A DNA stretch of 64,000 nt, from assembly GCA_949927415.1 (NCBI GenBank), contig CATLFB010000002.1, forward strand, positions 248,001 through 312,000. The letters run 5' to 3'. The position numbers and the translations under genes were made by a program. This document shows positions 1 to 64,000 of the stretch, piece by piece. How positions within the stretch are numbered: the stretch's first letter is position 1; each line of letters starts with the position of its first letter. This DNA is from an uncultured Candidatus Melainabacteria bacterium. GTDB taxonomy: Bacteria; Cyanobacteriota; Vampirovibrionia; Gastranaerophilales; Gastranaerophilaceae. A model generated the notes under the pieces. That model worked only from the letters and a program-made list of their open reading frames with translations, searched no databases and was not told where the DNA came from.

Positions 1-45
1 AAAGACTTCCTTTCTGAACACTTACATAGTGTAAATCTGGTTATC

Positions 46-73
46 AGGCGGTTTGAAAAAAATCGCCTTTTTT
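46..73 (+). terminator. Rho-independent terminator of a gene left of the window
   Basis: A 9-bp stem (AGGCGGTTT with AAATCGCCT, one G-T pair) closes a 5-nt loop and is followed by six T. It must end a plus-strand gene lying before position 1, convergent with mnmE. Confidence 0.7.
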
Positions 74-118
74 CTTTGGTAAATTCGGATTTCGGCAGGT
101 GTTTGGACGGGCCCAAAC

Positions 119-1453
119 TTACTTCCCGATGCAAAAATGGTCGAAAATGTTGTTCAAAATGTCGTCTGTTATGACTTCTCCTGTTATCTCGTCCAAAAAT
201 AACAGCGCCGATTTTAAATCAATCGAAATCAAATCCTGTAACTCAAAAATCCTTGCCGCCTCAAGCGCCTTTTCCAAACTTTCACGGCATTTTTTCAAAC
301 AATCCGCCTGCCGCTCGTTTGTGATGTATTCCGTGTCTTCTATTGAAAAATTGCAAACAGTTGTTTTGATTTTTTCGCGAAGTTCCCCAATCCCTTCGCC
401 GGTCTTTGTCGAAATGTAAAAAGTCCCGTCCTCACGCCTGTCAATCAAATCGCATTTGTTCGCAGCCTTGATGTGAACTTTGTTTTCGATTAGTGAATAA
501 ATCTCTTTGTCTTCCGCCAGCAAGCCAGTCGAAGCATCATATAAAAATATTACCAAATCCGCATCAGACGCCGACTGTTTGGAATATTCAATCCCGATTT
601 CTTCAACTTTTCCAACATCTTCACTCTCGCGAATTCCGGCCGTGTCAATCAAAGTTACCGCAACATCCATATCAAGCGTCTCTTTTATCACATCCCGCGT
701 CGTGCCTGCAATGTCTGTGACGATTGCGCGATTAACATTAAGCAAAGAATTGAACAGCGATGACTTGCCGACATTCGGCCTGCCGACAATCGCAACTTTG
801 ATGCCTTGTCTGAGAATGTTTGATTGACGCGCGCAGGATAAAATTTCGTCGATTTTGGAAATAGATTTTTCAAAACTTTCTGTCAAATATGAATATTCAG
901 GCTCGGCAACATCTTCCGGAAAGTCAATCCCCGCAACAATTCTCGACAATGTTTCGAAAATCTCGCCCTTTATTTCAGAAACCCTTTCGCTCAAAACCCC
1001 TGAAAGATTCTTGGCCGACTGAATTGCAAAATTTCTGGTCTTTGCATGGATTAAGTCAGCAACAGCTTCAGCTTGTGAAAGGTCGAGTTTTTTGTTCAAG
1101 AATGCTCGCTTGGTAAATTCACCGCGCTCGGCAAGCCTCGCGCCGTTTTTAATCACTAAATCAAGAATATTTTTAACAACATTCACACCCCCGTGACAGT
1201 GAATCTCAATTACGTCTTCGCCCGTGTAGCTGTTGGGGTTTTTGAATGGCAAAACAATAACTTCATCAATTTTTCTGCCATCTTCGATAATCCAGCCATG
1301 CGCGATGCGGCCGGGTTTTGGGTCGGGTTTTGAAAATATTTTGTTTATAATCCCGAAACTTTCCGCGCCGGAAATTCTAATAACTCCGACACCTCCTGTT
1401 CCTAAAGGTGTTGCGATTGCCGCTATTGTATCAAATTCCTGTAAAATATTCAT
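119..1453 (-). CDS. mnmE: tRNA uridine-5-carboxymethylaminomethyl modification GTPase MnmE (TrmE)
   Basis: MnmE acts with MnmG to place the aminomethyl-type group on the wobble uridine of certain tRNAs. The 444-aa product is full length for the family. It has the N-terminal tetrahydrofolate-binding region and a Ras-like G domain inserted in a helical domain: P-loop GRPNVGKS near residue 224, GTTRD switch, DTAG and NKCD. It ends in CIGK, the conserved C-terminal motif carrying the catalytic cysteine. The ATG lies 6 nt behind a perfect TATAAT on the minus strand, so the message is probably leaderless and no Shine-Dalgarno is visible. Its neighbour behind it has its own terminator, so mnmE is probably transcribed alone. 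The identification is firm. Confidence 0.97.
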   Translation of the reverse strand: MNILQEFDTIAAIATPLGTGGVGVIRISGAESFGIINKIFSKPDPKPGRIAHGWIIEDGRKIDEVIVLPFKNPNSYTGEDVIEIHCHGGVNVVKNILDLVIKNGARLAERGEFTKRAFLNKKLDLSQAEAVADLIHAKTRNFAIQSAKNLSGVLSERVSEIKGEIFETLSRIVAGIDFPEDVAEPEYSYLTESFEKSISKIDEILSCARQSNILRQGIKVAIVGRPNVGKSSLFNSLLNVNRAIVTDIAGTTRDVIKETLDMDVAVTLIDTAGIRESEDVGKVEEIGIEYSKQSASDADLVIFLYDASTGLLAEDKEIYSLIENKVHIKAANKCDLIDRREDGTFYISTKTGEGIGELREKIKTTVCNFSIEDTEYITNERQADCLKKCRESLEKALEAARIFELQDLISIDLKSALLFLDEITGEVITDDILNNIFDHFCIGK

Positions 1454-1465
1454 AACTTAATTATA
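1454..1465 (-). promoter_or_regulatory. Leaderless promoter of mnmE
   Basis: TATAAT (1465-1460) is separated from the ATG by exactly 6 nt. Transcription would begin at or next to the start codon. Confidence 0.6.
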
Positions 1466-1469
1466 CATG

Positions 1470-1500
1470 AAAAAAACAGACGGGCTTCGATTTGAAGCCC
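1470..1500 (-). terminator. Terminator of the 1514-2203 gene
   Basis: On the minus strand GGGCTTC and GAAGCCC form a 7-bp stem with a 5-nt loop, followed after a few bases by a run of seven T (1477-1470). Confidence 0.8.
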
Positions 1501-1513
1501 GCCCGTGAAAAAA

Positions 1514-2203
1514 TTATAAATACTGGCTTCCGTATTGAATTGCGGCTGCCGCTGCAATTCCGTAGGGGTTTCCGGTAGATGCAAGCAAGCTGGATGCGGT
1601 ATTTGCATAGCTTTGATTTTGAGCACTTCTTTGAGCTGCCGCGTATTTGTTGTATTCGGTTCCTGACGCGCTGTTGCTTCCGGCAAGCTGCATATATGAA
1701 AGCGCATCAGCTGTTGACTGCTTTTGGACATTGTTCAGGAAGTTCAAATAATTGTATCTTCTTGTCAATTCGTCGTTGTAAAGTTCATTTTGTTTTGCAA
1801 GGACATCCTGTGCAAGAGAACTCATTGCTTTTGCGCGGTTAGATTCAATGCTTGAGAGATTATCCATGAAAGCAGAGTTGTCAAAGTTTCCGAAACGTGA
1901 TGCGATATCGTTTTTGAGATTTGAAAGCATCGGGGTGTAGTAATTGTTGATGGTTTCAAGGCCGTTTTGGGTGTATGCATTAAGCTGGTTTTGCAGGCCT
2001 CTTTGGGTATCGGCAGAGAATACGTTTATGTTCGGCAGATTTTCAAGAAAAGAGTTTTGCGAATAGTCGTAAATCTTTTTCTCGGTGTCATTCATGTTGA
2101 AATTTGAATAGACGGTATTCCCTTTTTTGTAGTGCGAAGCTTTTTCGGCTCCGTTGATGTTAACTACGCCGTTGGCGTATTTTGCAGTGGAAGTTTTTCC
2201 CAT
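1514..2203 (-). CDS. Unrecognised 229-aa protein, Asn/Ser/Ala/Gln-rich
   Basis: I do not recognise this protein. It has no signal peptide or membrane segment. Its N-terminal third is polar. The middle (about residues 75-160) is predicted helical with heptad-like spacing, and the last 60 residues are rich in Ala, Ser, Asn and Tyr. It resembles in composition the unrecognised proteins at 28902, 49554 and 55452. A strong terminator follows it, and an extended -10 (TGTTATAAT, about 2277-2269) lies roughly 65 nt ahead, giving a true leader. That leader contains a perfect 10-bp inverted repeat that buries the AAGGAAC ribosome-binding site directly before the ATG, which suggests translational control. 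Function unknown. Confidence 0.75.
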   Translation of the reverse strand: MGKTSTAKYANGVVNINGAEKASHYKKGNTVYSNFNMNDTEKKIYDYSQNSFLENLPNINVFSADTQRGLQNQLNAYTQNGLETINNYYTPMLSNLKNDIASRFGNFDNSAFMDNLSSIESNRAKAMSSLAQDVLAKQNELYNDELTRRYNYLNFLNNVQKQSTADALSYMQLAGSNSASGTEYNKYAAAQRSAQNQSYANTASSLLASTGNPYGIAAAAAIQYGSQYL

Positions 2204-2205
2204 AA

Positions 2206-2236
2206 GTTGTTCCTTTCTGTTTGTTTAAGGAACAAC
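2206..2236 (-). promoter_or_regulatory. Leader hairpin covering the ribosome-binding site of the 1514-2203 gene
   Basis: GTTGTTCCTT and AAGGAACAAC form a perfect 10-bp stem with an 11-nt loop. The downstream arm is the Shine-Dalgarno itself, ending 2 nt before the ATG at 2203. An RNA or protein that opens the stem would switch translation on. Confidence 0.5.
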
Positions 2237-2624
2237 ATTTGATTTTTGATTAAATAAAGCGCAAACCTATTATAACATATAAAGGCGGATTTTGGCAAGT
2301 GCGCCGCGTAACGAAGTGAGCCAGCACGTCACAATGAGCAAGTAAATGAAGTGTAGTAATTTGTGATTAACAAATTACGAAACGGAATGGGTAACTTGCG
2401 AATAGCCCCGCTCGAGGATTTAGGCGAATGTGCCGTGTCTCGAAGTGCGCCATAACATCCTGCTTAACAATTTACTAACCTTATCCGTTCAAAGGTTTAG
2501 GCGAACGCGCCGTCTTAGGTAGTGACTAAAATGAAAAGAGAGGCGTGAAAAGATTTTTTGTTTTCTCTTCAAGCCTCTGTTGTAAATATTTTCTGACGAA
2601 TTTTGAGTCCGCCTTTTGAAATTT
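2237..2624. other. Intergenic region of about 390 nt, repeat-like, no gene seen
   Basis: The right-hand part contains a perfect 9-bp hairpin (GTAATTTGT/ACAAATTAC, 2356-2378). A degenerate direct repeat starts with a TTTAGGCGAA-type core near 2421 and recurs near 2501. A hairpin at 2539-2578 (AGAGGC/GCCTCT) may terminate speE. The extended -10 of the 1514 gene is near 2269-2277. No coding frame is convincing. Confidence 0.5.
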
Positions 2625-3476
2625 TTATAAAATTTCTTTCAAGTAGTTTGGAAGTGCAAATCTTGCATTGTGGTAATCTTTGTTGTAGATTTTGCAAGTT
2701 TTTACAATCTCGTCACAGCGGTCTTGTGCAAAATATGAAAGCGGTTCAACGTTTTCTGAACAGAATGCCCAAGCCCAGTAGCCGCCCGGGTATGTCGGGA
2801 TGTTTGATGTGTATGTAGAACATATGGGGAAGACTTTTTTCAACAGATTATACATTTTTTTGATTTCTTCTTTATTTACAAACGGGCTTTCAGATTGAGC
2901 CGCAACGATTCCGCCTTCTTTCAAAGAATTTTTTACATTTGTGTAGAATTCTTCCGTGAAAAGTCCTTCGCCGGGGCCCATCGGGTCTGTTGAATCTATC
3001 AAAACAATATCATATTCATTTTTTTTGTCTTTGATAAATTCGATAGCATCTTCAACCTTGATTTCTACACGTGGGTCTGACAAACCGCAGGAAATTGTCG
3101 GCAAAAACTCTTTGCAAGCGTCGATTACCATTCCGTCGATTTCGCAGAGCACAACTTTTTTAACCGATTTGTGCTTAAGAACTTCTCTCACTGTTCCGCC
3201 GTCGCCGCCGCCTATAACAAGCACGCTTTCGGGGTTTTTGTGGTGCATCATCGGAACATGCGCTATCATTTCATGATAATGAAATTCATCGCCTTCAGTT
3301 GTCATCATCAAATCATCAAGCGTCAAAACTCTGCCCAAATCAGATTCAGTTTCAAAAACCTCGACTTTCTGAAAGTCAGATTGCTTTGAAAATAAAACCT
3401 TTCCGGCTTTAATCGCAATGCCAAAGCCTGAGGGTGTTATCTCATGGTAAAATCCGTTTTCTATTCCGTTTTTCAT
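2625..3476 (-). CDS. speE: Spermidine synthase (polyamine aminopropyltransferase)
   Basis: The enzyme transfers the aminopropyl group from decarboxylated S-adenosylmethionine to putrescine, releasing methylthioadenosine. At 283 aa it has normal length. The N-terminal beta domain is followed by the Rossmann-like fold with the nucleotide-binding GGGDGGT motif near residue 90, an acidic residue in CEID about 20 residues later, and the active-site DSTDP near residue 160. A clear Shine-Dalgarno (GAAAGGA) precedes the ATG. The HIT gene lies 26 nt upstream on the same strand, so the two are probably one transcript. The decarboxylase at 8384 and mtnA at 37542 would complete polyamine synthesis and methylthioadenosine salvage. 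Confidence 0.95.
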   Translation of the reverse strand: MKNGIENGFYHEITPSGFGIAIKAGKVLFSKQSDFQKVEVFETESDLGRVLTLDDLMMTTEGDEFHYHEMIAHVPMMHHKNPESVLVIGGGDGGTVREVLKHKSVKKVVLCEIDGMVIDACKEFLPTISCGLSDPRVEIKVEDAIEFIKDKKNEYDIVLIDSTDPMGPGEGLFTEEFYTNVKNSLKEGGIVAAQSESPFVNKEEIKKMYNLLKKVFPICSTYTSNIPTYPGGYWAWAFCSENVEPLSYFAQDRCDEIVKTCKIYNKDYHNARFALPNYLKEIL

Positions 3477-3502
3477 TTTTAAATTTTCCTTTCTTTTAAA
3501 AA

Positions 3503-3820
3503 CTATTTAATTTCGCCTAAAATATGCACATGCAGATGGAAAACTTCCTGACCGGCTTCTTTTCCGGTGTTGATTAAGGTTTTGTATGATTTCAAGCCGA
3601 TTTTTTTCGTTACGTCTTTTACGCCCTGCAAAAGTTCTGCCATCAGGTTTTTGTCTTCAAGTTCGTTCAAAGATTCAACATGAACCCTCGGCACAACAAG
3701 AAGATGAACCGGTGCTTTCGGGTTAATATCTTTAAATACAACCAGATGTTCGTTTTCATAGACGAATTCAGTGTTAAAGTCGCCTCTGACTATTTTACAA
3801 AAAATACAATTATTATCCAT
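3503..3820 (-). CDS. HIT-family nucleotide hydrolase (HINT type)
   Basis: A small histidine-triad protein of 105 aa, the usual size for HINT-type phosphoramidases that hydrolyse AMP-amino or AMP-lysine linkages. The N-terminus carries the CIFCKI zinc-type motif, the middle a KDINPKAPVH segment, and the C-terminus the catalytic HLHVHILG triad near residues 95-102. The start has a GAGGTG ribosome-binding site. It is the first gene of a probable two-gene unit with speE. The precise substrate cannot be told from sequence. Confidence 0.93.
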   Translation of the reverse strand: MDNNCIFCKIVRGDFNTEFVYENEHLVVFKDINPKAPVHLLVVPRVHVESLNELEDKNLMAELLQGVKDVTKKIGLKSYKTLINTGKEAGQEVFHLHVHILGEIK

Positions 3821-3943
3821 ATTTCACCTCACATATCAGTTAATATTACAATGGCAATTTTAAAAAATCAATGTTTAAATAATTGTAAACTAACTTGCCA
3901 ACCGGACTAAAAAAGTTTAAAATTGATAAATATTGGAGGAACA

Positions 3944-5143
3944 ATGCCGAAATTAGCGGAAAAATACGACTTGCGAAATCCATACGGATACAATAACACT
4001 GCGCAGTTAATGCCAAAAAGACCCTATCCTGCAGCACCCAGGCGTACTGTGAGAGAGGCGCAGCCTAGATATGTGCGCCCTGAGCGAAAACCGGTAAGCC
4101 GCAAAGCTCAAAAAAACTATTTTATTCACCGGATTATTTCAATCCTGTTTTTGAGTGCTCTTGCGATGTTTATTTTCCCGTTCACTTACAACCGCGTAAT
4201 AAAATCTTTCTTTTATAAATCGCCCTATCCGGCTGTGAAAACCGATTATCAAAAGCTTTTGACACCGACATCAGAATATTTGCACAACGATTTGTTCTTA
4301 GACCAATATTCTCTTAAAGGCGCTGAAACCAAAAAACCGCAAATGCTTGCTCTTAATATGAATGAAAGACTTTCTAATCTTGAAAACCAACTTGAAAATC
4401 TTTCATCACTTTACCCGTCAATTGAGCCTTCTGTTTTTGTTTGGGATTACGAAACAGGAAATTATGCAGGCGTGAATTCAGACAAAATATATTCGGCCGC
4501 AAGCATTATCAAAATTCCGGTGCTAATCCAGCTTTTCCGCTCAATAGAAGCCGGACAGCTTACGATTTATGACACAATGAAACTTACAAACTACTACCGC
4601 GCAGAAGGCTCCGGAAGCCTCCAGTTTAAGGCCGAAAATTCAGTCTGGACAATTGACGATTTGGCGCGGATTATGATAACTGAATCCGACAATTCCGCAA
4701 CAAACATGATTATGGCAAAAATCGGTTCAATGACAGATGTAAATTCCGGCATAAGACAGTGGGGATTAGGTAAAACCCGTGTAAACACCTGGCTTCCTGA
4801 TATGGGCGGCACAAATACCACAACAACTGAAGATTTGGCAAGAATGCTTTACAATCTGGACAACCCGAACTTTTTGACTATGAGTTCGCGCGAAAAAATC
4901 TTTGATTACATGGGACATGTTCATAATGACCGCCTGATTCCGGCAGGACTTGGCGCGGGTGCGGTTTTCCTTCACAAAACCGGCGATATCGGTAAAATGC
5001 TTGGAGATGCCGGAATTGTTTATGCACCGAACGGCAAAAAATACATTGTGGCTATTCTTGCAAACAGACCCTACAATTCACCTCTGGGAAAAGATTATAT
5101 TGTCAAGGCTTCTGAAATTATCTATAATTACATGGTAAAATAA
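3944..5143 (+). CDS. Membrane-anchored class A beta-lactamase-like serine hydrolase
   Basis: A 399-aa penicillin-recognising serine hydrolase, probably acting on peptidoglycan peptides outside the membrane. A basic cytoplasmic tail of about 60 residues precedes one membrane segment (about 64-82). The catalytic domain shows SIIK (about 187-190, nucleophile Ser), SDN (about 248-250) and KTG (about 345-347). The ExxLN omega-loop glutamate needed for deacylation in true class A beta-lactamases is not evident. A DD-peptidase-like or regulatory role is therefore as likely as antibiotic hydrolysis. I chose the ATG at 3944 because GGAGGA sits 4 nt before it; an upstream in-frame TTG has no such site. 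The LdpA-like gene follows after 4 nt. Confidence 0.88.
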   Translation: MPKLAEKYDLRNPYGYNNTAQLMPKRPYPAAPRRTVREAQPRYVRPERKPVSRKAQKNYFIHRIISILFLSALAMFIFPFTYNRVIKSFFYKSPYPAVKTDYQKLLTPTSEYLHNDLFLDQYSLKGAETKKPQMLALNMNERLSNLENQLENLSSLYPSIEPSVFVWDYETGNYAGVNSDKIYSAASIIKIPVLIQLFRSIEAGQLTIYDTMKLTNYYRAEGSGSLQFKAENSVWTIDDLARIMITESDNSATNMIMAKIGSMTDVNSGIRQWGLGKTRVNTWLPDMGGTNTTTTEDLARMLYNLDNPNFLTMSSREKIFDYMGHVHNDRLIPAGLGAGAVFLHKTGDIGKMLGDAGIVYAPNGKKYIVAILANRPYNSPLGKDYIVKASEIIYNYMVK

Positions 5144-5147
5144 TTAT

Positions 5148-6086
5148 ATGATTAAGGATTTGCTTGAATCGAAAAAATGCTTTAAACTTGTTTGCGGCGC
5201 AGGACATGAAGACGCTCTTGAAGTTGAGCGGCTTGTGTACCTTTATGCAAAAGCCGGATGCAGATTTTTTGATTTGAACGCATCACCTGAAATTGTTCTT
5301 GCGGCAAAGCGGGCTTTGAAATCAGCGGGTGTTGAAGATGCATGTCTTTGCGTTAGTGTCGGCATTAAAGGCGATCCGCACATAAGTAAAGCGGTTATAG
5401 ATTATGAAAAATGTATTGGCTGTTCTCAGTGCGATGAAATTTGTCCCCAGGGCGCAATCCGCTATCACAAAGTCAAATCAAAGCGCTGTATAGGATGCGG
5501 CAGATGCGCAAAAATTTGTCCGAAAGGTGCGATTTCTTATGTATCAGAGCCAAAAGAACTTTGTGAAGTTTTGCCGCCGCTGATAGATTTGGGAATTGAC
5601 TGCATTGAACTGCATGCAATGAACGGGGATTTTGAGGAAATCAAAAGAAACTGGGATTATATCAGGAACAATTTTGGCGGAATGCTCAGCATTTGCACAA
5701 GCCGCGGAAATTTAAGCGATTGCGGGCTTGTGGATTTGGTCAAAGGACTTATTGCAGATATTGAGCCGTACAGGGTAATTGTTCAGGCAGACGGGTTTCC
5801 GATGAGCGGAGGCGAAGACGATTACAAAACAACGCTGCAGGCAGTTGCAACGGCAGAAATTATTCAAAACGCGAAGCTTCAGGTGTATATAATGCTTTCC
5901 GGCGGAACAAATTCAAAGACTGCCGAATTAGCGCAAATGTGCGGCATAAATTACAACGGAATTGCAATAGGGTCTTTTGCAAGAAAAATTGTGAAAGATT
6001 TTGTCGGTGCGGAAAAAATTGATTTGTCCTCTAAAAGTTTTGAAACGGCTTTAAATACGGCAAGACAACTCGTGAAAACGGTCTAA
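5148..6086 (+). CDS. ldpA: LdpA-like protein with two 4Fe-4S clusters
   Basis: LdpA was described in Synechococcus as an iron-sulfur protein passing redox state to the circadian clock. This 312-aa protein has the same order: an N-terminal domain of about 85 residues, two ferredoxin-type clusters (C89, C92, C95, C99 and C114, C117, C120, C124) and a C-terminal domain resembling a TIM-barrel segment ending in a glycine-rich SGGTNSKTAELA stretch. The gene starts 4 nt after the serine hydrolase stop, so they are co-transcribed. No clock gene (kaiABC) is in the window, so the job here is probably a redox or radical reaction unrelated to light. The family call is good; the function is unknown. Confidence 0.8.
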   Translation: MIKDLLESKKCFKLVCGAGHEDALEVERLVYLYAKAGCRFFDLNASPEIVLAAKRALKSAGVEDACLCVSVGIKGDPHISKAVIDYEKCIGCSQCDEICPQGAIRYHKVKSKRCIGCGRCAKICPKGAISYVSEPKELCEVLPPLIDLGIDCIELHAMNGDFEEIKRNWDYIRNNFGGMLSICTSRGNLSDCGLVDLVKGLIADIEPYRVIVQADGFPMSGGEDDYKTTLQAVATAEIIQNAKLQVYIMLSGGTNSKTAELAQMCGINYNGIAIGSFARKIVKDFVGAEKIDLSSKSFETALNTARQLVKTV

Positions 6087-6099
6087 TTTCAATATTATC

Positions 6100-6128
6100 T
6101 TGACAAATTTAATATAATCGTAAATAAT
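6100..6128 (+). promoter_or_regulatory. Promoter of the predicted antisense RNA
   Basis: A perfect -35 TTGACA (6100-6105) is followed after 17 nt by AATAAT (6123-6128). It points toward, and into, the 3' end of the 32-aa gene on the other strand. Confidence 0.55.
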
Positions 6129-6134
6129 AACTAT

Positions 6135-6235
6135 ATAGGGGAAAGCCCCTGACACATTTAGGACACTGTCAAGGACTTTACTTAGTACCCTATGATTTCA
6201 GGAATAGGCTCAACATCTCTAGTGTTGGGCTTTTA
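6135..6235 (+). ncRNA. Predicted ~100-nt antisense RNA overlapping the 32-aa gene
   Basis: A consensus-like promoter precedes a compact RNA with three hairpins. These are AGGGG/CCCCT (6137-6150), TGACA/TGTCA (6150-6171) and a 10-bp terminator stem (AGGCTCAACA with TGTTGGGCTT, about 6205-6231) followed by T-rich DNA. There is no coding frame of note in it. Its last 46 nt are complementary to the second half of the minus-strand 32-aa gene, ending inside that gene. The geometry is that of the antitoxin RNA in convergent type I toxin-antitoxin loci. It does not match the conserved cores I know for 6S, SRP RNA or tmRNA. Transcription is inferred only. Confidence 0.5.
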
Positions 6236-6288
6236 TCTTTATATTTTTCAGTAAAGAAAAATAATAAAGAAATTAAACCTGCTCTCAT
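6190..6288 (-). CDS. 32-aa small protein, candidate type I toxin
   Basis: A 33-codon frame with an exceptionally strong Shine-Dalgarno: AAGGAGGTGAT (6302-6292), an 11-nt complement of the 16S rRNA tail, 3 nt before the ATG. The peptide starts M-R-A-G, then has a hydrophobic run (LISLLFFF), a charged middle (TEKYKDK) and a second apolar stretch near its end. The Shine-Dalgarno is in a leader hairpin (6291-6348), a TAGACA-N17-TATTAT promoter lies upstream, and a predicted antisense RNA covers the 3' half. These four traits together are typical of type I toxin genes. I recognise no family. An alternative is the edge of a decayed insertion sequence. Confidence 0.5.
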   Translation of the reverse strand: MRAGLISLLFFFTEKYKDKSPTLEMLSLFLKS

Positions 6289-6290
6289 AT

Positions 6291-6348
6291 TATCACCTCC
6301 TTCCCGCTATTTCTTAGTAAAATGCGTGTGCGGCAGGAGGATTTGATA
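6291..6348 (-). promoter_or_regulatory. Leader hairpin sequestering the Shine-Dalgarno of the 32-aa gene
   Basis: In the minus-strand leader TATC, CCTCCT and CCGC pair with GCGG, AGGAGG and GATA, leaving small internal loops and a 22-nt apical loop. The AGGAGG arm is the ribosome-binding site, so the folded message would be translated poorly. Confidence 0.5.
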
Positions 6349-6361
6349 CTACCCAAGATTA

Positions 6362-6390
6362 ATAATATATTAAAATTAAAGTTCTGTCTA
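6362..6390 (-). promoter_or_regulatory. Promoter of the 32-aa gene
   Basis: On the minus strand TAGACA (6390-6385) and TATTAT (6367-6362) are exactly 17 nt apart. The start would be near 6355, just ahead of the Shine-Dalgarno hairpin. Confidence 0.5.
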
Positions 6391-6412
6391 TTTGATTTTT
6401 ATAACAAATCCA

Positions 6413-6442
6413 AAACAAAAAGAGCGAAATTCTTCGCTCTTT
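6413..6442 (-). terminator. Terminator of the 44-aa gene
   Basis: A perfect 10-bp stem (AAAGAGCGAA/TTCGCTCTTT, 6419-6442) with a 4-nt loop is followed on the minus strand by TTTTG and TTTT. It separates the 44-aa gene from the promoter of the 32-aa gene. Confidence 0.8.
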
Positions 6443-6490
6443 ACAAATTTTTGTGCCAAAGGCACATACACAAATCCTTTTCAACAGCCG

Positions 6491-6625
6491 CTACTCTTCA
6501 AGAGTTTCTTCTGTCTTTTCAATCATTTTCAACACTTCCTCGCATTGTTCTTTTACGTATAAAACGAACAATGAAACCTCTTCTTTAAAACTGTAGGCAC
6601 CGGGCCAAACTGTGTATTTGTACAT
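6491..6625 (-). CDS. 44-aa small acidic protein, function unknown
   Basis: A short gene with good start and stop signals: AAAGGAGT lies 8 nt before the ATG, and a perfect terminator lies about 50 nt after the stop. The peptide begins with an aromatic segment (MYKYTVWPGAYSF). It continues as a Glu/Lys-rich amphipathic helix with single Cys and ends in a run of Glu and Thr. There is no membrane segment. A weak promoter may lie near 6660-6690. I do not recognise it. Its position directly upstream of the 32-aa gene may be chance, as the terminator separates them. Confidence 0.6.
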   Translation of the reverse strand: MYKYTVWPGAYSFKEEVSLFVLYVKEQCEEVLKMIEKTEETLEE

Positions 6626-6750
6626 AAAGTTCACTCCTTTGAATTCTAACCTCTGACAAATTTCTTATCGGTTTTTTCGTTCGGAAACTTTATAGTTTTA
6701 ATACTTGTTTTAATAAAACTTTACAATATCGTGGAATAAAAATTGCAAAT

Positions 6751-6767
6751 AATCGTCTTAAACGATT
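6751..6767. terminator. Weak hairpin between the receiver gene and the 44-aa gene
   Basis: AATCGT/ACGATT form a 6-bp stem with a 5-nt loop. On the minus strand it is followed by ATTTG and later TTTTT, so it may weakly terminate the receiver gene. Confidence 0.35.
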
Positions 6768-6809
6768 TTTCAAGCACGATACGCTAAATATAATGCGGAT
6801 GGCAGAGTT

Positions 6810-7190
6810 CTAATTAAACAAAAGATTTTTATAGCTTTCTTTCAGCTGGCACATGTATTTTGGGATGTATTCGACATTGTATTTTCCGGCAATGCTTTTT
6901 ATGTTCGGGGCGGCAGAAATTATTATTATACGGCTATTTTCATATTCTTTGTAAGTTTGAATCTGTCTTACAAACCATTCGCCCGCATAAAGCGGCAGAA
7001 AATCGCTCTCCATCTGCATATCCGTGAAAATAATATCGTAAGGCTCATCAATATTGAGAGTGATTTTGTCAAGGCCTTCTTTGGCACTTTTTGCAGTGTC
7101 GATTGTGGTTTCGGGCGGAAAAAGTCCGCTGAGAATTTTAGTGTGATGCTCTATCCAGCCTGTAGAATCGTCGGTTACAAGAATTTTCAT
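6810..7190 (-). CDS. Stand-alone response regulator receiver domain (CheY-like)
   Basis: A single receiver domain of 126 aa with no output domain. The acidic pair D7-D8, the phospho-acceptor D57 in FTDMQM, the switch Ser near 92 in IISAA and the conserved Lys near 111 in YIPKYM are all present. It should be phosphorylated by a histidine kinase and act by protein contact. No kinase is adjacent; the nearest in the window is at 43947. Its 3' neighbour has its own signals, and a terminator separates it from the Hsp20-like gene upstream. Confidence 0.9.
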   Translation of the reverse strand: MKILVTDDSTGWIEHHTKILSGLFPPETTIDTAKSAKEGLDKITLNIDEPYDIIFTDMQMESDFLPLYAGEWFVRQIQTYKEYENSRIIIISAAPNIKSIAGKYNVEYIPKYMCQLKESYKNLLFN

Positions 7191-7218
7191 AACTTTATTT
7201 TAGCATGAAAATCGCATT

Positions 7219-7245
7219 AAAAAAGCCGGACTTTGTATCCGGCTT
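7219..7245 (-). terminator. Terminator of the membrane Hsp20-like gene
   Basis: GCCGGA/TCCGGC make a 6-bp stem with a 7-nt loop, followed on the minus strand by six T (7224-7219). Confidence 0.85.
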
Positions 7246-7250
7246 CAATT

Positions 7251-7799
7251 CTAATCAACTCCTATCGGGACAACTATTATGTAGCGGTCGCCTTCTTTAA
7301 ATTTGCTGATTTCGCTTAAATTTGCCTCATCAGGGAAAATAAAGCTTTGCGTGAAACGGATTATTGAATCCTTGTTGTGCTTTTTTGTTTCACCTGCGGC
7401 TTTTACTGTCAGGGTTTTGTTGTCAGTCGTAACTTCAACATTCTTTTCATCGTTGTCAAAAGGTTTCAAATTGATGATAATTTTGTATGCATCATCACCT
7501 TTTTCGATGTGTACAATTTGTCCTGCTTTGTGTTCAAGCCTTCTGCCGGCTGCAAAATCTCTGTCAGCCATTTTTTGCATCTGGTGCGCTTCTTTGTGCA
7601 TGATTCTGTCCATTTTTTTCATCTGGAATACAGGGTCAAGCATTCTTTTGTAATGCCAGTCAGTGACCACGTAAAATGCCGCAAAAGCTCCCAAAAATGT
7701 CAGCAAACCGGTTAAAATATGTTTCAAAACCGGATGTTTACATAAAAAACAATCGTCGTGACGGTATTCATGACGGTTTTCGTAGTTGTTTTCGTCCAT
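7251..7799 (-). CDS. Membrane-anchored Hsp20/alpha-crystallin-like protein
   Basis: A 182-aa protein with a His/Cys-containing N-terminal tail, one membrane segment (about residues 27-47) and a linker rich in His, Met and Lys. The C-terminal beta domain resembles Hsp20 (about 100-182): it has the YKIIINLKPF strand, a VEVTTDNKTLTV stretch, FTQSFIFPD and a final YIIVVPI. Classical Hsp20 proteins are soluble, so the anchor is unusual. I chose the ATG at 7799 because AAAGGAG lies 7 nt before it; an upstream in-frame ATG lacks such a site. Assignment to Hsp20 rests on strand pattern only. A second, soluble Hsp20 is at 61737. Confidence 0.7.
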   Translation of the reverse strand: MDENNYENRHEYRHDDCFLCKHPVLKHILTGLLTFLGAFAAFYVVTDWHYKRMLDPVFQMKKMDRIMHKEAHQMQKMADRDFAAGRRLEHKAGQIVHIEKGDDAYKIIINLKPFDNDEKNVEVTTDNKTLTVKAAGETKKHNKDSIIRFTQSFIFPDEANLSEISKFKEGDRYIIVVPIGVD

Positions 7800-7945
7800 T
7801 AAAAACTCCTTTCTTAACTTACAACGCCATAATATTCCAATCAATTATTAAATGTCTATTGCACAGTCGGGTTAACACATTTTTAAATAACACTTGTCAA
7901 AATAAAAAAATATGTTACACTTATAGCATGGAGGGTTAATGCATA

Positions 7946-8134
7946 ATGGCAAAAATACTTGTTACTATGCCGGATGAATTTTTAAATCGTGTAGATGGCC
8001 TTGCAAGTGACGAACAGCGCACCAGAAGCGAACTTATCCGCGAAGCACTCAGAACTTACATGCGAAGAACAACTGTTCATCAGGTTCAAAAAGCGGAAGA
8101 TAACGCGAAGGTTTTAGATAATCTGCTTGGTTAA
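7946..8134 (+). CDS. Ribbon-helix-helix (CopG-family) regulator
   Basis: A 62-aa DNA-binding protein. The N-terminal strand AKILVTMPDEFLNRVD pairs in the dimer to read DNA, followed by two helices with the SELIREALRTYMR pattern. GGAGGG precedes the ATG by about 10 nt. Such proteins often act as antitoxins, but no toxin-like gene follows; a terminator-like repeat region comes next. Its target is unknown, and it could simply repress itself. Confidence 0.85.
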   Translation: MAKILVTMPDEFLNRVDGLASDEQRTRSELIREALRTYMRRTTVHQVQKAEDNAKVLDNLLG

Positions 8135-8215
8135 AAATTCTCTTGGAATTAAGAATATTAACAAATGTTAAGCGAAAATTTTTGTTTGAAGATTTTCGCG
8201 CTTTGGGCAGGAATT

Positions 8216-8378
8216 ATAAGTGAGAAGTGAAAGGTGAGTGGTGAAAAGTCGGATACGGGGTGTTTATTATTTGTAAAATCCGACGGGTTTAGTTTTTTAT
8301 AACATTAAAAGAAAAATTTCGTTGAAAATCAACTCCCGATACGGTCTTTTCACTTTTCACTAAGTTCTTTTCACTCAT
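8216..8378. repeat. Palindromic copy of the GTGAAAGGTGA-type dispersed repeat
   Basis: The left end reads GTGAGAAGTGAAAGGTGAG and continues to a TCGGATACGGGG block. The right end carries the inverted counterpart (CCCGATACGGTCTTTTCAC, then TTTTCACT). The two ends could fold on each other, as in a MITE or REP-like element. Related copies occur near 11198, 21570, 34234 and 38604. Confidence 0.6.
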
Positions 8379-8383
8379 AAACC

Positions 8384-9808
8384 TTACTTAATCACCTCAA
8401 TAAACTCGTAATCCTGCAAATACGGCAAATGTTCTTCGGTAATCAGTTCTCCTGGAAGTAAAATCGCAATCCCCGGCGGGCATTCTGCAATGACTTCCGC
8501 CGAAATCCTTCCGATAGCCTGAGATTTCGGAATAGTTTCTTTCGGCGCATAAAAGCTGTCCTGAAGGTTCATCTTGATAACAGGTGTCAGCATAGGCATG
8601 TGCTTTTTGTTCTCAAGATAGCAAATGTCAGTGTAATTCGTTTTGTCAATTTTCTTGAGACAGTCAACAAGATATTTTATGTCCGCTCTTGAGTTTCCAA
8701 GGTTTGATAAAAGCAAAAGCCCCGCATCAGAAGCACTTTCAACTTCTATATTAAAGTCGATTTCCAAAATCGATTCTAACCGCTTTCCGGACAGCCCGTC
8801 GGCTTTTATAAATACCTTTGTAATATCTGTTTTGTAGCCAAAATCAGGTTTCAAATGGTGAATATGCTCCATTGTGTCGATTTCGCGGCGAAGATATTTT
8901 GCATTTTCTATTGCGCGCGCAAGCTGTTTTCTGCCTCTCTGGCTTTCCAAATTCGCGCGTGCCGCATCCAAACTTGCCAATAAAAGCATAGATGGACTTG
9001 TTGTGTGAAGAAGTTTCAAAGCTTTTTCAACAGCGTCAACATCCAGAATTGAATTTTCAGCAATATGCAGCATCGAACTCTGGCTCATTGACCCGCCTGT
9101 TTTGTGAAGCGAATGCACAACAGCATCTGCTCCCAATTGAAGCGCGGGGGTTGGAAGATGTTTGTTGAAATTCCACAAACAAGCATGAGCCTCATCCACA
9201 ATCAGCGGAACTCCGTACTTTTTGCATACCGCAGAAATAGATTTGATGTCAGATACAACTCCCTCGTAAGTCGGGTTTGTAATCCAGACCATTGCAACAT
9301 CATCATGAAGTTTCAACTGTTCTTCAACACTTTCAGGGCTTATATTTCCCCAGATTCCCCAATCCTCAAACCGGTTCGGAATAAGCCACAGGGGTTCAGC
9401 GCCTGAAATAATCATTCCCGTCAAAACCGAGCGGTGGCAGTTTCTGTTGGTTAAAATTCTCTGGCCTTTCTTTGTCAATCCCATTGCAAGTGCAAGGTTT
9501 CCGGCAGTTGAGCCGTTCAAAAGAAAGAAAGTTTTTTTCGCGCCAAATGCTATAGCCGCAAGTTCCTGAGCCTCTTTTATGGGGCCTGTTGCAGGATGAA
9601 GTGTTCCCAGTCCGTCGAATTCGTCGGTTGTATCAAGCGAAAGCGCTTTTTTGCCGATTAATTTTCGAAAATCAGGTAAAGTTCCGTTTCCTTTTGTGTG
9701 ACCCGGAATATGAAACTGATAGGTGGGGTTTTCATAAGCTTTTTTTAGGGCATCTACAATCGGGGCTTTGATTTTTGTTGATTTTTCATTTTTTGTTACA
9801 TTTGTCAT
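8384..9808 (-). CDS. Orn/Lys/Arg decarboxylase family protein (probably arginine or lysine decarboxylase)
   Basis: A PLP-dependent fold-I decarboxylase of 474 aa, the short form without the N-terminal wing domain. It shows HIPGHTKG near residue 33, the DEFDGLG/LHPATGP substrate-site region, DEAHA near 205 and the PLP lysine in HSLHKTGG (K236). The C-terminal domain includes the CPPGIAILLPGE motif. The product would be agmatine, cadaverine or putrescine, so it probably feeds the polyamine route with speE. The ATG is preceded by TATATT only 7 nt upstream and no Shine-Dalgarno, so it is probably leaderless. Substrate choice cannot be read from sequence. Confidence 0.9.
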   Translation of the reverse strand: MTNVTKNEKSTKIKAPIVDALKKAYENPTYQFHIPGHTKGNGTLPDFRKLIGKKALSLDTTDEFDGLGTLHPATGPIKEAQELAAIAFGAKKTFFLLNGSTAGNLALAMGLTKKGQRILTNRNCHRSVLTGMIISGAEPLWLIPNRFEDWGIWGNISPESVEEQLKLHDDVAMVWITNPTYEGVVSDIKSISAVCKKYGVPLIVDEAHACLWNFNKHLPTPALQLGADAVVHSLHKTGGSMSQSSMLHIAENSILDVDAVEKALKLLHTTSPSMLLLASLDAARANLESQRGRKQLARAIENAKYLRREIDTMEHIHHLKPDFGYKTDITKVFIKADGLSGKRLESILEIDFNIEVESASDAGLLLLSNLGNSRADIKYLVDCLKKIDKTNYTDICYLENKKHMPMLTPVIKMNLQDSFYAPKETIPKSQAIGRISAEVIAECPPGIAILLPGELITEEHLPYLQDYEFIEVIK

Positions 9809-9821
9809 ATTTTACAATATA
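9809..9821 (-). promoter_or_regulatory. Probable leaderless promoter of the decarboxylase gene
   Basis: TATATT (9821-9816) sits 7 nt before the ATG. There is room for little or no leader. Confidence 0.45.
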
Positions 9822-9854
9822 CAATAAAAAAACCATGAATTTCAACATTTTTCA

Positions 9855-9871
9855 TGCTATAATTAATATTT
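9855..9871 (+). promoter_or_regulatory. Near-leaderless extended -10 promoter of the outer-membrane protein gene
   Basis: TGCTATAAT (9855-9863) ends 8 nt before the GTG start, and no ribosome-binding site is present. Confidence 0.55.
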
Positions 9872-11173
9872 GTGAACAGATTTTTCCGAATAGCTTTTAT
9901 ATTATTTTTTCTGACAACTTTTTGTTCCGGCGAAGTTTTGGCCAAATCCCGCAAAAAGCCTGATGTGCCGCAGGAAGTTATTCATCTTGACGTGGAAAAA
10001 AATGAGCAGGTTAAAAATGGCATCATTTCTTCAATGAAAGAAAAAGAAACAGATGAAGATTTGATAAAAGATGGTATCAATGACAATATTGATACAGAAT
10101 TTTCTATTTTTGACAATATTATTGATAAAGATAAAGATAAAGACCATCCGTTCAAAATAGAAGAGGAATCGCTTTTCGGACGAATTTACAAGAAAAAACT
10201 GGAAAGAACCTCAATTCCTTCATATCTTTTGCGCGAAGAGTTGACTTACAAATACAAAAAAGGCCCTGTTGATAAAGTTCAATTTTATGGCGCGTACCAG
10301 GGTAGATTAGGCGCTTCTTTTACGGGTAATGATTATGATACAACTTATGAAAATGGATTCGCTGAAGTTGGTGTTGTTGGAGATTTTAGAGATAAAAATA
10401 CCGATTTTAAAATGCAGTTAAATCTACGTCCCATCTCAGGCGAATCCTATTTTAGAGGGATGATTTCTGATATTTATATAATGAATACGGCAATTCCGCA
10501 TCACAAAGTTATTGTAGGTAATTCCAGAAATCAGATAGGTTTTGAGGGCGGTGCAAGTTCTTACACGCTGCCGTTTGCGGCGCGCTCGCAGATTGCGCGG
10601 AATTTCGGAAATGTTCGTGCGCTCGGGGTGAGGGTTGTCGGAAATTATTCTTTAGCGGATTATCAGCTTGCACTGAACAGTTCTGACAGGTATTTTCATG
10701 AGTTTTTCCCGGGTGCTGAATTCACGGGCTGGGTGAATTTTAAGCCGCTTGGAAAAACCGACGGGCGATACGGAAATTTGATTGTCGGCGGCGGATTAAA
10801 TGCCGGAAGACGGCATGAAAATTATGCAGTCGGGGGCGCGTATGTCGGGTATTCTTACAAAAAATTTGCGGTGAATGCGGAATATGCAATTGCCGATGGA
10901 TACAACGGCCGGACTTTTAACGCTAATAAGGCAACAGGTTTTTACACAACAGCTTCTTACCGTTTGACAAAAAGACTGCATGTGCTGACGCGTTTGGACC
11001 AGTTTGACCCGAATAGTGATATCAGCGGGGATTTGCGAAGAGAATACACGGCCGGTTTGAACTATTTTATTAAAGGTCAGGCATTGAGGCTTATTTTAAA
11101 TTATGTTTTTTGTGACAATCAGAACATGCGTGACAGTCACAGGATTATTTTGGGCACGCAGATTTTGTTGTAG
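9872..11173 (+). CDS. Outer-membrane beta-barrel protein (porin-like)
   Basis: A 433-aa secreted protein starting with GTG. It has a signal peptide (hydrophobic FRIAFILFFLTTF, cleavage near EVLA-KS) and a charged linker of about 90 residues rich in Asp, Lys and Ile. The C-terminal domain of about 300 residues is built of alternating strands with many Gly, Tyr and Asn. The end resembles an outer-membrane signature, with closing strands LNYVF and RIILGTQILL. The overall pattern recalls OprP/OprO-type porins, so it is likely a diffusion channel. Its promoter abuts the start codon. A copy of the dispersed repeat lies about 25 nt after the stop. Confidence 0.7.
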   Translation: MNRFFRIAFILFFLTTFCSGEVLAKSRKKPDVPQEVIHLDVEKNEQVKNGIISSMKEKETDEDLIKDGINDNIDTEFSIFDNIIDKDKDKDHPFKIEEESLFGRIYKKKLERTSIPSYLLREELTYKYKKGPVDKVQFYGAYQGRLGASFTGNDYDTTYENGFAEVGVVGDFRDKNTDFKMQLNLRPISGESYFRGMISDIYIMNTAIPHHKVIVGNSRNQIGFEGGASSYTLPFAARSQIARNFGNVRALGVRVVGNYSLADYQLALNSSDRYFHEFFPGAEFTGWVNFKPLGKTDGRYGNLIVGGGLNAGRRHENYAVGGAYVGYSYKKFAVNAEYAIADGYNGRTFNANKATGFYTTASYRLTKRLHVLTRLDQFDPNSDISGDLRREYTAGLNYFIKGQALRLILNYVFCDNQNMRDSHRIILGTQILL

Positions 11174-11197
11174 GGTTTTGTGGGCTTCGCTGGCGGT

Positions 11198-11240
11198 GAT
11201 AAGTGAGAAGTGAAAGGTGAAAAGACCGTATCGGGGGAGT
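11198..11240. repeat. Partial copy of the GTGAAAGGTGA-type dispersed repeat
   Basis: AAGTGAGAAGTGAAAGGTGA and the following AAAAGACCGTATCGGGGG match the ends of the element at 8216-8378. Confidence 0.55.
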
Positions 11241-11394
11241 GGGTGTTCGATAAAATTTTTTAATATTATGATTGAGTGGGTCGATTTTTTGCGTTTGATT
11301 TAACAGATTCTAATTTAGCTTGTTTGATTCATTTTGCGGAAATCTATTAATAAGTTTTTCAGAAATTCAAATGTGGCATTTTTTCGATTTTTTC

Positions 11395-12245
11395 AAAAGA
11401 CATTGACCTTTCCAAGCGCCTCCGTCCTAATCCTGCACTTCCGTGCCTAATTCTTGCAAAAGCGCCCTTCATCTAATCCAGACCCAAAGTTTCTACGTGC
11501 GTATAAAATCATCACAATTTCACATTAACCGCCAGAGAGCGTCGTCCTTTCCAAGCGCCCCAGTCCTAGTTCTGAATGTCCAGCGCCTAATTCCCTTAAA
11601 AGCGACTTCGGTATGACAGTTCCAATACGTCTGGATTATTCGGGTACGCACAATTCAAGCACTCCGCTATTTAAAGCCTCACAGCTTTAAGCCGCTCCGT
11701 TGAATTGTTGCTCTTTCGGGTTTCGTTCACTCTCGTTCACTTCACCCTACGCTCACTGTTTATAAAATTTCGTCGAAGTTTTCCAATTTTCATTTTACCG
11801 TGAGGCCATTTTCTAGCGCTCGCTCTAGCTTGCGCAGAAAAGAAGGCAAATCCATCTACGTACGTAGTACCTCACCCGAATTTCTAGCTTTCGCACCGCT
11901 TTAAGCGGGCTCAAGTTGAAATTCCACCCTCTCCTATACCAGGAGAGGGGATGCGACGATATTCGTCGTGTTTTGTGGATTTGTCAGAAAACGTTGCCCT
12001 TTCCAAGCGCTCCTGTACTAATCCTGTATGTCCAGCGCCTAATTCCTTCAAAAGCGACTTTCATCTCATCCAGTTCCAGTATGTCTACGTGCGTAGCACA
12101 AATCCACCCTTGGATTATTGCTTCACGCTCCGCATTCATTCGCTTCATTTTGCTTTCGCAAAACTTCCGCTCATTAAGCTTCCGCGCTACTTCGAGTTTC
12201 GCTCACTCACGCTCGCTCCACTCTACGCAAAATCCACCCTTGCAT
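11395..12245. repeat. Composite intergenic repeat, locus 1 (about three units)
   Basis: Three degenerate copies of a unit containing TTTCCAAGCGC, a GTCCTAATCCTG-like stretch and AGCGCCTAATTC, then AAAAGCG, start near 11407, 11549 and 11999. Between them are a CTACGTACGTAG box (about 11858) and a conserved ACCTCACCCGAATTTCTA block. A perfect 9-bp hairpin follows (CCCTCTCCT/AGGAGAGGG, 11927-11949). The region is richer in GC and CpG than its neighbours. Frames reading through it change between copies, so I see no gene in 11241-12333. The next gene's promoter (TATAAT near 12260) lies just beyond. Confidence 0.75.
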
Positions 12246-12333
12246 AATTTTGGGAAATAGTATATAATCTGTAAGATAAGGATGATTTAGCAATATATTT
12301 CCTTACAAAGTACAAAATCAGGAGAACACAAAA

Positions 12334-12615
12334 ATGTACCAAGACGAAAAACTAGTATGTGAAGATTGTGGAGCAGAATTTATCTTCACAGCGGGCGAAC
12401 AGGAATTCTATGCAGAAAAAGGGCTTGTCAACAAACCGAAAAGATGCCCCGACTGCCGCAAATCCCGCAGACAAAACAACAGAAGACACGGCAGAAAAAT
12501 GTACGACGCTGTTTGTTCTAAATGCGGTGCGCAAACTCAGGTTCCTTTTAAACCCATCCCGGGCAAGGAAGTCTATTGCAAAGATTGTTTTACCGGCATT
12601 AACGCTGCTGAATAA
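12334..12615 (+). CDS. Small double zinc-ribbon protein
   Basis: A 93-aa cytoplasmic protein with four CxxC pairs: CEDC near residue 10, CPDC near 39, CSKC near 62 and CKDC near 83. They make two zinc knuckles separated by a basic linker (RKSRRQNNRRHGRK). This matches the probable zinc-ribbon proteins found in many anaerobes, whose function is not established; RNA or DNA binding is plausible from the basic linker. AGGAG lies about 10 nt before the ATG, and a strong terminator follows. It stands alone between two repeat loci. Confidence 0.8.
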   Translation: MYQDEKLVCEDCGAEFIFTAGEQEFYAEKGLVNKPKRCPDCRKSRRQNNRRHGRKMYDAVCSKCGAQTQVPFKPIPGKEVYCKDCFTGINAAE

Positions 12616-12639
12616 TTTGAATATAGAATTTGTTAACCT

Positions 12640-12672
12640 AAAAGGCGGGGTTTATCACTCCGCCTTTTGGTT
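12640..12672 (+). terminator. Terminator of the zinc-ribbon gene
   Basis: AAAAGGCGG/CCGCCTTTT form a 9-bp stem with an 11-nt loop, ending in T-rich DNA. Confidence 0.8.
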
Positions 12673-12746
12673 TGTCTTAAGATTTTGCGCCGCATTTGCA
12701 AATTTTTAGCAAGTGAAAGCGCAAAATTTTCTTGCATACAGGCGCC

Positions 12747-13115
12747 TCAAGCGCCGATGCAGCTGTTTAAATATTCAATTGTGCTTATTTTTTCGTCATA
12801 TAAGTACTTAATAAAACTTAAGTACGCAGCGTCGTATGATGTGATAACAAGATTAATCTCAAAACCGTCAGTACAAAATGGCTCGTAATCGTATACAACA
12901 TAGCTGTTATATTTGCTTTTCCATTCTTTCCTTTCTATACGGCTGTTGTTTTCCTCGACTATGTCTTCTAGCCAGGCAACTATATCTTTATTCACATTTT
13001 TCATTTCCATACGATTGTATCTGCTGCAATCGTGACAATCGTTTCCCATCAGCATAAAATATTCTCCTTGTCTGAGGCCGGTTTTGTTATATTGCAATTG
13101 TAAATGTTTTTTCAT
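12747..13115 (-). CDS. Unrecognised 122-aa protein
   Basis: I do not recognise this protein. It is soluble, with a cluster of Cys, His and Asp near residue 25 (NDCHDCSRYNR), a charged helical middle and an aromatic-rich second half (SYVVYDYEPF, ITSYDAAYLSF). The ATG at 13115 has a weak AGGGGAT upstream; later in-frame ATGs near residues 21 and 23 are alternatives. It is isolated between the zinc-ribbon gene and a repeat, with no operon partner. Confidence 0.6.
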   Translation of the reverse strand: MKKHLQLQYNKTGLRQGEYFMLMGNDCHDCSRYNRMEMKNVNKDIVAWLEDIVEENNSRIERKEWKSKYNSYVVYDYEPFCTDGFEINLVITSYDAAYLSFIKYLYDEKISTIEYLNSCIGA

Positions 13116-13254
13116 TTGAAATAATCCCCTGCAGGTATAAGAAGAAGTAGTAGGTTTTGGGGATTTGTTTAAAATAATGAAAAATCGGAGTTTCTCCGGT
13201 TATTTCTAAAGCGGCGAAATGTTGTTGTCGGACGCGGCACGGGTGGCAAATGGT

Positions 13255-13870
13255 TAACATCGTCAGGAGACGTCGTCCTTTCTTAGCGGTTCTCTCCTAA
13301 TCCTGAAGGTCCAGCGCCTAAGTCTTTCAAAAGCGGTTTCTGTATGACAGTTCCAATACGTCTGGATTATTCGGGTGCGCACAATTCAAGCACTTCGCTA
13401 TTTAAAGCCTTACGGCTTTAAGGCGCTCCGTTGAATTGTTGCTCTTTCGGGTTACAGTCGCTCACGCTCCTTTCACCCTACCGAAAATCCACCTACGTGC
13501 GTAGTACCTCACCCGAATTTCTAACTTTCGCACCGCTTTAAGCGGGCTAAAGTTGAAATTCCACCCTCTCCTCTACCAGGAGAGGGGTTGCGGCGATTTT
13601 CGTTGGAGTTTGCGGGAATCGTCAGAAGACGTCGACCGTCCCCAGCGCCCCCGTCCTAATCCTGAACATCCAGAGCATAGTTCTTCTAAAAGCGGCTCCT
13701 GTATGACAGCCCCAGTATGTCTGGATTATTCGGCGGTCCCGCACCTAGCGTTCGCTCCAAATCGCTTTCGCGATTTTGCCGCTCACTGCGGTGCTTCGGA
13801 TGTGACGAGTTTCGTTCGCTTCCGCTCACTTCACTCTACCGAAAATCCACCTACGTACGTAGTACCGTAG
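13255..13870. repeat. Composite intergenic repeat, locus 2 (two units)
   Basis: Units like those at 11395-12245 start near 13268 and 13627. Each has a variant of CCTAATCCTGAA and CCAG(C/A)GC(C/A)TA followed by AAAAGCG and CTGTATGACAG. The hairpin CCCTCTCCT/AGGAGAGGG is at 13564-13586 and the CTACGTACGTAG box at 13850. The gene-free stretch 13116-13947 contains nothing else except the promoter of the motor genes near 13915. Confidence 0.75.
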
Positions 13871-13947
13871 CACAGCTTTACAGTCCTTAACTTTTTGGCA
13901 CAAATAACTAAACATGATATAATTTTGTCAGAATGGAGAGTTTTTAA

Positions 13948-14853
13948 ATGAATTTAGCACATATATTTACGGATATTCCGATTCTAATCGTACTTTCAAC
14001 TTTTGTTATATCAACATTGTTCTGCCTAAACAGATACCTGTATGTTAATAAAAATTTGAAAATACTTCACAGATATCTTCAAAACTTCAAAAAAACAGAC
14101 CTGAATTTCAGATTCAAAGAAATCGACGAGTGGATGTCCTTGAATCCTTACGTCTCAGGCGCATGGCTGGAATTCAAAAACACGCTAGTCTTCTCTGAAT
14201 CAGTCGCCCTTAGAGGCCAAAATAATACCCTGACTTACAAAGAAGTATCTTCAACCGTTCAAAATATCCAAACAACAGTTGACCCTTTGTATTTCTTTAA
14301 CGAAGAATCTTTGATTATGTCAAAATATAACTTTAAATTCATAGGTTCAGTACCGACAATCCTGACAGGTTTGGGACCTCTGTTTACCTTTTTGAACATC
14401 GCAATTGCTTTCGGAAAAGTAGACTTTGCATCTCAGGAAAGAACAATCTCTTCAGTTGCAAGCCTTATGACTTCAATGCAGGTCGCAGCGCTCGTATCAG
14501 TTTTTGCGGTAGGCTCCTGCTTGATTTTTACGGTAATCGAAAGAGTCACTTACAACAATATCTGTAAAAGATACCTTCTTAAATGTCAGGATTTAATCTC
14601 AAAACTTTTTGATAACATCTCGTCAGAAAAATTCCTTTTCGAACTTCTTCGCGAAACAAAAGTTCAGAACAACAACCTTCAGCATCTGATTGCGGGAATG
14701 CCTGACAACTTTAAGGTCGCACTGAATTCCGGAATCGCGTCAAACCTTGTTCCGTATCTGGAAAACCTTATTTTCGGGATTAACCTTATGAACAAACAAA
14801 TGAAAGAATCTGCCAAAAATAACGGCGGAGATGTTGTAGACGATATATTTTAG
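13948..14853 (+). CDS. MotA/TolQ/ExbB-like ion-channel subunit
   Basis: A 301-aa inner-membrane protein with three predicted membrane segments (about 7-27, 131-155 and 173-197). The large cytoplasmic loop lies between the first two, and the tail is about 100 residues. The GSVPTILTGLGPLFTFLNIA segment matches the first conserved helix of MotA/TolQ/ExbB channels; the next helix starts SLMTSMQVAALVSVFAVG. With the MotB/OmpA-like product of the next gene it should form a proton- or sodium-driven 5:2 motor anchored to peptidoglycan. It resembles a short ZorA, but lacks the long tail of Zorya ZorA. GGAGAG precedes the ATG. The three genes 13948-16919 form one transcript. Confidence 0.75.
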   Translation: MNLAHIFTDIPILIVLSTFVISTLFCLNRYLYVNKNLKILHRYLQNFKKTDLNFRFKEIDEWMSLNPYVSGAWLEFKNTLVFSESVALRGQNNTLTYKEVSSTVQNIQTTVDPLYFFNEESLIMSKYNFKFIGSVPTILTGLGPLFTFLNIAIAFGKVDFASQERTISSVASLMTSMQVAALVSVFAVGSCLIFTVIERVTYNNICKRYLLKCQDLISKLFDNISSEKFLFELLRETKVQNNNLQHLIAGMPDNFKVALNSGIASNLVPYLENLIFGINLMNKQMKESAKNNGGDVVDDIF

Positions 14854-14863
14854 AGGAAAATAA

Positions 14864-15565
14864 ATGGCAATAGACGCAAGAAAAGGCGGATTTAAAGAAG
14901 CGGAAGAAAACGTATTCTGGACAACAATGGCAGACTTGATGCTCGGTTTGTCAATTGTATTTATGACGCTTTTTGTGCTTGCGATGACCGGCTTTACGCA
15001 AGAAACCATAAAACTGCAGGAAAACCAGATGAAAGCCACCGAAGAACTTGTCGAAAAACTCAAAGACGCAGATATTGATGCAGAAGTTGACAAGCTTACA
15101 GGAAACGTAAAAATCTCAGACCTACAGCTTTTTGAGGTAAACAGCTACACGCTCACTCCTCAAGGCAAACAGTATCTTGACAAGTTTATCCCGATTTATA
15201 TCAATACGATTTATTCAAAAGACGCGCTCAAAGACAGCATCAGCAATATCGTAATTCAAGGCCACACCGATTCGCAGTCCTTTGCGGGATTAAAAACCCA
15301 GGATGAACAGTTTGCCAAAAATATGGAACTAAGCCTTTTGCGTGCAAATGCCGTTGCCCAGTACGCTTTTAAAACAAACTTTGACAAAAATAACAGCGAA
15401 AGTTTGCGGAAAATGCTTGTTGTTGAAGGCAAAAGTTTTTCAGAACCAGTTCTGGATGAAAACGGCAATGAGGATTTGGCAAAAAGCCGGCGTGTTGAAT
15501 TGAAAGTAAGAGTAAAAGCAAAAAGTTTTGCAAAAATTTTAGGACTAAATTATGGCGGTGATTAA
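14864..15565 (+). CDS. MotB/ZorB-like protein with OmpA domain
   Basis: A 233-aa partner of the preceding channel protein. A short cytoplasmic start containing [12 protein letters not shown] leads into a single membrane helix (about 22-43). Its Asp24 fits the ion-carrying aspartate of MotB, ExbD and ZorB. A coiled linker and a C-terminal OmpA-like peptidoglycan-binding domain follow, with GHTDSQ, a [13 protein letters not shown] helix and [10 protein letters not shown] near the end. GAGG lies 7 nt before the ATG. It overlaps the next gene by 14 nt. No zorC, zorD or zorE is adjacent, so this is not a canonical Zorya defence locus. Confidence 0.8.
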
Positions 15566-16919
15566 CGAAAATAATATTTTAGAAACAATAAATATGATAA
15601 AGCTTCACAATCTTGATATAAGAACGGTGACGCTTTCTCTAAGCCTTCGCGACTGCATTGACAGAGATGTCGATGTTGTTTGCGAAAACATTCACAACAA
15701 AATAACAAAATATGCCAAAAATCTTGTTGAATACGCAAACGAACTAGAAAACGAATATTCCATCCCGATTATCAACAAAAGAATTGCGGTTACACCGATT
15801 TCATTAATCGGCGAGGCATGCAAAAATCCGGATTACGTGAAAATTGCAAAAACTCTTGATAATGCAGGAAAAGAAGTCGGCGTGAACTTTATCGGCGGCT
15901 TTTCGGCACTTGTTGAAAAAGGCTGCACAAAAGGCGACAAACTTTTAATCGAAAGTATTCCACAAGCCTTGGCCGAAACAGATTTTCTGTGCTCATCCAT
16001 AAATCTTGCCTCATCAAAGGCCGGAATAAACATGGATGCGGTTTTGAAGATGGCGGAAACCATAAAAAAAGCCGCTGAGCTTACAAAAGACAGAGACTGC
16101 ATAGGCGCTGCAAAACTTGTTTGCTTCTGCAATTCTCCGGGCGACAATCCTTTTATGGCCGGAGCATTTTGCGGGATGGGCGAACCTGAATGCGCTTTGA
16201 ATGTCGGAGTTTCAGGACCGGGGGTTGTGAGAGCCGCGATTTTGGATTTGCCTGAAGGCGCTGATATGAGCGATCTTGCGAATAAAATTAAACAAACCGC
16301 ATACAAAATCACGACAACGGGCGAACTTGTGGGCAGAAAACTTGCAAAACGTTTAGGAATACCGTTTGGCGTAATTGATTTGTCGCTTGCACCAACACCC
16401 GCTGAAGGCGACAGTGTTGCGGGAATTTTTCAGGCAATGGGGCTTGAACATGCAGGAGCGCATGGCACAACGGCGGCTCTTGCAATGCTTAATGATGCGG
16501 TGAAAAAAGGCGGAATTATGGCAAGTTCGCATGTCGGCGGGCTATCGGGCGCATTTATTCCCGTGTCGGAAGATGCCGGAATGATTGAGGCGGCCGCAAA
16601 GGGCTGTTTGACTTTTGATAAACTGGAAGCGATGACATCAGTTTGTTCGGTCGGACTTGATATGATTGCAATCCCCGGTGACACGCCGGTTGATACGATT
16701 GCCGGCATGATTGCCGATGAAATGGCGATTGGTATGATTAATAAAAAGACGACTGCTGTCAGAATTATTCCTGCAATTGGAAAAGGGGTTGGGGAAAGCG
16801 TCGGATGGGGCGGTTTGCTTGGTGAAGCTCCAATTATGAAAGTCAACGGGCTCTCGTCAACCGGTTTTGTCAGACGCGGCGGACGAATTCCTGCCCCGAT
16901 TCACAGTTTAAATAATTAA
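15552..16919 (+). CDS. UPF0210 (PFL/DUF711) family protein
   Basis: A 455-aa cytoplasmic protein of the UPF0210 family, whose fold resembles glycyl-radical enzymes but whose biochemical function is not established. It is full length. It shows the conserved N-terminal [32 protein letters not shown] in the middle and the VGVSGPGVV and [12 protein letters not shown] motifs. In other bacteria the gene usually follows a small ACT-domain gene; here instead it overlaps the motor gene by 14 nt, so the pair may be translationally coupled. Whether the motor and this protein work together is unknown. Confidence 0.88.
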
Positions 16920-17001
16920 TTCATTTGAAGGACTTGTTTATTTTTAATGATATGATAAATTATTATTTAGTGATGATTAGAGTAGTAAATAAGGCATAAT
17001 T

Positions 17002-17313
17002 ATGGGAAAATCATTTAACGAACTAGCACAACATTTAAAACAATATCTTATTGACTGCCATTCAAACTACAAAGGTTTGAAAAACGTTGCGACTGAAAGA
17101 TACAATAATTTGAAGGTTTATATGGAACCTGAAATTTATCAGACATTTCATGTCATTGTAAGAATCGGAATTTCAGAAGCTGTATTTATAATGCCGGAAG
17201 CTCAGCCATACAATGGCGGCCTTGGAATGGACGAAAAGTTTGTTCTTCGCTGGCTGCAAAATGCATTTATCTCGGAAGACTTGAGTTCATTGTGGAAAAA
17301 TGCACAGTTGTAA
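17002..17313 (+). CDS. Unrecognised 103-aa protein, paralogue of the next gene
   Basis: A small soluble protein of unknown function. It shares with the next gene the order KSFN-LA-L, N-Y-GLK, RYNNL-hydrophobic, a VI-(K/R)IGISE-VF core, and a GGLGMDE box followed by a tryptophan-containing helix. The pair looks like a recent tandem duplication that has diverged to about half identity. The GGLGMDE motif may form a turn or ligand site. A weak AAGG precedes the ATG. No membrane or secretion signal is seen. Confidence 0.75.
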   Translation: MGKSFNELAQHLKQYLIDCHSNYKGLKNVATERYNNLKVYMEPEIYQTFHVIVRIGISEAVFIMPEAQPYNGGLGMDEKFVLRWLQNAFISEDLSSLWKNAQL

Positions 17314-17367
17314 ACTATAGAAACTTATGCTATAATATAAATATACTTGTATATGATTGGATGATTG

Positions 17368-17703
17368 ATGGCTAAAAGTTTTAATGATTTGGCGTATGAT
17401 TTAAGAGATTTTATTGTAGATAAACACGCAAACTATCGCGGTTTAAAGCATATGAGTTTGCAAAGATACAATAATCTCAATATCAGTATGAATTCAAAAC
17501 GCTACGGCCAGCAGCATGTTATTATAAAAATCGGGATATCAGAAGGCGTATTTTCGTTTCCGTACGTTAACAAAATGGACGGCGGTCTTGGAATGGACGA
17601 AAGATATGTTATGCAATGGATTGGCAACGATGCTGTGATTCAGGCCTTAACCGAGCACTGGAAGGTTATCAAACTTTTAGAATTAGAACAGGATGAAAAA
17701 TAG
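17368..17703 (+). CDS. Unrecognised 111-aa protein, paralogue of the preceding gene
   Basis: This is the second copy of the pair, with the same KSFNDLA start, RYNNL strand, IKIGISEGVF core and GGLGMDERY box, plus an extra acidic tail (ELEQDEK). I start it at the ATG at 17368 rather than the overlapping TTG at 17365. A TATAAT near 17333 suggests its own promoter. It converges on uvrC with a 52-nt gap. Function unknown. Confidence 0.75.
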   Translation: MAKSFNDLAYDLRDFIVDKHANYRGLKHMSLQRYNNLNISMNSKRYGQQHVIIKIGISEGVFSFPYVNKMDGGLGMDERYVMQWIGNDAVIQALTEHWKVIKLLELEQDEK

Positions 17704-17755
17704 TTTTTTATAAGTTTTTGCGCGGCAGTGTATTGATAAGGATTTTCGGATTCTG

Positions 17756-19447
17756 TTAAGCTTGATTTGAATCCTTTTTGAGAGTCTGTTTTTTGACCAT
17801 TGTTTTTGAGCGCAAATTCCTGTGATAAGTTATCGCAAACCTGTGCGCCTCATCACGAATTCTCTGGAACAAAAACAGAGCACTTGAATTCTGCGGTAAA
17901 ATCACAGGCTCAGAACGTTTTGGCAGGAAAACTTCCTCATGCTTTTTCGCTAAACTCACAACGTCAATTCCTGTTATTCCAAGTTCTTCGATAATCTGCA
18001 TAACACTTGACAATTGCCCCTTGCCGCCATCTATTATCATCAAATCCGGCTTGTCCCAATTCTTCTCGCCCAGATGCTTGAGCCTTCTGGTGAGAACCTC
18101 TTTCATCGAAAGAAAATCGTCGGGTTTTCCTTCGGTCGTGCGGATTTTGAACCGTTTGTATTCTGATTTTTTGCTCTGTCCGTTGATGAATGTAATCATT
18201 GATGCAACGGTATTTGTGCCCTGAATGTGCGAAATATCATAGCATTCAATCCTGTGCGGAAAGTTTTTCAACTCGAGTTTTTCCGCAAGATAAGATCCGA
18301 TTTCGTTGAAATCGTCGCGAATTTTCGACATCTTTTTGAGTTTAGCGTTGTCAAGAACGACTTTCGCATTCTTGTCTGCCAGCATTTGAAGTTCCTTGCC
18401 TTGCGCAGATTTGCCGTAACTGATTTTGACTTTTTTCTTCGCCAAAATCTCCAGCCACTCTTCGTAAAGATCTTTTTCCCCAACGTTTTCCAACTCATTC
18501 GAAACGATTTTGTCAGGATAACCGAGGGTTAGATTGTTGTAATATTCTTTGAAAAATGTCGCAAAAAATTCCGTCTTGTCTTCTGTCTCAACTTCGTAAA
18601 CAAAATCTTTTTTATCAATAAGCCGCCCTTCGCGCACCATAAGGATTACGATTGCAAATATTCCGTCTTCCGTCAACAGAGAAATTATGTCCTCGTTGAG
18701 TTTGGTGTTTTCGTAAACGACTTTCTGCTTTTCAAGCGTTTTTTTCAAATCAAGAAAACTGTCGCGAAGCCGCGCCGCTTTTTCAAACTGTTCGGCCGCC
18801 GCAAACTTTTCCATTTGCTCTTTTAACTGCGCCATAAGTTCTGACTGTTTGCCCGAAAGAAAAAGTTCTGCCTGATGAACAAGACTTTTGTACTCTTCGC
18901 TTGTAACTTTGTTCTGGCAAGGCGCCATACAGCGCCCGATGTGGTAGTAAAGGCAGGGGCGGTCTTTGAATTTCGGTGATTTGCACTGTTTCAAAGGAAA
19001 AATCTTCTTTAAAAAATCCAGCGTCGAATACATTGCGCGAACATCCGTGTAAGGCCCGTAATATCTGCCTTTTTCGGGATTCATATTCTTTTTCCTCACA
19101 ACCTGAATCCGCGGGAAATCTTCGTCCGTTATCAGAAAATACGGATATTTTTTGTCGTCTTTAAGAAGAATATTGTAGCGCGGTTTGTGCTTTTTTATTA
19201 AGTGGCTTTCTAAAATAAGCGCTTCGACTTCTGTGTTTGTAATAATGTATTCAAGCCGCTCTATTTGAGATACAAGAACCTGAACTTTCACGCTGTCATG
19301 ATGCTTTTTGTTGAAATAACTCATCACGCGGCGCTTGAGGATTTTTGCTTTGCCCACGTAAATTATTTCGTCATCCTTGTTATAATAAATATAGCAGCCC
19401 GGAAGCGAGGGAAGAAGTTTTAATGTTTGTCTCAAATTCTCGTTCAT
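17756..19447 (-). CDS. uvrC: Excinuclease ABC subunit C, lacking the C-terminal HhH domain
   Basis: UvrC makes both incisions in nucleotide excision repair with UvrA and UvrB. The 563-aa product has the N-terminal GIY-YIG nuclease (GCYIYYNKDDEIIYVGKAK near residues 17-35), the Cys-rich region (CLYYHIGRCMAPC), the UVR motif (AAEQFEKAARLRD) and the RNase H-like endonuclease (ECYDISH, then LMIIDGGKGQL). It stops shortly after FAITYHRNLRSK. The paired helix-hairpin-helix DNA-binding domain of about 60 residues, present in most UvrC, is absent, and no frame continues it before the convergent neighbour. The ATG at 19447 is 7 nt after TGTTATAAT, so the mRNA is probably leaderless. Confidence 0.95.
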   Translation of the reverse strand: MNENLRQTLKLLPSLPGCYIYYNKDDEIIYVGKAKILKRRVMSYFNKKHHDSVKVQVLVSQIERLEYIITNTEVEALILESHLIKKHKPRYNILLKDDKKYPYFLITDEDFPRIQVVRKKNMNPEKGRYYGPYTDVRAMYSTLDFLKKIFPLKQCKSPKFKDRPCLYYHIGRCMAPCQNKVTSEEYKSLVHQAELFLSGKQSELMAQLKEQMEKFAAAEQFEKAARLRDSFLDLKKTLEKQKVVYENTKLNEDIISLLTEDGIFAIVILMVREGRLIDKKDFVYEVETEDKTEFFATFFKEYYNNLTLGYPDKIVSNELENVGEKDLYEEWLEILAKKKVKISYGKSAQGKELQMLADKNAKVVLDNAKLKKMSKIRDDFNEIGSYLAEKLELKNFPHRIECYDISHIQGTNTVASMITFINGQSKKSEYKRFKIRTTEGKPDDFLSMKEVLTRRLKHLGEKNWDKPDLMIIDGGKGQLSSVMQIIEELGITGIDVVSLAKKHEEVFLPKRSEPVILPQNSSALFLFQRIRDEAHRFAITYHRNLRSKTMVKKQTLKKDSNQA

Positions 19448-19463
19448 CAACTATATTATAACA
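19448..19463 (-). promoter_or_regulatory. Leaderless extended -10 promoter of uvrC
   Basis: TGTTATAAT on the minus strand ends 7 nt before the ATG at 19447. Confidence 0.6.
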
Positions 19464-19569
19464 TATCAGTCGCAAATTAAGAAAATCTTAACACCTGGAC
19501 AAGCAAAAAATTCCATTGTACAATAAATTCGTAACAGTATATTTTTGTAACTAAAGGAAAACCCTCACT

Positions 19570-19938
19570 ATGCTTTTGAAAGACCTGCCAAAGTGCCCTG
19601 TTGAAACAACCTTAAAAATGATTGGAAAAAAGTGGAAAGTCATTATTTTGCGCGAACTTTTGTCAGGCACAAAGCGTTTCGGAGAGTTGAAAACCTCTGT
19701 CAGCGGCATATCCCAGAAGGTTCTGACAGCAAATTTGAGACAGATGGAAGAAGACGGACTTATTTTTAGAAAAACCTATAACGAAGTTCCGCCGCGTGTG
19801 GATTACACGCTCACTGACGTCGGCTATAGTCTGGCATCAGTTCTCGACTCGATGGCAGATTGGGGCGAAGGTTACAAACAATTCCTTAAACTCATTGAAA
19901 AACAAAACCGCAAATCCAAAAAAGAAAAAATTGATTAA
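19570..19938 (+). CDS. HxlR-family transcriptional regulator
   Basis: A 122-aa winged helix-turn-helix regulator of the HxlR type. It shows the CPVETTLKMIGKKWKVIILREL start, the GISQKVLTANLRQMEEDGLI recognition helix and the DYTLTDVGYSL wing. Such proteins sense redox or electrophile stress, often through an N-terminal cysteine, and Cys9 fits. AAAGGA lies about 11 nt before the ATG. A metal-type repressor gene follows 43 nt later on the same strand, so the two may be co-transcribed. Targets are unknown. Confidence 0.9.
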   Translation: MLLKDLPKCPVETTLKMIGKKWKVIILRELLSGTKRFGELKTSVSGISQKVLTANLRQMEEDGLIFRKTYNEVPPRVDYTLTDVGYSLASVLDSMADWGEGYKQFLKLIEKQNRKSKKEKID

Positions 19939-19981
19939 ATCCGGAAAACTGGTTTTATAAGGTAAAAGAAAGGCTTGTAAC

Positions 19982-20407
19982 ATGGAAAAACTTTCTCACA
20001 GTCAGGAAGATTATCTTGAAGAAATCTACAAACAGGTTCTCAAAAACGGCTATGCAAAAGTGACAGAAATCTCAAACGCCCTAAACGTCAAAAAGGCTTC
20101 CGTAACCGGCGCGCTGAACGTACTTGCCGCAAAAAAACTCATAAATTACGAGCCTTATTCCAAAATAACCGTTACAAAACAAGGCGAAGAATTTGCAAAA
20201 ACAATTTTGAATAAACATGAAAGCCTATGCGCTTTTTTTGAACATGTTTTGAAACTTTCGCCCTCCGAAGCCTCTGAAAATGCCTGCAAAATGGAACATA
20301 TCGTGAGCGAAAAATTCTTCAAAAATTTCGTCAAATTTTCAGACTACATCCAAAATTATTGCACTGAAAACCCCGAATTTTTAAAAAATTATAATGATTT
20401 AATTTGA
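19982..20407 (+). CDS. DtxR/MntR-family metal-dependent repressor
   Basis: A 141-aa regulator with the N-terminal winged helix (SHSQEDYLEEIYKQ, then EISNALNVKKASVTGALNVLAAKKLI) and the metal-binding dimerisation domain (NKHESLCAFFEHVL, with CKMEHIVS). It lacks the SH3-like third domain, as MntR does. It should bind DNA when loaded with Mn2+ or Fe2+. A perfect 9+9 inverted repeat lies 38 nt after its stop and overlaps the promoter of the next gene, a likely target site. Whether iron or manganese is sensed cannot be decided. Confidence 0.88.
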   Translation: MEKLSHSQEDYLEEIYKQVLKNGYAKVTEISNALNVKKASVTGALNVLAAKKLINYEPYSKITVTKQGEEFAKTILNKHESLCAFFEHVLKLSPSEASENACKMEHIVSEKFFKNFVKFSDYIQNYCTENPEFLKNYNDLI

Positions 20408-20422
20408 AAATGCGTCTCAGGC

Positions 20423-20451
20423 TTGACAAGGATATTTGTTTGCATTATTGT
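20423..20451 (+). promoter_or_regulatory. Promoter of the 20509 gene
   Basis: TTGACA (20423-20428) and TATTGT (20446-20451) are 17 nt apart. The -10 lies within the inverted repeat described next. Confidence 0.5.
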
Positions 20452-20469
20452 TAGTTATGCCTAACAATA
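20446..20469. promoter_or_regulatory. Probable DtxR/MntR operator
   Basis: TATTGTTAG-N6-CTAACAATA is a perfect inverted repeat. Its TTAG/CTAA core resembles DtxR-type boxes, and it overlaps a -10 element just downstream of the repressor gene. Binding there would block transcription of the 20509 gene. Confidence 0.5.
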
Positions 20470-20508
20470 TGAATTTAAACACAGCCAAAACAGAAAGCAA
20501 AAATATTA

Positions 20509-21549
20509 ATGAAGATAATCACACTAGCAAAATACATTGACCAGCCGGCAGTTTTGAGCAGGCTTCACTCTAAAATGCCCGCTGCTCTGGCAGGCGTTGG
20601 CGCAGGCGTCTGGGGATGGGAAACTTTTCACAAATCACGGAATGATTCAAAAAAATCTCTCAACGCATTTAAAAACGCGGTTACGATTGCAAGCGCGGCA
20701 ACTGCTTCATACATTGGCGCAAGAGGGCTAAAATTCGGCGGCAAAACAGTTTTTAAAGGATTGCTTGAATACACTCCGATTGAAAAAGTTTTGCAAAAAC
20801 AGGCATCTGCAATCGACAAATTCTTGTCGGAAAACGTTCTGAAAGACGATTTGCTGCTAAAAACTTTACAAAATTCCAAAAGAAGAAAATTTTCTCTAAA
20901 AGACATTGAAATAATTACGGAGAAAATGCCGAAAAATCAAAAAACAAAAGCTTTTTTATCAGAGATTCTGCCTGAGCCGGAGAATTTGAACTCAAAAGAA
21001 ATTTTTTCCGAAATCAAACGCCTTTCACTGATTGGCTTGATACCTGTTGCAGGCGGCGTGGCAGGAGGCATTGCGGCGGATGTTTTTACCGGAACGCAAA
21101 GCAAAAAAACGACAGCAAACAAGGTGAAAGAAGGGGTTTATCAATATCTTGCAAATATTTTCCTTTGTAATGTGGGTGCGGGCGCTGCACTTTACGCGAG
21201 CGAAAAAATGACAGCCCGCAAGATAATTAAACCGCTGACGCCTGTAAAAAAACTTGCGGTAATAATGGCAGGAATAACGGCGACCGGAATTGTCGGCGGG
21301 AGCGTAATTGCGAATTACATTTCTAAAAAATGCATAGACCCGCTTTTTGGCAAAAAACATGGAAAAGGCGAAAATATTTACAGTGAGCGAAAACCCGAGC
21401 CCCTCGACATCGCGCTTCATACGGACGATATTGCAACGGCCGGAGTTCTGTCGGGATTCAAGTGGATTGAGCCGGCTTTGCCCGTGATGTATTTTATTTC
21501 AGGTTATCGCGCAGGAATCGGGTATCGAAATAATAACAAGAATGGATAG
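20509..21549 (+). CDS. Unrecognised 346-aa membrane-associated protein
   Basis: I do not recognise this protein. It has several Gly/Ala-rich apolar stretches (about 24-40, 60-73, 170-190, 215-232 and 246-268) that look like amphipathic or weak membrane helices, separated by Lys-rich loops. There is no cleavable signal peptide. The gene lies behind a promoter overlapped by a putative DtxR/MntR operator, so it may respond to iron or manganese. No strong Shine-Dalgarno is seen before the ATG. A copy of the dispersed repeat follows. Transport, storage or membrane remodelling are possible roles, none shown. Confidence 0.65.
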   Translation: MKIITLAKYIDQPAVLSRLHSKMPAALAGVGAGVWGWETFHKSRNDSKKSLNAFKNAVTIASAATASYIGARGLKFGGKTVFKGLLEYTPIEKVLQKQASAIDKFLSENVLKDDLLLKTLQNSKRRKFSLKDIEIITEKMPKNQKTKAFLSEILPEPENLNSKEIFSEIKRLSLIGLIPVAGGVAGGIAADVFTGTQSKKTTANKVKEGVYQYLANIFLCNVGAGAALYASEKMTARKIIKPLTPVKKLAVIMAGITATGIVGGSVIANYISKKCIDPLFGKKHGKGENIYSERKPEPLDIALHTDDIATAGVLSGFKWIEPALPVMYFISGYRAGIGYRNNNKNG

Positions 21550-21569
21550 CAAAAAAATTGTCGAAAACT

Positions 21570-21612
21570 AACTCCCGCGATACCGACTTTGCACCTTTCA
21601 CTCCTCACCATT
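21570..21612. repeat. Partial copy of the GTGAAAGGTGA-type dispersed repeat (inverted)
   Basis: AACTCCCGCGATACCGACTT and GCACCTTTCACTCCTCACC match the right end of the element at 8216-8378. Confidence 0.5.
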
Positions 21613-21630
21613 CTCTTTCCTCCAAATTTG

Positions 21631-21645
21631 TGCTACAATTTGACT
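21631..21645 (+). promoter_or_regulatory. Leaderless extended -10 promoter of the nitrilase-family gene
   Basis: TGCTACAAT (21631-21639) is followed by exactly 6 nt and then ATG. No ribosome-binding site exists. Confidence 0.65.
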
Positions 21646-22455
21646 ATGGCAGGAATTCTAAATATACAACTTAATCCGGTTTTGGGCGATAAAATAAAAA
21701 ACCTTGAAACCGTGAACAATTATATCGAACAATTTAGCGGCAAAAACTTGGACCTTGTGGTTTTGCCGGAATTTTTCAGTACGGGAATCCATGATGATTC
21801 TTTTTTGAATGTGCCGGAAGATACTGAAGGCGGCATTGTGACCGAAATCCTTTCTGAAACCGCTAAAAAGTTTAGGGTAAATATTGTCTGCGGCTCGGTA
21901 ATCGAGCGGGATGGCGAAAAACTATACAACACGACATTTGTCCTCAACCGTCAGGGCGAAATAGTCGGAAAATACCGAAAAATCCATCTTTACAGATTCT
22001 TTGGCGGCAACGAACACACCTATCTTGAACCCGGAAATTTACCTCCGGCTGTGATTGAATTGGATTTTGCAAAAGTGGGTTTAAGCATTTGTTTTGATAT
22101 AAAATATCCGCTTCTATACAAAAACTTAATTCAAAAAGGCGCTGAAATCATTGTTTCGCCAAGTGCATGGAGCGCTTTGACATCTCTTAAACCAAAAGAA
22201 AAAGAAGATTTCGCAAACTGCTGGCGCGCAATGAACATCTGCCGCGCGACAGAAAGCCTTGTTTATTTTGTGACTTCAAACCTTGCAGGGCGCCCCTTTC
22301 CGTTCCTTTACAGCATCGGAAATTCTATGATAACAAACCCTTACGGCGTTGTGGAATCCTGTATGGATGAAAATGAAGGCGCGGTTTTTACAGATATTGA
22401 CCTCAAAACTGTTAGAGATTTGAAAGAGTCAACTCCGATTGCATTTATTGAATAA
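21646..22455 (+). CDS. Carbon-nitrogen hydrolase (nitrilase superfamily)
   Basis: A 269-aa enzyme that should hydrolyse an amide or nitrile bond. The catalytic triad is visible: Glu in VVLPEFF (near residue 41), Lys in YRKIHLY (near 112) and Cys in SICFDIKYP (near 146). It fits the omega-amidase, N-carbamoylputrescine amidase or related branches, but the substrate is unclear. N-carbamoylputrescine amidase would suit the polyamine genes, though this is only a possibility. I start it at the ATG at 21646, where an extended -10 lies 6 nt upstream. The longer frame beginning at 21589 runs through repeat DNA and is not credible. Confidence 0.88.
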   Translation: MAGILNIQLNPVLGDKIKNLETVNNYIEQFSGKNLDLVVLPEFFSTGIHDDSFLNVPEDTEGGIVTEILSETAKKFRVNIVCGSVIERDGEKLYNTTFVLNRQGEIVGKYRKIHLYRFFGGNEHTYLEPGNLPPAVIELDFAKVGLSICFDIKYPLLYKNLIQKGAEIIVSPSAWSALTSLKPKEKEDFANCWRAMNICRATESLVYFVTSNLAGRPFPFLYSIGNSMITNPYGVVESCMDENEGAVFTDIDLKTVRDLKESTPIAFIE

Positions 22456-22485
22456 TTTTTTGAGGCCAAAATAATTGCCTGAGTT

Positions 22486-23217
22486 TTATTTTTTAAGATA
22501 TTCGGCAATATAAGCCTGCGAATTGTTCAGGATGAATTCCACATCGTCAGGGTTTTGAATGTATCTGTAGACGATTTCCTTGTCGGAATTTTCTTTCTCA
22601 ATTATAAGATGCCCGTATTCGGCAAGACGGCCCAGAAAACTCCTTCTTAATCTTACAAGATGAATTTTCTTCAACGGCACGCAAATGTCTTCACAATTGA
22701 AAACGCCCTGTCTGATATGAAGGTTTGAGGTTGTCACAACGCTTCTGTCCGAAAAGTATCGTAAAATCGGGTAAACAATCGGCATAAGGAACGCAAGCGC
22801 GATTAAAAATCCGATTAAACTCGGAATATTTACATAGAAAATCCAGAAATGCGCAATAAGAAGCGGCGAAAATACACATGGCCAAAAAAGCGCCATGCAG
22901 TGCTTTTTAATCTCGTAAACAACAATTTCTTCATCTTCACTGACCTGTTCTTCAAAATCTTCTTCTTTTGCGTGTTCTTTTTGTGCTTCAGGTGCAGCAG
23001 CGGTTTTCAAATCCGACTGCGGGCAGGATTTTTCATAGGATGACAAATCCAATTCTTTTTCGTTTGCATGAATGTCTATGTAAGGTATTGTTATCACACC
23101 TTTTAAATCAGATTTATCCGCTGAATTTCCTTCGTTTTCTTCACGCAAATCATGGCCGCAGAATTTGCAGAAATTGTCGTAATCGTTAACTTTTTTACCG
23201 CAGTTTGGACAGAACAT
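22486..23217 (-). CDS. Zinc-ribbon membrane protein with bacterial PH domain
   Basis: A 243-aa protein in three parts. An N-terminal zinc ribbon has paired CPNC and CKFC (residues 3-21). An acidic, Glu-rich linker follows to about 105. Two adjacent membrane helices (about 112-150) lead into a C-terminal bPH2-like (DUF304/YdbT) domain with RSVVTTSNLHIRQG, VPLKKIHLVRL and a final helix. The function of such proteins is not known; membrane stress or lipid-related roles are often suggested. AAGGA precedes the ATG, and the gene stands alone between convergent and divergent neighbours. Confidence 0.75.
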   Translation of the reverse strand: MFCPNCGKKVNDYDNFCKFCGHDLREENEGNSADKSDLKGVITIPYIDIHANEKELDLSSYEKSCPQSDLKTAAAPEAQKEHAKEEDFEEQVSEDEEIVVYEIKKHCMALFWPCVFSPLLIAHFWIFYVNIPSLIGFLIALAFLMPIVYPILRYFSDRSVVTTSNLHIRQGVFNCEDICVPLKKIHLVRLRRSFLGRLAEYGHLIIEKENSDKEIVYRYIQNPDDVEFILNNSQAYIAEYLKK

Positions 23218-23297
23218 AATTAATCCTTTTTTTTTAATTTATTTTATCATATAATACAAGCACGGTCAATTACCATACGACAAAAAGGCGGAAATAT

Positions 23298-24227
23298 ATG
23301 CAAATAGCTGAAAATTTAACAAAAGAAGATTTATTGAAACTTTATAACACAAACCTCGACGAACTTTTGAAACTCTCAAGCCAATACATAAAAAACGATA
23401 TTGAATTCTGTTCGCTTGTAAACGCCAGAAACGGCAAATGTTCTCAAAACTGCCGCTACTGCGCCCAGAGTTCTCACTACAGAACAGAAATTGAAACTTA
23501 TCCTTTAATCAGCGCAGAAGAAGTTAAAAAAGCCGCGCTTGAGGCAAAAGAAAACCACGTTTCAAGATTTGCAGTCGTCACATCAGGCAAATCTCCCGAC
23601 GAGAGCGACACTGACGGAATCATAAGCTTAATCGAAGAGATTAACAAAATCGACGGTCTCAGAAGTTGCGCATCAATCGGTATTCTTACGGAAGAACAGG
23701 CAAAACAACTTGCCGCAAGCGGTCTGAAACGCTTTCACCACAACATCAACACCTGCCGCTCGTATTACCCGCAAGTATGCACAACCCACACATTTGACGA
23801 CCGTATCAACACATGTAAATTAGTCAAAAAATACGGAATGGAACTTTGCTGCGGCGTAATTCTCGGGATGGGCGAAACCGTTGAACAGCGCGTCGAAATG
23901 GCAATGGAACTTGCCGAAATCCAGCCCGATTCAATTCCGATTAATATCTTGATGCCGATTCCGCAGACGCCGTTTGAAAATTACCTCGACAAAATAGATG
24001 AAGAAAATGTTTTGAGAACGCTTGCGATTTTCAAAATCACAAATCCCAATTCAATCCTTCGTTTTTGCGGCGGCAGAATGAGGCTTTCTGAAGAAAACCA
24101 GATTAAGGCCTTGAATTCTTGTGTGGAAGGCATTTTGACCGGAAATTATCTTACAACAACCGGCAAATCACCATATGAAGACATCGCGCTTGTGAAAAAA
24201 CTCGGACGAAATATTTATAAAAATTAA
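23298..24227 (+). CDS. bioB: Biotin synthase
   Basis: BioB is a radical SAM enzyme that inserts sulfur into dethiobiotin. This 309-aa protein has the CSQNCRYCAQS motif near residue 50, which binds the 4Fe-4S cluster, the RFAVVTSG segment, the NINTCRSYYP and GMGETVEQR motifs, and the C-terminal ILTGNYLTT signature. GGCGG lies 7 nt before the ATG. No other biotin gene is in the window, so the rest of the pathway is elsewhere or dethiobiotin is imported. The 155-nt gap to ispF is GC-rich and contains no gene. Confidence 0.95.
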   Translation: MQIAENLTKEDLLKLYNTNLDELLKLSSQYIKNDIEFCSLVNARNGKCSQNCRYCAQSSHYRTEIETYPLISAEEVKKAALEAKENHVSRFAVVTSGKSPDESDTDGIISLIEEINKIDGLRSCASIGILTEEQAKQLAASGLKRFHHNINTCRSYYPQVCTTHTFDDRINTCKLVKKYGMELCCGVILGMGETVEQRVEMAMELAEIQPDSIPINILMPIPQTPFENYLDKIDEENVLRTLAIFKITNPNSILRFCGGRMRLSEENQIKALNSCVEGILTGNYLTTTGKSPYEDIALVKKLGRNIYKN

Positions 24228-24382
24228 TTTCCGTAAATGGAAACTTTTCGTCGCGCGCCACACGCCACGTAACACGAATAAGCCGCAAATCCGCACTATT
24301 AACACGCCGCACCGCCGCGCATTATCACAACAAGCGCCACTTGCGCCATAAAAGCAGAATTTTTGCAGAAACGGAGAAATTT

Positions 24383-24877
24383 ATGTACAGAATCGGTCAA
24401 GGATACGACATTCATACACTCACAAGCGGCCGCGATTTAATTATCGGCGGGGTAAAGATTACGCATGAAAAAGGCTTGATGGGGCATTCCGATGCGGATG
24501 TTTTAATCCATGCAATAATTGATGCGCTTTTAGGTGCGCTTGCCATGAGCGATATCGGAACGCTTTTCCCCGACACCGACAACAAGTACAAAAACGCTGA
24601 CAGCACGCTTCTTTTGAAATCTGTTTACGAAAAAATCAAAGAGCAAAATTTCGAAATTGTTAATCTCGATAGCACAATCATCGCGCAGGAGCCGAAAATG
24701 ATGCCATATATTCCGAAAATGCGTGAAATTCTCGCGAATGTTCTCTCTATTGCTCCGCAAAACATTAGCATTAAAGCCAAAACAAATGAAAAAATGGATG
24801 CAGTCGGCCAAAAACTGGCAATCGAAGCGCATTCGGTGGTTCTGGTCAGAAAAATTCAAAGCGCAAATATAGATTAA
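24383..24877 (+). CDS. ispF: 2-C-methyl-D-erythritol 2,4-cyclodiphosphate synthase
   Basis: IspF forms the cyclodiphosphate of the MEP pathway to isoprenoids. At 164 aa it has normal size. GYDIHTL near residue 7 and GHSDADVLIHAIIDALLGA near 33 hold the metal ligands. They are followed by GTLFPDTD and the C-terminal KTNEKMDAVG. GGAG lies 7 nt before the ATG at 24383; a longer frame from 24341 runs without such a signal. The stop overlaps the convergent dciA-like gene by 4 nt. Confidence 0.95.
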   Translation: MYRIGQGYDIHTLTSGRDLIIGGVKITHEKGLMGHSDADVLIHAIIDALLGALAMSDIGTLFPDTDNKYKNADSTLLLKSVYEKIKEQNFEIVNLDSTIIAQEPKMMPYIPKMREILANVLSIAPQNISIKAKTNEKMDAVGQKLAIEAHSVVLVRKIQSANID

Positions 24878-25215
24878 TCAGCCGCCCCGTCGTTAACCCA
24901 TTTTTTCGGGTCAAAACGCAAATCCTTAACATTTAGTTTTAAAGATTCAAGATATGGTTTGAATTTTACCAGAAGTTGTGTCTTTTTCAGCATTAATTCC
25001 TGCGCGACAATTCCGTTTTCGCACGCAATCACCATAACACCACCCCCGAGCATTGAATAGGGACGCGATTTCTGCGCAAATTTTGCGCCCGCAATTTTTC
25101 CCCAAAAGCGGTACAAATTATTTCTTGTAATTGCTTTTCTGATTTCTTTCTGCTCGAGCATTTTTGAAATAATGCTGTCTGTGCCGACAAAATCAGTGTA
25201 GAGAATTTCTTTCAT
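24874..25215 (-). CDS. dciA: DUF721 / DciA-like protein
   Basis: DciA is the replicative-helicase loading partner found in bacteria without DnaC or DnaI. This 113-aa protein has the family pattern: an N-terminal helical part with LYRFWGKIAGAKFAQKSRPYS, then GGGVMVIACENGIVAQELMLKK and a final VKDLRFDP. AAGGA precedes the ATG by about 7 nt. Its 3' end overlaps ispF. The assignment is by pattern, since DUF721 members vary widely. Confidence 0.75.
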   Translation of the reverse strand: MKEILYTDFVGTDSIISKMLEQKEIRKAITRNNLYRFWGKIAGAKFAQKSRPYSMLGGGVMVIACENGIVAQELMLKKTQLLVKFKPYLESLKLNVKDLRFDPKKWVNDGAAD

Positions 25216-25297
25216 CAGGAGTCCTTTTTAATGCGAAATGCCCTTGCGACGTGCAGTGAGCCGCGGGTGCTTAATATTTTGTTCCTGTCCTTTTTTG

Positions 25298-25312
25298 TGA
25301 TATCATAAAGGA
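25298..25312 (+). promoter_or_regulatory. Leaderless extended -10 promoter of nrnA
   Basis: TGATATCAT (25298-25306) is followed by exactly 6 nt and ATG. The AAGGA between them is too close to the start to serve as a ribosome-binding site. Confidence 0.55.
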
Positions 25313-26278
25313 ATGGAATGTTCACAATTAAATGATATCATAAAGTCTTCAAAAAACATACTTGTAATATCTCACATAAACCCTGACGGCGATACTTTAG
25401 GCTCAATTTGCGCGATGTTTGGCGCAATCAAGGATAATTTTCATAAAGAATGCGACCTTTTGTGCGTTTCAAAGGTTCCGAAAACTTTTGAGTATCTTGC
25501 GAATGTTTCCCGAATCAAAACGCTTGAAAATATTGACACATCGCGCGAATATGACCTTGTCATAAACGTTGATGTTGCGGCAATTGACAGAATCGGCGAG
25601 GCTAAAATCCTCTTTGATAAAGGAAAATTCAAAGTAAATCTTGACCACCATAAAACCAACAGAGGTTATGCGGATTTGAATATAATTAATCCGGAGGCAA
25701 GTTCGACGGGCGAACTTTTATGCGAAATCTTCAAAAGTTGCGGCTGGAAAATTTCAACAGAAACTGCAGTTTGCCTTTACACCGCAATCCTTACTGATAC
25801 GGGTTCATTCAAGTACGACAACACTTCTGCTGCGGCTCTGAAAGCGGCGTCTGACATGGTTGCGCTTGGCGTTCGGCCTGCTGATATTTATAAAAAAGTT
25901 TACGAATCTTCTTCTAAAAATCATGTTTTGTTTCAGGCGTATTGCATAAGCAAGGCCGAGTTTTTCGAAAACGACAAAATTGTTTGCACAACGGTTTACA
26001 AAAAAGATATCGAGAAATTTAAGGCGCCGGAAGACTGTACGGAAGGTTTGTGCGAAAAACTCCGCGCAATTGTAACGACAGAAGTTGCTTTTATTGTGAA
26101 AGAATTGGGGCCGACATTAAGTAAAATTTCAATGCGCAGCAAAAATGTTGATGTTGCCGAGATTTGCGAAGTTTTCGCAGGCGGCGGCCACAAGCTTGCG
26201 GCAGGCTGCGTTATCAAAGCCGGCGTGAAGGATGCTGTTAAGAAAATTCTTGCTGAAATCAGAAAAAGAGAGATTTAA
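25313..26278 (+). CDS. nrnA: DHH-family oligoribonuclease / pAp phosphatase NrnA
   Basis: NrnA degrades nano-RNA and dephosphorylates 3'-phosphoadenosine 5'-phosphate. The 321-aa product has the SHINPDGDTLGS motif near residue 18, an NVDVAAIDRIG segment, the DHH signature in NLDHHKTNRGY and an AILTDTGSFKYD motif. The C-terminal DHHA1 domain ends in GGGHKLAAGCVI. The next gene begins 3 nt after the stop, so the two form an operon. Confidence 0.93.
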   Translation: MECSQLNDIIKSSKNILVISHINPDGDTLGSICAMFGAIKDNFHKECDLLCVSKVPKTFEYLANVSRIKTLENIDTSREYDLVINVDVAAIDRIGEAKILFDKGKFKVNLDHHKTNRGYADLNIINPEASSTGELLCEIFKSCGWKISTETAVCLYTAILTDTGSFKYDNTSAAALKAASDMVALGVRPADIYKKVYESSSKNHVLFQAYCISKAEFFENDKIVCTTVYKKDIEKFKAPEDCTEGLCEKLRAIVTTEVAFIVKELGPTLSKISMRSKNVDVAEICEVFAGGGHKLAAGCVIKAGVKDAVKKILAEIRKREI

Positions 26279-26280
26279 CC

Positions 26281-27180
26281 ATGGTTTTGAAACCTTTTGT
26301 AAGAGGAATAAAACGATTAATAATTTCTGTAATCAAGAACGATTTTTTCGGAATGGCGGCCGAAATGGGCTTTATGATGGTAATCGGAATTTTTCCGTTT
26401 ATGCTTTTTTTGATGGCGGTGTTCGGCTGGATGGGAAACAAGTCGTATATGGATCCAGTTTTGATGTTTTTGTCGACTGTGATGCCTGAACAGTCGATGG
26501 ATTTGATTCTTACGGTGTTGTCGGAGGTTATGATTTTCAATCAGGGAAAACTTATGGCGGCAATCGGGATTATCGTGACGCTTGTTTTGTCGACAAATGC
26601 TATTGCTGTTGTTCTGAAGGGGTTGAACCGTGCGTACAAGGTTGAAGAAACCAGAAGTTTCATTTACACGAGAATTCTTTCGCTGATAATGGTTTTTGTG
26701 AACACGATGGTCATGTTTTTGACAATAAACCTTATTATCTTTGGAAAAGTTATCATAAATTTTTTAATCAATCATTTGCATCTTTCAAACGGGGTTGCGA
26801 TAACACTTTTGACAATGCGCTGGCCGCTGGCGTTTTTGGCGTTGTATGTGATGGCGTTTTTGAGTTATTATATACTGCCTGATTTACGCGGAAACGAAAA
26901 ATTCAAGCGTGCGAGCGCTCTTCCGGGGACCTTCTTTTTCTGTTCTTTCTGGCTGTTAGGCTCATGGGGGTTTTCTGTTTATGTGAACAATCTAAAAACT
27001 TACAACATGGTTTACGGCACAATCGGGGCGTTTGCGGTTTTGATGGTCTGGCTTTATTACACGTCAATTTTGATACTTATCGGGGGCGAAATAAATTCGC
27101 AAGTTTATAACAGGCTTTCTGCAAAAGCCGAAGAAATCAAGTCTGATTTTGCAAAACTCAAAGCCCCGAAAGAAGATTAA
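26281..27180 (+). CDS. YihY/BrkB-family membrane protein
   Basis: A 299-aa integral membrane protein with six predicted helices, the pattern of the YihY/BrkB (formerly RNase BN) family. The signature FFGMAAEMGFMMVIGIFPFML near residue 20 and the C-terminal YGTIGAFAVLMVWLYYTSILILIGGEIN are both clear. Family function is unsettled. The ATG follows the nrnA stop by 3 nt and its ribosome-binding site (AGAG) lies inside nrnA, so the genes are coupled. Confidence 0.88.
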   Translation: MVLKPFVRGIKRLIISVIKNDFFGMAAEMGFMMVIGIFPFMLFLMAVFGWMGNKSYMDPVLMFLSTVMPEQSMDLILTVLSEVMIFNQGKLMAAIGIIVTLVLSTNAIAVVLKGLNRAYKVEETRSFIYTRILSLIMVFVNTMVMFLTINLIIFGKVIINFLINHLHLSNGVAITLLTMRWPLAFLALYVMAFLSYYILPDLRGNEKFKRASALPGTFFFCSFWLLGSWGFSVYVNNLKTYNMVYGTIGAFAVLMVWLYYTSILILIGGEINSQVYNRLSAKAEEIKSDFAKLKAPKED

Positions 27181-27222
27181 TCTCTTTAATTTACGGATTT
27201 TGTGCCGCGGCGTGAGAAGATT

Positions 27223-27549
27223 TTAATAAGTAAAATATTTATCGAAATCCACATCGTCAAAACAACATAGCAGTTTAAAGATTTCGTTTTGTTCATCCAT
27301 GCGCTGGAAGTTGTAATTGTCAAACTTCCACAACTTCGGGTTAATCCCTTTGACCTGCACGATTCCGGCATCTTTCAGTATAATCAGCTTTTTCTTGACT
27401 GTTTCAAGCGGCAATTCGACCATTTTCGCAAGTTCAACTGCTGTCACGCCTTCTTCTTTAGAGCCTTTTTCGGGCGTCATAAACATTAGTTCAAGCCCGA
27501 CTGCGCGCAGTTCTTTATCTTCTTTTTCAGGTAAATAATCATCATACAT
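27223..27549 (-). CDS. Winged-helix-like small regulator
   Basis: A 108-aa protein. Its centre (about 34-80) reads as a winged helix-turn-helix: GVTAVELAKMVELPLETVKKKL for the helices, and DAGIVQVKGINPKLWKFDNYNF for the wing. The N-terminus is acidic and the C-terminus aromatic. Family unknown; a DNA-binding role is likely. The ATG lies exactly 6 nt after TGGTAAAAT, so the mRNA is probably leaderless. Confidence 0.65.
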   Translation of the reverse strand: MYDDYLPEKEDKELRAVGLELMFMTPEKGSKEEGVTAVELAKMVELPLETVKKKLIILKDAGIVQVKGINPKLWKFDNYNFQRMDEQNEIFKLLCCFDDVDFDKYFTY

Positions 27550-27564
27550 ATCTACATTTTACCA
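27550..27564 (-). promoter_or_regulatory. Leaderless extended -10 promoter of the winged-helix gene
   Basis: On the minus strand TGGTAAAAT ends 6 nt before the ATG at 27549. Confidence 0.55.
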
Positions 27565-27592
27565 GAAAATGCGCAGGTTTTGCAAATATATT

Positions 27593-27624
27593 AAAAGGCG
27601 CCAAAGGCCAAAGCCTTCGGCGCC
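27593..27624 (-). terminator. Terminator of the rubrerythrin gene
   Basis: GGCGCC pairs with GGCGCC around an inner AGGC/GCC(T/U)-type stem, and four T follow on the minus strand. Confidence 0.8.
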
Positions 27625-27644
27625 TAAATTTGTCTCATTTTCCG

Positions 27645-28184
27645 TTATGAAAAATATCTTTTCAAAAGTCCGTCAAAACCTTTTCCATGACGAGCTTCGT
27701 CTTTTGCCATTTCATGAACTGTGTCATGAATTGCGTCATAACCCAATTCTTTTGCGCGTTTTGCAATAGCCAATTTGCCTTCGCATGCACCATGTTCTGC
27801 TTCTGCACGAAGTTCAAGGTTTTTCTTTGTTGAATCTGTTACAACTTCACCAAGCAGTTCTGCGAATTTTGCAGCATGTTCAGCTTCTTCAAATGCGTAT
27901 CTTTTGTAAGCTTCCGCAACTTCCGGATATCCTTCTCTTTCGGCTACTCTTGCCATTGCAAGGTACATTCCGACTTCTGTGCATTCGCCTGCAAAGTTTG
28001 CTCTCAAACCTTCCAAAACTTCTTTATCTTCAACTTTGCCGTCGCCTACATTGTGTTCGCAAGCATAAACTTTTGCGCCGCCGCCGATTTCTTTGAACGT
28101 TGTTGCGCCGCAAAGAGGGCATCTTTCAGGTGCAGTTTCTGCTTCTGTTGACCAACCGCAAACCGTACATACATATTTTGCCAT
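27645..28184 (-). CDS. Rubrerythrin (reverse-order type)
   Basis: A 179-aa peroxide-reducing protein of anaerobes. An N-terminal rubredoxin-like domain (CTVCGW and CPLCGA) is followed by the ferritin-like diiron domain. Its Glu/His ligands are in [38 protein letters not shown] and [12 protein letters not shown]. The rubredoxin-first order is that of reverse rubrerythrin. It should defend against hydrogen peroxide or oxygen using electrons from NAD(P)H-dependent partners. AAGGTGG precedes the ATG by about 5 nt. It is monocistronic. Confidence 0.92.
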
Positions 28185-28458
28185 TTTCTACCACCTTTCT
28201 TAAATCTCGTAAGTGTATTATCTTTTTACTTTTTTAATATACATCATAAAAAAGATTTTGTAAAGTAGGAATTATTATCAGTTTTTAGATTCTCAAAAAT
28301 TGAGTCTCCGATTGGAGAATATTGTTTTTTGTAAACTTTTGTTAATATCGTAGCAAAATAATTTATTTAGATGAGTTAATATACCATTAAATCATCTATA
28401 CTCAAGAAAACACGTAGAATAAGCATGCCTTGTGTGGGGTGCAGCGAGGGTAGAAACT

Positions 28459-28815
28459 ATGGTCGATAACAGGTCAGCAGGATTTTTCGGGATTGGCGGT
28501 TCTTTTAATTTCAAGAGCGGCGACATCTCGGGTACCGCTGCAAGAACCCAGGATGATAAAATGGGGCAGGGCAGTGAATACTTCGCTCAGCAAAAACGCG
28601 AGGAAGAAGAGCAGGAACGTGAATCCGAAAGATACATGGACAGAAGCGCTGTTCTTCGTGCTACGCTCAATTCGCTTGCGATGATGAACGTTGCAAATGT
28701 TATAAACTCAAAGAAAAAACAGCTTATTCTTGACGAAAAAAACAAACATAATCAGCAAAATAAACAAAAAAAAGATGAACGCGAGGACGATATTGAAGAA
28801 TCGTCGAATGAGTAA
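28459..28815 (+). CDS. Unrecognised 118-aa charged protein
   Basis: I do not recognise this protein. The first third is Gly/Ser/Phe-rich (FFGIGGSFNFKSGDISGT). The rest is a very charged helix (KREEEEQERESERYMDR) with a short apolar part in the middle (LRATLNSLAMMNVANVIN) and a Lys/Asn/Gln/Glu-rich tail. I start it at the ATG at 28459 with GAGGG 9 nt before it, not at the upstream in-frame codon at 28432. A 7-bp inverted repeat (TAGATGA/TCATCTA, 28368-28398) lies in its upstream region. It may belong to the same loosely related group as the genes at 28902 and 29584. Confidence 0.6.
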   Translation: MVDNRSAGFFGIGGSFNFKSGDISGTAARTQDDKMGQGSEYFAQQKREEEEQERESERYMDRSAVLRATLNSLAMMNVANVINSKKKQLILDEKNKHNQQNKQKKDEREDDIEESSNE

Positions 28816-28901
28816 AACTTAACTTTATAAGTTTTGTTTGAATATTTTTTACTCATTTAAAAATTTGATTTAAAGGATAATCATACTCAAAAAGCCTGTT
28901 G

Positions 28902-29408
28902 TTAGCCGAAAATGCTTTTGGGCTCTTCTTTCTTTTCGCCTTTTTTGGAATTTTCCATCAACATTTCGCCATGATAAAAAGGATTTGAACCGTTTTTATC
29001 TTTGCTGGTGCTGTTGCTGATGATACTGTTGAATGCCGGAGCCGGCTGGGGTTTTGTGTCTGTATTGACTTCGTTGATTGCAATTGTCATTTTGCCTTCA
29101 ACGTTTTTTGAAACATTTTGTGCGGCTTGCGTGTTAAGAAACAGAATTGCTTTCTGCGCGGTTTCGCTAAGCTGAATATTCAACCCGCTGTTGTTGAGCG
29201 CAATTTGTGCGGCTGTTTTTGTGTCAACTTTTCCGCTGTACAAATCAACGCCGATTTCTGTCGCTTTCAAAACATTGCCAAAGGAATTGTTTACATTATA
29301 TTGGCTGTTTTTTGCCTCAGCCCTTTTAAGAATTTCAGCTGAAACTTCTTTGAGAACAGATGCGTCAATGCCAAGTTTATAATTTGTATTGTAAACATTT
29401 AGAGCCAT
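28902..29408 (-). CDS. Unrecognised 168-aa protein
   Basis: I do not recognise this protein. It is soluble, Asn/Ser/Ala-rich and helical in the first 100 residues (SVLKEVSAEILKRAEAK, TKTAAQIALNNSGL, TAQKAILFLNTQAAQN). The last 60 residues are low-complexity and Lys/Glu/Pro-rich. It is transcribed away from the gene at 29584, with which it shares a gene-free AT-rich gap. No clear Shine-Dalgarno precedes the ATG. Confidence 0.6.
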   Translation of the reverse strand: MALNVYNTNYKLGIDASVLKEVSAEILKRAEAKNSQYNVNNSFGNVLKATEIGVDLYSGKVDTKTAAQIALNNSGLNIQLSETAQKAILFLNTQAAQNVSKNVEGKMTIAINEVNTDTKPQPAPAFNSIISNSTSKDKNGSNPFYHGEMLMENSKKGEKKEEPKSIFG

Positions 29409-29531
29409 TGCTTTAGTATCCCTTGTTAATTTCCTTGAGATATATGTCGGCTGAATTGCGCGTAAACTTTAGAATTGTTAGATTGTTTTGTAATATATCT
29501 TTACAAAAAGCAAAAAACATGGCAATAATTC

Positions 29532-29569
29532 GGGAATAATATTTTTAATATATATACGAGATATATAAC
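29532..29569 (+). promoter_or_regulatory. AT-rich shared-type upstream box of the 29584 gene
   Basis: GGGAATAATATTTTTAATAT followed by a TATATACGAGATATATAA block resembles the regions ahead of the 49554 and 55452 genes, suggesting a common promoter class. Confidence 0.35.
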
Positions 29570-29583
29570 AAGAGAGTAAATTT

Positions 29584-30102
29584 ATGAGTTTAGAAAGCAT
29601 AAATAACATTTTAGGACACGTCAATGCCTGGATGGGCAGTGCGGCAAACGCAATTGATGAGAAAAACAAGGGCGTTGATACCGGTACTGCGATTTTCAAT
29701 TTTGGCCGTCATGCGATGAACGGAACCATCAGAAACATAGCGGCGCATGATATATATGAGCGCACTGGCGGAGACTATTGGGGCGGAAGTTACCTCGGAC
29801 ATATAGCGAATGCGGCGGCAGGCTATGGTACGGATGAAGCAGATAAACAGGGTATGAAAAACATGTTTGGCGCCTCAATGCTTTCTTCCATGAATCCGTT
29901 CGGATATAGTTTTGGAATGAGTCCTTTTGGTTACAGCACATTTGGCGGCGGAATGTATCCGATGGGGTATCCGGGCTTTGCCGGCGGATATATGGGAATG
30001 CCGATGGGCGGAATGATGCCGATGGGTCCGACTTCTTATACAGAAATCAATATCACAACAAACGGCTGTCATCACAGGCCTCACAGAAGTTTCTTATGCT
30101 AA
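29584..30102 (+). CDS. Unrecognised 172-aa protein with Gly/Met/Tyr/Pro-rich tail
   Basis: I do not recognise this protein. Residues 1-95 look like a globular, helical part (LGHVNAWMGSAANAIDEK). Residues 96-155 are a low-complexity tail of short FGYS, FGGGMYPMGYPG and MGMPMGGMMP-type repeats. The end is His/Cys-containing (NGCHHRPHRSFLC), which could bind metal. GAGAG precedes the ATG. No secretion signal or membrane helix is seen. Tails of this type often drive self-assembly, but that is only an inference. Confidence 0.65.
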   Translation: MSLESINNILGHVNAWMGSAANAIDEKNKGVDTGTAIFNFGRHAMNGTIRNIAAHDIYERTGGDYWGGSYLGHIANAAAGYGTDEADKQGMKNMFGASMLSSMNPFGYSFGMSPFGYSTFGGGMYPMGYPGFAGGYMGMPMGGMMPMGPTSYTEINITTNGCHHRPHRSFLC

Positions 30103-30170
30103 TTGGATTTACGAGTGATTTATACGATTAAAGTCTGACGGATTTTGATTTTCGGGAATTTCCTGAAAAC

Positions 30171-31412
30171 TTAATCCGCCAGATTTTTCCAATCTTTTGA
30201 AACTTTGTCCAGAACTTCTTTTGTGGCTGCTTTGTCAAGAAGAATTTCTTGGACTGCGGAATTTATAAGATTATTTACATCTTTTTGGTTGCGTTCGCTT
30301 CTTAATGCCGGTTGGATTTTGTTAAGCTGGCTTGCGCTGATTACACGGGCTTTGGCCATCAAATCTTTCTCATCATATTTTGTGTAGAAATCGTTTTTCA
30401 AAGCTTTTTTGTTTGTTGCGATGACGTTTGTAAGATGCGCAAGTGCAAGCTGGTTTTCTTCATTTGTCAAAAACAGCGCAAATTTCAACGCCTCATCTTT
30501 GTTTTTGGCGCGAAGAGGGATTACAAAATTCATCAGCGAAAAATCATTCTGGCCCATCTCTCCGGTCAATTGCGATGCAACGTCAGTGTTTTCGTAAGTT
30601 TTTGGTGCGTTTTCCTGAATCTGATTGAGGAAATTTGCCCCTGCCTGAAAAAGTACGACGTTTTCAGACATGTATTTTTCCAGCGCCTCGCGATGGGTTT
30701 GGGTGATGCTTTCTTTGGGAATCAGGTTGTTCTGATAAAGTTCTTTGAAAAGCCCGAAAACTTCTGCAGATTTTTCTGAATTGATTGTTTCGTAAGAATT
30801 TATGCCGTATTTGTTCAAAATTTTCAGCATGGTGTCGTTTTCGGTGATGTTCGGCAGGAATATATAAGCTTTTGTTTTATCTCTGACGATTGGGGCTGCG
30901 GCTTTTAGTTCAAAGTAAGTTTTCGGAACAGAAATGCCGGATTTTTGAACCAGATTTTTGTTATAAATTGTGACGGCGGATGTCGCGTACCACGGGATTG
31001 AGTAAAGTTTTCCGTTATATTTTAGCGAGTCGATAATTTCGTCATTAAAATCGAGTGTCGATTCTGCCGGAATTTCAAAAAGCGTTCCTTTTTGCGCGAG
31101 TGTTGCCGAGAAATCCGGATTGAGGTTAATCAAGTCCGGCGGATTGTCGCTCATAACAGAGGCAAGCGTGCGTTTTTCGCCTTCTGAAAACGGAACGTCA
31201 ATCCATTTGATTTTTATGTCGGGATTTTGGGTCTCGAATTCAGAGATAACGCCGTTCATATAATCCGAAAAGTCACTCATCTGAAGGGTCCAGAAAATGA
31301 CTTCATGAATGTTTTCGCTGACGTTTTTCTTTCTGCCGCAGGGTGCGCTCAGCAGGACTGCAATTATTATTATGAGGATAAGAAAAAATTTTTTTAAAAG
31401 ATGTTTTTTCAT
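30171..31412 (-). CDS. ABC transporter substrate-binding lipoprotein-like (family 1)
   Basis: A 413-aa extracellular solute-binding protein of the sugar or oligosaccharide type. It has a strongly hydrophobic signal (FFLILIIIIAVLLSA), a Cys at about residue 25, and the VIFWTLQM, FETQNPDIKIKWIDVPFSE and NPPDLINLNPDFS segments typical of the family. The hinge-region NITENDTM and C-terminal AVQEILLDKAATKEVLDK also fit. The residue before Cys is Pro (SAPC), so the lipobox is atypical. No permease or ATPase gene adjoins it. AAGG precedes the ATG. It is an orphan component or the permease lies elsewhere. Confidence 0.85.
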   Translation of the reverse strand: MKKHLLKKFFLILIIIIAVLLSAPCGRKKNVSENIHEVIFWTLQMSDFSDYMNGVISEFETQNPDIKIKWIDVPFSEGEKRTLASVMSDNPPDLINLNPDFSATLAQKGTLFEIPAESTLDFNDEIIDSLKYNGKLYSIPWYATSAVTIYNKNLVQKSGISVPKTYFELKAAAPIVRDKTKAYIFLPNITENDTMLKILNKYGINSYETINSEKSAEVFGLFKELYQNNLIPKESITQTHREALEKYMSENVVLFQAGANFLNQIQENAPKTYENTDVASQLTGEMGQNDFSLMNFVIPLRAKNKDEALKFALFLTNEENQLALAHLTNVIATNKKALKNDFYTKYDEKDLMAKARVISASQLNKIQPALRSERNQKDVNNLINSAVQEILLDKAATKEVLDKVSKDWKNLAD

Positions 31413-31519
31413 TTTTACCTTTCAGAAGTTTTGGATGCGGTTTGGTTGTTTTTCCGTCAAATATTTTCCGCTAATTCAAGGTTCGCTATGTTCACTTTAA
31501 CCTAATAATTTCATTAGCG

Positions 31520-31960
31520 CAATGTCTTAAATTTTAACTTCTGTGACTAATTTTTTCACAAGCGGCTTTCATCTAATCCCGTTCCGATGTTCCTACGGAC
31601 GTAGTACCTCACCCGAATTTCTAAACTCGCGCGGGGCGCTCGTTAAGAAATTCTGCCCTCTCCTCTACCAGGAGAGGGGTTTGTGACGATTTTCGTGGGA
31701 GGTTGCGGGTTTCGCAAGAAGATGACGGTCGTTCCACGCACCCTGTCCTAATTGTGGACTTCAAGCGCCTAATTCTTGTAAAAGCGCCTTTCGCCTCATT
31801 CAGTTCCAATACTTATGGATTATTGCTCCACGCTCCGCAGTCATTCGCTCTATTTTGCTTCCGCAAAATTGCCGCTCATTATGCTCCGCGCTCCTTCGAG
31901 TTCCGCTCCGTCTCCGCGCTGAGCGCGCTCCGACTTCGCTTCACTCTACGCAAAATCCAT
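31520..31960. repeat. Composite intergenic repeat, locus 3
   Basis: A decayed unit (31535-31600) precedes a CCTACGGACGTAGTACC box, the ACCTCACCCGAATTTCTA block and the hairpin CCCTCTCCT/AGGAGAGGG (31656-31678). A second unit runs from about 31720 to 31810 (CTAATTGTGGACTT, AAGCGCCTAATTC, AAAAGCGC). It ends in a CGCTCCGC/TCTACGCAAAATCCA tail at the rarA promoter. The 31413-31974 stretch has no other gene. Confidence 0.75.
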
Positions 31961-31974
31961 GCTACAATTATACT
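31960..31974 (+). promoter_or_regulatory. Leaderless extended -10 promoter of rarA
   Basis: TGCTACAAT (31960-31968), 6 nt, then ATG. It lies directly at the end of repeat locus 3, whose CTACGCAAAATCCA tail it continues. Confidence 0.6.
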
Positions 31975-33204
31975 ATGAACAATCTTTTTACGGAACTCGA
32001 AAATCAAAATAAACAAATCCCGCTCGCCGAAACTCTTCGCCCGAAAACCCTCGAAGAATTCCTCGGCCAAAGTAATGTCGTCTCTCCTAACAGCCCCATT
32101 CTTAATCTCCTCAAGACAAACAGGCTGTTTTCAATTATCCTTTGGGGCACGCCAGGCTGCGGAAAAACAACTCTCGCCCGCCTGATTGCCACAAAAACCA
32201 ATGCGAATTTTATAGAGATTTCTGCCGTAACCTCCGGCGTCAAAGATATTAAAGAGGCCGTTGAAAGCGCAAAAAACGCTCTTCGAAGCGGCTCAAAAAC
32301 CATTCTGTTTATCGACGAAATTCACCGCTATTCAAAAATCCAGCAAGATGCGCTCCTTCCACATCTTGAAAACGGAACCTTATTCCTCATAGGCTCGACT
32401 ACCGAAAACCCTTCTTTTCAGGTGGTTCCGGCGCTTTTGTCAAGATTGCAGGTTATAAGGCTCAATTCCATAGACGATGAGAGCATGAAATCTATTATCA
32501 AAAAAGGTTTTGCCTATCTTGCCAAAAATTACACTGCAATGGATTGCGAAAGCGGAGTTTTGGATTTTATTGTAAACCTTGCAAGAGGTGATGCGCGTTA
32601 TGCGCTTAATGTCGTGGAAAATGCATATTTCGCAAGCGATTTGAAAGACAACCGCCGAAATCTTACGGTTTCAATTATCGAAGAAATCTGCCAGAAACGC
32701 AACACAAGATATTCTCAGCAGGAGCATTACGACTGCGCATCAGCCTTTCAGAAAAGTTTGCGCGGGTCTGACCCTGATGCGGCGATTTATTATCTTGCCA
32801 AAATGATTGCGGCCGGCGAAGACCCGCGATTTATTGCAAGGCGTTTGATTGTTTGCGCGGCGGAAGATGTCGGGCTTGCGGATCCGAATGCGATGAATAT
32901 CGCTGTAAATGCATACAAAGCTGTCGAACTTCTGGGGCTTCCGGAAGGCCGGATTCCGCTTGCGCTTGCCGTAATTTATGTTGCTAAAGCGCCTAAAAGC
33001 AACAAGGCCATTTGCGCAATTGATGCGGCGCTTTCTGATATTGAGCATGGAAAAGATTTTCCGCCGCCGATGCATTTGAAGGATGCGCATTACAAAGATG
33101 CGAAAAATTACGGGTTCGGAATCGGTTACGTTTACAGCCATGATGCGCCTGATGTTTATCAACAGTTTTTGCCGGACGAACTTCGCAACAGAAAATATTT
33201 ATAA
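31975..33204 (+). CDS. rarA: Replication-associated recombination protein A (RarA/MgsA)
   Basis: RarA is an AAA+ ATPase acting at stalled replication forks. The 409-aa product has Walker A (GTPGCGKTT near residue 58), Walker B (LFIDEIHRYSK), sensor 1 (LIGSTTENPSF), the arginine-finger region (ALLSRLQVIRL) and the C-terminal MgsA domain (KMIAAGEDPRFIARRLIVCAAEDVGLADPNA, then YGFGIGYVYSHD). The frame is open upstream into the repeat but begins properly at 31975, where the promoter dictates the start. It is probably translated from a leaderless mRNA. Confidence 0.95.
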   Translation: MNNLFTELENQNKQIPLAETLRPKTLEEFLGQSNVVSPNSPILNLLKTNRLFSIILWGTPGCGKTTLARLIATKTNANFIEISAVTSGVKDIKEAVESAKNALRSGSKTILFIDEIHRYSKIQQDALLPHLENGTLFLIGSTTENPSFQVVPALLSRLQVIRLNSIDDESMKSIIKKGFAYLAKNYTAMDCESGVLDFIVNLARGDARYALNVVENAYFASDLKDNRRNLTVSIIEEICQKRNTRYSQQEHYDCASAFQKSLRGSDPDAAIYYLAKMIAAGEDPRFIARRLIVCAAEDVGLADPNAMNIAVNAYKAVELLGLPEGRIPLALAVIYVAKAPKSNKAICAIDAALSDIEHGKDFPPPMHLKDAHYKDAKNYGFGIGYVYSHDAPDVYQQFLPDELRNRKYL

Positions 33205-33271
33205 ATTGTTGCAAATCTTGAAAAATTATATATAATAAAGATGGTATTAATTGTATAAAAAGGAGTCTAAA

Positions 33272-34220
33272 ATGGCTAAAATCATTGTGGCACAAGCTTT
33301 TCAGGGGGGTAGGGGCATCTGAAAACCTTATCCCTCAAGGTATTAAGAGTGAATTTATAAGCAATCTTTCCAAGCAATCAGCTTTTTTTAAAATTTTCGA
33401 AAGATTTTTTAATTCAAATTGCGCGGCGTTTACTCACGCCGAAGATTCTGCGCATGCAAGAGTTTCCGTAAACAAGCGTCAGGTCGCTTTTACATTGGCA
33501 GAAGTTCTAATAACCCTTGGCGTTATCGGAATTGTTGCTGCCATGACTTTGCCAACTTTAATACAGCATCGTCAGGAAAAAATCACCGTAAACCAGCTTA
33601 AAAAGAGTTATTCAATTCTTCAGCAGGTATATGACCGGATTGTATTTGAAACCGGTTCCGAGCCGAAGGATCGGTGCATGAGCGGCATGTATGAAGAGAA
33701 CAGTCATATAATTATGGCGAACAAATTCGCCCCGTATTTAAATATAGCCCAAAACTGTATCGGCAAGGATTCAGCATACACTCAAAAACACTGCACGGAT
33801 TCGGGTACTGCAAATTCCGGGGTTTCTACTTCCGTTCGTCTTATTGACGGTACAACTATGAATTTTCGGCTTTGGAACGGTCAGAGTAATTGGGTTTGGG
33901 GAACTTCAAAACCTTTAGGCGCTGTTTGCGGACGTATTACTGTTGATGTGAACGGGCCGAAATCTCCAAATAAGTCAGGCTTTGACCAATTTGGTTTTTA
34001 TTTGACAAACTATGGCATAGTGCCGGTTGGAACGCAGGCTGAGAGTGAGCATGCTTTTGAAAAATTTTGCAATCAAGCAGTTGCCCCGTGGGGCACTGAC
34101 CTTGGCGGCAATTTCTCTAATGGTTATGGCTGCACTGCATGGGTTTTGTTTAACGAAAATCAGGATTATCTGCATTGCAGCGATTTGGGGTGGAATAAGA
34201 AATCACGCTGTAAGAAGTAA
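33272..34220 (+). pseudogene. Type IV prepilin-like gene with a frameshift at a G6 tract
   Basis: The pilin frame carries QVAFTLAEVLITLGVIG near its start (Ala -1, Phe +1, Glu +5), a hydrophobic helix and a C-terminal globular part with several Cys. It has no ATG close to the cleavage site. The only good start is the ATG at 33272 with AAGGAG 6 nt before it, but that frame stops at 33320-33322. The frames join if one G is removed from the run of six G at 33304-33309. A continuous protein would then have about 315 residues, with a leader of about 75 residues. Options are a sequencing error, mutational inactivation or slippage that switches the gene. A TTG at 33285 is the other possible start. 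Confidence 0.65.
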
Positions 34221-34233
34221 GAAGCAAATTTTT

Positions 34234-34285
34234 ACGAATATCTAATCCGTAAAGGTCTTTTCACCTCTCACCTTTCACTGTTAAG
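34234..34285. repeat. Dispersed GTGAAAGGTGA-type repeat, inverted copy
   Basis: TACGAATATCTAATCCGTAA, AGGTCTTTTCACCTCTCACC and TTTCACT are about 90 percent identical in reverse to 38604-38660. The two inverted copies flank the block from the LysM gene to mtnA. Confidence 0.65.
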
Positions 34286-34304
34286 CTTGAATGTTTGTTG
34301 GACA

Positions 34305-34340
34305 TAAAAAAGCTGAAAGATTTAACTTTCAGCTTTTTTG
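34305..34340. terminator. Bidirectional terminator
   Basis: AGCTGAAAG/CTTTCAGCT form a 9-bp stem with a 6-nt loop, flanked by A and T runs on both sides. It ends the LysM gene on the minus strand and can end the pilin gene on the plus strand. Confidence 0.85.
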
Positions 34341-34363
34341 ACATTTATTTATATTTGCAAATT

Positions 34364-34918
34364 CTATTCGCCCATCGGAATTGTAAGTTTCTGGCCGATA
34401 GAAAGTTTGTGCGGATTTGCCATGTTGTTGGCATTCATAACAGCCCAAGCTTTTTCCTTGCTGTAGCCGCCGTAGAATCTGACCAAAATGCTTTCCAGTG
34501 TATCTCCGTTTTGAACTGTGTAAACTTCGGATTTAGTTTCTGCAGCAGCAGCGCCTTCGGTTGAGGCCGGAATCAGGTTGATTTTTTCATTTTTAACCTG
34601 TGCTCTTTTCGGATTGAAGATTTGGTTTTCATCGCTTGATGAAATACTGCGGTTTGAAAGTCCTACCAATCCTACAAGTAAAAGCATTGTCAGGGCGCCT
34701 GCAATAAATCCGGTTGCAAGATATACGCTCGGTGATTTTTCAGTTTTCTGGCTGATTTTGAAATTCTGCCAGAGCACATCTAACTCTTTTTCTTTGTTGG
34801 GTCTGACATAGACGTTTGGTGTGTTGTCATAACTATCTTGTCTGTATTTTGAAAGTGCTTCCAATACAGCCATTTTTTCCTTAGATAAGTTTGATCTTCT
34901 GATAGTTGAACTCTTCAT
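34364..34918 (-). CDS. Membrane-anchored LysM-domain protein
   Basis: A 184-aa protein with a basic cytoplasmic part of about 60 residues, one membrane helix (about 68-90, VYLATGFIAGALTMLLLVGLV) and a short linker. One LysM domain sits at the C-terminus (about 132-182: YTVQNGDTLESILVRFYGG, NNMANPHKLSIGQKLTIP). It probably binds peptidoglycan from the inner membrane. GAGGGTT precedes the ATG, with a TATAAT further upstream. No enzymatic domain is attached. Confidence 0.85.
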   Translation of the reverse strand: MKSSTIRRSNLSKEKMAVLEALSKYRQDSYDNTPNVYVRPNKEKELDVLWQNFKISQKTEKSPSVYLATGFIAGALTMLLLVGLVGLSNRSISSSDENQIFNPKRAQVKNEKINLIPASTEGAAAAETKSEVYTVQNGDTLESILVRFYGGYSKEKAWAVMNANNMANPHKLSIGQKLTIPMGE

Positions 34919-35065
34919 TTTTAACCCTCACTACCCTAATTATAAATTGTTCTTGCCAGTATCCTATCATGCATATTTTCATTAATCAAGTTAAATGTTA
35001 AGTTTGTTCATATTTTTGACAAAGAGTTGCAGAGAGCGCCGCAATCGGTTATAATTATTAATGTT

Positions 35066-35554
35066 ATGAAAATTCTCGGGATTGACCCCGGCATGGCAAT
35101 TGTCGGTTACAGTTTAATAGAATTCGAGGGAGATAATATAACCCTTTTGACTTCCGGCTCAATTCAGACAGAAAAGGGCAGCAGGGAATCTGCGAGGCTT
35201 CTGGAGATATTTAATGACATGACAACGCTTCTTGAGAATTTCAAACCCGATGTCTGCGCAATAGAAAAACTGTTTTTCTTTAGAAACCAGACAACAGTAA
35301 TGCCGGTTGCCCATGCAAGAGGAGTTATTCTGACTGTTTTGGAAAAATTCGGTGTTCCTGTTTTTGAATACACTCCGATGGAAGTCAAACAGGTTTTGAC
35401 AGGATACGGACGCGCTGATAAAAAAGAAGTCGAACAGATGGTGAAACTTGCGCTTTCAAGCGATAATCTGCCAAAGCTTGATGATACGGTTGACAGCATT
35501 GCAATTGCAATTTGCCATACACGTTCTTGTGTAAATCAGGCTGTGATGGTATAA
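35066..35554 (+). CDS. ruvC: Crossover junction endodeoxyribonuclease RuvC
   Basis: RuvC resolves Holliday junctions. This 162-aa protein is of standard length. It begins MKILGIDPG with the first catalytic Asp, then shows AIEKLFFFRNQ with the catalytic Glu and the C-terminal DTVDSIAIAICH motif with the last Asp residues. I take the ATG at 35066; the frame is open further upstream but without signals. A TATAAT (35050-35055) ends 10 nt before the ATG, so the leader is very short or absent. ruvA and ruvB are not in the window. Confidence 0.95.
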   Translation: MKILGIDPGMAIVGYSLIEFEGDNITLLTSGSIQTEKGSRESARLLEIFNDMTTLLENFKPDVCAIEKLFFFRNQTTVMPVAHARGVILTVLEKFGVPVFEYTPMEVKQVLTGYGRADKKEVEQMVKLALSSDNLPKLDDTVDSIAIAICHTRSCVNQAVMV

Positions 35555-35591
35555 TTTAATAAAAGTTAATTTGGGAATATGAGGATGGATT

Positions 35592-37019
35592 ATGTACAGA
35601 AATAAGATTATGATTATAGCGGCAGTTTTTGTAACTGTGTTGTTGGGTGTAATGATTTGGAGCGCTCATGTTGTGGCTGACAATCATGCACAGCAGAAAC
35701 CCCGGACAGAGCAGGAGCAGGCTGAGCAAAAAATGGCTGAAGATGAGTTTGCAAAAGAGCATGATATGAATCCCGGAGAATCTGAAAATCCTCAGCAGGG
35801 CGAAACCTCAGGCGCATCCGGTGAACTTCTTCCGCAAGCTGATCAGTACAAACCGCTTGAAATCGACGAATCTGTTATTGTGCCGGAACTTACTGAAAGA
35901 ATAGCTTATAACAATCGTGTCGAAAGAAATTATCTGGACAAACTTGTCGGGATGAAAAGATTAGTTTTGTGGAATCCGTCTACTTTCCCGCTGAAAGTTT
36001 TCATAAAAGATCAGGCAAATCTTCCCGCAGGCTTTGCTGACGGAATTCAAACCGCATTCAATAACTGGCAGAACACTTCAAAGCTTTTTGTAATGTTTGT
36101 TTTTGTGTCTGATGAAGGGCTTGCGGATATCGTAGTGGAAGTTCCGGACGGAGCGCCTGCAAATTGCGACGCTGAAGAAGGCATTGAAGTCAGATTCGAT
36201 ATTGCCGGCGTTAAGCTTCAAAAAGCACATCTGATAGTTTCAAAAGACGATTGCAACGGAAACCCCAGAAATGTTGCACAGTTGTATGCCTCAGTTCAGC
36301 ACCATGTCGGACATATTTTAGGTATAGACGGCCACAGCGACAGGGTTGCCGATGTTATGTATTCAAAAAATTCTTATGAAAATATTAATATCTCAGATAT
36401 TGATATTAATACGCTAAAATATCTTTACAACTTTGTTCCGGATGTTACGAACAAACCACTTGAGCAGGAAGAATTGCGAAAAAGATTCAGAATCTCAAGC
36501 ATCAAAAATAAATCAGCTTCTGATATAGACAACTTCTTAAAAGATAATCTTGTTTCAAAAAATAACCAGAACAGCCCGTTTGAAAAAGCGCTCAATACAG
36601 GCATGAAATATCTGGATCAAGGCAATTACAAAATGGCAGTGACATATTTTAATACGGCACTTGACAAAGCAACAGACAAATTCGACAGAGCGTATGTCTG
36701 CAGAATAGCTGCAATCGCGTTTTTGAGAAGCGATAAAGATACTGACAAGGCACTTGAATACGCAAATGAAGCTTACAGAATCGCGAATTCTCCGACAAAT
36801 GATTACCTTCTTGCATACATAGAATATACAATGCAGCAGGATTCAGATGCCCTGAAGCGTCTTGAAAGGCTTATGCATGACTATCCGAGATTAAGGCCGG
36901 CATATTCACTTGCGGCAAAAATTTACGAAAAGAAAGACGACAAGGAAAAATTAAGAGATTTATCACAAAAAGCAAGAGACAACTTCTTCGAAAATCCGCC
37001 TGTTGTGTTTAATGAATAA
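35592..37019 (+). CDS. Matrixin-like protein with altered active site, fused to TPR-like repeats
   Basis: A 475-aa protein with an N-terminal membrane anchor (about 6-25) and an acidic Gln/Glu-rich linker to about 90. A matrixin-like domain spans about 95-290, and a TPR-like helical region about 310-470 (KALNTGMKYLDQGNYKMAVT). The zinc-site region reads HHVGHILGIDGHS (H237 to S249) followed by DVMYS, the Met-turn. Many bacterial matrixin-like proteins have HExxHxLGIxGHS here. In this one the catalytic Glu is His, while the zinc ligands remain. It is therefore probably a non-catalytic binding protein. GAGG precedes the ATG, and a 159-aa membrane gene follows after 29 nt. Confidence 0.75.
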   Translation: MYRNKIMIIAAVFVTVLLGVMIWSAHVVADNHAQQKPRTEQEQAEQKMAEDEFAKEHDMNPGESENPQQGETSGASGELLPQADQYKPLEIDESVIVPELTERIAYNNRVERNYLDKLVGMKRLVLWNPSTFPLKVFIKDQANLPAGFADGIQTAFNNWQNTSKLFVMFVFVSDEGLADIVVEVPDGAPANCDAEEGIEVRFDIAGVKLQKAHLIVSKDDCNGNPRNVAQLYASVQHHVGHILGIDGHSDRVADVMYSKNSYENINISDIDINTLKYLYNFVPDVTNKPLEQEELRKRFRISSIKNKSASDIDNFLKDNLVSKNNQNSPFEKALNTGMKYLDQGNYKMAVTYFNTALDKATDKFDRAYVCRIAAIAFLRSDKDTDKALEYANEAYRIANSPTNDYLLAYIEYTMQQDSDALKRLERLMHDYPRLRPAYSLAAKIYEKKDDKEKLRDLSQKARDNFFENPPVVFNE

Positions 37020-37048
37020 ATTCCGTATTCCGGCAGTGAGAGAGTTTT

Positions 37049-37528
37049 ATGAATAAATCCATTTTAAAAATAATAATATATTCAAGCATATTTTTGGGAA
37101 TAGTCAGCGGCCTGCTGACTATTGTCCCATATGCAGGCGAAATTGTGTTCTGGCTTTTGCTGACGCTTGCGGCCCCTGTTGTAATCGTTTTTTTCACAAA
37201 ACAAAATGTCCTTGAAATCCAAACAGTCAGACAAAGCGTTGTTATTGGTGCGTTGATTGGATTTGTTTCTTTTTTGGTATTTTGTGCTGTGTATATTCCG
37301 GCGGTTATTTTGCTTGCAAGGGTGTTTAATTATTCCTCAAACTACGGTGTTTCTATGTTTGTAAGCCATTCACCGTTTGTTATAATGTTTATGATTTCGG
37401 TTTTTATGAGCGTACTTTCTGCAACAATTAATGCAATGAGCGGTTTTTTGGCTTATTATATGATAGAATTTAATAAGTCGCTGAATTCTCCAAAAAATCA
37501 GGACGACGATACACATTTTAAATTTTAG
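37049..37528 (+). CDS. Unrecognised 159-aa four-helix membrane protein
   Basis: An integral membrane protein with four predicted helices (about 6-26, 30-49, 64-89 and 107-138) and a short acidic tail. No motif points to a transporter or enzyme. It lies 29 nt behind the matrixin-like gene and 13 nt before mtnA, so the three are probably co-transcribed. A weak GAGAG precedes the ATG. Confidence 0.65.
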   Translation: MNKSILKIIIYSSIFLGIVSGLLTIVPYAGEIVFWLLLTLAAPVVIVFFTKQNVLEIQTVRQSVVIGALIGFVSFLVFCAVYIPAVILLARVFNYSSNYGVSMFVSHSPFVIMFMISVFMSVLSATINAMSGFLAYYMIEFNKSLNSPKNQDDDTHFKF

Positions 37529-37541
37529 AAAGTAGAGAAAA

Positions 37542-38609
37542 ATGACAGAATTTCATTCAAAAATAAAAACAATCGAATGGGTTGACACATATTCAAAAAT
37601 GGTTGATCAAACCCTTTTGCCTTACGAATTCAAATACGTAAACATCACAGGCGGCGATCAAATGTTTGACGCAATAAAAACAATGATAGTCCGCGGGGCT
37701 CCGGCAATCGGGGTTGCGGGCGCTCATGGAATAGTTCTTTATGCACAGGAACTCGCTCAAAAAAATCTTTCGCGCGATGAATTCATAAAACAACTTCTGG
37801 AAAAAGCAGATTATATGGCAAGTTCTCGCCCCACAGCAGTCAATCTGATGTGGGCTGTTGAAAAGCAAAAAGAAATAATCAAAAATTCCCAATCAGATAT
37901 CTCAGGAATCGTTGAAGAACTAAAACAAAACGGAATAAGACTTGAAGATGAAGATATTGCGATAAACAAAAAAATCGGAGATTTCGGCGCCGAAGTAGTT
38001 CCAAAAGGTGCAACGATTTTGACCCACTGCAACGCCGGCGGTCTTGCAACAGTCGGATACGGAACAGCACTGGGCGTTGTCAGAAGCGCGTTTGCCAAAG
38101 ATAATACAATACAGGTCTTTGCAGACGAAACCCGTCCGCGCCAGCAGGGTGCAAGAATCACAACCTTTGAACTCACAATGGACGGAATTCCTACAACCTT
38201 GATAACTGACGGGATGTGTTCATATTTTATGAAAAAAGGTATGATAGATATGGTTTGCGTCGGCGCAGACAGAATCGCCGCAAACGGCGATGCCGCAAAC
38301 AAAATCGGAACTTACACTGTCGCTATTGCCGCAAAATATCATAACATACCTTTTTATGTCGCCGCCCCGCTTTCGACAATCGACACTTCAATCGCAAGCG
38401 GTGACGAGATTCCAATCGAAGAACGCTCACGGGAAGAAGTGACGCACATCAACGGAAAAATAATCTGTGCGCCGGATGTTAATGTTATCAATCCCGGTTT
38501 TGACGTCACTCCGGCTGAATTGATTACCGGAATCATCACAGAAGTCGGAATTCTGAAACCGGATTACAAAAAGTCGATTGCAGAAGCGTTTGGCGGGAAT
38601 TGTAAGTGA
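37542..38609 (+). CDS. mtnA: Methylthioribose-1-phosphate isomerase
   Basis: MtnA converts methylthioribose-1-phosphate to methylthioribulose-1-phosphate in methionine salvage from methylthioadenosine, the by-product of speE. The 355-aa enzyme is full length. It has MIVRGAPAIGVAGAHG near residue 49, the catalytic Cys in THCNAGGLATVGYGTALGV near 165 and the Asp in VGADRIAANGDAANKIGTY near 245. The end TPAELITGIITEVG is conserved. It is the third gene behind the matrixin-like gene, separated by 13 nt. Other salvage genes are not in the window. Confidence 0.93.
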   Translation: MTEFHSKIKTIEWVDTYSKMVDQTLLPYEFKYVNITGGDQMFDAIKTMIVRGAPAIGVAGAHGIVLYAQELAQKNLSRDEFIKQLLEKADYMASSRPTAVNLMWAVEKQKEIIKNSQSDISGIVEELKQNGIRLEDEDIAINKKIGDFGAEVVPKGATILTHCNAGGLATVGYGTALGVVRSAFAKDNTIQVFADETRPRQQGARITTFELTMDGIPTTLITDGMCSYFMKKGMIDMVCVGADRIAANGDAANKIGTYTVAIAAKYHNIPFYVAAPLSTIDTSIASGDEIPIEERSREEVTHINGKIICAPDVNVINPGFDVTPAELITGIITEVGILKPDYKKSIAEAFGGNCK

Positions 38610-38660
38610 GAGGTGAAAGGTGAGAGGTGAAAAGGCCTTTACGGATTAAATATTCGTAAA
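38604..38660. repeat. Dispersed GTGAAAGGTGA-type repeat
   Basis: GTGAGAGGTGAAAGGTGAGAG and the following GGTGAAAAGGCCTTTACGGA match 34234-34285 in reverse orientation. The element begins at the mtnA stop codon. Confidence 0.65.
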
Positions 38661-38715
38661 ATGCAGAAAAGTTGCATAATCACAGGGCTTTCAGCCTGAT
38701 AATTAAAATTTAATG

Positions 38716-38750
38716 AATGCGGATTGAAATTTTCATCCGCATTTATTTTT
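38716..38750 (+). terminator. Terminator of mtnA
   Basis: AATGCGGAT/ATCCGCATT form a 9-bp stem with a 10-nt loop, followed by TATTTTT. The right arm overlaps the stop codon of the convergent AbrB-like gene. Confidence 0.7.
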
Positions 38751-38898
38751 CAGGTTTGTATTTTTTGATTTTTAATTCATTGTTTTCAACAACGAGTTCA
38801 ATCTCGTCGAGAACAGGATTGATATTTAACAATTCCAAAATCGGTTTCGGGATAATAATCCCCCAGCTTGTTCCATGTTGTCTAAGTTTTTTATGCAT
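38743..38898 (-). CDS. 51-aa AbrB/MazE-like swapped-hairpin DNA-binding protein
   Basis: A short gene with TTGAGG 6 nt before the ATG. The peptide reads as an AbrB/SpoVT domain: a Lys/Arg start, HGTSWGIIIPKPILELL for the first hairpin and helix, and DEIELVVENNELKIKK for the second strand pair. Such domains bind DNA as dimers and often act as antitoxins. It lies back to back with the 57-aa gene, and two perfect palindromes sit between them, so autoregulation of both is likely. No MazF- or PIN-like toxin is adjacent. The DNA-binding assignment is fairly sure; the role is not. Confidence 0.75.
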   Translation of the reverse strand: MHKKLRQHGTSWGIIIPKPILELLNINPVLDEIELVVENNELKIKKYKPEK

Positions 38899-38909
38899 AA
38901 TTTACCTCA

Positions 38910-38940
38910 ATGTCAATATTATATTATATAATATTGACAT
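38910..38940. promoter_or_regulatory. Perfect palindrome 1 (14-3-14) in the divergent promoter region
   Basis: ATGTCAATATTATA-tta-TATAATATTGACAT. The right arm supplies TTGACA (38934-38939), the -35 of the 57-aa gene, and the palindrome contains minus-strand TATAAT sequences for the AbrB-like gene. It is a likely operator for both. Confidence 0.65.
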
Positions 38941-38941
38941 C

Positions 38942-38975
38942 TAATGCTTATTATGATAATAATTAATAAGCATTA
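38942..38975. promoter_or_regulatory. Perfect palindrome 2 (12-10-12) around the -10 of the 57-aa gene
   Basis: TAATGCTTATTA-N10-TAATAAGCATTA. Between the arms is TGATAATAA, giving an extended -10 at 38957-38962, exactly 17 nt from TTGACA in palindrome 1. It is a second operator candidate with a different half-site. Confidence 0.6.
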
Positions 38976-38995
38976 AATAAGCAAAAGGAGAAGTT

Positions 38996-39169
38996 ATGAA
39001 TCCGGCGAAAAAATTCAACGACCAGCTTGCGCACGAAATTAAAGCAATAGTTGTTATAATGGACAAATATTGTTCATGCTATGAACAGGAAAACAAGGAA
39101 ATCGAGATTGTCAAAACCTTGATTGAATATCTTCTCATACTTTGCAGTGAACTTTGCCGCAGGTATTAA
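38996..39169 (+). CDS. 57-aa protein divergent from the AbrB-like gene
   Basis: A short gene with AAAGGAG 5 nt before the ATG and a consensus-like promoter (TTGACA-N17-TAATAA with TGn). The peptide is helical. It has a basic start (NPAKKFNDQL), an apolar centre (EIKAIVVIMDKY), then CSCYEQENKE and a second apolar helix (TLIEYLLILCSELC) ending in RRY. Four Cys in 57 residues are notable. I know no family. Its promoter is shared with and probably controlled by the AbrB-like product. Confidence 0.6.
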   Translation: MNPAKKFNDQLAHEIKAIVVIMDKYCSCYEQENKEIEIVKTLIEYLLILCSELCRRY

Positions 39170-39235
39170 ATCCTATATGTTTTGTTTCTGCCCAATCTTG
39201 TAAGTTTAATTGAAGTATGAAAATTTAAACCCGCG

Positions 39236-39862
39236 CTAAATGCCATCAAGCCTTTTCTTCAAATCCTTAATTGAAATCTTATATTCGCTTTCGCCAAACG
39301 CAAAATTTCGTGTTTTTTCTGCGCCAATTCGTCTTAACAGCAGATTTATCGGCTTGTTGCGTTTGTTCGTCGTCCAGGTGAGGGTTTCGACGTTGTTTAG
39401 TTCTGCATTTTCGCAAATCCTTTGCCCCATCCCTTTCAGAATTTCAATTCCCGTTTTCGTTCTCATAAATTCCGGCACAAGCGTCATAATTCCGAGGTGT
39501 GCAGTTGAATCTTTGTTTATGGACATTGAATATCCCCCTGCAATTTTGTTTTCTGATTTCACAACTTCTGTTATGTTGCCCGGAAGTTTTGTTGTAAAAG
39601 AAAATTCTTTTATAGCAATATATTTCGAGATTTTATCCAAAAAAGTAGATTTTTTACCGGGGTCAAGGTTATGTTTTACGGAGTCGTAAAAGAAGTTGAC
39701 GAGTTCCTTTATTTCAGTACGGTCTTTTACCGGACGAATAATTGTGCCGGTAAATGAAACTTTATCCTGCATTGTATGTGCGGATGAAAAGTCTTTGGCA
39801 GTTTTACTGTTGCTTATATTACTTGTTTTGGCAATTGAAGTGTTTTGAGCATTTATTTTCAT
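39236..39862 (-). CDS. Possible GNAT-like acetyltransferase, 208 aa
   Basis: A soluble protein whose first 45 residues are low-complexity (Ser/Asn/Thr/Lys) and end in VSFTG. The rest has the strand-helix order of a GNAT fold. AHLGIMTLVPEFMRTKTGIEILKGMGQRI resembles the beta4-alpha3 acetyl-CoA loop (here without a clean Q/RxxGxG/A motif), and LTWTTNKRNKPINLLLRRIGAE resembles the beta5-alpha4 region. Catalysis is uncertain. A run of A precedes it and AGGAAGG lies about 11 nt before the ATG. Confidence 0.5.
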   Translation of the reverse strand: MKINAQNTSIAKTSNISNSKTAKDFSSAHTMQDKVSFTGTIIRPVKDRTEIKELVNFFYDSVKHNLDPGKKSTFLDKISKYIAIKEFSFTTKLPGNITEVVKSENKIAGGYSMSINKDSTAHLGIMTLVPEFMRTKTGIEILKGMGQRICENAELNNVETLTWTTNKRNKPINLLLRRIGAEKTRNFAFGESEYKISIKDLKKRLDGI

Positions 39863-39925
39863 AAAAAACCTTCCTGTTTAATTAAAAAAAACAAGAAAAA
39901 TTTATTGCATATTTTTTACAAATCT

Positions 39926-41308
39926 TTACACCAATTCTCCCTGCAAATACCAGGTTTTTGTGCCTGTAATTTTCGCATTCACAAATTCGCCTGTGAGATT
40001 TGTATCATGCGGGATGTGAACAATCTTGTTGTTGCGCGTTCTGCCCGTAATCACGTTTGTGCCCTTGTGGTTTTCAAAGTTTTCAATCAAAACTTCCATT
40101 GTGCGGCCAACGTATTTTTTGTTTGACTTGAGGCAGTTTTCGCGAACCTTTTCATTCAATCTCGCAAGGCGTTCGGTCTTAACTTCTTCTGCGATAAACT
40201 TGTCCACCCATTTTGCCGCAACTGTTTTTTCTCGCGGAGAATACGCCGCAGTGTTTGAATAGTCCAGTTCAAATTCGTCAATCGCGGTGAGCGTTTCTTC
40301 GAATTGTTCTTCTGTTTCGCCGGGGAAACCTGCGATAAAGTCGCTCGTTATCGTAACATCCGGAACTTTTGCGCGAACTTTTTTAACGATTTTTGCGTAA
40401 GTTTCTCTATTGTATCTGCGGTTCATTTTTTTGAGAACCTCAGAGGAGCCGGATTGCATAGGGATGTGGAAATATTCGCAAACTTTGTCAAGTTCGACAA
40501 CCGTGTCGATAAGTTCATCCGTTATATCAGTCGGGTAAGATGTGACAAAACGTATTCTGAAATTGCCTTCAATCGCGTTCAAATCCCTCAAAAGCTGCGC
40601 CAGACGATAGTTTTCAAGCGGATTTGTTTCGTTGTTTGCTTGCGAATCAGATGCTTCATCTTTTGATTTAGTTGCAAAATCTTTGCCGTAGCTGTCAACG
40701 TTCTGGCCAAGAAGAGTGATTTCTTTAAAGCCTGCCGAGATTGCGTCTTTTGCTTCTTTAATGATAATTTCCGGCGTTCTTGAGCGTTCGCGTCCGCGGG
40801 TGTAGGGAACAATGCAGTATGTGCAAAAGTTGTTGCAGCCTTCGGTTATCGGAATCCAGGCGTTTACACCCTGCACGCGGTTGATTTCAAAGTTTGCGGC
40901 TTTTGCATCTTCTGTTTTGTGAGTTTCTTCGCATTCCAAAACACGTTCGCCTGCGTTGATTTTTTTGATTATTTCAGGAAGCGAATAGATTTTGTGCGTG
41001 CCCAAAACAAAGTCAACGTATGGTGCGCGGCGAAAAACTTCTTTCATTTTCTGCTGTGCTACGCATCCGCAAAAACCGATTTTTAAATCCGGTTTTACAG
41101 TCTTTTTCCATTGCCCCCAAACGCCAATAAGGCTGAAAGCTTTGTCTTCGCTGAGTTGGCGGATGGAACATGTGTTCACCATAACAAGGTCGGCTTCTTT
41201 GGCGTCCTGGGTTTGTTCGTAATCAAAATGAGATAGCATCCCGAACATTCTTTCGCTGTCGGACTTGTTCATCTGACAGCCCATTGTTTCTATATAAACT
41301 TTTTTCAT
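39926..41308 (-). CDS. miaB: tRNA-2-methylthio-N6-dimethylallyladenosine synthase
   Basis: MiaB adds a methylthio group to i6A37 of tRNA. The 460-aa protein has the N-terminal MTTase domain (ETMGCQMNKSDSE near residue 6, MVNTCSIR near 45, CGCVAQ near 80), the radical SAM motif CNNFCTYCIVPYTRGRERSR near 158 and a C-terminal TRAM domain. An insert of about 20 residues rich in Ser, Asp and Asn sits after DSYGKDF near 205. Adjacent genes are on other transcripts. A short leader with GGAAG precedes the ATG. Confidence 0.95.
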   Translation of the reverse strand: MKKVYIETMGCQMNKSDSERMFGMLSHFDYEQTQDAKEADLVMVNTCSIRQLSEDKAFSLIGVWGQWKKTVKPDLKIGFCGCVAQQKMKEVFRRAPYVDFVLGTHKIYSLPEIIKKINAGERVLECEETHKTEDAKAANFEINRVQGVNAWIPITEGCNNFCTYCIVPYTRGRERSRTPEIIIKEAKDAISAGFKEITLLGQNVDSYGKDFATKSKDEASDSQANNETNPLENYRLAQLLRDLNAIEGNFRIRFVTSYPTDITDELIDTVVELDKVCEYFHIPMQSGSSEVLKKMNRRYNRETYAKIVKKVRAKVPDVTITSDFIAGFPGETEEQFEETLTAIDEFELDYSNTAAYSPREKTVAAKWVDKFIAEEVKTERLARLNEKVRENCLKSNKKYVGRTMEVLIENFENHKGTNVITGRTRNNKIVHIPHDTNLTGEFVNAKITGTKTWYLQGELV

Positions 41309-41403
41309 ATTATCTTCCTTTTTTCTAAATTATAATATAAAAACGCCGATTTTTGCGCGGCAAATATGAGCGTATGCAGAAATGTTTGTTTCGTAATTGA
41401 CTT

Positions 41404-41420
41404 TGTGATAATAATTAATT
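41404..41420 (+). promoter_or_regulatory. Near-leaderless promoter of holA
   Basis: TGTGATAAT (41404-41412) ends 8 nt before the ATG at 41421, without a Shine-Dalgarno. Confidence 0.5.
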
Positions 41421-42377
41421 ATGGCAGTTTATTTTTTCTATGGCGACGAAGATTTTAATATTGAAAAAGAAATTGAAAAGTTGAAAAAAGGTTTGGACAA
41501 AAACTTTCTTGAGATGAGTTTCAAAACCTTTAACAATCCAAAGTTTCCGGATTTGATATCGCTTTTGCGCTCACAGCCGATGATGTTTGGAAAAATGCTT
41601 ATTGTGATAAACTGTCTTGATTATTTTACTAAAACTTTTGACGACAAACAGATAAAAGAAATCGAAGCGGCGATTGAAAATAACAACGAAAATCTTGATA
41701 TTGTTTTTGTGGCGGCGCTTCCGCGCGACGGGGGCAAAAAACTCGACAGCCGCAAGAAACTTTTCAAGATTCTCGCCAAACAAAATGCAAAGGAATGCGC
41801 ATCAATTCCGACTTACAAGACTGCAGAGCTGGAAGATTGGGTTAAAAAGGCGGCAAAATCAAAATCATTGAAAATCAATCCTGACGCTGTGACTGCGCTG
41901 ATTTCACAGGTTGGAAACAATCTCCGCCAGCTTGACGGCGAACTCGACAAACTGCATTTGATGTGCTATCCGGACAAAGTTGCGACAAAGGAGATGGTCA
42001 AAGATATTTGTATTTCGAACGAGGATTTGTTTGCATTTTCTGACTTTTTGATGGTCGGCGATAAGGACAGGGCGCTTTTGGAGTATCGAAAGTTGTTAGA
42101 AAAAAAATATCCGCTGGAAATTCTATCGACAATACATACAATGCTCAGGCGCTGGATTGTGATTAAGGCAAAAGCTTCTGAACTCACGCCGTTTGAACTC
42201 GGTAAACTCACGGGCCAGCATGAATATGTTGTGAAATTAACAATGCAAAAACTCAAAAAAACAAACCTGAAAGACCTTGTTCAGTTGAAGAAGAATTTGA
42301 CAGATGCGGAGTTCAAAATCAAAACCGGACAGGCGTTCAGTGTGGAAGACGAGGTGGAAAATGCATTCATGCAGTAA
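41421..42377 (+). CDS. holA: DNA polymerase III delta subunit
   Basis: HolA is the clamp-loader subunit that opens the beta clamp. The 318-aa protein begins VYFFYGDEDFNIEKEIEKLK, the family start, followed by the AAA+-like domain, an SLLRSQPMMFGKMLIVINC strand and the C-terminal helical domain (KYPLEILSTIHTMLRRWIVIKAKA). It lacks a Walker P-loop, as is normal for delta. Its 3' end overlaps holB by 17 nt, so the two subunits are translated from one message. Confidence 0.9.
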   Translation: MAVYFFYGDEDFNIEKEIEKLKKGLDKNFLEMSFKTFNNPKFPDLISLLRSQPMMFGKMLIVINCLDYFTKTFDDKQIKEIEAAIENNNENLDIVFVAALPRDGGKKLDSRKKLFKILAKQNAKECASIPTYKTAELEDWVKKAAKSKSLKINPDAVTALISQVGNNLRQLDGELDKLHLMCYPDKVATKEMVKDICISNEDLFAFSDFLMVGDKDRALLEYRKLLEKKYPLEILSTIHTMLRRWIVIKAKASELTPFELGKLTGQHEYVVKLTMQKLKKTNLKDLVQLKKNLTDAEFKIKTGQAFSVEDEVENAFMQ

Positions 42378-43233
42378 TGCGAGGGAAAATTATCCGAAAT
42401 TAATCGAATATTTTGAAAGCGGGATTAACAATCCTGAAAAAAATCTTGCGCACTGCATTTTGCTTTACGGAAACGATTTGGACGCGCAGTATGAGATTGC
42501 GCTGGAAGCTGCGCGAATGCTGAATTGCAAGGGCGACCATACCGCAGATTGCGACTGTCTGAATTGCCGCTGGATTCGCGAGAACAACCATCCTGAAGTC
42601 AGAACTATATCAAAAGTCGACAACAAACCGGCGGATGATGATGCGAAAACCGTAATTTCAATCGCTCAGGCAAGGATGATGAAAAACGATTTGCTGATAA
42701 CTTCAGAATATCACAGGGTCTTGATTTTCTGCGACAAGAATAAGGACGGGTCAATTGCGCCTTTGAATGAGATTAATTTTCCGGAGGCTGCAGCGAATGC
42801 GCTTTTGAAAACTTTTGAAGAGCCGCCATCGGGTACAACTTTTTTCTTTTTGACAAAGGACAAGTCGGATGTAATCTCGACAGTATTATCGCGCGCGCAA
42901 AGTTTCTTTGTGCCTTCAAAACTCCCGGAAGACAGGGATTTTTCACTGGTAAAAGATGCGATGGATTTCTTTTTGGAAATCGAGCGCTCTCAGGTTCTTG
43001 ATTTCAACGAGAAAATTTTTGCGCTCACATCAGAAAACGAGCCGTTGACGATTTTGACTCAAATGCAGAATTATCTGGGCGCGGTTTTGATGTCGGGTTC
43101 TTTGAACAGAGTGCAGAAATATAATTTTATTAAGCATTTGAAAACAATCGAGACTGCAAAAAAACAGCTTGGCGTTAATATGAACGTCCAAACTGTTTTT
43201 GAGAATTTGTCGTTTAACCTTGTGCTGGGTTAA
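42361..43233 (+). CDS. holB: DNA polymerase III delta' subunit (clamp loader)
   Basis: The 290-aa product fits delta'. It has a zinc-binding Cys cluster (CDCLNCRW near residue 57) and the AAA+ segments AEAANALLKTFEEPPSGTTFFF (sensor 1 and arginine-related region) and DVISTVLSRAQSFF. It lacks a canonical Walker A, as delta' does. I start at the ATG at 42361 because GAGGTGG lies 4 nt before it, inside holA. holA and holB are adjacent, which supports both calls. Confidence 0.85.
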   Translation: MHSCSNARENYPKLIEYFESGINNPEKNLAHCILLYGNDLDAQYEIALEAARMLNCKGDHTADCDCLNCRWIRENNHPEVRTISKVDNKPADDDAKTVISIAQARMMKNDLLITSEYHRVLIFCDKNKDGSIAPLNEINFPEAAANALLKTFEEPPSGTTFFFLTKDKSDVISTVLSRAQSFFVPSKLPEDRDFSLVKDAMDFFLEIERSQVLDFNEKIFALTSENEPLTILTQMQNYLGAVLMSGSLNRVQKYNFIKHLKTIETAKKQLGVNMNVQTVFENLSFNLVLG

Positions 43234-43266
43234 GTTTGCCTGCCGCGCGCTCAGGCAGCCGCCGGC

Positions 43267-43830
43267 TTATTTATACTTTGACATTGTTTTGACGGCTTCT
43301 TCAGATTGTCGGTTCATCATTATATATTCGCCTTTTGAGGGGTTTATAATGCAGGCTCTTAGTGTGCACTGGTTTGTAAAACGTACCAGATTGTTGAATG
43401 CCTGAACATCTTTGTTGAATGCTTTAGCATCTTCAGGATTGTTCTTGGGCATTAAAACTTTTCTTTTGGCATCGAGTTTTGCACCTGCTGTATCAAGTTC
43501 TTTTTGCATTTTTTGTGGTGTTGTTCCTCTTGCCATGTATTTCCCGCCCGAACTTCCTGCCGCTGATACTATTTTGTTATGGAAAGCCTGAGATTGATAT
43601 GGACATTTGCTTCCCGGTATGTATGAATAAACCACTACCTTTTTGGGAGAGGTATATATATCTGACCATAACCCGAATTTTTTTGATGCCTCAATTACTC
43701 CTGCCGGAATTTTTTGGGTTCTGACTGCCGGCTGGGTCTGTGCGGTTTTTGACGGAGCGGCTGAATATGCTGCGTTCATACCAAGAAGCGCCGTTAAAAG
43801 TAATGCAGAAAAAATGTTTTTTATTTTCAT
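43267..43830 (-). CDS. Secreted 187-aa protein with possible thioredoxin-like core
   Basis: A signal peptide (IFSALLLTALLGMNAAYSA) precedes a mature part of about 165 residues. The segment VVVYSYIPGSKCPYQSQAF resembles the beta strand and the CPxx redox site of thioredoxin-like or thiol-disulfide proteins, though the second Cys is missing at the usual place. Further Cys lie near the C-terminus (NQCTLRACI). I start it at 43830 because AGGAG lies 6 nt before the ATG. Function is unknown; an envelope redox or binding role is possible. Confidence 0.6.
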   Translation of the reverse strand: MKIKNIFSALLLTALLGMNAAYSAAPSKTAQTQPAVRTQKIPAGVIEASKKFGLWSDIYTSPKKVVVYSYIPGSKCPYQSQAFHNKIVSAAGSSGGKYMARGTTPQKMQKELDTAGAKLDAKRKVLMPKNNPEDAKAFNKDVQAFNNLVRFTNQCTLRACIINPSKGEYIMMNRQSEEAVKTMSKYK

Positions 43831-43934
43831 AATTGTTCTCCTCATGAATTAATATATTTTATTTTCCCAATTTTGTCATAATATAAACAGTTGAAATTAA
43901 ATTTTTACAAATTGATTAAGCGCTGATTATTTAT

Positions 43935-43946
43935 TATAATTAAGTT
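43935..43946 (+). promoter_or_regulatory. Leaderless promoter of the sensor kinase gene
   Basis: TATAAT (43935-43940) is followed by exactly 6 nt and ATG. Confidence 0.6.
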
Positions 43947-45605
43947 ATGAAAAAGTTCGATATTTTCAACCGTTTTAGGGATGCGGTTATAATTACAAAT
44001 CAAAACAGGGAAGTCGTTTACAGAAACAATACTTTCAAAAGGTGGTTTCCGGATTTTTCGGATATCAAAAAATTCTCGCACAACGCAAACTTCGACATCT
44101 GTCCGCTCGAAACCGAAAATCCCGAAAACTATTCTCCCATCTACAATGCAATGATATCGAAAGAAGATTTTTCCGCAAGAATTTCCTACCAGAATCAAAA
44201 CGGCAAACTTCAATACTACGATTTGTACGCCTCCAGAAGATGGAAATACTCGTTAATGTTTTTCTCTGACATCAGCGCTGAGGCCGAGTTGAATTCTTCA
44301 GAAAAGCTTAACAAAAAACTTAAAGAACGCGTGATTTATCTTGAAAATCAAAATAACGATTTGATGAAAATTAAACAAAAAGCCCAGAGTCAAGCTATCC
44401 GAATCGCACTCATAAACAAAGTTTCCAACCTCATAAGAGGTTCTATGGATTTGTCGGAAATCCTCAATTCGGCTCTCAAAGAGTTGTCTGTTATGTTTGG
44501 AACTTTTAAAGCATATTACGCGTCTTATGATAAAGGGGAGTTTGCAATTCGGGAAGTTTTTCCAAAACAAAACTCCGATAAGGATACGCACTTCACCTTT
44601 GAAGACAATACGGCTGAAACTATTCTCGCAGGCGAAATTTCAACCCGCTATTCAATGAAAGAATACAAAGACGGCCCTGTGTTTAAACAGCCGGTTATGC
44701 GGATTACCGTTCCGGTTTTCCACATGCGAAAGCTAATCGGTGCAATAGTTTTGCTCAGTTATCAGCGCCGTGAATTGAATGATGAAATCGAAATCCTTGA
44801 AGCTATTTCATCTCAACTTGGTAACGCAATCATAAGAGCCGAACTCTACAACAAGAACACCCAAATGGTCGTCCAACTCCAAAATACCCTTAAAGAACTG
44901 AAAGAAACCCAGCTCCACCTTATTAACTCCGAAAAAATGGCCTCGCTAGGCCAGCTTGTCGCAGGCGTCGCGCATGAAATCAATACGCCAATCGCCTCAA
45001 TCAAATCCAACAATGCAATTCTTGCAAAATTTATCCCGCGGATTCAGGATGAAGAAATATCCTCGATACTTGCTGATATCAACGAAATCGACCATGAAGC
45101 AATCCAGCGCATAAGTCACATGGTGACTTCTCTCAAAAAATTCGTCCGCCTTGATGAGGCCGAACTGCAGGAAGCCGATATTAACAAAGAGCTGGATCTC
45201 ACGCTGGACTTGATTCGGCACGAAACTAAGAACAGAATTGATATAGTGAAAAATTACGGCGAACTTCCTCTAATCAAGTGCTTTCCGAATATGCTAAACC
45301 AAGTATTCACCAATGTTTTGATCAATGCCTGCCAGGCAATTGAAGGACGCGGAACAATCACAATTACAACATCTTATACCCCCAAAACTTTGATTGTGTC
45401 TATAAAAGACACCGGAAAAGGAATTGAAAAATCCGAAATAAATAAAATCTTTACAGCCGGATATACTACAAAAGGAGTAGGTGTCGGAACCGGTTTGGGA
45501 TTGGCAATTTCTGCGAAGATAATTGAAAAACATAAGGGCGAAATTATTGTAAATAGTGAGGTTGGGCATGGTTCGGAGTTTATTATTACTATCTGCAGTG
45601 AGTAG
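43947..45605 (+). CDS. Soluble sensor histidine kinase (PAS-GAF-HisKA-HATPase)
   Basis: A 552-aa kinase without membrane segments. An N-terminal PAS-like domain covers about 10-110 (AVIITNQNREVVYRNN), followed by a coiled coil (112-155), a GAF-like domain (about 157-305) and a second coiled coil. The dimerisation and phosphotransfer helix has the H-box VAHEINTPIAS with His343. The HATPase domain shows the N-box NVLINACQA, the G1 DTGKGI and the G2 GTGLGLAI. It has no receiver of its own. A stand-alone receiver is at 6810, but pairing is unproved. The signal is probably cytoplasmic. Confidence 0.92.
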   Translation: MKKFDIFNRFRDAVIITNQNREVVYRNNTFKRWFPDFSDIKKFSHNANFDICPLETENPENYSPIYNAMISKEDFSARISYQNQNGKLQYYDLYASRRWKYSLMFFSDISAEAELNSSEKLNKKLKERVIYLENQNNDLMKIKQKAQSQAIRIALINKVSNLIRGSMDLSEILNSALKELSVMFGTFKAYYASYDKGEFAIREVFPKQNSDKDTHFTFEDNTAETILAGEISTRYSMKEYKDGPVFKQPVMRITVPVFHMRKLIGAIVLLSYQRRELNDEIEILEAISSQLGNAIIRAELYNKNTQMVVQLQNTLKELKETQLHLINSEKMASLGQLVAGVAHEINTPIASIKSNNAILAKFIPRIQDEEISSILADINEIDHEAIQRISHMVTSLKKFVRLDEAELQEADINKELDLTLDLIRHETKNRIDIVKNYGELPLIKCFPNMLNQVFTNVLINACQAIEGRGTITITTSYTPKTLIVSIKDTGKGIEKSEINKIFTAGYTTKGVGVGTGLGLAISAKIIEKHKGEIIVNSEVGHGSEFIITICSE

Positions 45606-45915
45606 TAAGTGTTAAAAAATGTTACAAAAATAGCATTAATATAATTGAATTTCACCAAATATTAAAAAAACAATCATCGAATTTGAATTAATAATTTAAC
45701 ATGCACATGACAGATTTGAAAAAATAGTTTATATTATAAGTATAAAGTGTGAGTGTTACCCTTTATGAAAAAATCTCACAAATACTAAACCCATCAGTAA
45801 AAGAGTTAATTGTAAACAATTATTAATATAAAAGTAGGTAAAAAGGCAAAAATATTCTAACAAAATTCTTTATAGAAATATAAGTGTGTAGAATATTTTG
45901 TAGTGTCGGAGGAAA
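45606..45915. other. Gene-free AT-rich region upstream of the HEAT gene
   Basis: About 310 nt with no credible frame. It contains several AT-rich promoter-like stretches (for example TATATTATAAG near 45732) and a 7-bp inverted repeat AATTGTA/AACAATT near 45808. A long leader for the HEAT-repeat gene is possible. Confidence 0.5.
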
Positions 45916-46776
45916 ATGATGACAATTAGTGTGAACAGCAAGAAAAAACAGGTTAAAAAATCTTTTGACGAATTGTTGACAGATTTGAGAACAAGCAATT
46001 CCGAAAAAGTCAGATATAATGCAGCCCGTGTTTTAGGCGAAATGGGCGATTCAAAAGCTGTTGAACCTTTGATTGAAGTATTGAAACATGATAAAAACGG
46101 TTCAGTAAGATTATATGCAGCGCGCGCACTCGGAGAACTTGGCGACTGCAAAGCAACAACTCACTTAATTGAATCATTGCGCGAAGACAGAAACGTCGAC
46201 GTACGTGTTCGTGCAGCCCGTGCATTGGGTCGTTTGGGCGGCGAAATTGTTGTTGAACCGCTTGTTGAAGCTTTGAACGATGAAAACCCGCAGGTTTGTA
46301 TCACAGCAACAGACGCTTTGATTGAAATTGGTGATGTTGCGACCGATGCTTTGATTGAATCTCTGGAGCATGAAAAAGTTAACGTAAGATGTGATGCTAC
46401 AAGAGCTTTGGGTGAAATCGGAAACAAAAAAGCTGTTGATAAAGTGATTAATATGTTGTATGACGAGTGGGTTAACGTAAGAATTTACGCGGTTACTTCG
46501 CTTGGAAAACTTAATGATACAAAAGCAGTTCCGGCATTGATTGATGTTATGAAAAACCGCAACGAAAACGAACTTGTCAGAGCCGGTGCGGCAGCTGCAT
46601 TGGGCGTTCTTCGCGACCAGCGTGCATTGCTTCCTTTGAGAGAACTTATTATGGAAGCTGAAGAGTTGGGCGAATTGGAAGACACAGCATTGAAATCATT
46701 CAAGAAAATTATGGCTGCAAACTGGCAGTCAATTCCGGGCGCAACCGCTCAGAAAAAACCTGCAAACGCTTTTTAA
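45916..46776 (+). CDS. HEAT-repeat (PBS-lyase-like) scaffold protein
   Basis: A 286-aa all-helical protein of about seven HEAT repeats with the consensus AARALGELGD-KA--LIE-L-D. Each unit is about 31 residues. Such repeats occur in phycobilin lyases and in scaffold proteins. Here the enzyme family's extra residues are not obvious and no phycobilisome gene is present, so it is most likely a protein-binding scaffold. GGAGG lies just before two tandem ATG codons, the first at 45916. A terminator follows about 80 nt after the stop. Confidence 0.85.
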   Translation: MMTISVNSKKKQVKKSFDELLTDLRTSNSEKVRYNAARVLGEMGDSKAVEPLIEVLKHDKNGSVRLYAARALGELGDCKATTHLIESLREDRNVDVRVRAARALGRLGGEIVVEPLVEALNDENPQVCITATDALIEIGDVATDALIESLEHEKVNVRCDATRALGEIGNKKAVDKVINMLYDEWVNVRIYAVTSLGKLNDTKAVPALIDVMKNRNENELVRAGAAAALGVLRDQRALLPLRELIMEAEELGELEDTALKSFKKIMAANWQSIPGATAQKKPANAF

Positions 46777-46855
46777 TGGAGCGTTCGCAATCGGTCGGCG
46801 AAATTACCTTCACGCCGTATTTGAAAAAGTATAATTCTCAAAATCAATATGTACA

Positions 46856-46882
46856 AAAAGACCGCTGAAAACGCGGTCTTTT
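46856..46882 (+). terminator. Terminator of the HEAT gene
   Basis: GACCGC/GCGGTC form a 6-bp stem with a 7-nt loop, followed by four T and flanked by A on the other side. Confidence 0.8.
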
Positions 46883-46970
46883 AATTTGAATTATGCTCGT
46901 AAGAAAGTTTTACCAAGGATAAATTTATTTTTTAGAGTTTCGCAATATGAGGTTTTGCTTTTGAATAAAT

Positions 46971-47732
46971 TTATTTCACAAACATTTTTGCGCGTTCAAT
47001 TTTAATTTCTTCGATTTTTTGCGCGTAATTGTCGGAAGTCAAATCGCCGACAGATTTATATAGTTTTAAAATTGCCTGTTCAATATTCTGGCTGTTCATC
47101 GAAACCATATCACAAGCCATTTCGGTATTTGACATCGCAAGCCGGGTCATATCGCGAAACCCGCTTGCGGCAAGTTCCATCGCGAGCGGATTCTCGCTTG
47201 CGGCCGCAAACAATGCTTGCGAAATCACCATCGGCATGTGCGAAATCATTGCAACAGCCTCATCATGTTCTTTAGGCGTTGTAATTACAGGCTTTGCACC
47301 GAGTTTTTCAATCAGTCCGATTAAAACAGATAAATCCTCATCCTTTACAAAAGGCGTAATTGCCCACTTTGCACCTTCAAATAGTTCCGCAAAAGAATTC
47401 TCAAACCCCTGATGTTCCGTTCCGGCCATCGGATGTGATGGGATGAAATTGTAAGGCCTTTTCTTTCGGCTCACAAATTCTTTTAAACTGCATACGTCTG
47501 TCACAATTGTTTCCGGCCGCAGAACTTTTTCGAGTTCCTCAAGAATCCCGGGCGTCTTGTTCATCGCAGAGCAAACAAAAACAACGTCAGTTTCTTTCAA
47601 AACATCGTAGTTTTTAAAAATTTTCTCTCCGTTTTGTGAAGCCGAAACACCGATTACATCAAAGTTTTGCTTTAGCAGCCCCTTAAAAATTGACCCGCCG
47701 ATAAGTCCAAGCCCGACAACTCCGATTTTCAT
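46971..47732 (-). CDS. tyrA: Prephenate (or arogenate) dehydrogenase
   Basis: TyrA converts prephenate or arogenate in tyrosine synthesis. The 253-aa protein has the Rossmann start VGVVGLGLIGGSIFKGL, the FVCSAMNKTP segment, DVCSLKEFV, FIPSHPMAGTEHQGF and the helical C-terminal domain with FRDMTRLAMSN. I choose the ATG at 47732 with GGAGG 6 nt before it; a TTG three codons earlier is the weaker choice. No other aromatic-pathway gene adjoins it. Arogenate or prephenate preference is not readable. Confidence 0.9.
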   Translation of the reverse strand: MKIGVVGLGLIGGSIFKGLLKQNFDVIGVSASQNGEKIFKNYDVLKETDVVFVCSAMNKTPGILEELEKVLRPETIVTDVCSLKEFVSRKKRPYNFIPSHPMAGTEHQGFENSFAELFEGAKWAITPFVKDEDLSVLIGLIEKLGAKPVITTPKEHDEAVAMISHMPMVISQALFAAASENPLAMELAASGFRDMTRLAMSNTEMACDMVSMNSQNIEQAILKLYKSVGDLTSDNYAQKIEEIKIERAKMFVK

Positions 47733-47849
47733 AAATTCCTCCAAAAACTTCCTGCCGAACTCTCTGTCGCGCCGGCACAGATTCTTAATTTGTTGAAATA
47801 ATTATATCATGAAATTTTTCACAAATTTTTCGACTGTTGCCGCGCACAT

Positions 47850-49073
47850 CTAATCTTTTGAAAAAATTTCAATCGCACGCGGCAAAATCCCGAGGCAATA
47901 AGAAATCGCAATCCCGTAATTTGTGATAGGGATTCCGTTTTTGTTTGCGGCAAGGATTCTGGAAAGAATTTCACGCCTGTTTGTCATGCATGCTCCGCAA
48001 TGGATTATAAGCGAATAGCCGGTGATATCCGGAAAATCATGGCCTGCAAAGTTTTCGATTATCAAATCTTTTCCTGTTTTTTTGCGCAAAAGATTCGGGA
48101 TTTTGACCCGCCCGATGTCGTCTTCAATCGCGTGGTGCGTACAGCTTTCAAGGATAAGAATTTTGTCGCCGTCTTTGAGATTTTCGATTGCTTTTGCGCC
48201 TTTAACAAATTCGCCCAAATCGCCCTTGAGCCTTGCAAAAAGTATCGAAAACGATGTCAAAGCAATATTTTTCGGCACAATTTCCGAGACCTGCTTAAAG
48301 GCCTGACTGTCTGTAATTACAAGTGATGGCGGAGTTTTTAAGTTTTCAAGCGCCGCTTTCAATTCGTTTTCTTTAACCACATAACTCATGCAATCAGAAT
48401 CAAGCAAATCCCGAATCGTCTGCACCTGCGGAAGAATTATTCTTCCTTTCGGCGCTTCTTTGTCAATCGGAATTACAAGAATAACCGTGCTTTTCGGGGG
48501 TATTAAATCGCCAGCGATTTTTGGCGGGTTCACAAAGTCGTCCGGCAAAAGTTTCACAAGCGCGTTTTTGAACTTGAAAACTATTTCTTTATCAGAAACC
48601 GTTGAGGTGTATAAAATCAAGTCATTTTCGGATTTTTTTTGCGATTCCGCAAGATTTTTTAAGGCTTCCTTAACCTTTTCGTCGGGTATTTTAATGTCGC
48701 ATTTGTTCACGACAATCAGGTAGGGAATTTTTAGCGCGTCAAATTCTTTTATCAATCCGGCTTCATAATCGTCAAAACCATTGTAATCTGTGACAATTAC
48801 GGCAATGTCGGTCCTTTTTATGACGGAAAGGGTTTTTTCAACGCGCTTTTCGCTTAGTTCTGTTCTGTCGTCGATTCCTGCTGTGTCGAGAAAGGTTACC
48901 GGACCAATCGGCAAAAGTTCCATTGATTTTTCAACCACATCCGTTGTTGTTCCGGCAATTGATGATACGATTGAAATGTTTTGCGATGTGATTCGGTTCA
49001 GAAGTGAAGATTTGCCAACGTTTGTTTTTCCGAATATGCCGATGTGGAGCCGCATTGATTTTAAAGCTTTCAT
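47850..49073 (-). CDS. hydF: [FeFe]-hydrogenase H-cluster maturation GTPase HydF
   Basis: HydF is the scaffold on which the diiron subcluster is assembled by HydE and HydG before delivery to the hydrogenase. The 407-aa product has the N-terminal GTPase domain (GKTNVGKSS near residue 15, DTAGIDD, NKCD), a middle dimerisation domain and the C-terminal Fe-S site. The site's ligands are in ESCTHH near 307 and HCGACM about 50 residues later. The ATG at 49073 has AAGGGGGA before it. The presence of HydF implies an [FeFe] hydrogenase and hydrogen-producing fermentation, although neither hydE, hydG nor hydA is in the window. Confidence 0.93.
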   Translation of the reverse strand: MKALKSMRLHIGIFGKTNVGKSSLLNRITSQNISIVSSIAGTTTDVVEKSMELLPIGPVTFLDTAGIDDRTELSEKRVEKTLSVIKRTDIAVIVTDYNGFDDYEAGLIKEFDALKIPYLIVVNKCDIKIPDEKVKEALKNLAESQKKSENDLILYTSTVSDKEIVFKFKNALVKLLPDDFVNPPKIAGDLIPPKSTVILVIPIDKEAPKGRIILPQVQTIRDLLDSDCMSYVVKENELKAALENLKTPPSLVITDSQAFKQVSEIVPKNIALTSFSILFARLKGDLGEFVKGAKAIENLKDGDKILILESCTHHAIEDDIGRVKIPNLLRKKTGKDLIIENFAGHDFPDITGYSLIIHCGACMTNRREILSRILAANKNGIPITNYGIAISYCLGILPRAIEIFSKD

Positions 49074-49101
49074 AATCCCCCTTTTTGCAATCTTATTATA
49101 C

Positions 49102-49132
49102 AAAAAAGGCTGTCAAACCGACAGCCTTTTTT
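49102..49132 (-). terminator. Bidirectional-type terminator of rpsO
   Basis: AAAAAAGGCTGTC/GACAGCCTTTTTT form a perfect 13-bp stem with a 5-nt loop. It ends rpsO and lies directly ahead of hydF. Confidence 0.85.
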
Positions 49133-49154
49133 AAGAAAGTTTTTAAGTCAAAAC

Positions 49155-49424
49155 TTAACCTCTGATACCGAGTTTTTTAATCAATGCTCTGTATTCATCA
49201 AGGTTTTGGCTCTTCAAGTAAGAAAGTAATCTTTTTCTTTTACCAACCATCATCAAAAGTCCTCTTTTTGTTGCGAAGTCTTTTTTGTTAGCTTTCAAAT
49301 GTTCGGTAAGTTCAGAGATTTTTTTGCTCATCATAGCGATTTGAACAGCAGCAGAACCTGTGTCTTTTTCGTTAGCGCCGAATTCGCTGATGATTTCCTG
49401 CTTGTTTTTTAAATTGATTGACAT
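49155..49424 (-). CDS. rpsO: 30S ribosomal protein S15
   Basis: The 89-aa primary 16S-binding ribosomal protein. It has the full family pattern: INLKNKQEIISEFGANEKDTGS, AVQIAMMSKKISELTEHLK, DFATKRGLLMMVGKRKRLLSYL and a Lys/Gly end. AGGAAAA precedes the ATG. It is followed by a strong terminator and so is monocistronic. In other bacteria rpsO is autoregulated through its leader; no clear structure is visible here in the 129-nt upstream gap. Confidence 0.97.
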   Translation of the reverse strand: MSINLKNKQEIISEFGANEKDTGSAAVQIAMMSKKISELTEHLKANKKDFATKRGLLMMVGKRKRLLSYLKSQNLDEYRALIKKLGIRG

Positions 49425-49553
49425 AATTAGTTTTCCTTTTCTTGTTGAGTGATTATTGGCGTAAGCACTCTACAAGAGGAATTTTAAGCCAATCAAGAAA
49501 AAATTGCAACATGTAAATATTTCATATATTAATAAAAATTAAGATAAATCTAT

Positions 49554-50024
49554 CTAGCTGAATACTGATTGAGTCAAACCGCGACGCTGCATGCTGATTG
49601 CGTTGCGTCTTCCGTCAAGATAAACATCAGCCATACATTCAGCATCGTTTTTACTTCTGATTAATTCTGTGGTGTATCCGGATTCTCTTGCGGCAATGCT
49701 CTTTTGCGTTGATGAAATCTGTGATTCATCGCCGTTATTCTGGTTTGCATAACGCTGCAATATTTCAGTATATTTTGCGTAATTTTGTGTTTCCTGATTT
49801 TTAAGTTGAATGAAAAGATTATTCGATTGATTGTACAGCGCTGTATATTTTGCATACTGCTCTTTGCCTTTGTTGTAGAGGTCATGAATGCTTGTGGTGC
49901 TTAGCTGCTGCAAATAATAGCTTTCATTGTTTTTGAATGCTTCGTACGTAACCCCTTGATTGCGCAGTTTTTCAAAGCGTGAATCGGTTGTGTATGTGTT
50001 TTTGTCAATTGACGGTAAAGTCAT
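49554..50024 (-). CDS. Unrecognised 156-aa helical protein
   Basis: I do not recognise this protein. It is soluble, Gln/Asn/Tyr/Ser-rich and mostly helical (for example YNKGKEQYAKYTALYNQSNN), with some coiled-coil potential. Its composition is like the genes at 1514 and 55452. AAAAGGA precedes the ATG by about 10 nt. It shares with the 55452 gene an upstream ATACTTTATATA box (here 50054-50069 on the minus strand), preceded by GGGAATAA. Confidence 0.6.
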   Translation of the reverse strand: MTLPSIDKNTYTTDSRFEKLRNQGVTYEAFKNNESYYLQQLSTTSIHDLYNKGKEQYAKYTALYNQSNNLFIQLKNQETQNYAKYTEILQRYANQNNGDESQISSTQKSIAARESGYTTELIRSKNDAECMADVYLDGRRNAISMQRRGLTQSVFS

Positions 50025-50607
50025 GGTACATCAATCCTTTTCTCTTAATATCTTATATATATAAAGTATTTATTCCCTAAAAAATTGCTTTTTGTATTAA
50101 GTTTTGTTTCGAAAAAGTAAAATTAATCTCCAAAAACTCATTACCCTGCAAACATCAAATAAATATTATCCTTCCCCACCCCATCCACCTCCTTTCAAAT
50201 CCTCCTAAAATCCTCCCAATTTCCCCCGTAGCATCCGGGGAAGCGGCATTAACGCAGTGAACAATAATTGTAGTCGAAACAAACAACAAAGGCGTGTATT
50301 GTCTGAGCGGCGCAGGCCAAAGATATCAACAAAATCAGAGATAAACATAGCGAGTTTACACGCCACAGGTTGAGACGTACAAATTATTAGTGAACGAAGT
50401 GTCGCCGCCGCTTTTGTGGAACTTTTGGCGCCAAAAGTTCCCGCTGCCCGCGCAGGGCACCAAAAAAACGCACTAAAAACACCAAAAACACCAAAAACTT
50501 CAGCCGACTCCCGTAAAACAAACCTTCCCCCTCCCCAAAAAAAACAACCAATCCAAACATCCCAAACCAAAAAACACCCCTTCCTCTATTTGTGCTACAA
50601 TAAAACC
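50025..50607. other. Gene-free repeat-like region of about 580 nt
   Basis: The left part (50025-50075) carries the upstream box of the 49554 gene. From 50170 the plus strand is pyrimidine-rich, with a TTCCCC/GGGGAA hairpin (50221-50242). A perfect 22-nt palindrome (GAACTTTTGGC/GCCAAAAGTTC) lies at 50419-50440, followed by an imperfect CCCGC/GCAGGG pair. Around 50470-50500 are short direct repeats of ACACCAAAAA. Frames in it lack start signals. The purB promoter ends it. Confidence 0.5.
50593..50607 (+). promoter_or_regulatory. Leaderless extended -10 promoter of purB
   Basis: TGCTACAAT (50593-50601), 6 nt, then ATG. The same 9-mer with the same spacing precedes the nitrilase-family gene and rarA. 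Confidence 0.65.
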
Positions 50608-51900
50608 ATGATTGAAAGATATTCACGCGAAGAAATGAAAAAAATATGGGATTTAAAATCCAAATTCGACTACTATTTGAAAGTCGAAATTGCAGTTTGT
50701 GAAGCGTACGCGCAGAGTGGAAGAATCCCGGAAAAAGATGTTGAAGAAATTAAAAAACGCGCAAATTTCACACTTGAAAGAATTGACGAAATCGAGCGCG
50801 AAGTAAGACATGATGTTATAGCTTTCCTGACCTGCGTAAACGAAAGCCTCGGCGAAGATTTGGCGCGCCACATGCATATCGGAATGACGAGTTCTGATGT
50901 AATTGATACGGCATTTGCACTCCAAATTCAGGACAGCGGAAAAATTATTAAAGAGGATTTGGACAAAACAATCAATTCCTTGAAAGATTTGGCGAGAAGG
51001 CATAAAAACACTATCTGCATCGGCCGCTCGCATGGGATTCATGCAGAAGTTATGACGTTCGGCGCGAAAATATGCAACTGGGTAGATATTATTGAGCGCC
51101 AGCGCGAAAACTTTGAACATGTGCTTGAACAAATCCGCGTCGGCCAGATTTCGGGGCCCGTCGGAACCTACAGCAATATTTCCCCTGCCATTGAAGAAAT
51201 TACCTGCAAAAATCTCGGGCTAAAACCTGCCCGCGTTTCAACTCAGGTAATCGCACGCGATTATCATGCATATTTTATGCAGTCGCTCGCGCTGATTGCA
51301 AGCGTAATCGAACAGTTTGCAATTGAAATCCGCCATCTTCAAAGAACAGAAGTGCTGGAAGTTGAAGAGGGGTTTGCAAAAGGCCAGAAAGGTTCATCTG
51401 CGATGCCGCACAAGAAAAACCCTGTTTTGTCCGAAAACTTATGCGGGCTTGCGCGCGTTGTAAGATGCAATTCGCTTGCGGCATTAGAAAATATTCCGCT
51501 CTGGCATGAGCGCGATATTTCGCATAGTTCTACAGAAAGGATTATTTTTCCTGACAGCCTGACGCTCGTTGATTTCATGCTGAATCGTTTTAACGGCGTT
51601 GTTGAAAATCTTGTTGTGCATGAGAAAAACATGCTTAAAAACACTGACAAATTCGGCGGAATCGTATTTTCGCAAAAAGTTTTGCTGGAACTGGTAGATT
51701 CAGGCCTTACGCGCGAAGATGCCTATAAAATCGTTCAAAGAAATGCGCTTGCCGCGTTTGAAAATGACGGCGATTTCAGGGCAAATCTTTTGAATGATGA
51801 AGATGTTACAAAAAGACTTTCAAAAGATAAAATCGACAAAATTTTTGACAAATCTGAGTTTTTGAAAAATATTGACGAGATTTACAAACGTGTTTTGTAA
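50608..51900 (+). CDS. purB: Adenylosuccinate lyase
   Basis: PurB catalyses two fumarate-releasing steps in purine synthesis. The 430-aa enzyme has the MTSSDVIDTAFALQ motif near residue 95, the GRSHGIHAEVMTFG catalytic region near 140, and the fumarase-superfamily signature GSSAMPHKKNPVLSE near 265. The ISHSSTERIIFPD segment also fits. It is the short, bacterial type. The longer frame starting at 50416 runs through the preceding repeat region and is rejected in favour of the ATG at 50608. Confidence 0.95.
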   Translation: MIERYSREEMKKIWDLKSKFDYYLKVEIAVCEAYAQSGRIPEKDVEEIKKRANFTLERIDEIEREVRHDVIAFLTCVNESLGEDLARHMHIGMTSSDVIDTAFALQIQDSGKIIKEDLDKTINSLKDLARRHKNTICIGRSHGIHAEVMTFGAKICNWVDIIERQRENFEHVLEQIRVGQISGPVGTYSNISPAIEEITCKNLGLKPARVSTQVIARDYHAYFMQSLALIASVIEQFAIEIRHLQRTEVLEVEEGFAKGQKGSSAMPHKKNPVLSENLCGLARVVRCNSLAALENIPLWHERDISHSSTERIIFPDSLTLVDFMLNRFNGVVENLVVHEKNMLKNTDKFGGIVFSQKVLLELVDSGLTREDAYKIVQRNALAAFENDGDFRANLLNDEDVTKRLSKDKIDKIFDKSEFLKNIDEIYKRVL

Positions 51901-52040
51901 TAATCCTTGAAAAACCTCATTTTAAAAAAACGCGTCGAATTTTCAAAAAGCCGCCATCTTAAATTAATCGCAGGACTTTTCTGCTGAAACAACGGGCGCC
52001 TTTGTATTCTGAGAATTGAGCTGAACCGTTAGGACAAAAA

Positions 52041-52799
52041 TCAGTTTTGCAAAAGGGTGAATTTTTTCGGCTTTGAATCGGAAACCGATTTCAATTTTTC
52101 AAGCCTTGATTTTATGAACTGCGCCTGATTTGATAATGGATTGTGTTGAAGGAACTTGCGGTAATATCTTTGCGCGTCAATTCTTTTGCCGAGTTTGTCA
52201 AAGCAAACGCCGATTCCGGCAAATGCGTTGGTGTCATCAGGATTGCGTTTAACGAGTTCATTCAAAACGGATGACGCCTCTTTGTATCTGTTCATTTTCA
52301 TCAAAAGCGCTGATTTGTGTTCGTAAGCTTTTATAAATTCCGGCGAATTTTCGATTAATTTCTGATAAATCATCAGTGCCATGTCGTATTCTTCACAGGA
52401 TTCATGCGAAATCCCGAGCTGCAAAATAGCATCCGGATTTTCCGGATTTACCTGAACAGCGCGGACAAAATTCTTTATCGCACCGCACGGAATCCCTTCT
52501 AAAAGATGGCAGATTCCGAGTTCATAATATGCCTCAAAATAATTTTCGTCAATTTCAACTGCTTTGTCGAAATATTTTATTGCTTTAGCGTAATTTTTTG
52601 TGTTTTTGTAGCACATGCCAAGCCCGAAATACGATTTAGCGTCTTCGCGCGAAATCAAAATCGCGTTGAGATAATTGGTTGCGGCTTCTTTGTAGAAGTT
52701 TTGGCGCAAAAGTTCTCCGGCGCGTTCAAAGTAGTTTTCTTCTGTTCGTCCGGTGCGGGTTGTCATGTATTTTGTTTTGTTAAAATTATCGTTTCCCAA
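52041..52799 (-). CDS. TPR-repeat protein
   Basis: A 252-aa protein of about six tetratricopeptide repeats, for example AKSYFGLGMCYKNTKNYAKAIKYFDKAVEID and the following EAYYELGICHLLEGIPCGAIKNF units. There is no signal peptide or enzyme domain, so it is a protein-interaction scaffold in the cytoplasm. The reading start is uncertain. The TTG at 52799 has AGAGG before it, while an ATG 11 codons later has none. The 52918 gene is divergent. Confidence 0.8.
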   Translation of the reverse strand: MGNDNFNKTKYMTTRTGRTEENYFERAGELLRQNFYKEAATNYLNAILISREDAKSYFGLGMCYKNTKNYAKAIKYFDKAVEIDENYFEAYYELGICHLLEGIPCGAIKNFVRAVQVNPENPDAILQLGISHESCEEYDMALMIYQKLIENSPEFIKAYEHKSALLMKMNRYKEASSVLNELVKRNPDDTNAFAGIGVCFDKLGKRIDAQRYYRKFLQHNPLSNQAQFIKSRLEKLKSVSDSKPKKFTLLQN

Positions 52800-52901
52800 G
52801 TTTGGCCTCTTTTCTATAACGATTATACTTTTTTACGTACATGCGGATAACCACCGTTTGGAGTAGAGAAATCTCAATCATTGGATTTATTTATTCGATT
52901 G

Positions 52902-52917
52902 TGTTATAAATATTGGT
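52902..52917 (+). promoter_or_regulatory. Leaderless extended -10 promoter of the 52918 gene
   Basis: TGTTATAAA (52902-52910) ends 7 nt before the ATG at 52918. Confidence 0.5.
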
Positions 52918-53730
52918 ATGAGAAAGCTTTTATTTTTGTTGATTATAATGCTGGGTATGCCTGTATTTGCGCAAAACGGGGAAGTGACTTTGAGCGGAAT
53001 CGAGGCAAAAAAACTCAAACTGCCTAAAAGTGATGTTCAGATGAAGGGTTCGCTTGTGATAAGCGATGAACAGGTCATGCAGGAACTTATCAAAATGCAG
53101 AAGGAAAAAGACCTTCAAGACATCGAAAATCTCTGGAAAGGGACAGTCGAAAACAATCAGGTTATCGGATTTGCCCTGAAAAAACTTGCAACGCCCGAAA
53201 GTCAGCGCAGAATCCACTCTTCCCTGATGGCAAAAACTCTGAACGCAGTAATTTCCGGTGCCTCTTTTGCTCCGATGCTTATGGGCTCCGATTATCTTGT
53301 GCAATCATCAGCGTTTGCGGCAGGAAGGCTCGCGCAAAACCTTATCAACCGCAAAAACATTCCTCAGGAAATACCCCTGACTGATACCGAATTGATTGAA
53401 CTTGCAGGCTTAATCGAAAATCTTCAGGACAAAATTATCGACGCGTATTACAATTACAAAAGTTCGCTAACCCAGTTGAAAGAAACCCGCGCAAAGCTTC
53501 TTTTGTACAACAAAAATTATTCAAAAGCGCTCGAAACGGACGACCTTCTGGAAATCACGATTTCATCATCTCTTTACGACAATATGATGCTTGAAGAATT
53601 CCAGTACATGCAAAACGCGAAGAAATACCACCTTGAACTCCAGCGCCTAGCCGGCAAAAAAGTCGTCGACAGCCTCAATTTGTATCAATACAATTTTGAC
53701 TCAGCGCTTGTGAAAGGAGCTGATAAATAA
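52918..53730 (+). CDS. Secreted helical protein A of a paralogous pair
   Basis: A signal peptide (LLFLLIIMLGMPVFA) precedes about 255 residues, mostly helical. Shared with the next gene are the D-xxLWKGTVENNQVIGFALKKLATPE segment near residue 68, a Gly/Ala/Met-rich stretch near 115 (ISGASFAPMLMGSDYL) and a LIENLQDKIIDAYYNYKSSL helix near 165. A coiled-coil end follows. This architecture recalls TolC-type periplasmic helices but is too short for a channel. Function unknown. The stop codon overlaps the next ATG by one base, so they are translationally coupled. Confidence 0.65.
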   Translation: MRKLLFLLIIMLGMPVFAQNGEVTLSGIEAKKLKLPKSDVQMKGSLVISDEQVMQELIKMQKEKDLQDIENLWKGTVENNQVIGFALKKLATPESQRRIHSSLMAKTLNAVISGASFAPMLMGSDYLVQSSAFAAGRLAQNLINRKNIPQEIPLTDTELIELAGLIENLQDKIIDAYYNYKSSLTQLKETRAKLLLYNKNYSKALETDDLLEITISSSLYDNMMLEEFQYMQNAKKYHLELQRLAGKKVVDSLNLYQYNFDSALVKGADK

Positions 53731-54608
53731 TGAAAAAATTTCTTGCTCTGATACTGCTTCTAAGTTTGAATTCTCCGGTGCTTGCCCTTACCTACGACGA
53801 ATTGACTGAACCCAAACCTCCGGCATACCGTGCCGGAATCTCAGAACTTCCGGAAAAAAAATACATCGAAATCACGCCAATCGAACAGGCTTATGTGAAA
53901 AAAGAAGAAACCCAATTCGACATTTCCGACTTAACTTATGCTGATTTGAGCATAAAAAAGATTTCAAGCGAAGTTTCAAAAGAACTGGGGTATGATGAGA
54001 AAACAATGATGGGAGATTTGTCACTTCTCTGGCGCGGCGCCGCTTCAAAAAGCGATACGATTGCATTTGCGCTGTACAAACTTTCAAACCCCGACGAAGA
54101 CAAGCCTGATGAAAAATCAGTAAAAAAAGTTCTAACAACAATCGCAAGCATGTCAACGCTTGTGGGTGCAGGAATAGGCAATCCGCTTATCGCAACGGGT
54201 TCAATGCTCAGCGGAAATATCCTCGGCATCATGTCGCAGGACACAAAAGCCATGAATTATAAATACACCCGCGTCACTGACGCTGATATGATTATTCTGG
54301 TCAGAAAAATCGAAGAACTTCAGCAGACAACCGTGAATCTTTATTACAACTACATGACGACCCGCAAAATGCTCGGCTTGCTGGACAAAGTCGTTGTTCA
54401 GCGCAAAAAAAATTACGACATGGCGCAGGATGAATCCAGAGAAGTTATCATGGTAACTGACGCCTATTATCGTTCGGCACTTGATGCACAAACCAAAGCA
54501 CGTTCGGATTACATGGCAAAACGCGCTGCATTAGAGCAATTTGTCGGCAACGAAACATTCATGGAGTTTGAAAAAATTCTGGCTGAAAGAGACAAGGAAG
54601 AACTTTGA
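53730..54608 (+). CDS. Secreted helical protein B of a paralogous pair
   Basis: A signal peptide (FLALILLLSLNSPVLA) precedes 275 residues. Two segments correspond to the upstream gene: LLWRGAASKSDTIAFALYKLSNPD near residue 98, and IEELQQTTVNLYYNYMTTRKML near 193. The Gly-rich segment STLVGAGIGNPLIATGSML between them is the counterpart of the ISGASFAPM stretch in the partner. The pair probably forms a complex in the periplasm or envelope. The closest neighbours are unrelated. Function unknown. Confidence 0.65.
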   Translation: MKKFLALILLLSLNSPVLALTYDELTEPKPPAYRAGISELPEKKYIEITPIEQAYVKKEETQFDISDLTYADLSIKKISSEVSKELGYDEKTMMGDLSLLWRGAASKSDTIAFALYKLSNPDEDKPDEKSVKKVLTTIASMSTLVGAGIGNPLIATGSMLSGNILGIMSQDTKAMNYKYTRVTDADMIILVRKIEELQQTTVNLYYNYMTTRKMLGLLDKVVVQRKKNYDMAQDESREVIMVTDAYYRSALDAQTKARSDYMAKRAALEQFVGNETFMEFEKILAERDKEEL

Positions 54609-54705
54609 TTTCTTTGAACTTCTATTGCCGTAAATTCAAGCTTTTTAATAAATTGCCGCAGGTGAGATGAATATAAATGCCGCACCGTAAAAGTAAAGGA
54701 GATTG

Positions 54706-55353
54706 ATGAAATTCATTCCTTATGAAGTCAAAACAGGAGCAGAAAATATGCAAATCGACAGCGATTTGCTGGATTCTGCCATTCTAAATCAATTAAAAGA
54801 GCCGATTTTCAGACTTTACGGTTGGTCGCCTGTCTGCGTTTCTCTGGGGCGGAATCAAAAAGACGATTTTTTGGATTACGAAGATTTGAAATGCCGAAAA
54901 ATTGATGTTGTCAGAAGGCTTACCGGCGGACGCGCGCTTTTGCATGACAAAGAATTGACTTATAGTTTTATCTGCCCTGTTTCGTACCTCAAAAACGGTG
55001 AAAATGTAAAAGATTCATATATTGAAATTTCGCAAATTTTGATAGAAAAATTTCAAAAAATCGGAATTAATCTGGAATTCGGCGCCCAAAAAGCAATTAA
55101 AACAAAGTTCGATTACTGCATGCTGATTTCAACCGGCGCAGATTTATGCTGCAAGGGCAAAAAACTAATCGGTTCCGCTCAATGCCGCAAAAACGGCTAT
55201 ATTCTCCAGCATGGCTCAATCCTATTGGATTATGATAAAGAACTTCTTCAAGAAATTTTTAAAGAACACATCGACTGTTCCGAAATCACAAGTATCAAAG
55301 AAATTCAGCCTGCAATGGGTATTGAAGATATTGTGAAAATCTTTTCCGATTAA
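54706..55353 (+). CDS. Lipoate-protein ligase / lipoyl transferase family protein
   Basis: A 215-aa biotin/lipoate A-B ligase fold protein. It shows SLGRNQ near residue 46, the substrate-binding RRLTGGRALLHDKELTYSF near 64 and the catalytic Lys in KGKKLIGSAQCRKNGYILQHGSIL near 150. It attaches lipoate or octanoate to carrier proteins such as GcvH. Whether it is LplA, LipM or LipL-like cannot be decided. AAAGGAG lies 5 nt before the ATG at 54706; an overlapping TTG is the only alternative. Confidence 0.88.
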   Translation: MKFIPYEVKTGAENMQIDSDLLDSAILNQLKEPIFRLYGWSPVCVSLGRNQKDDFLDYEDLKCRKIDVVRRLTGGRALLHDKELTYSFICPVSYLKNGENVKDSYIEISQILIEKFQKIGINLEFGAQKAIKTKFDYCMLISTGADLCCKGKKLIGSAQCRKNGYILQHGSILLDYDKELLQEIFKEHIDCSEITSIKEIQPAMGIEDIVKIFSD

Positions 55354-55410
55354 AAAATAATATCCTTTTGTTAAGATTTCTTTACAAAAAGTCAATTTCT
55401 CTATCCCAAA

Positions 55411-55426
55411 ATACTTTATATAAATA
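55411..55426 (+). promoter_or_regulatory. Upstream ATACTTTATATA box of the 55452 gene
   Basis: ATACTTTATATAAATA followed by CGGGAATAA lies 26 nt before the ATG. The 49554 gene has a near-identical box on its strand. Confidence 0.4.
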
Positions 55427-55451
55427 CGGGAATAATTAAGGAGAAATTATT

Positions 55452-56195
55452 ATGGCATGGGAAATTACGAATCCTCAAAACGCATATTTGTGGGCCTCAC
55501 AAGGACCTTATGCATGGACTTCCGATTATGGTTACGAAACCCAGCTGAACACTTTTCCAAGCATAATGACACCTATACAGGCTCAAGTGGCTCACGGGAT
55601 TTTGAATCCTAACCATATCAGCCAATGGGCGCCGATGTTTGCCTTTCCTATGCAAAGCGTAACAACAGATCCGATGCTTTTGCAAAGAGGTTTAGATGCG
55701 GCATGCTCAAGAGCAGAATACTATTTTAATCAGGCAGGCGACAATATTAATTTCAGCAAGTCAACTCAAATGGTAAATTCAGTTGCCGGTGCCGTCGCTC
55801 AATTGACGGAATCAGAAGATCTTACAGATGAGCAGAAAGCAAAACTTCAACCCGCAATTGATAAGGCTGAAGATTTGAAGAAACGTTTGGAAAAATATCA
55901 GGAAGATAAACAAAGAACTCCGAACGATCCTGCAGTTTTGAGCAGAGAACTTGCTGCAATTCGCGAAGAAGCAGAAGCGCTGAAAGGTGAGTTTGCGGAA
56001 ATTTGCGAAGCAATAAAAGCAGAAGTCGAAGCTGCAAAGAAAAAAGAAAAAGAAGATAAATCCAAGGTTGAAGACAATCCGGACGCAGAAAAAGATGAAG
56101 ATAAGGCCGAAGTTGAAGAAACTCCAAAAGCCGACGGTAATCCTGATGTTGACAAGAAAGAAGACGACAAACCCGAAGACAAAAAGGCGAAGTAA
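55452..56195 (+). CDS. Unrecognised 247-aa protein with acidic Lys/Glu tail
   Basis: I do not recognise this protein. Residues 1-95 are Trp/Tyr/Pro/Gln-rich and may fold as a small domain (WEITNPQNAYLWASQGPYAW). Residues 100-190 form a helical, coiled-coil-like region. Residues 190-247 are a repetitive Lys/Glu/Asp tail with EDNPDAEKDEDK-type units. No signal peptide is seen. AAGGAG precedes the ATG by about 7 nt. It resembles the 1514 and 49554 proteins in style, and it shares its upstream box with the latter. Confidence 0.65.
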   Translation: MAWEITNPQNAYLWASQGPYAWTSDYGYETQLNTFPSIMTPIQAQVAHGILNPNHISQWAPMFAFPMQSVTTDPMLLQRGLDAACSRAEYYFNQAGDNINFSKSTQMVNSVAGAVAQLTESEDLTDEQKAKLQPAIDKAEDLKKRLEKYQEDKQRTPNDPAVLSRELAAIREEAEALKGEFAEICEAIKAEVEAAKKKEKEDKSKVEDNPDAEKDEDKAEVEETPKADGNPDVDKKEDDKPEDKKAK

Positions 56196-56361
56196 AAAGA
56201 TGAAAAAACAACTTGAATCATAATTGTTCCGTGACTAAAACGGAATTTATGAATCAATCAACAACATGCACAAAAATCTTGGCGGAAAAAATTCAAAAAA
56301 CAAGAATTATATCAGACACATTTTACAGGGGAAAATAATGAATACAATATATAATACGAAT

Positions 56362-56391
56362 TTGACAGTAAAATTCGCGATAATTTGTAAT
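56362..56391 (+). promoter_or_regulatory. Promoter of the predicted structured RNA
   Basis: TTGACA (56362-56367) is followed after 18 nt by TGTAAT (56386-56391). Confidence 0.4.
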
Positions 56392-56405
56392 GGAAAAGGT
56401 TTATT

Positions 56406-56495
56406 ATGAAAAACAGGTGCAAAAATCTTAATAGAAAGCGTCGGTTCAAAATTCCGGAACTTTATTTAAGATTTTTTGACCTGCAAAAAAGTTAA
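56406..56495 (+). CDS. 29-aa basic sORF inside the predicted RNA (doubtful)
   Basis: A 30-codon frame with AAAAGG ahead of the ATG, encoding a Lys/Arg/Asn-rich peptide with an aromatic LYLRFF stretch. The same bases form the 16-bp hairpin, so the frame may be accidental. Confidence 0.2.
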   Translation: MKNRCKNLNRKRRFKIPELYLRFFDLQKS

Positions 56496-56556
56496 ATTAT
56501 GTAATTCCTCAAAAGTAGCGTGGTTAATCAAAAAGAAGAGCAGGTTAGTGTAGATT

Positions 56557-56582
56557 AAGAGCCCTTAAAAAGGGCTCTTTTA
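56557..56582 (+). terminator. Terminator of the predicted 185-nt RNA
   Basis: AAGAGCCCTT/AAGGGCTCTT form a 10-bp stem with a 3-nt loop, then TTTTAATTT. Confidence 0.8.
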
Positions 56583-56757
56583 ATTTGCCGGATTTTTAAA
56601 ATCCGGGCCGCTAAAACCAAAAATCACGGTTTGCCGAATCAATTCATTAAACTTAACCCGAAGTTCCGCATTGAAACCTCCAAATATAATAAATAATCTA
56701 AACGAATGAGACCAAAACCGGCTTTGTGGAGTAAAATTTATTTTGAAAGGAGATTCT

Positions 56758-57306
56758 ATGCCTGAATATATCAATCTGCAAAATATTTTTCTGGTCCTTG
56801 CAGTGTTTTCAACCGTTTTTTACATCATAAAAATGTGCCTTTTCCTGTTTTTGGGAGGCGATGTTGAAGTACATGCCGATTTTGACTCTCTGACTGACTG
56901 CGACCCGTCATTCAGCTTTTTTTCGGTACAATCCGTTCTGGCGTTTTTCATGGGATTCGGATGGGTCGGCCTGACTGCACTTACTCAGTTCAAAACAGGC
57001 ACAATCGTTTCTTTGCTTGCTGCATTTGCAATCGGCGTTGTGTTTATGGCGCTTTCTGCATGGCTGATGTTTATGGTCAAAAAACTTGATAAAAATATTA
57101 AAATCAACATGAACGACTACATCGGAGTGCAAGGCCGGACTTACACAGCCTTTAAGCCTCTCGGCAAAGGCCAGATTGAAGTCACTATAAATAACAAACT
57201 TTCGGTTCTTGATGCTGTGAACCTTCTGGATGAAGATATTGCGGCATTTACACCTGTCAAAATCGAAAAATACGAAAATAATACAATCTACATAACAAAA
57301 TCTTAA
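56758..57306 (+). CDS. NfeD-like membrane protein (flotillin partner)
   Basis: A 182-aa protein with an N-terminal membrane helix (about 9-29), two further apolar helices (about 55-80 and 82-105) and a C-terminal beta-rich domain. That domain resembles the OB fold of short NfeD (YGVQ/GVQGRTYTAFKPLGKG, VTINNKLSVLDA). It sits 17 nt before a flotillin gene, matching the YuaF-YuaG arrangement of Bacillus. It likely organises membrane microdomains with the flotillin. GAAAGGAG precedes the ATG at 56758, chosen over an upstream in-frame codon. Confidence 0.8.
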   Translation: MPEYINLQNIFLVLAVFSTVFYIIKMCLFLFLGGDVEVHADFDSLTDCDPSFSFFSVQSVLAFFMGFGWVGLTALTQFKTGTIVSLLAAFAIGVVFMALSAWLMFMVKKLDKNIKINMNDYIGVQGRTYTAFKPLGKGQIEVTINNKLSVLDAVNLLDEDIAAFTPVKIEKYENNTIYITKS

Positions 57307-57323
57307 AAGAAAAGGAGAAAAAG

Positions 57324-58886
57324 ATGTTTTTAGACCCGGGCTTTATGGCATTCATCGTGGTTCCCGCACTAATCCTTGTTGCGGCGTTAATCTTTGTTGC
57401 CAACCAGTACAAAAGATGTCCGTCAAACAAAATTATCGTAGTTTACGGTAAAACAGGCGGAACCTCAACCGCAAAATGTGTCCATGGCGGCGGAACTTTC
57501 ATTATCCCGCTGATTCAGGATTACGGCGTTTTGTCGCTTGAACCGATGACAACGGATATTGATCTTCGAGGCGCACTCTCTAAAGGTAACATCCGTGTTG
57601 CAGTTCCCTCAACCTTCACATTCGGTATTTCAACAAAAGATTCTATCATGATTAATGCCGCAGAACGTCTCCTCGGGCTTTCAAAACCCGATATAATAGT
57701 TCAGGCAAGCGATATTATCCTCGGTCAGTTGCGTCTTGCAATCGCGACTCTCACAATCGAAGAAATCAACCAGGACAGAGAAAAATTCCTTGAACAGATT
57801 AACGCGAACGTAAACACAGAGCTTAACAAAATCGGGCTTGAAATCATCAACGTAAACATCAAAGATATCACAGATGAGAGCGGCTACATCGATGCAATCG
57901 GTAAAAAAGCCGCAGCCGAAGCAATTAACAAAGCAAAAGTCGAAGTTGCACAACAGGAAAAACTCGGTGCCGTCGGTGAAGCCGAAGCAAACAGAGAAAA
58001 AGAAGTTCAGGTCGCCGAACAAACCGCCCAAACCGAAATCGGTAAAACAAACGCAGAAAAAGAACAGCGCGTTCAGACTGCAAACATCAATTCATCAGCC
58101 GTAATCGGTGAAGCCGAAGCAAACAAGATTAAAGAAGTTGAAGTTGCCGAACAAATGGCTCAAACCGCAATCGGTAAGACAAGCGCTATGAAAGAACAGC
58201 GTATTCAAACAGCAAATCTTGAAGCTCAGGCTGTTGAAGGTGAAAACATTTCAAAAGCCAACATAGCAGAATACAACGCAACCTTAGCCGTCAAACAGGC
58301 AGATGCTTATAGAGAAGGTGAAGTTGCAAAAGCTAACGCTCAGCGTGACGTACTTCTTGCCCAAAAAGAACAGGAAGAAGCAAAATTAAAGAAAGAAGAA
58401 CTTGCAAGACAGGAAGTTGAAAAACTTAAAATTCAGGTTGAAGCAGACGCCGAAGCTGAAAGACAACGCCGTATCGCACTCGGTGAAGCCGACGCAATCA
58501 AAGCAAAATACTTTGCGGAAGCAGAAGGTGTCCGCGCTGTATTGGAAGCAAAAGCAAAAGGTTACGAAGAACTTGTCAAAATCAGCAACAACAAACCTGA
58601 AATCGCAACAAGTTTCTTAATGATTGAAAAAATCGAAGACATTGTCGGCAAACAGGTTGAAGCAATTAAAAATATCAAATTTGACAAAATCACTGTTTGG
58701 GATGGCGGTGCAGGCTCTAAAGGCGGCAGCACAACTGCAAACTTCATGCGCGATTTGATTAAGGCGTTGCCTGCAATGCATGATTTGGCGGGCCAAGCAG
58801 GTGTTGAACTTCCCGCGATTTTAGGAAAAGTTGCATCTCAAGAAGACATTGAAGAAGAAACAGTTTCTAAAAAAGCTGAAAAATAA
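57324..58886 (+). CDS. floT: Flotillin (SPFH-domain, YuaG/FloT-like)
   Basis: A 520-aa membrane scaffold protein. A hydrophobic N-terminal segment (about 6-27) is followed by the SPFH domain (about 28-200, including GGTFIIPLIQDYGVLSLEPM and an AERLLGLS segment) and a very long coiled coil rich in Ala/Glu/Lys (about 200-450). The coiled coil holds two adjacent copies of a 44-residue unit (GEAEANREKEVQVAEQ and GEAEANKIKEVEVAEQ, then an (E/A)IGKT motif). The Gly/Ser C-terminus is followed by an apolar helix. GGAGAAA precedes the ATG. It is the second gene of the NfeD-flotillin operon. Confidence 0.93.
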   Translation: MFLDPGFMAFIVVPALILVAALIFVANQYKRCPSNKIIVVYGKTGGTSTAKCVHGGGTFIIPLIQDYGVLSLEPMTTDIDLRGALSKGNIRVAVPSTFTFGISTKDSIMINAAERLLGLSKPDIIVQASDIILGQLRLAIATLTIEEINQDREKFLEQINANVNTELNKIGLEIINVNIKDITDESGYIDAIGKKAAAEAINKAKVEVAQQEKLGAVGEAEANREKEVQVAEQTAQTEIGKTNAEKEQRVQTANINSSAVIGEAEANKIKEVEVAEQMAQTAIGKTSAMKEQRIQTANLEAQAVEGENISKANIAEYNATLAVKQADAYREGEVAKANAQRDVLLAQKEQEEAKLKKEELARQEVEKLKIQVEADAEAERQRRIALGEADAIKAKYFAEAEGVRAVLEAKAKGYEELVKISNNKPEIATSFLMIEKIEDIVGKQVEAIKNIKFDKITVWDGGAGSKGGSTTANFMRDLIKALPAMHDLAGQAGVELPAILGKVASQEDIEEETVSKKAEK

Positions 58887-58917
58887 TAACAACAAATTTC
58901 TACTGTAAGAAATGAGC

Positions 58918-58945
58918 GGCGGCATTTTAATGCCGCCTTTTTTTT
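58918..58945 (+). terminator. Terminator of the flotillin operon
   Basis: GGCGGCAT/ATGCCGCC form an 8-bp stem with a 4-nt loop, followed by eight T. Confidence 0.85.
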
Positions 58946-59065
58946 ATCGGTCTTTATAGCATTGTTGCGGCAATTTACAAAGAGGCCTTTTTAGTTTATT
59001 TCTGGTATAATAAGTTTTTGAACCTGAAAATTTACAGGACAAATGAATTAAATAAGGAGAAAAAT

Positions 59066-59857
59066 ATGATAAGAGTTGCAGTATGCGGCGCGTTAGGCAA
59101 AATGGGGCAGGAAGTAGTTTGTGCGGTTGAGGCGGCAGAAGATATGGAATTGGCAGCAAAAATCGACATCGCGGCAGACAACATGTATCACACGATAGAA
59201 GAAGCGGCACGCGTTGAAGAGATTGATGTTCTGGTTGACTTTACCCAGCCGAAATCAATTTATGAAAATGCGCTATTCTGCCTGGATAACGGAATCAAAA
59301 TGGTAATAGGCACAACCGGCTTGACAGATGAGCAGATTGAGTGTTTGCGAAAACTTTCAAAAGAAAAAAATACCGGGTGTCTTATTGCTCCGAACTTTTC
59401 AACGGGTGCGGTTTTGATGATGATGTTTGCACAGCAGGCGGCGCGCTACTTTGACAATGCGGAAATAATCGAACTTCACCACAATCAGAAGAAAGATGCA
59501 CCGTCTGGAACTGCAATTAAAACAGCGCAGATGATGGCAGAAGTAAAGTCGGATTTAGCGGCCGGAAATTGTCCTGAAACCGAAACAATTGAAGGTGCAA
59601 GAGGCGGAAGTTCTTATGCGGATATTCACATTCATTCAGTCAGAATGCCGGGATATATTGCATCACAGGAGGTAATTTTCGGCTCATCAGGCCAAATTTT
59701 AAAAATCAGGCATGATTCCATGGACAGAAAATGTTACATGCAGGGTGTTTTGCTTGGCATAAGGCACACATTCAAAGAAAACGATTTTATCTATGGCCTC
59801 GACCATGTGCTACGGTGCTACGGTGCTACGCACGTAGAGACATCGGAACTGTCATAA
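59066..59857 (+). CDS. dapB: 4-hydroxy-tetrahydrodipicolinate reductase with repeat-derived C-terminus
   Basis: DapB reduces the heterocycle in lysine and diaminopimelate synthesis. The 263-aa product shows the NAD-binding start VAVCGALGKMGQEV, VDFTQP near residue 53, GTTGL near 78, PNFSTGAVLMM near 105 and HHNQKKDAPSGTAIK near 138. Normal family members end near FIYGLDHVL. Here 14 further residues (RCYGATHVETSELS) come from the repeat that begins immediately. These include three tandem GTGCTACG 8-mers at 59807-59830, and the repeat also supplies the stop codon. ATAAGGAG precedes the ATG at 59066. Confidence 0.93.
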   Translation: MIRVAVCGALGKMGQEVVCAVEAAEDMELAAKIDIAADNMYHTIEEAARVEEIDVLVDFTQPKSIYENALFCLDNGIKMVIGTTGLTDEQIECLRKLSKEKNTGCLIAPNFSTGAVLMMMFAQQAARYFDNAEIIELHHNQKKDAPSGTAIKTAQMMAEVKSDLAAGNCPETETIEGARGGSSYADIHIHSVRMPGYIASQEVIFGSSGQILKIRHDSMDRKCYMQGVLLGIRHTFKENDFIYGLDHVLRCYGATHVETSELS

Positions 59858-60560
59858 CGGAGCCGCTTGTGAAAGAATTAGGCGCTGAAGTGCAGGATTA
59901 GGACGAAGGCGCTAAGAAAGGGCGACGTCTTTTGGCGATTGTTGTGAAACGTGGCGGTTTTATTACGCACGTAGATGGATTTTCGATACGTGGTGCGAAG
60001 TCTACACAGCGATTAGCGCGGAGGATGAGCGAAACTCGTCATATCCAAAGCACCGCAGTGAGCGCGAGTCGGCAGAGGGTGAAAAGCTTTGCGGGGAGAA
60101 ACGCTTTGGAACCCGTTTAGCGCCGCCGAGCAAGACAGCGGCAAAATCGCGAGAACGATTTGAAGCGAACGTAAGGTGCGGGTCAGCCGAATAATCCAGA
60201 GACATCGGGTCTGAATTAGGCTTGTTACGCTTTTGGAAGAATTATACACAGAAGTGCAGAATTAGGAAAAGTCGCTTGGAACGGCCGCCGTTTTCTGACG
60301 GACCACAAACTCCGACGACAATCGTAGCATCCCCTCTCCTGGTAGAGGAGAGGGTGGAATTTCAACTTGAGCCCGCTTGTGGCGGAGCGAAAGTTAGAAA
60401 TTCGGGTGAGGTACTACGGTACTACGTACGTAGACGTATTGGAACTGTCATACCAAAACCGCTTATAAAAGCTTTAGGCAGAGATGTTTAGGATTAGGAC
60501 AAAGGCGCTTGGAGAGGACAACGTTTTCTGCTGATTATCGTGAACCCTGATGATTTTATT
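59807..60560. repeat. Composite intergenic repeat, locus 4 (inverted)
   Basis: Units appear in the opposite orientation to loci 1-3. GGAACTGTCATA, CGCTT, TAGGCGCT and AGGATTAGGAC recur near 59840, 60220 (decayed) and 60440. The hairpin CCCTCTCCT/AGGAGAGGG (60332-60354) is followed by the GAAATTCGGGTGAGGTACTAC block and CTACGTACGTAG (60401-60412). Three GTGCTACG copies mark the left end inside dapB. The 59858-60734 stretch has no gene of its own; the next gene's promoter region follows. Confidence 0.8.
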
Positions 60561-60734
60561 ACGCACTTAGACACATTGAAATAAATCCTTCGCAAAAAAC
60601 GTCAAAAAAAGTTCACAATTAATACAGAACAACTTTATCTTCAAAAAACATCAAAATATTCTACTTTCCGGCAATGAAAAACCATCCGTTAACGTTTATG
60701 ATGTAGTTGGTTGGATATAGGAAAGGTTGGTACT

Positions 60735-61067
60735 ATGAAAAAGATATTTTTGATAATGGCGGCTGTTCTGATTTCCCTTCCGGCGTCCGCCTCCTGCGCC
60801 ATAACCGGAAATACCTGTGCTTATTCAATTACGAAACCGTCGATTCAGGATAAATATCTTCCTGATAATATTCAGAATATTCAGAAACCTGATGCTTTCA
60901 GGCCAAACTATTTTGAACCTTATCATGATGCCTTAATCAATACGGAAACGGGTGCAGCGGCAGGAGCCGAAACTCATTCGGGAACTCCTAACAATTATAA
61001 CTCTAATTGTCAGTTCGGTGTTTGCCTCCCCGGAATAACTCCGGGCGCAGGGGAAGTTATTGAATAG
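60735..61067 (+). CDS. Small secreted Cys-containing protein
   Basis: A 110-aa protein with a signal peptide (IFLIMAAVLISLPASAS) and a mature part of about 90 residues. The mature part is rich in Asn, Pro and Tyr, with CAITGNTC near its start and CQFGVC near its end. These four Cys may make two disulfides. GAAAGG precedes the ATG at 60735, and the terminator follows within 10 nt. Function unknown; an envelope or secreted role is implied by the signal. Confidence 0.65.
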   Translation: MKKIFLIMAAVLISLPASASCAITGNTCAYSITKPSIQDKYLPDNIQNIQKPDAFRPNYFEPYHDALINTETGAAAGAETHSGTPNNYNSNCQFGVCLPGITPGAGEVIE

Positions 61068-61073
61068 TCATTT

Positions 61074-61102
61074 AGCGGTCTTAAAAAGACCGCTTTTTTT
61101 TA
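61074..61102 (+). terminator. Terminator of the small secreted protein gene
   Basis: AGCGGTC/GACCGCT form a 7-bp stem with a 7-nt loop, followed by seven T. Confidence 0.85.
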
Positions 61103-61210
61103 TTTGCCGCACTTTGTTTTCCGCTCCAGGATAAATCTCGCAATAATCAAGCTTGCGATTGCGGAGTTTACGAAAATCATAATTTTTATCACATAAATGA
61201 AATTTTCCAT
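61100..61210 (-). CDS. 36-aa single-helix membrane peptide
   Basis: A short frame with GAGAG directly before the ATG. The peptide is a predicted membrane helix (IYVIKIMIFVNSAIASLIIARFIL) with a basic tail (ERKTKCGK). It overlaps the T-tract of the terminator on the other strand. Single-helix peptides of this size are often toxins or subunits. Evidence for expression is lacking. Confidence 0.35.
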   Translation of the reverse strand: MENFIYVIKIMIFVNSAIASLIIARFILERKTKCGK

Positions 61211-61388
61211 CTCTCAAAGAAAACTTATGAGGAATTCTAAATTTCCCAACAAAATAAACAAGTCTTTTATTCGACTCAAATTCTAAAAGAATGATATTCA
61301 GAAGCTTGTTTTGACCTGTAGTTCATCCGAGTGTGGGTATCTATTAATTATCCTTTTTTACATAAAATTTTGAAACATTTTTCAATCT

Positions 61389-61421
61389 AAAAGGCGTAAC
61401 ATTTATAATGTTACGCCTTTT
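61389..61421. terminator. Perfect 15-bp terminator hairpin, both directions
   Basis: The stem AAAAGGCGTAACATT/AATGTTACGCCTTTT has T runs on both strands. It may end the minus-strand transcript from Hsp20. Confidence 0.75.
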
Positions 61422-61491
61422 CTTTCAGCTGCGTTTGATGAAGAATCGGTAGATATTCTTCCGACAGCTGTCCGTATCCCGCCGCTATTTA

Positions 61492-61632
61492 TCAAACAGG
61501 CGCATCAGTGACAACCAAACAGGTATAATCACTCTTTTTAACGCCCCGTCCGTCTTGATATTCGTTTAATCTTGCGTCTACTCCTGCAAAATTTGACTCT
61601 GCCTCGAATGCATTGTCCTGATTTAGTAACTT
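61492..61632 (-). pseudogene. Decayed frame downstream of Hsp20
   Basis: After an in-frame TAA at 61635-61633 the minus strand encodes about 46 residues with ordinary codon use (AFEAESNFAGVDARLNEYQ, then YTCLVVTDAPV) but no start codon with signals. The same frame is open upstream of the TAA back to the Hsp20 stop region, and also looks protein-like there (SSCDYAGKRSSFLYSGRKPQ). A nonsense mutation in an older gene is the simplest reading. Family unknown. Confidence 0.3.
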
Positions 61633-61736
61633 TTAAACTAATTCAATAACGCACGATTGAGGTTTCCGGCCCGAATACAAGAACGAACTTCGTTTCCCCG
61701 CATAATCGCAGGATGATTCGGCTTTAAGATACGAAT

Positions 61737-62282
61737 TTAGTCTTCAATTTCCTTTTCGGATGTGTTTTCTTTTTGCCCCTGCTTTTTGTCTTCAAACATT
61801 GAGGAAGAATTTATTTCAAGTTTTCGCGGCTTGGCCTCTTCGATATTCTTCTTCGGAATCGTTATTGTCAGAAGCCCGTCTTTATATTCCGCATGGCTTT
61901 CATCTGTTATAATCGGAGCATCAAATGAAATCGTGCGTTTGTATTTTCCGTAGCGAAATTCACTTGTGTGATAGCGCTCGTTTTTTTCTTTTTCTTGTTT
62001 TTCTTCGGTTTCTTCCTGAATTTCTGCGGTTATTGTCAGAAAATCATTATCCAGTTCAACTTCGATGTCGTCTTTCTTAACCCCCGGAAGCTGCACCTTT
62101 ACCTTGTAGTTCTTGTCGTTCTGCTTTACTTCTATTGCAGGACGCCAGGTCGTCATTTTTTTAATATTCAGAGGATTCGCGAACGCGTTTGTCATGAATG
62201 TGTCGCGCAAAAAATTATTCAATTCCTGATGTATGCTGTCAAAATACAGTTCAGGTTCTCTTATCATCAAATCGTATTTCAT
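61737..62282 (-). CDS. Hsp20/alpha-crystallin small heat-shock protein
   Basis: A 181-aa chaperone that holds unfolded proteins. The N-terminus has LMIREPELYFDSIHQELNNF. The alpha-crystallin domain starts WRPAIEVKQNDKNYKVKVQLPGVKKDD and contains the FRYGKYKRTISFD strand, ending DGLLTITIPKK (the conserved GVLTI-like strand). The C-terminus is Lys/Glu-rich. GAAAGGAG precedes the ATG at 62282; an upstream codon at 62297 is weaker. No heat-shock operator (CIRCE) is visible upstream. Confidence 0.93.
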   Translation of the reverse strand: MKYDLMIREPELYFDSIHQELNNFLRDTFMTNAFANPLNIKKMTTWRPAIEVKQNDKNYKVKVQLPGVKKDDIEVELDNDFLTITAEIQEETEEKQEKEKNERYHTSEFRYGKYKRTISFDAPIITDESHAEYKDGLLTITIPKKNIEEAKPRKLEINSSSMFEDKKQGQKENTSEKEIED

Positions 62283-62428
62283 AAGAACTCCTTTCACATT
62301 TTCAGAATAACTTTTTTTTCAGCCGGCAACATTGCCGGAACCGACTAAAATTTCATTCATCAAATATGCACATTTGTTTAATAGACATACCCTTTTAAGC
62401 GTAAATAATTGTAGAAAAGGAGATATAA

Positions 62429-63454
62429 ATGACGATAAATATGCTTGTCTTTGACTACAGAGAAAACGAAAGAGAGTTTTTTGAGAATAACGAACTGCAA
62501 AACTTTGACTTTACATTTTTCAAAGAAAGCCTGAATCCTCGAACTGTTAAAACGATTCCGCAAGAGGTAAAAGACAAAGCGAATGTTATAAGCGTTTTCA
62601 CGAATTCAGAAGTAAATGAAGAGGTCATAAACAGCTTCAAAAATCTCCGCATAATTTCAACCCGCTCAACAGCCTACGAACACATAAGCAAAAAGGCCGC
62701 AAACGAGCGGAATATTGCTGTCATAAATGTCACGAAATATGGTGAAACATCAGTTGCGCAATTCACATTCTGCCTGATTCTGGCGCTCACCCGAAAGCTT
62801 ATGCGAGCTGTCAAAGACAGCGATAAAAATACAATCGACGATAATGACTTTTACGAACTCACAGGACGTGACATTTCAAAGCTTTCAATCGGCATAGTGG
62901 GTACCGGAACAATCGGGGCGGCGGTTTGCAAAATCGCTAAAACTTTTAACATGGACGTATACGGCTGTGATATAAATGTCAAACAGGAATTAATCAACAA
63001 ATACGGGATAAAATATCTTCCTTTTGAAGAACTGATAAAAAAAGTTGATATTGTGACTCTTCACATCCCGTTTACCGGCGATAACCTTCACATGTTTGAT
63101 AAAACGCAGTTTGATATGATGAAAGAAAATTCGTATTTCATAAACACCTCAAGCAGAAGGCTTGTGAATTTTGAAAGCTTATACAATGCACTGAAAGACG
63201 GAAAAATTGCAGGCGCGGCGCTTGATACAACCTGCTGCACATATCTCAATGCAAAATGTTTTGAAAACGGAAAACTTGCGAAAATATGCATGCAGGAATA
63301 CAAATACCTTCACCTGCTCTCAGAAATGGAAAACGCAATTGTCACGCCGCACATTGCATACAACACGCAAGAATCAATAAATTACATTCTCCAAAGCACA
63401 ATTGACCAAATCCGTGAAACAATCAAATGCGGAGATGTTAACGGAATTTTCTAG
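62429..63454 (+). CDS. D-2-hydroxyacid dehydrogenase (D-lactate-dehydrogenase-like)
   Basis: A 341-aa NAD-dependent enzyme of the D-isomer 2-hydroxyacid family. It shows the RSTAYEHIS substrate-domain motif near residue 78 and the nucleotide-binding VGTGTIGAAVCKIAK near 155. The catalytic Arg lies in INTSSRRLVNFESL near 237 and the catalytic His in TPHIAYNTQES near 308. The segment after AALDTTC does not show the usual VFExE glutamate, which is worth checking. Reduction of pyruvate to D-lactate would fit fermentative NADH disposal. AAAGGAG precedes the ATG by about 7 nt. Confidence 0.85.
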   Translation: MTINMLVFDYRENEREFFENNELQNFDFTFFKESLNPRTVKTIPQEVKDKANVISVFTNSEVNEEVINSFKNLRIISTRSTAYEHISKKAANERNIAVINVTKYGETSVAQFTFCLILALTRKLMRAVKDSDKNTIDDNDFYELTGRDISKLSIGIVGTGTIGAAVCKIAKTFNMDVYGCDINVKQELINKYGIKYLPFEELIKKVDIVTLHIPFTGDNLHMFDKTQFDMMKENSYFINTSSRRLVNFESLYNALKDGKIAGAALDTTCCTYLNAKCFENGKLAKICMQEYKYLHLLSEMENAIVTPHIAYNTQESINYILQSTIDQIRETIKCGDVNGIF

Positions 63455-63496
63455 GATTTTAAATTCGGACGCGGAAAAGCAACATCGTATAAAGAT

Positions 63497-64000
63497 TTAT
63501 TTTTTCATAATCTGAACAGAAATCGCGCCTAAAACATAATCTTTTCGCAGTTTAAATTCAAACCCGCTTTTTTCAAAATCCGAAATCAATTCCTGTGGTT
63601 CGGGGAAAACTCTTTTTGATTTAATTAAATATTTATAAGGCTCGGCATTTTTGAGAAAGATTTTTGCAGCCACGGGCGTAAAAATTTCAAAAAATTTTCC
63701 GGCAAGATTTTTTCTCCCGAAATCCAGATGGAGAAATTTGCCGCCCGGTTTTAGAACTCTATAGATCTCTTTTAAAGCTTTTTCCGGATTTGAAATGTTT
63801 CGCAAGCCAAATCCGATTGTTAAAAAATCGAATGTGTTGTCTTCAAATTCAAGATTTGTGATGTCGCCTTTTAAAAGTTTCACGCCCTGCAATTTTTTCT
63901 CGGCCAGAAGAAGCATATTTTCGGAAAAATCTACACCAGTCACATCTGCAAGCGGCTGGATTTTTTTTATAAAAAATGCAATATCGCCCGTTCCTGTGCA
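63497..64000 (-). CDS. ubiE: Ubiquinone/menaquinone biosynthesis C-methyltransferase, partial
   Basis: The gene is cut by the right edge of the window, so the N-terminal part (roughly 60-70 residues) is missing. The visible 167 residues start in the SAM-binding motif (CTGTGDIAFF) and continue with VTGVDFSENML, DNTFDFLTIGFGLRNISNPEKAL, the KPGGKFLHLDFGR stretch and a YKYLIKSKRVFPE plus SGFEFK end. These match the UbiE/MenG (UbiE/COQ5) family. Menaquinone rather than ubiquinone is the likely product in an anaerobe. The in-frame GTG at 63943 is not the real start, because coding continues beyond it to the edge. Confidence 0.9.
   Translation of the reverse strand, partial: CTGTGDIAFFIKKIQPLADVTGVDFSENMLLLAEKKLQGVKLLKGDITNLEFEDNTFDFLTIGFGLRNISNPEKALKEIYRVLKPGGKFLHLDFGRKNLAGKFFEIFTPVAAKIFLKNAEPYKYLIKSKRVFPEPQELISDFEKSGFEFKLRKDYVLGAISVQIMKK

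What the first reader, a model, noticed from the sequence alone, without database searches (positions are those of the whole stretch)
6100..6390. Candidate new type I toxin-antitoxin locus: 32-aa gene with buried Shine-Dalgarno and overlapping antisense RNA
Sequence shows: a 33-codon minus-strand frame; an 11-nt perfect anti-16S match (AAGGAGGTGAT) 3 nt before its ATG; a leader hairpin pairing that site (CCTCCT with AGGAGG plus flanking pairs); and a TAGACA-N17-TATTAT promoter. On the other strand a TTGACA-N17-AATAAT promoter drives a ~100-nt RNA with three hairpins, and its terminator ends inside the frame. Convergent overlap, SD sequestration and a short partly hydrophobic peptide are the known marks of type I toxins (TxpA/RatA, BsrG/SR4 class). 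The peptide does not resemble a family I know.
Basis: partly seen in the sequence, partly recalled or inferred. Interest (0 to 1): 0.85.

Follow-up and report, generated by a model that had tools for sequence, protein, structure and literature searches.

The report
New antisense-RNA toxin family, gut Melainabacteria
A 300-base piece of DNA in a gut Melainabacteria genome carries a tiny membrane-type peptide gene and a small RNA that would switch it off; [quoted passage not shown]

Summary
Window 6100-6390 carries a 32-codon minus-strand ORF with an 11-nt Shine-Dalgarno (SD) buried in a leader hairpin, and a convergent ~105-nt RNA whose terminator lies inside the ORF. A covariance model of the RNA alone finds it in 135 of 288 genomes of the same family (Candidatus Gastranaerophilales), up to 13 copies each, some in tandem. 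In 116 of 126 copies the opposite strand holds an SD-led ORF of 21-32 codons at the same place. The peptides fall into about six classes on one conserved RNA chassis. The leader hairpin has strong compensatory changes (203 double-change cells; 68 in shuffles). A heptamer in a bulge of the RNA is complementary to the apical loop of the leader hairpin, and the two covary (0 of 20,000 permutations). The mRNA 5' end also covaries with its own 3' UTR. Four congeners have an empty site here; three phage contigs carry copies. No Rfam, Pfam or NCBIfam family matches and no paper was found. Best reading: a new type I toxin-antitoxin family with par/Fst-like regulation but unrelated peptides. Toxicity and repression are inferred, not shown.

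The parts
6100..6128 (+). Promoter of the antisense RNA: TTGACA (6100-6105), 17-nt spacer, AATAAT (6123-6128)
   Evidence: 11 of 12 matches; -35 and -10 nearly invariant across 13 aligned homologues
6134..6242 (+). Antisense RNA (predicted RNA antitoxin), about 105 nt; start inferred from the -10 box, end from the terminator T-run
   Evidence: model R1 of its promoter and 5' domain finds 135 of 288 family genomes
6134..6194 (+). 5' hairpin of the antisense RNA: outer stem UAUAGGG/CCCUAUG, inner stem, 3'-side bulge
   Evidence: outer-stem CCC paired in 83 of 93 MFE folds
6181..6187 (+). Recognition heptamer CUUAGUA in the bulge of the antisense RNA
   Evidence: Unpaired in 77 of 93 MFE folds; covaries with the leader loop, 0 of 20,000 permutations
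6206..6242 (+). Intrinsic terminator of the antisense RNA (11-bp stem 6206-6232 plus T-run), inside the peptide ORF
   Evidence: hairpin plus T-run between the ORF ends in 93 of 93 distinct homologues
6190..6288 (-). Predicted toxin ORF, 32 aa (class C peptide; motif KEKxPxLExLELFL); C-terminal half lies under the antisense RNA
   Evidence: second codon position conserved (0.28 against 0.56 at positions 1 and 3) in the part mostly outside the RNA
6292..6302 (-). Shine-Dalgarno AAGGAGGTGAT, 3 nt before the ATG
   Evidence: GGAGG-type SD in 116 of 126 homologues
6285..6355 (-). Leader of the toxin mRNA with SD-sequestering hairpin (P1 SD/anti-SD, P2, P3)
   Evidence: model R2 hit, 64 bits, E 1.9e-14; covariation counts
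6335..6340 (-). Anti-SD CCTCCT, 5' arm of P1
6313..6319 (-). Apical-loop heptamer UACUAAG, complementary to the bulge CUUAGUA at 6181-6187 (a direct repeat in the DNA)
6345..6355 (-). Predicted 5' end of the toxin mRNA, UGGGUAGUAUC, which can pair with GGUACUAA in its own 3' UTR (complement of 6183-6189)
   Evidence: covariation of 5' end with 3' UTR, 0 of 20,000 permutations
6362..6390 (-). Promoter of the toxin mRNA: TAGACA-N17-TATTAT
   Evidence: TAGACA conserved in several homologues
6090..6416 (.). Whole cassette, absent from the same site in four congeneric genomes

Best explanation
The locus is a chromosomal type I toxin-antitoxin cassette and one member of a new family in Candidatus Gastranaerophilales. 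The minus strand makes an mRNA for a short hydrophobic or amphipathic peptide that probably acts at the membrane (inferred). Its SD is locked in a leader hairpin, and the mRNA 5' end can pair with its own 3' UTR, so the full transcript should be poorly translated (structures supported by covariation, effect inferred). The plus strand makes a ~105-nt antisense RNA. It is perfectly complementary to the C-terminal half of the ORF and to the 3' UTR, and it carries a bulged heptamer complementary to the apical loop of the leader hairpin (covariation shown). I infer that bulge and loop kiss first, that pairing spreads or freezes the leader hairpin, and that translation stops and RNase III-type decay follows. 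Loss of the less stable RNA after loss of the cassette or of transcription would release the peptide.
For: The RNA model R1, which excludes the ORF, finds 135 of 288 genomes of the family with up to 13 copies. 116 of 126 such loci have a GGAGG-led antisense ORF of 21-32 codons ending 84-103 nt from the -35 box, 106 of them starting with ATG. The independent leader model R2 hits the opposite strand at the expected distance. Leader hairpin: 16 of 18 pairs with two-sided changes, 203 double-change cells against 68 in shuffles and at most 73 when slid. Heptamer pairing: mean run 6.25 against 4.32 permuted, 0 of 20,000; after collapsing identical pairs 5.83 against 4.04, again 0 of 20,000. 5'-3' mRNA pairing: 0 of 20,000. 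Terminator in 93 of 93; SD paired in 82 of 91 MFE leaders. Mean hydropathy +1.6 in the ORF frame, -0.4 and -0.8 in the other two frames of that strand. Synonymous share of single-change codons 0.38 against 0.24 expected. Presence/absence at one site, tandem arrays of up to seven copies and phage copies fit a mobile addiction-type module.
Against: No expression or toxicity data exist. The window peptide is of the least hydrophobic class (GRAVY 0.29) and is predicted as two short helices rather than one membrane span (single sequence). Most of each short ORF lies under the antisense terminator, so part of its conservation may come from the hairpin. The toxin mRNA has no clear terminator of its own. 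About 1 in 12 copies lack a recognisable ORF. Several co-resident copies share a heptamer, so the heptamer does not fully separate them.
Confidence: 0.86

Rival explanations
1. The peptide is made but is not a self-toxin: the cassette is an antisense-regulated small membrane protein gene (signalling, membrane stress, or phage exclusion).
For: Many small hydrophobic proteins are not toxic; the window's class C peptide is amphipathic with a strongly conserved polar motif KEKxPxLExLELFL, which suggests a specific partner.
Against: Six unrelated peptide classes share one chassis, SD lock and antisense RNA, with presence/absence, tandem arrays and phage copies. This is usual for type I modules and odd for a dedicated physiological gene.
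Confidence: 0.1
2. The functional product is the plus-strand RNA as a trans-acting sRNA; the antisense ORF is a by-product of its terminator.
For: The RNA's promoter and 5' hairpin are the best conserved DNA, and in short classes nearly the whole ORF lies under the terminator.
Against: The leader hairpin, SD, start codon and loop lie outside the RNA and are conserved with compensatory changes. The class C N-terminal half, mostly outside the RNA, has conserved second codon positions. Synonymous changes are enriched.
Confidence: 0.04
3. The repeated heptamers are binding sites of a DNA- or RNA-binding regulator rather than RNA-RNA contacts.
For: In DNA they are direct repeats, and a protein dimer with drifting specificity could also make them covary.
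Against: They sit in the transcribed bulge and the transcribed apical loop of two RNA folds, and the changes include G-U wobble partners (CUUCAUA with UAUGGAG) that are not identical repeats in DNA.
Confidence: 0.05

Closest known systems
par/Fst (pAD1 RNA I/RNA II; Fst/Ldr family)
   Same: Convergent promoters, toxin mRNA leader with an SD-sequestering stem-loop, and DNA direct repeats that give a second region of complementarity near the toxin start (PMC7472228, PMC4147584)
   Different: Peptides show no Pfam or NCBIfam match and the window peptide has no PXXXG motif; the antisense terminator lies inside the ORF instead of a shared bidirectional terminator; the repeat is presented as a bulge and an apical loop
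TxpA/RatA and BsrG/SR4 (Bacillus subtilis)
   Same: 3'-3' overlap of about 75-120 nt between toxin mRNA and antisense RNA; SR4 increases SD sequestration in bsrG mRNA (PMC4147584)
   Different: RatA has no complementarity to the toxin's coding or initiation region (PMC4147584), whereas here the RNA covers the ORF's C-terminal half and matches the leader loop; no peptide family match
AapA/IsoA and hok/Sok
   Same: A structured, poorly translated full-length toxin mRNA with long-distance pairing, as recalled for these systems; here a covarying 5'-3' contact
   Different: Unrelated peptides and a different antisense position; 3' processing not tested here
MsoT1/MsoA1 of Microcystis aeruginosa (2025)
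   Same: Candidate type I pair in Cyanobacteria sensu lato; antisense RNA covers the 3' end of the ORF and the 3' UTR (PMC12390103)
   Different: 63-aa toxin with two predicted membrane helices; no SD-lock or heptamer code seen in the passages read; sequences not compared here

Membership tests
Type I toxin-antitoxin systems (general) | Antisense RNA with its own promoter, complementary to the toxin mRNA | tested here: met
   In silico only: promoter, terminator and overlap conserved
Type I toxin-antitoxin systems (general) | Small (<60 aa), usually hydrophobic peptide | tested here: met
   21-32 aa, mean GRAVY +1.6 over 115 distinct ORFs; the window peptide only +0.29
Type I toxin-antitoxin systems (general) | Peptide inhibits growth when overproduced | not testable with these tools
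   needs an experiment
Type I toxin-antitoxin systems (general) | Antisense RNA represses the toxin | not testable with these tools
   complementarity and covariation only
Fst/par | Fst-type peptide (hydrophobic domain with PXXXG, charged tail) | tested here: not met
   no Pfam or NCBIfam match at E<=1 for the window peptide; motif absent
Fst/par | Direct repeats giving complementarity between the RNAs near the toxin start | tested here: met
   heptamer repeat 6181-6187 and 6313-6319, covarying in the family
Fst/par | Stem-loop sequestering the SD in the toxin mRNA | tested here: met
Fst/par | Bidirectional terminator shared by both RNAs | tested here: not met
   the antisense terminator is inside the ORF, so the mRNA must read through it
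TxpA/RatA, BsrG/SR4 | 3' overlap of convergent transcripts | tested here: met
   about 50 nt of ORF plus about 60 nt of 3' UTR under the RNA
TxpA/RatA, BsrG/SR4 | Related peptide or antisense RNA family | tested here: not met
   no Pfam, NCBIfam or Rfam match
MsoT1/MsoA1 | Sequence relation to the MsoT1 toxin | not tested
   MsoT1 sequence not at hand; its length (63 aa, two helices) differs

The most novel reading that the evidence does not exclude
One conserved RNA regulatory chassis with a variable recognition heptamer (bulge in the antitoxin RNA, apical loop in the toxin mRNA) carries at least six unrelated, exchangeable membrane-active peptides. It spreads as 300-bp cassettes and tandem arrays among gut Gastranaerophilales and their phages, so that partly insulated toxin-antitoxin pairs coexist in one cell.
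Probability: 0.5. Interest if true: 0.85.

Novelty: new variant of a known kind. Interest (0 to 1): 0.77.

Why it matters
A 2025 paper states that type I toxin-antitoxin systems had been found only in Proteobacteria, Firmicutes and Tenericutes before its own cyanobacterial candidate (PMC12390103). If confirmed, this would be a large type I family, in about half of the sampled genomes of a gut Melainabacteria family, that keyword and homology searches miss because the peptides are 21-32 aa and match no curated family. It separates chassis from toxin: the RNA parts are conserved while the peptides are swapped. It also offers a natural set of compensatory heptamer pairs with which to test RNA-RNA recognition rules directly in laboratory E. 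coli.

Tried and rejected
Rfam scan of the window (nothing at gathering score) and of the locus at E<=10 (only chance-level hits; no known type I antitoxin RNA). Pfam, NCBIfam and PHROGs for 8-10 peptides: nothing credible. A whole-RNA duplex-energy test of cognate against non-cognate pairs gave only a modest effect (z -3.6) because all members are similar; the heptamer-specific test was sharper. RNAalifold on the 5' part of the RNA recovered only the outer stem because MAFFT misaligns the inner stem. Insertion-sequence end rejected: the cassette is absent cleanly in congeners and homologues share only the cassette. Plasmid search: no match. Two of four viral contigs pattern hits (L250, L253) are chance matches, without model hits. 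A fold search was not run because a single 32-aa helical model would match anything.

Full report
WHAT IS IN THE WINDOW. The minus strand has a 32-codon ORF at 6190-6288 with AAGGAGGTGAT 3 nt before its ATG and a TAGACA-N17-TATTAT promoter. The plus strand has TTGACA-N17-AATAAT at 6100-6128 and an intrinsic terminator at 6206-6232, inside the ORF. The leader fold pairs the SD with CCTCCT (z -2.7 against dinucleotide shuffles). The plus-strand RNA folds as a long bulged hairpin plus the terminator; its overall energy is not exceptional by itself (z -1.3), so the comparative evidence matters.

A FAMILY. DNA search of 99 relatives found homologues running through promoter, RNA, ORF and leader. 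A covariance model (R1) of the promoter and 5' part of the RNA, without the ORF, found matches at E<=0.1 in 135 of 288 genomes of the same family (27 of 41 genera), with up to 13 per genome. At E<=0.001 only one match outside that family appeared in the order sample (G075) and none in the class sample. The independent leader model R2 gave the same picture across the phylum: 56 of 292 genomes, all of them in the same family. Named records hit by an exact promoter pattern are almost all Candidatus Gastranaerophilales or Melainabacteria MAGs or unnamed gut MAGs, with one array of seven tandem copies at about 320-bp spacing (L160); a few bear other names, probably mis-binned. NCBI places this order in Candidatus Melainabacteria. 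The window's own genome has five loci that match both models.

THE PEPTIDES. In 116 of 126 loci the opposite strand has a GGAGG-type SD and a short ORF; lengths are 24 (59 loci), 32 (15), 25 (14), 21 (9) and a few others; 106 start with ATG. At least six classes are visible, for example MTNEIIKTVITVIITVLQIIIYWL, MIDKIIMLLLAIAVVVIALKMLIS, MIVDLLTTIIKALVILELFARLLLAITQL, MEFSITEKALWLILAIIIALKLLK, MRKAIIKDALALIGHLLQIISLFL and the window's class C with invariant K17, P21, L23, E24, L26, L28 and F29. The other frames of the same strand are open in 0 and 28 of 115 (these ORFs were selected to be open in frame 0, so that count is no evidence by itself; one opposite frame is open in 88). Mean GRAVY is +1.6 in frame and negative in the two other frames of that strand. 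Within class C, codon positions 1, 2 and 3 differ at 0.56, 0.28 and 0.56 in codons 2-14, which lie mostly outside the RNA; under the RNA the values are 0.26, 0.20 and 0.44. Over 358 close pairs the differences fall 33, 23 and 44% on positions 1, 2 and 3, and 38% of single-change codons are synonymous against 24% expected. These pairs are not independent, so this is moderate evidence for translation. A single-sequence fold of the window peptide gives two short helices, residues 3-15 and 21-31.

THE LEADER HAIRPIN. Model R2 (leader only) hits the opposite strand beyond the ORF start in nearly all loci, and exactly once (E<=0.001) in the 64-kb window. On 102 aligned leaders, 85% of cells pair, 16 of 18 pairs have two-sided changes, and there are 203 double-change cells against 68 +/- 6 in shuffles and at most 73 when the partner is slid. 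The alignment was fitted to the structure and so leans towards it, but pairs such as CG 36, GC 35, UA 11, AU 7 are hard to get otherwise. P1 contains the SD. The SD is paired in 82 of 91 MFE folds.

THE HEPTAMER. In the RNA a bulge between the outer stem and the inner stem carries CUUAGUA in the window. The apical loop of the leader hairpin carries UACUAAG. Other loci have CUUCGUA with UACGAAG, CUUUGUA with UACAAAG, CUUCAUA with UAUGGAG or UAUGAAG, CUUUGCA with UGCAAAG, CAUAACU with GUUAUG, and CUACGCA with UACGUAG. The mean uninterrupted pairing run is 6.25 for own partners and 4.32 for permuted ones (0 of 20,000), and 5.83 against 4.04 after collapsing identical combinations (0 of 20,000). 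Permutation does not remove all effects of kinship, but the same heptamers recur in different peptide classes, so the changes have probably happened repeatedly. The bulge core is unpaired in 77 of 93 RNA folds and the loop in 80 of 91 leader folds. Within ten genomes, own pairs average 6.2 and foreign pairs 4.3; several co-resident copies share a heptamer, so separation is only partial.

A 5'-3' CONTACT. The predicted 5' end of the toxin mRNA (UAGUACC in most copies) can pair with GGUACUA in its own 3' UTR, and the two covary (GCUCC with GGAGU, AACUUC with GAAGUU); 0 of 20,000 permutations reach the observed mean. The 5' element therefore resembles the antitoxin RNA itself. By analogy with other type I mRNAs this would keep the full transcript closed; that step is inference.

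CONTEXT AND MOBILITY. In four genomes of the same genus the upstream gene (5148-6086) is followed directly by its terminator and the conserved downstream region; the ~320-bp cassette is missing. Copies occur on Dulem virus 31 (PP511318.1; peptide MNNVTIKIAITVIIAILQIILHCL) and on two IMG/VR contigs. No plasmid match.

MECHANISM. Supported by comparison: the two promoters, the terminator in the ORF, the SD hairpin, the heptamer complementarity, the 5'-3' complementarity, and a conserved short ORF. Inferred: that the peptide is toxic at the membrane, that the RNA is the antitoxin, that bulge and loop kiss first, and that the duplex blocks translation and invites RNase III. I give 0.86 to the type I reading as a whole and about 0.75 to the kissing step.

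COMPARISON WITH THE KNOWN. par of pAD1 shares convergent promoters, an SD-sequestering stem-loop and direct repeats (PMC7472228; PMC4147584). It differs in its shared bidirectional terminator and in the Fst peptide, both tested and not met here, so this is not filed as a member of that family, although it works like it. TxpA/RatA and BsrG/SR4 share the 3' overlap. A 2025 paper calls MsoT1/MsoA1 the first candidate in Cyanobacteria (PMC12390103). Literature searches for type I systems in Melainabacteria or Gastranaerophilales returned nothing relevant; most subscription papers and all preprints are outside that library.

Noticed in passing
L274 (Dulem virus 31, PP511318.1) 2502-2737: A complete member of the family in a 35.8-kb circular phage genome from lemur faeces, covered by 'hypothetical protein' annotations. 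The GenBank taxonomy (Microviridae) does not fit that genome size.
   Followed up: partly
L160 2419-4413: Seven tandem copies of the cassette at about 320-bp spacing in one Gastranaerophilales contig.
   Followed up: no
window 6491-6634 (-): A 47-codon GTG-start ORF whose DNA is well conserved in four congeners; unknown small protein.
   Followed up: no
window 11916-12260 and 13553-13870 (+): Two ORFs with the same start MKFHPLLYQERGC: probably part of a dispersed repeat in this genome.
   Followed up: no
L150, L152, L190 (JAMPCZ01, titled Muribaculaceae) and L170, L193 (ONYB01, titled Brachyspira): Promoter-pattern hits in records named for other phyla, most likely mis-binned or misnamed Gastranaerophilales MAGs.
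   Followed up: no
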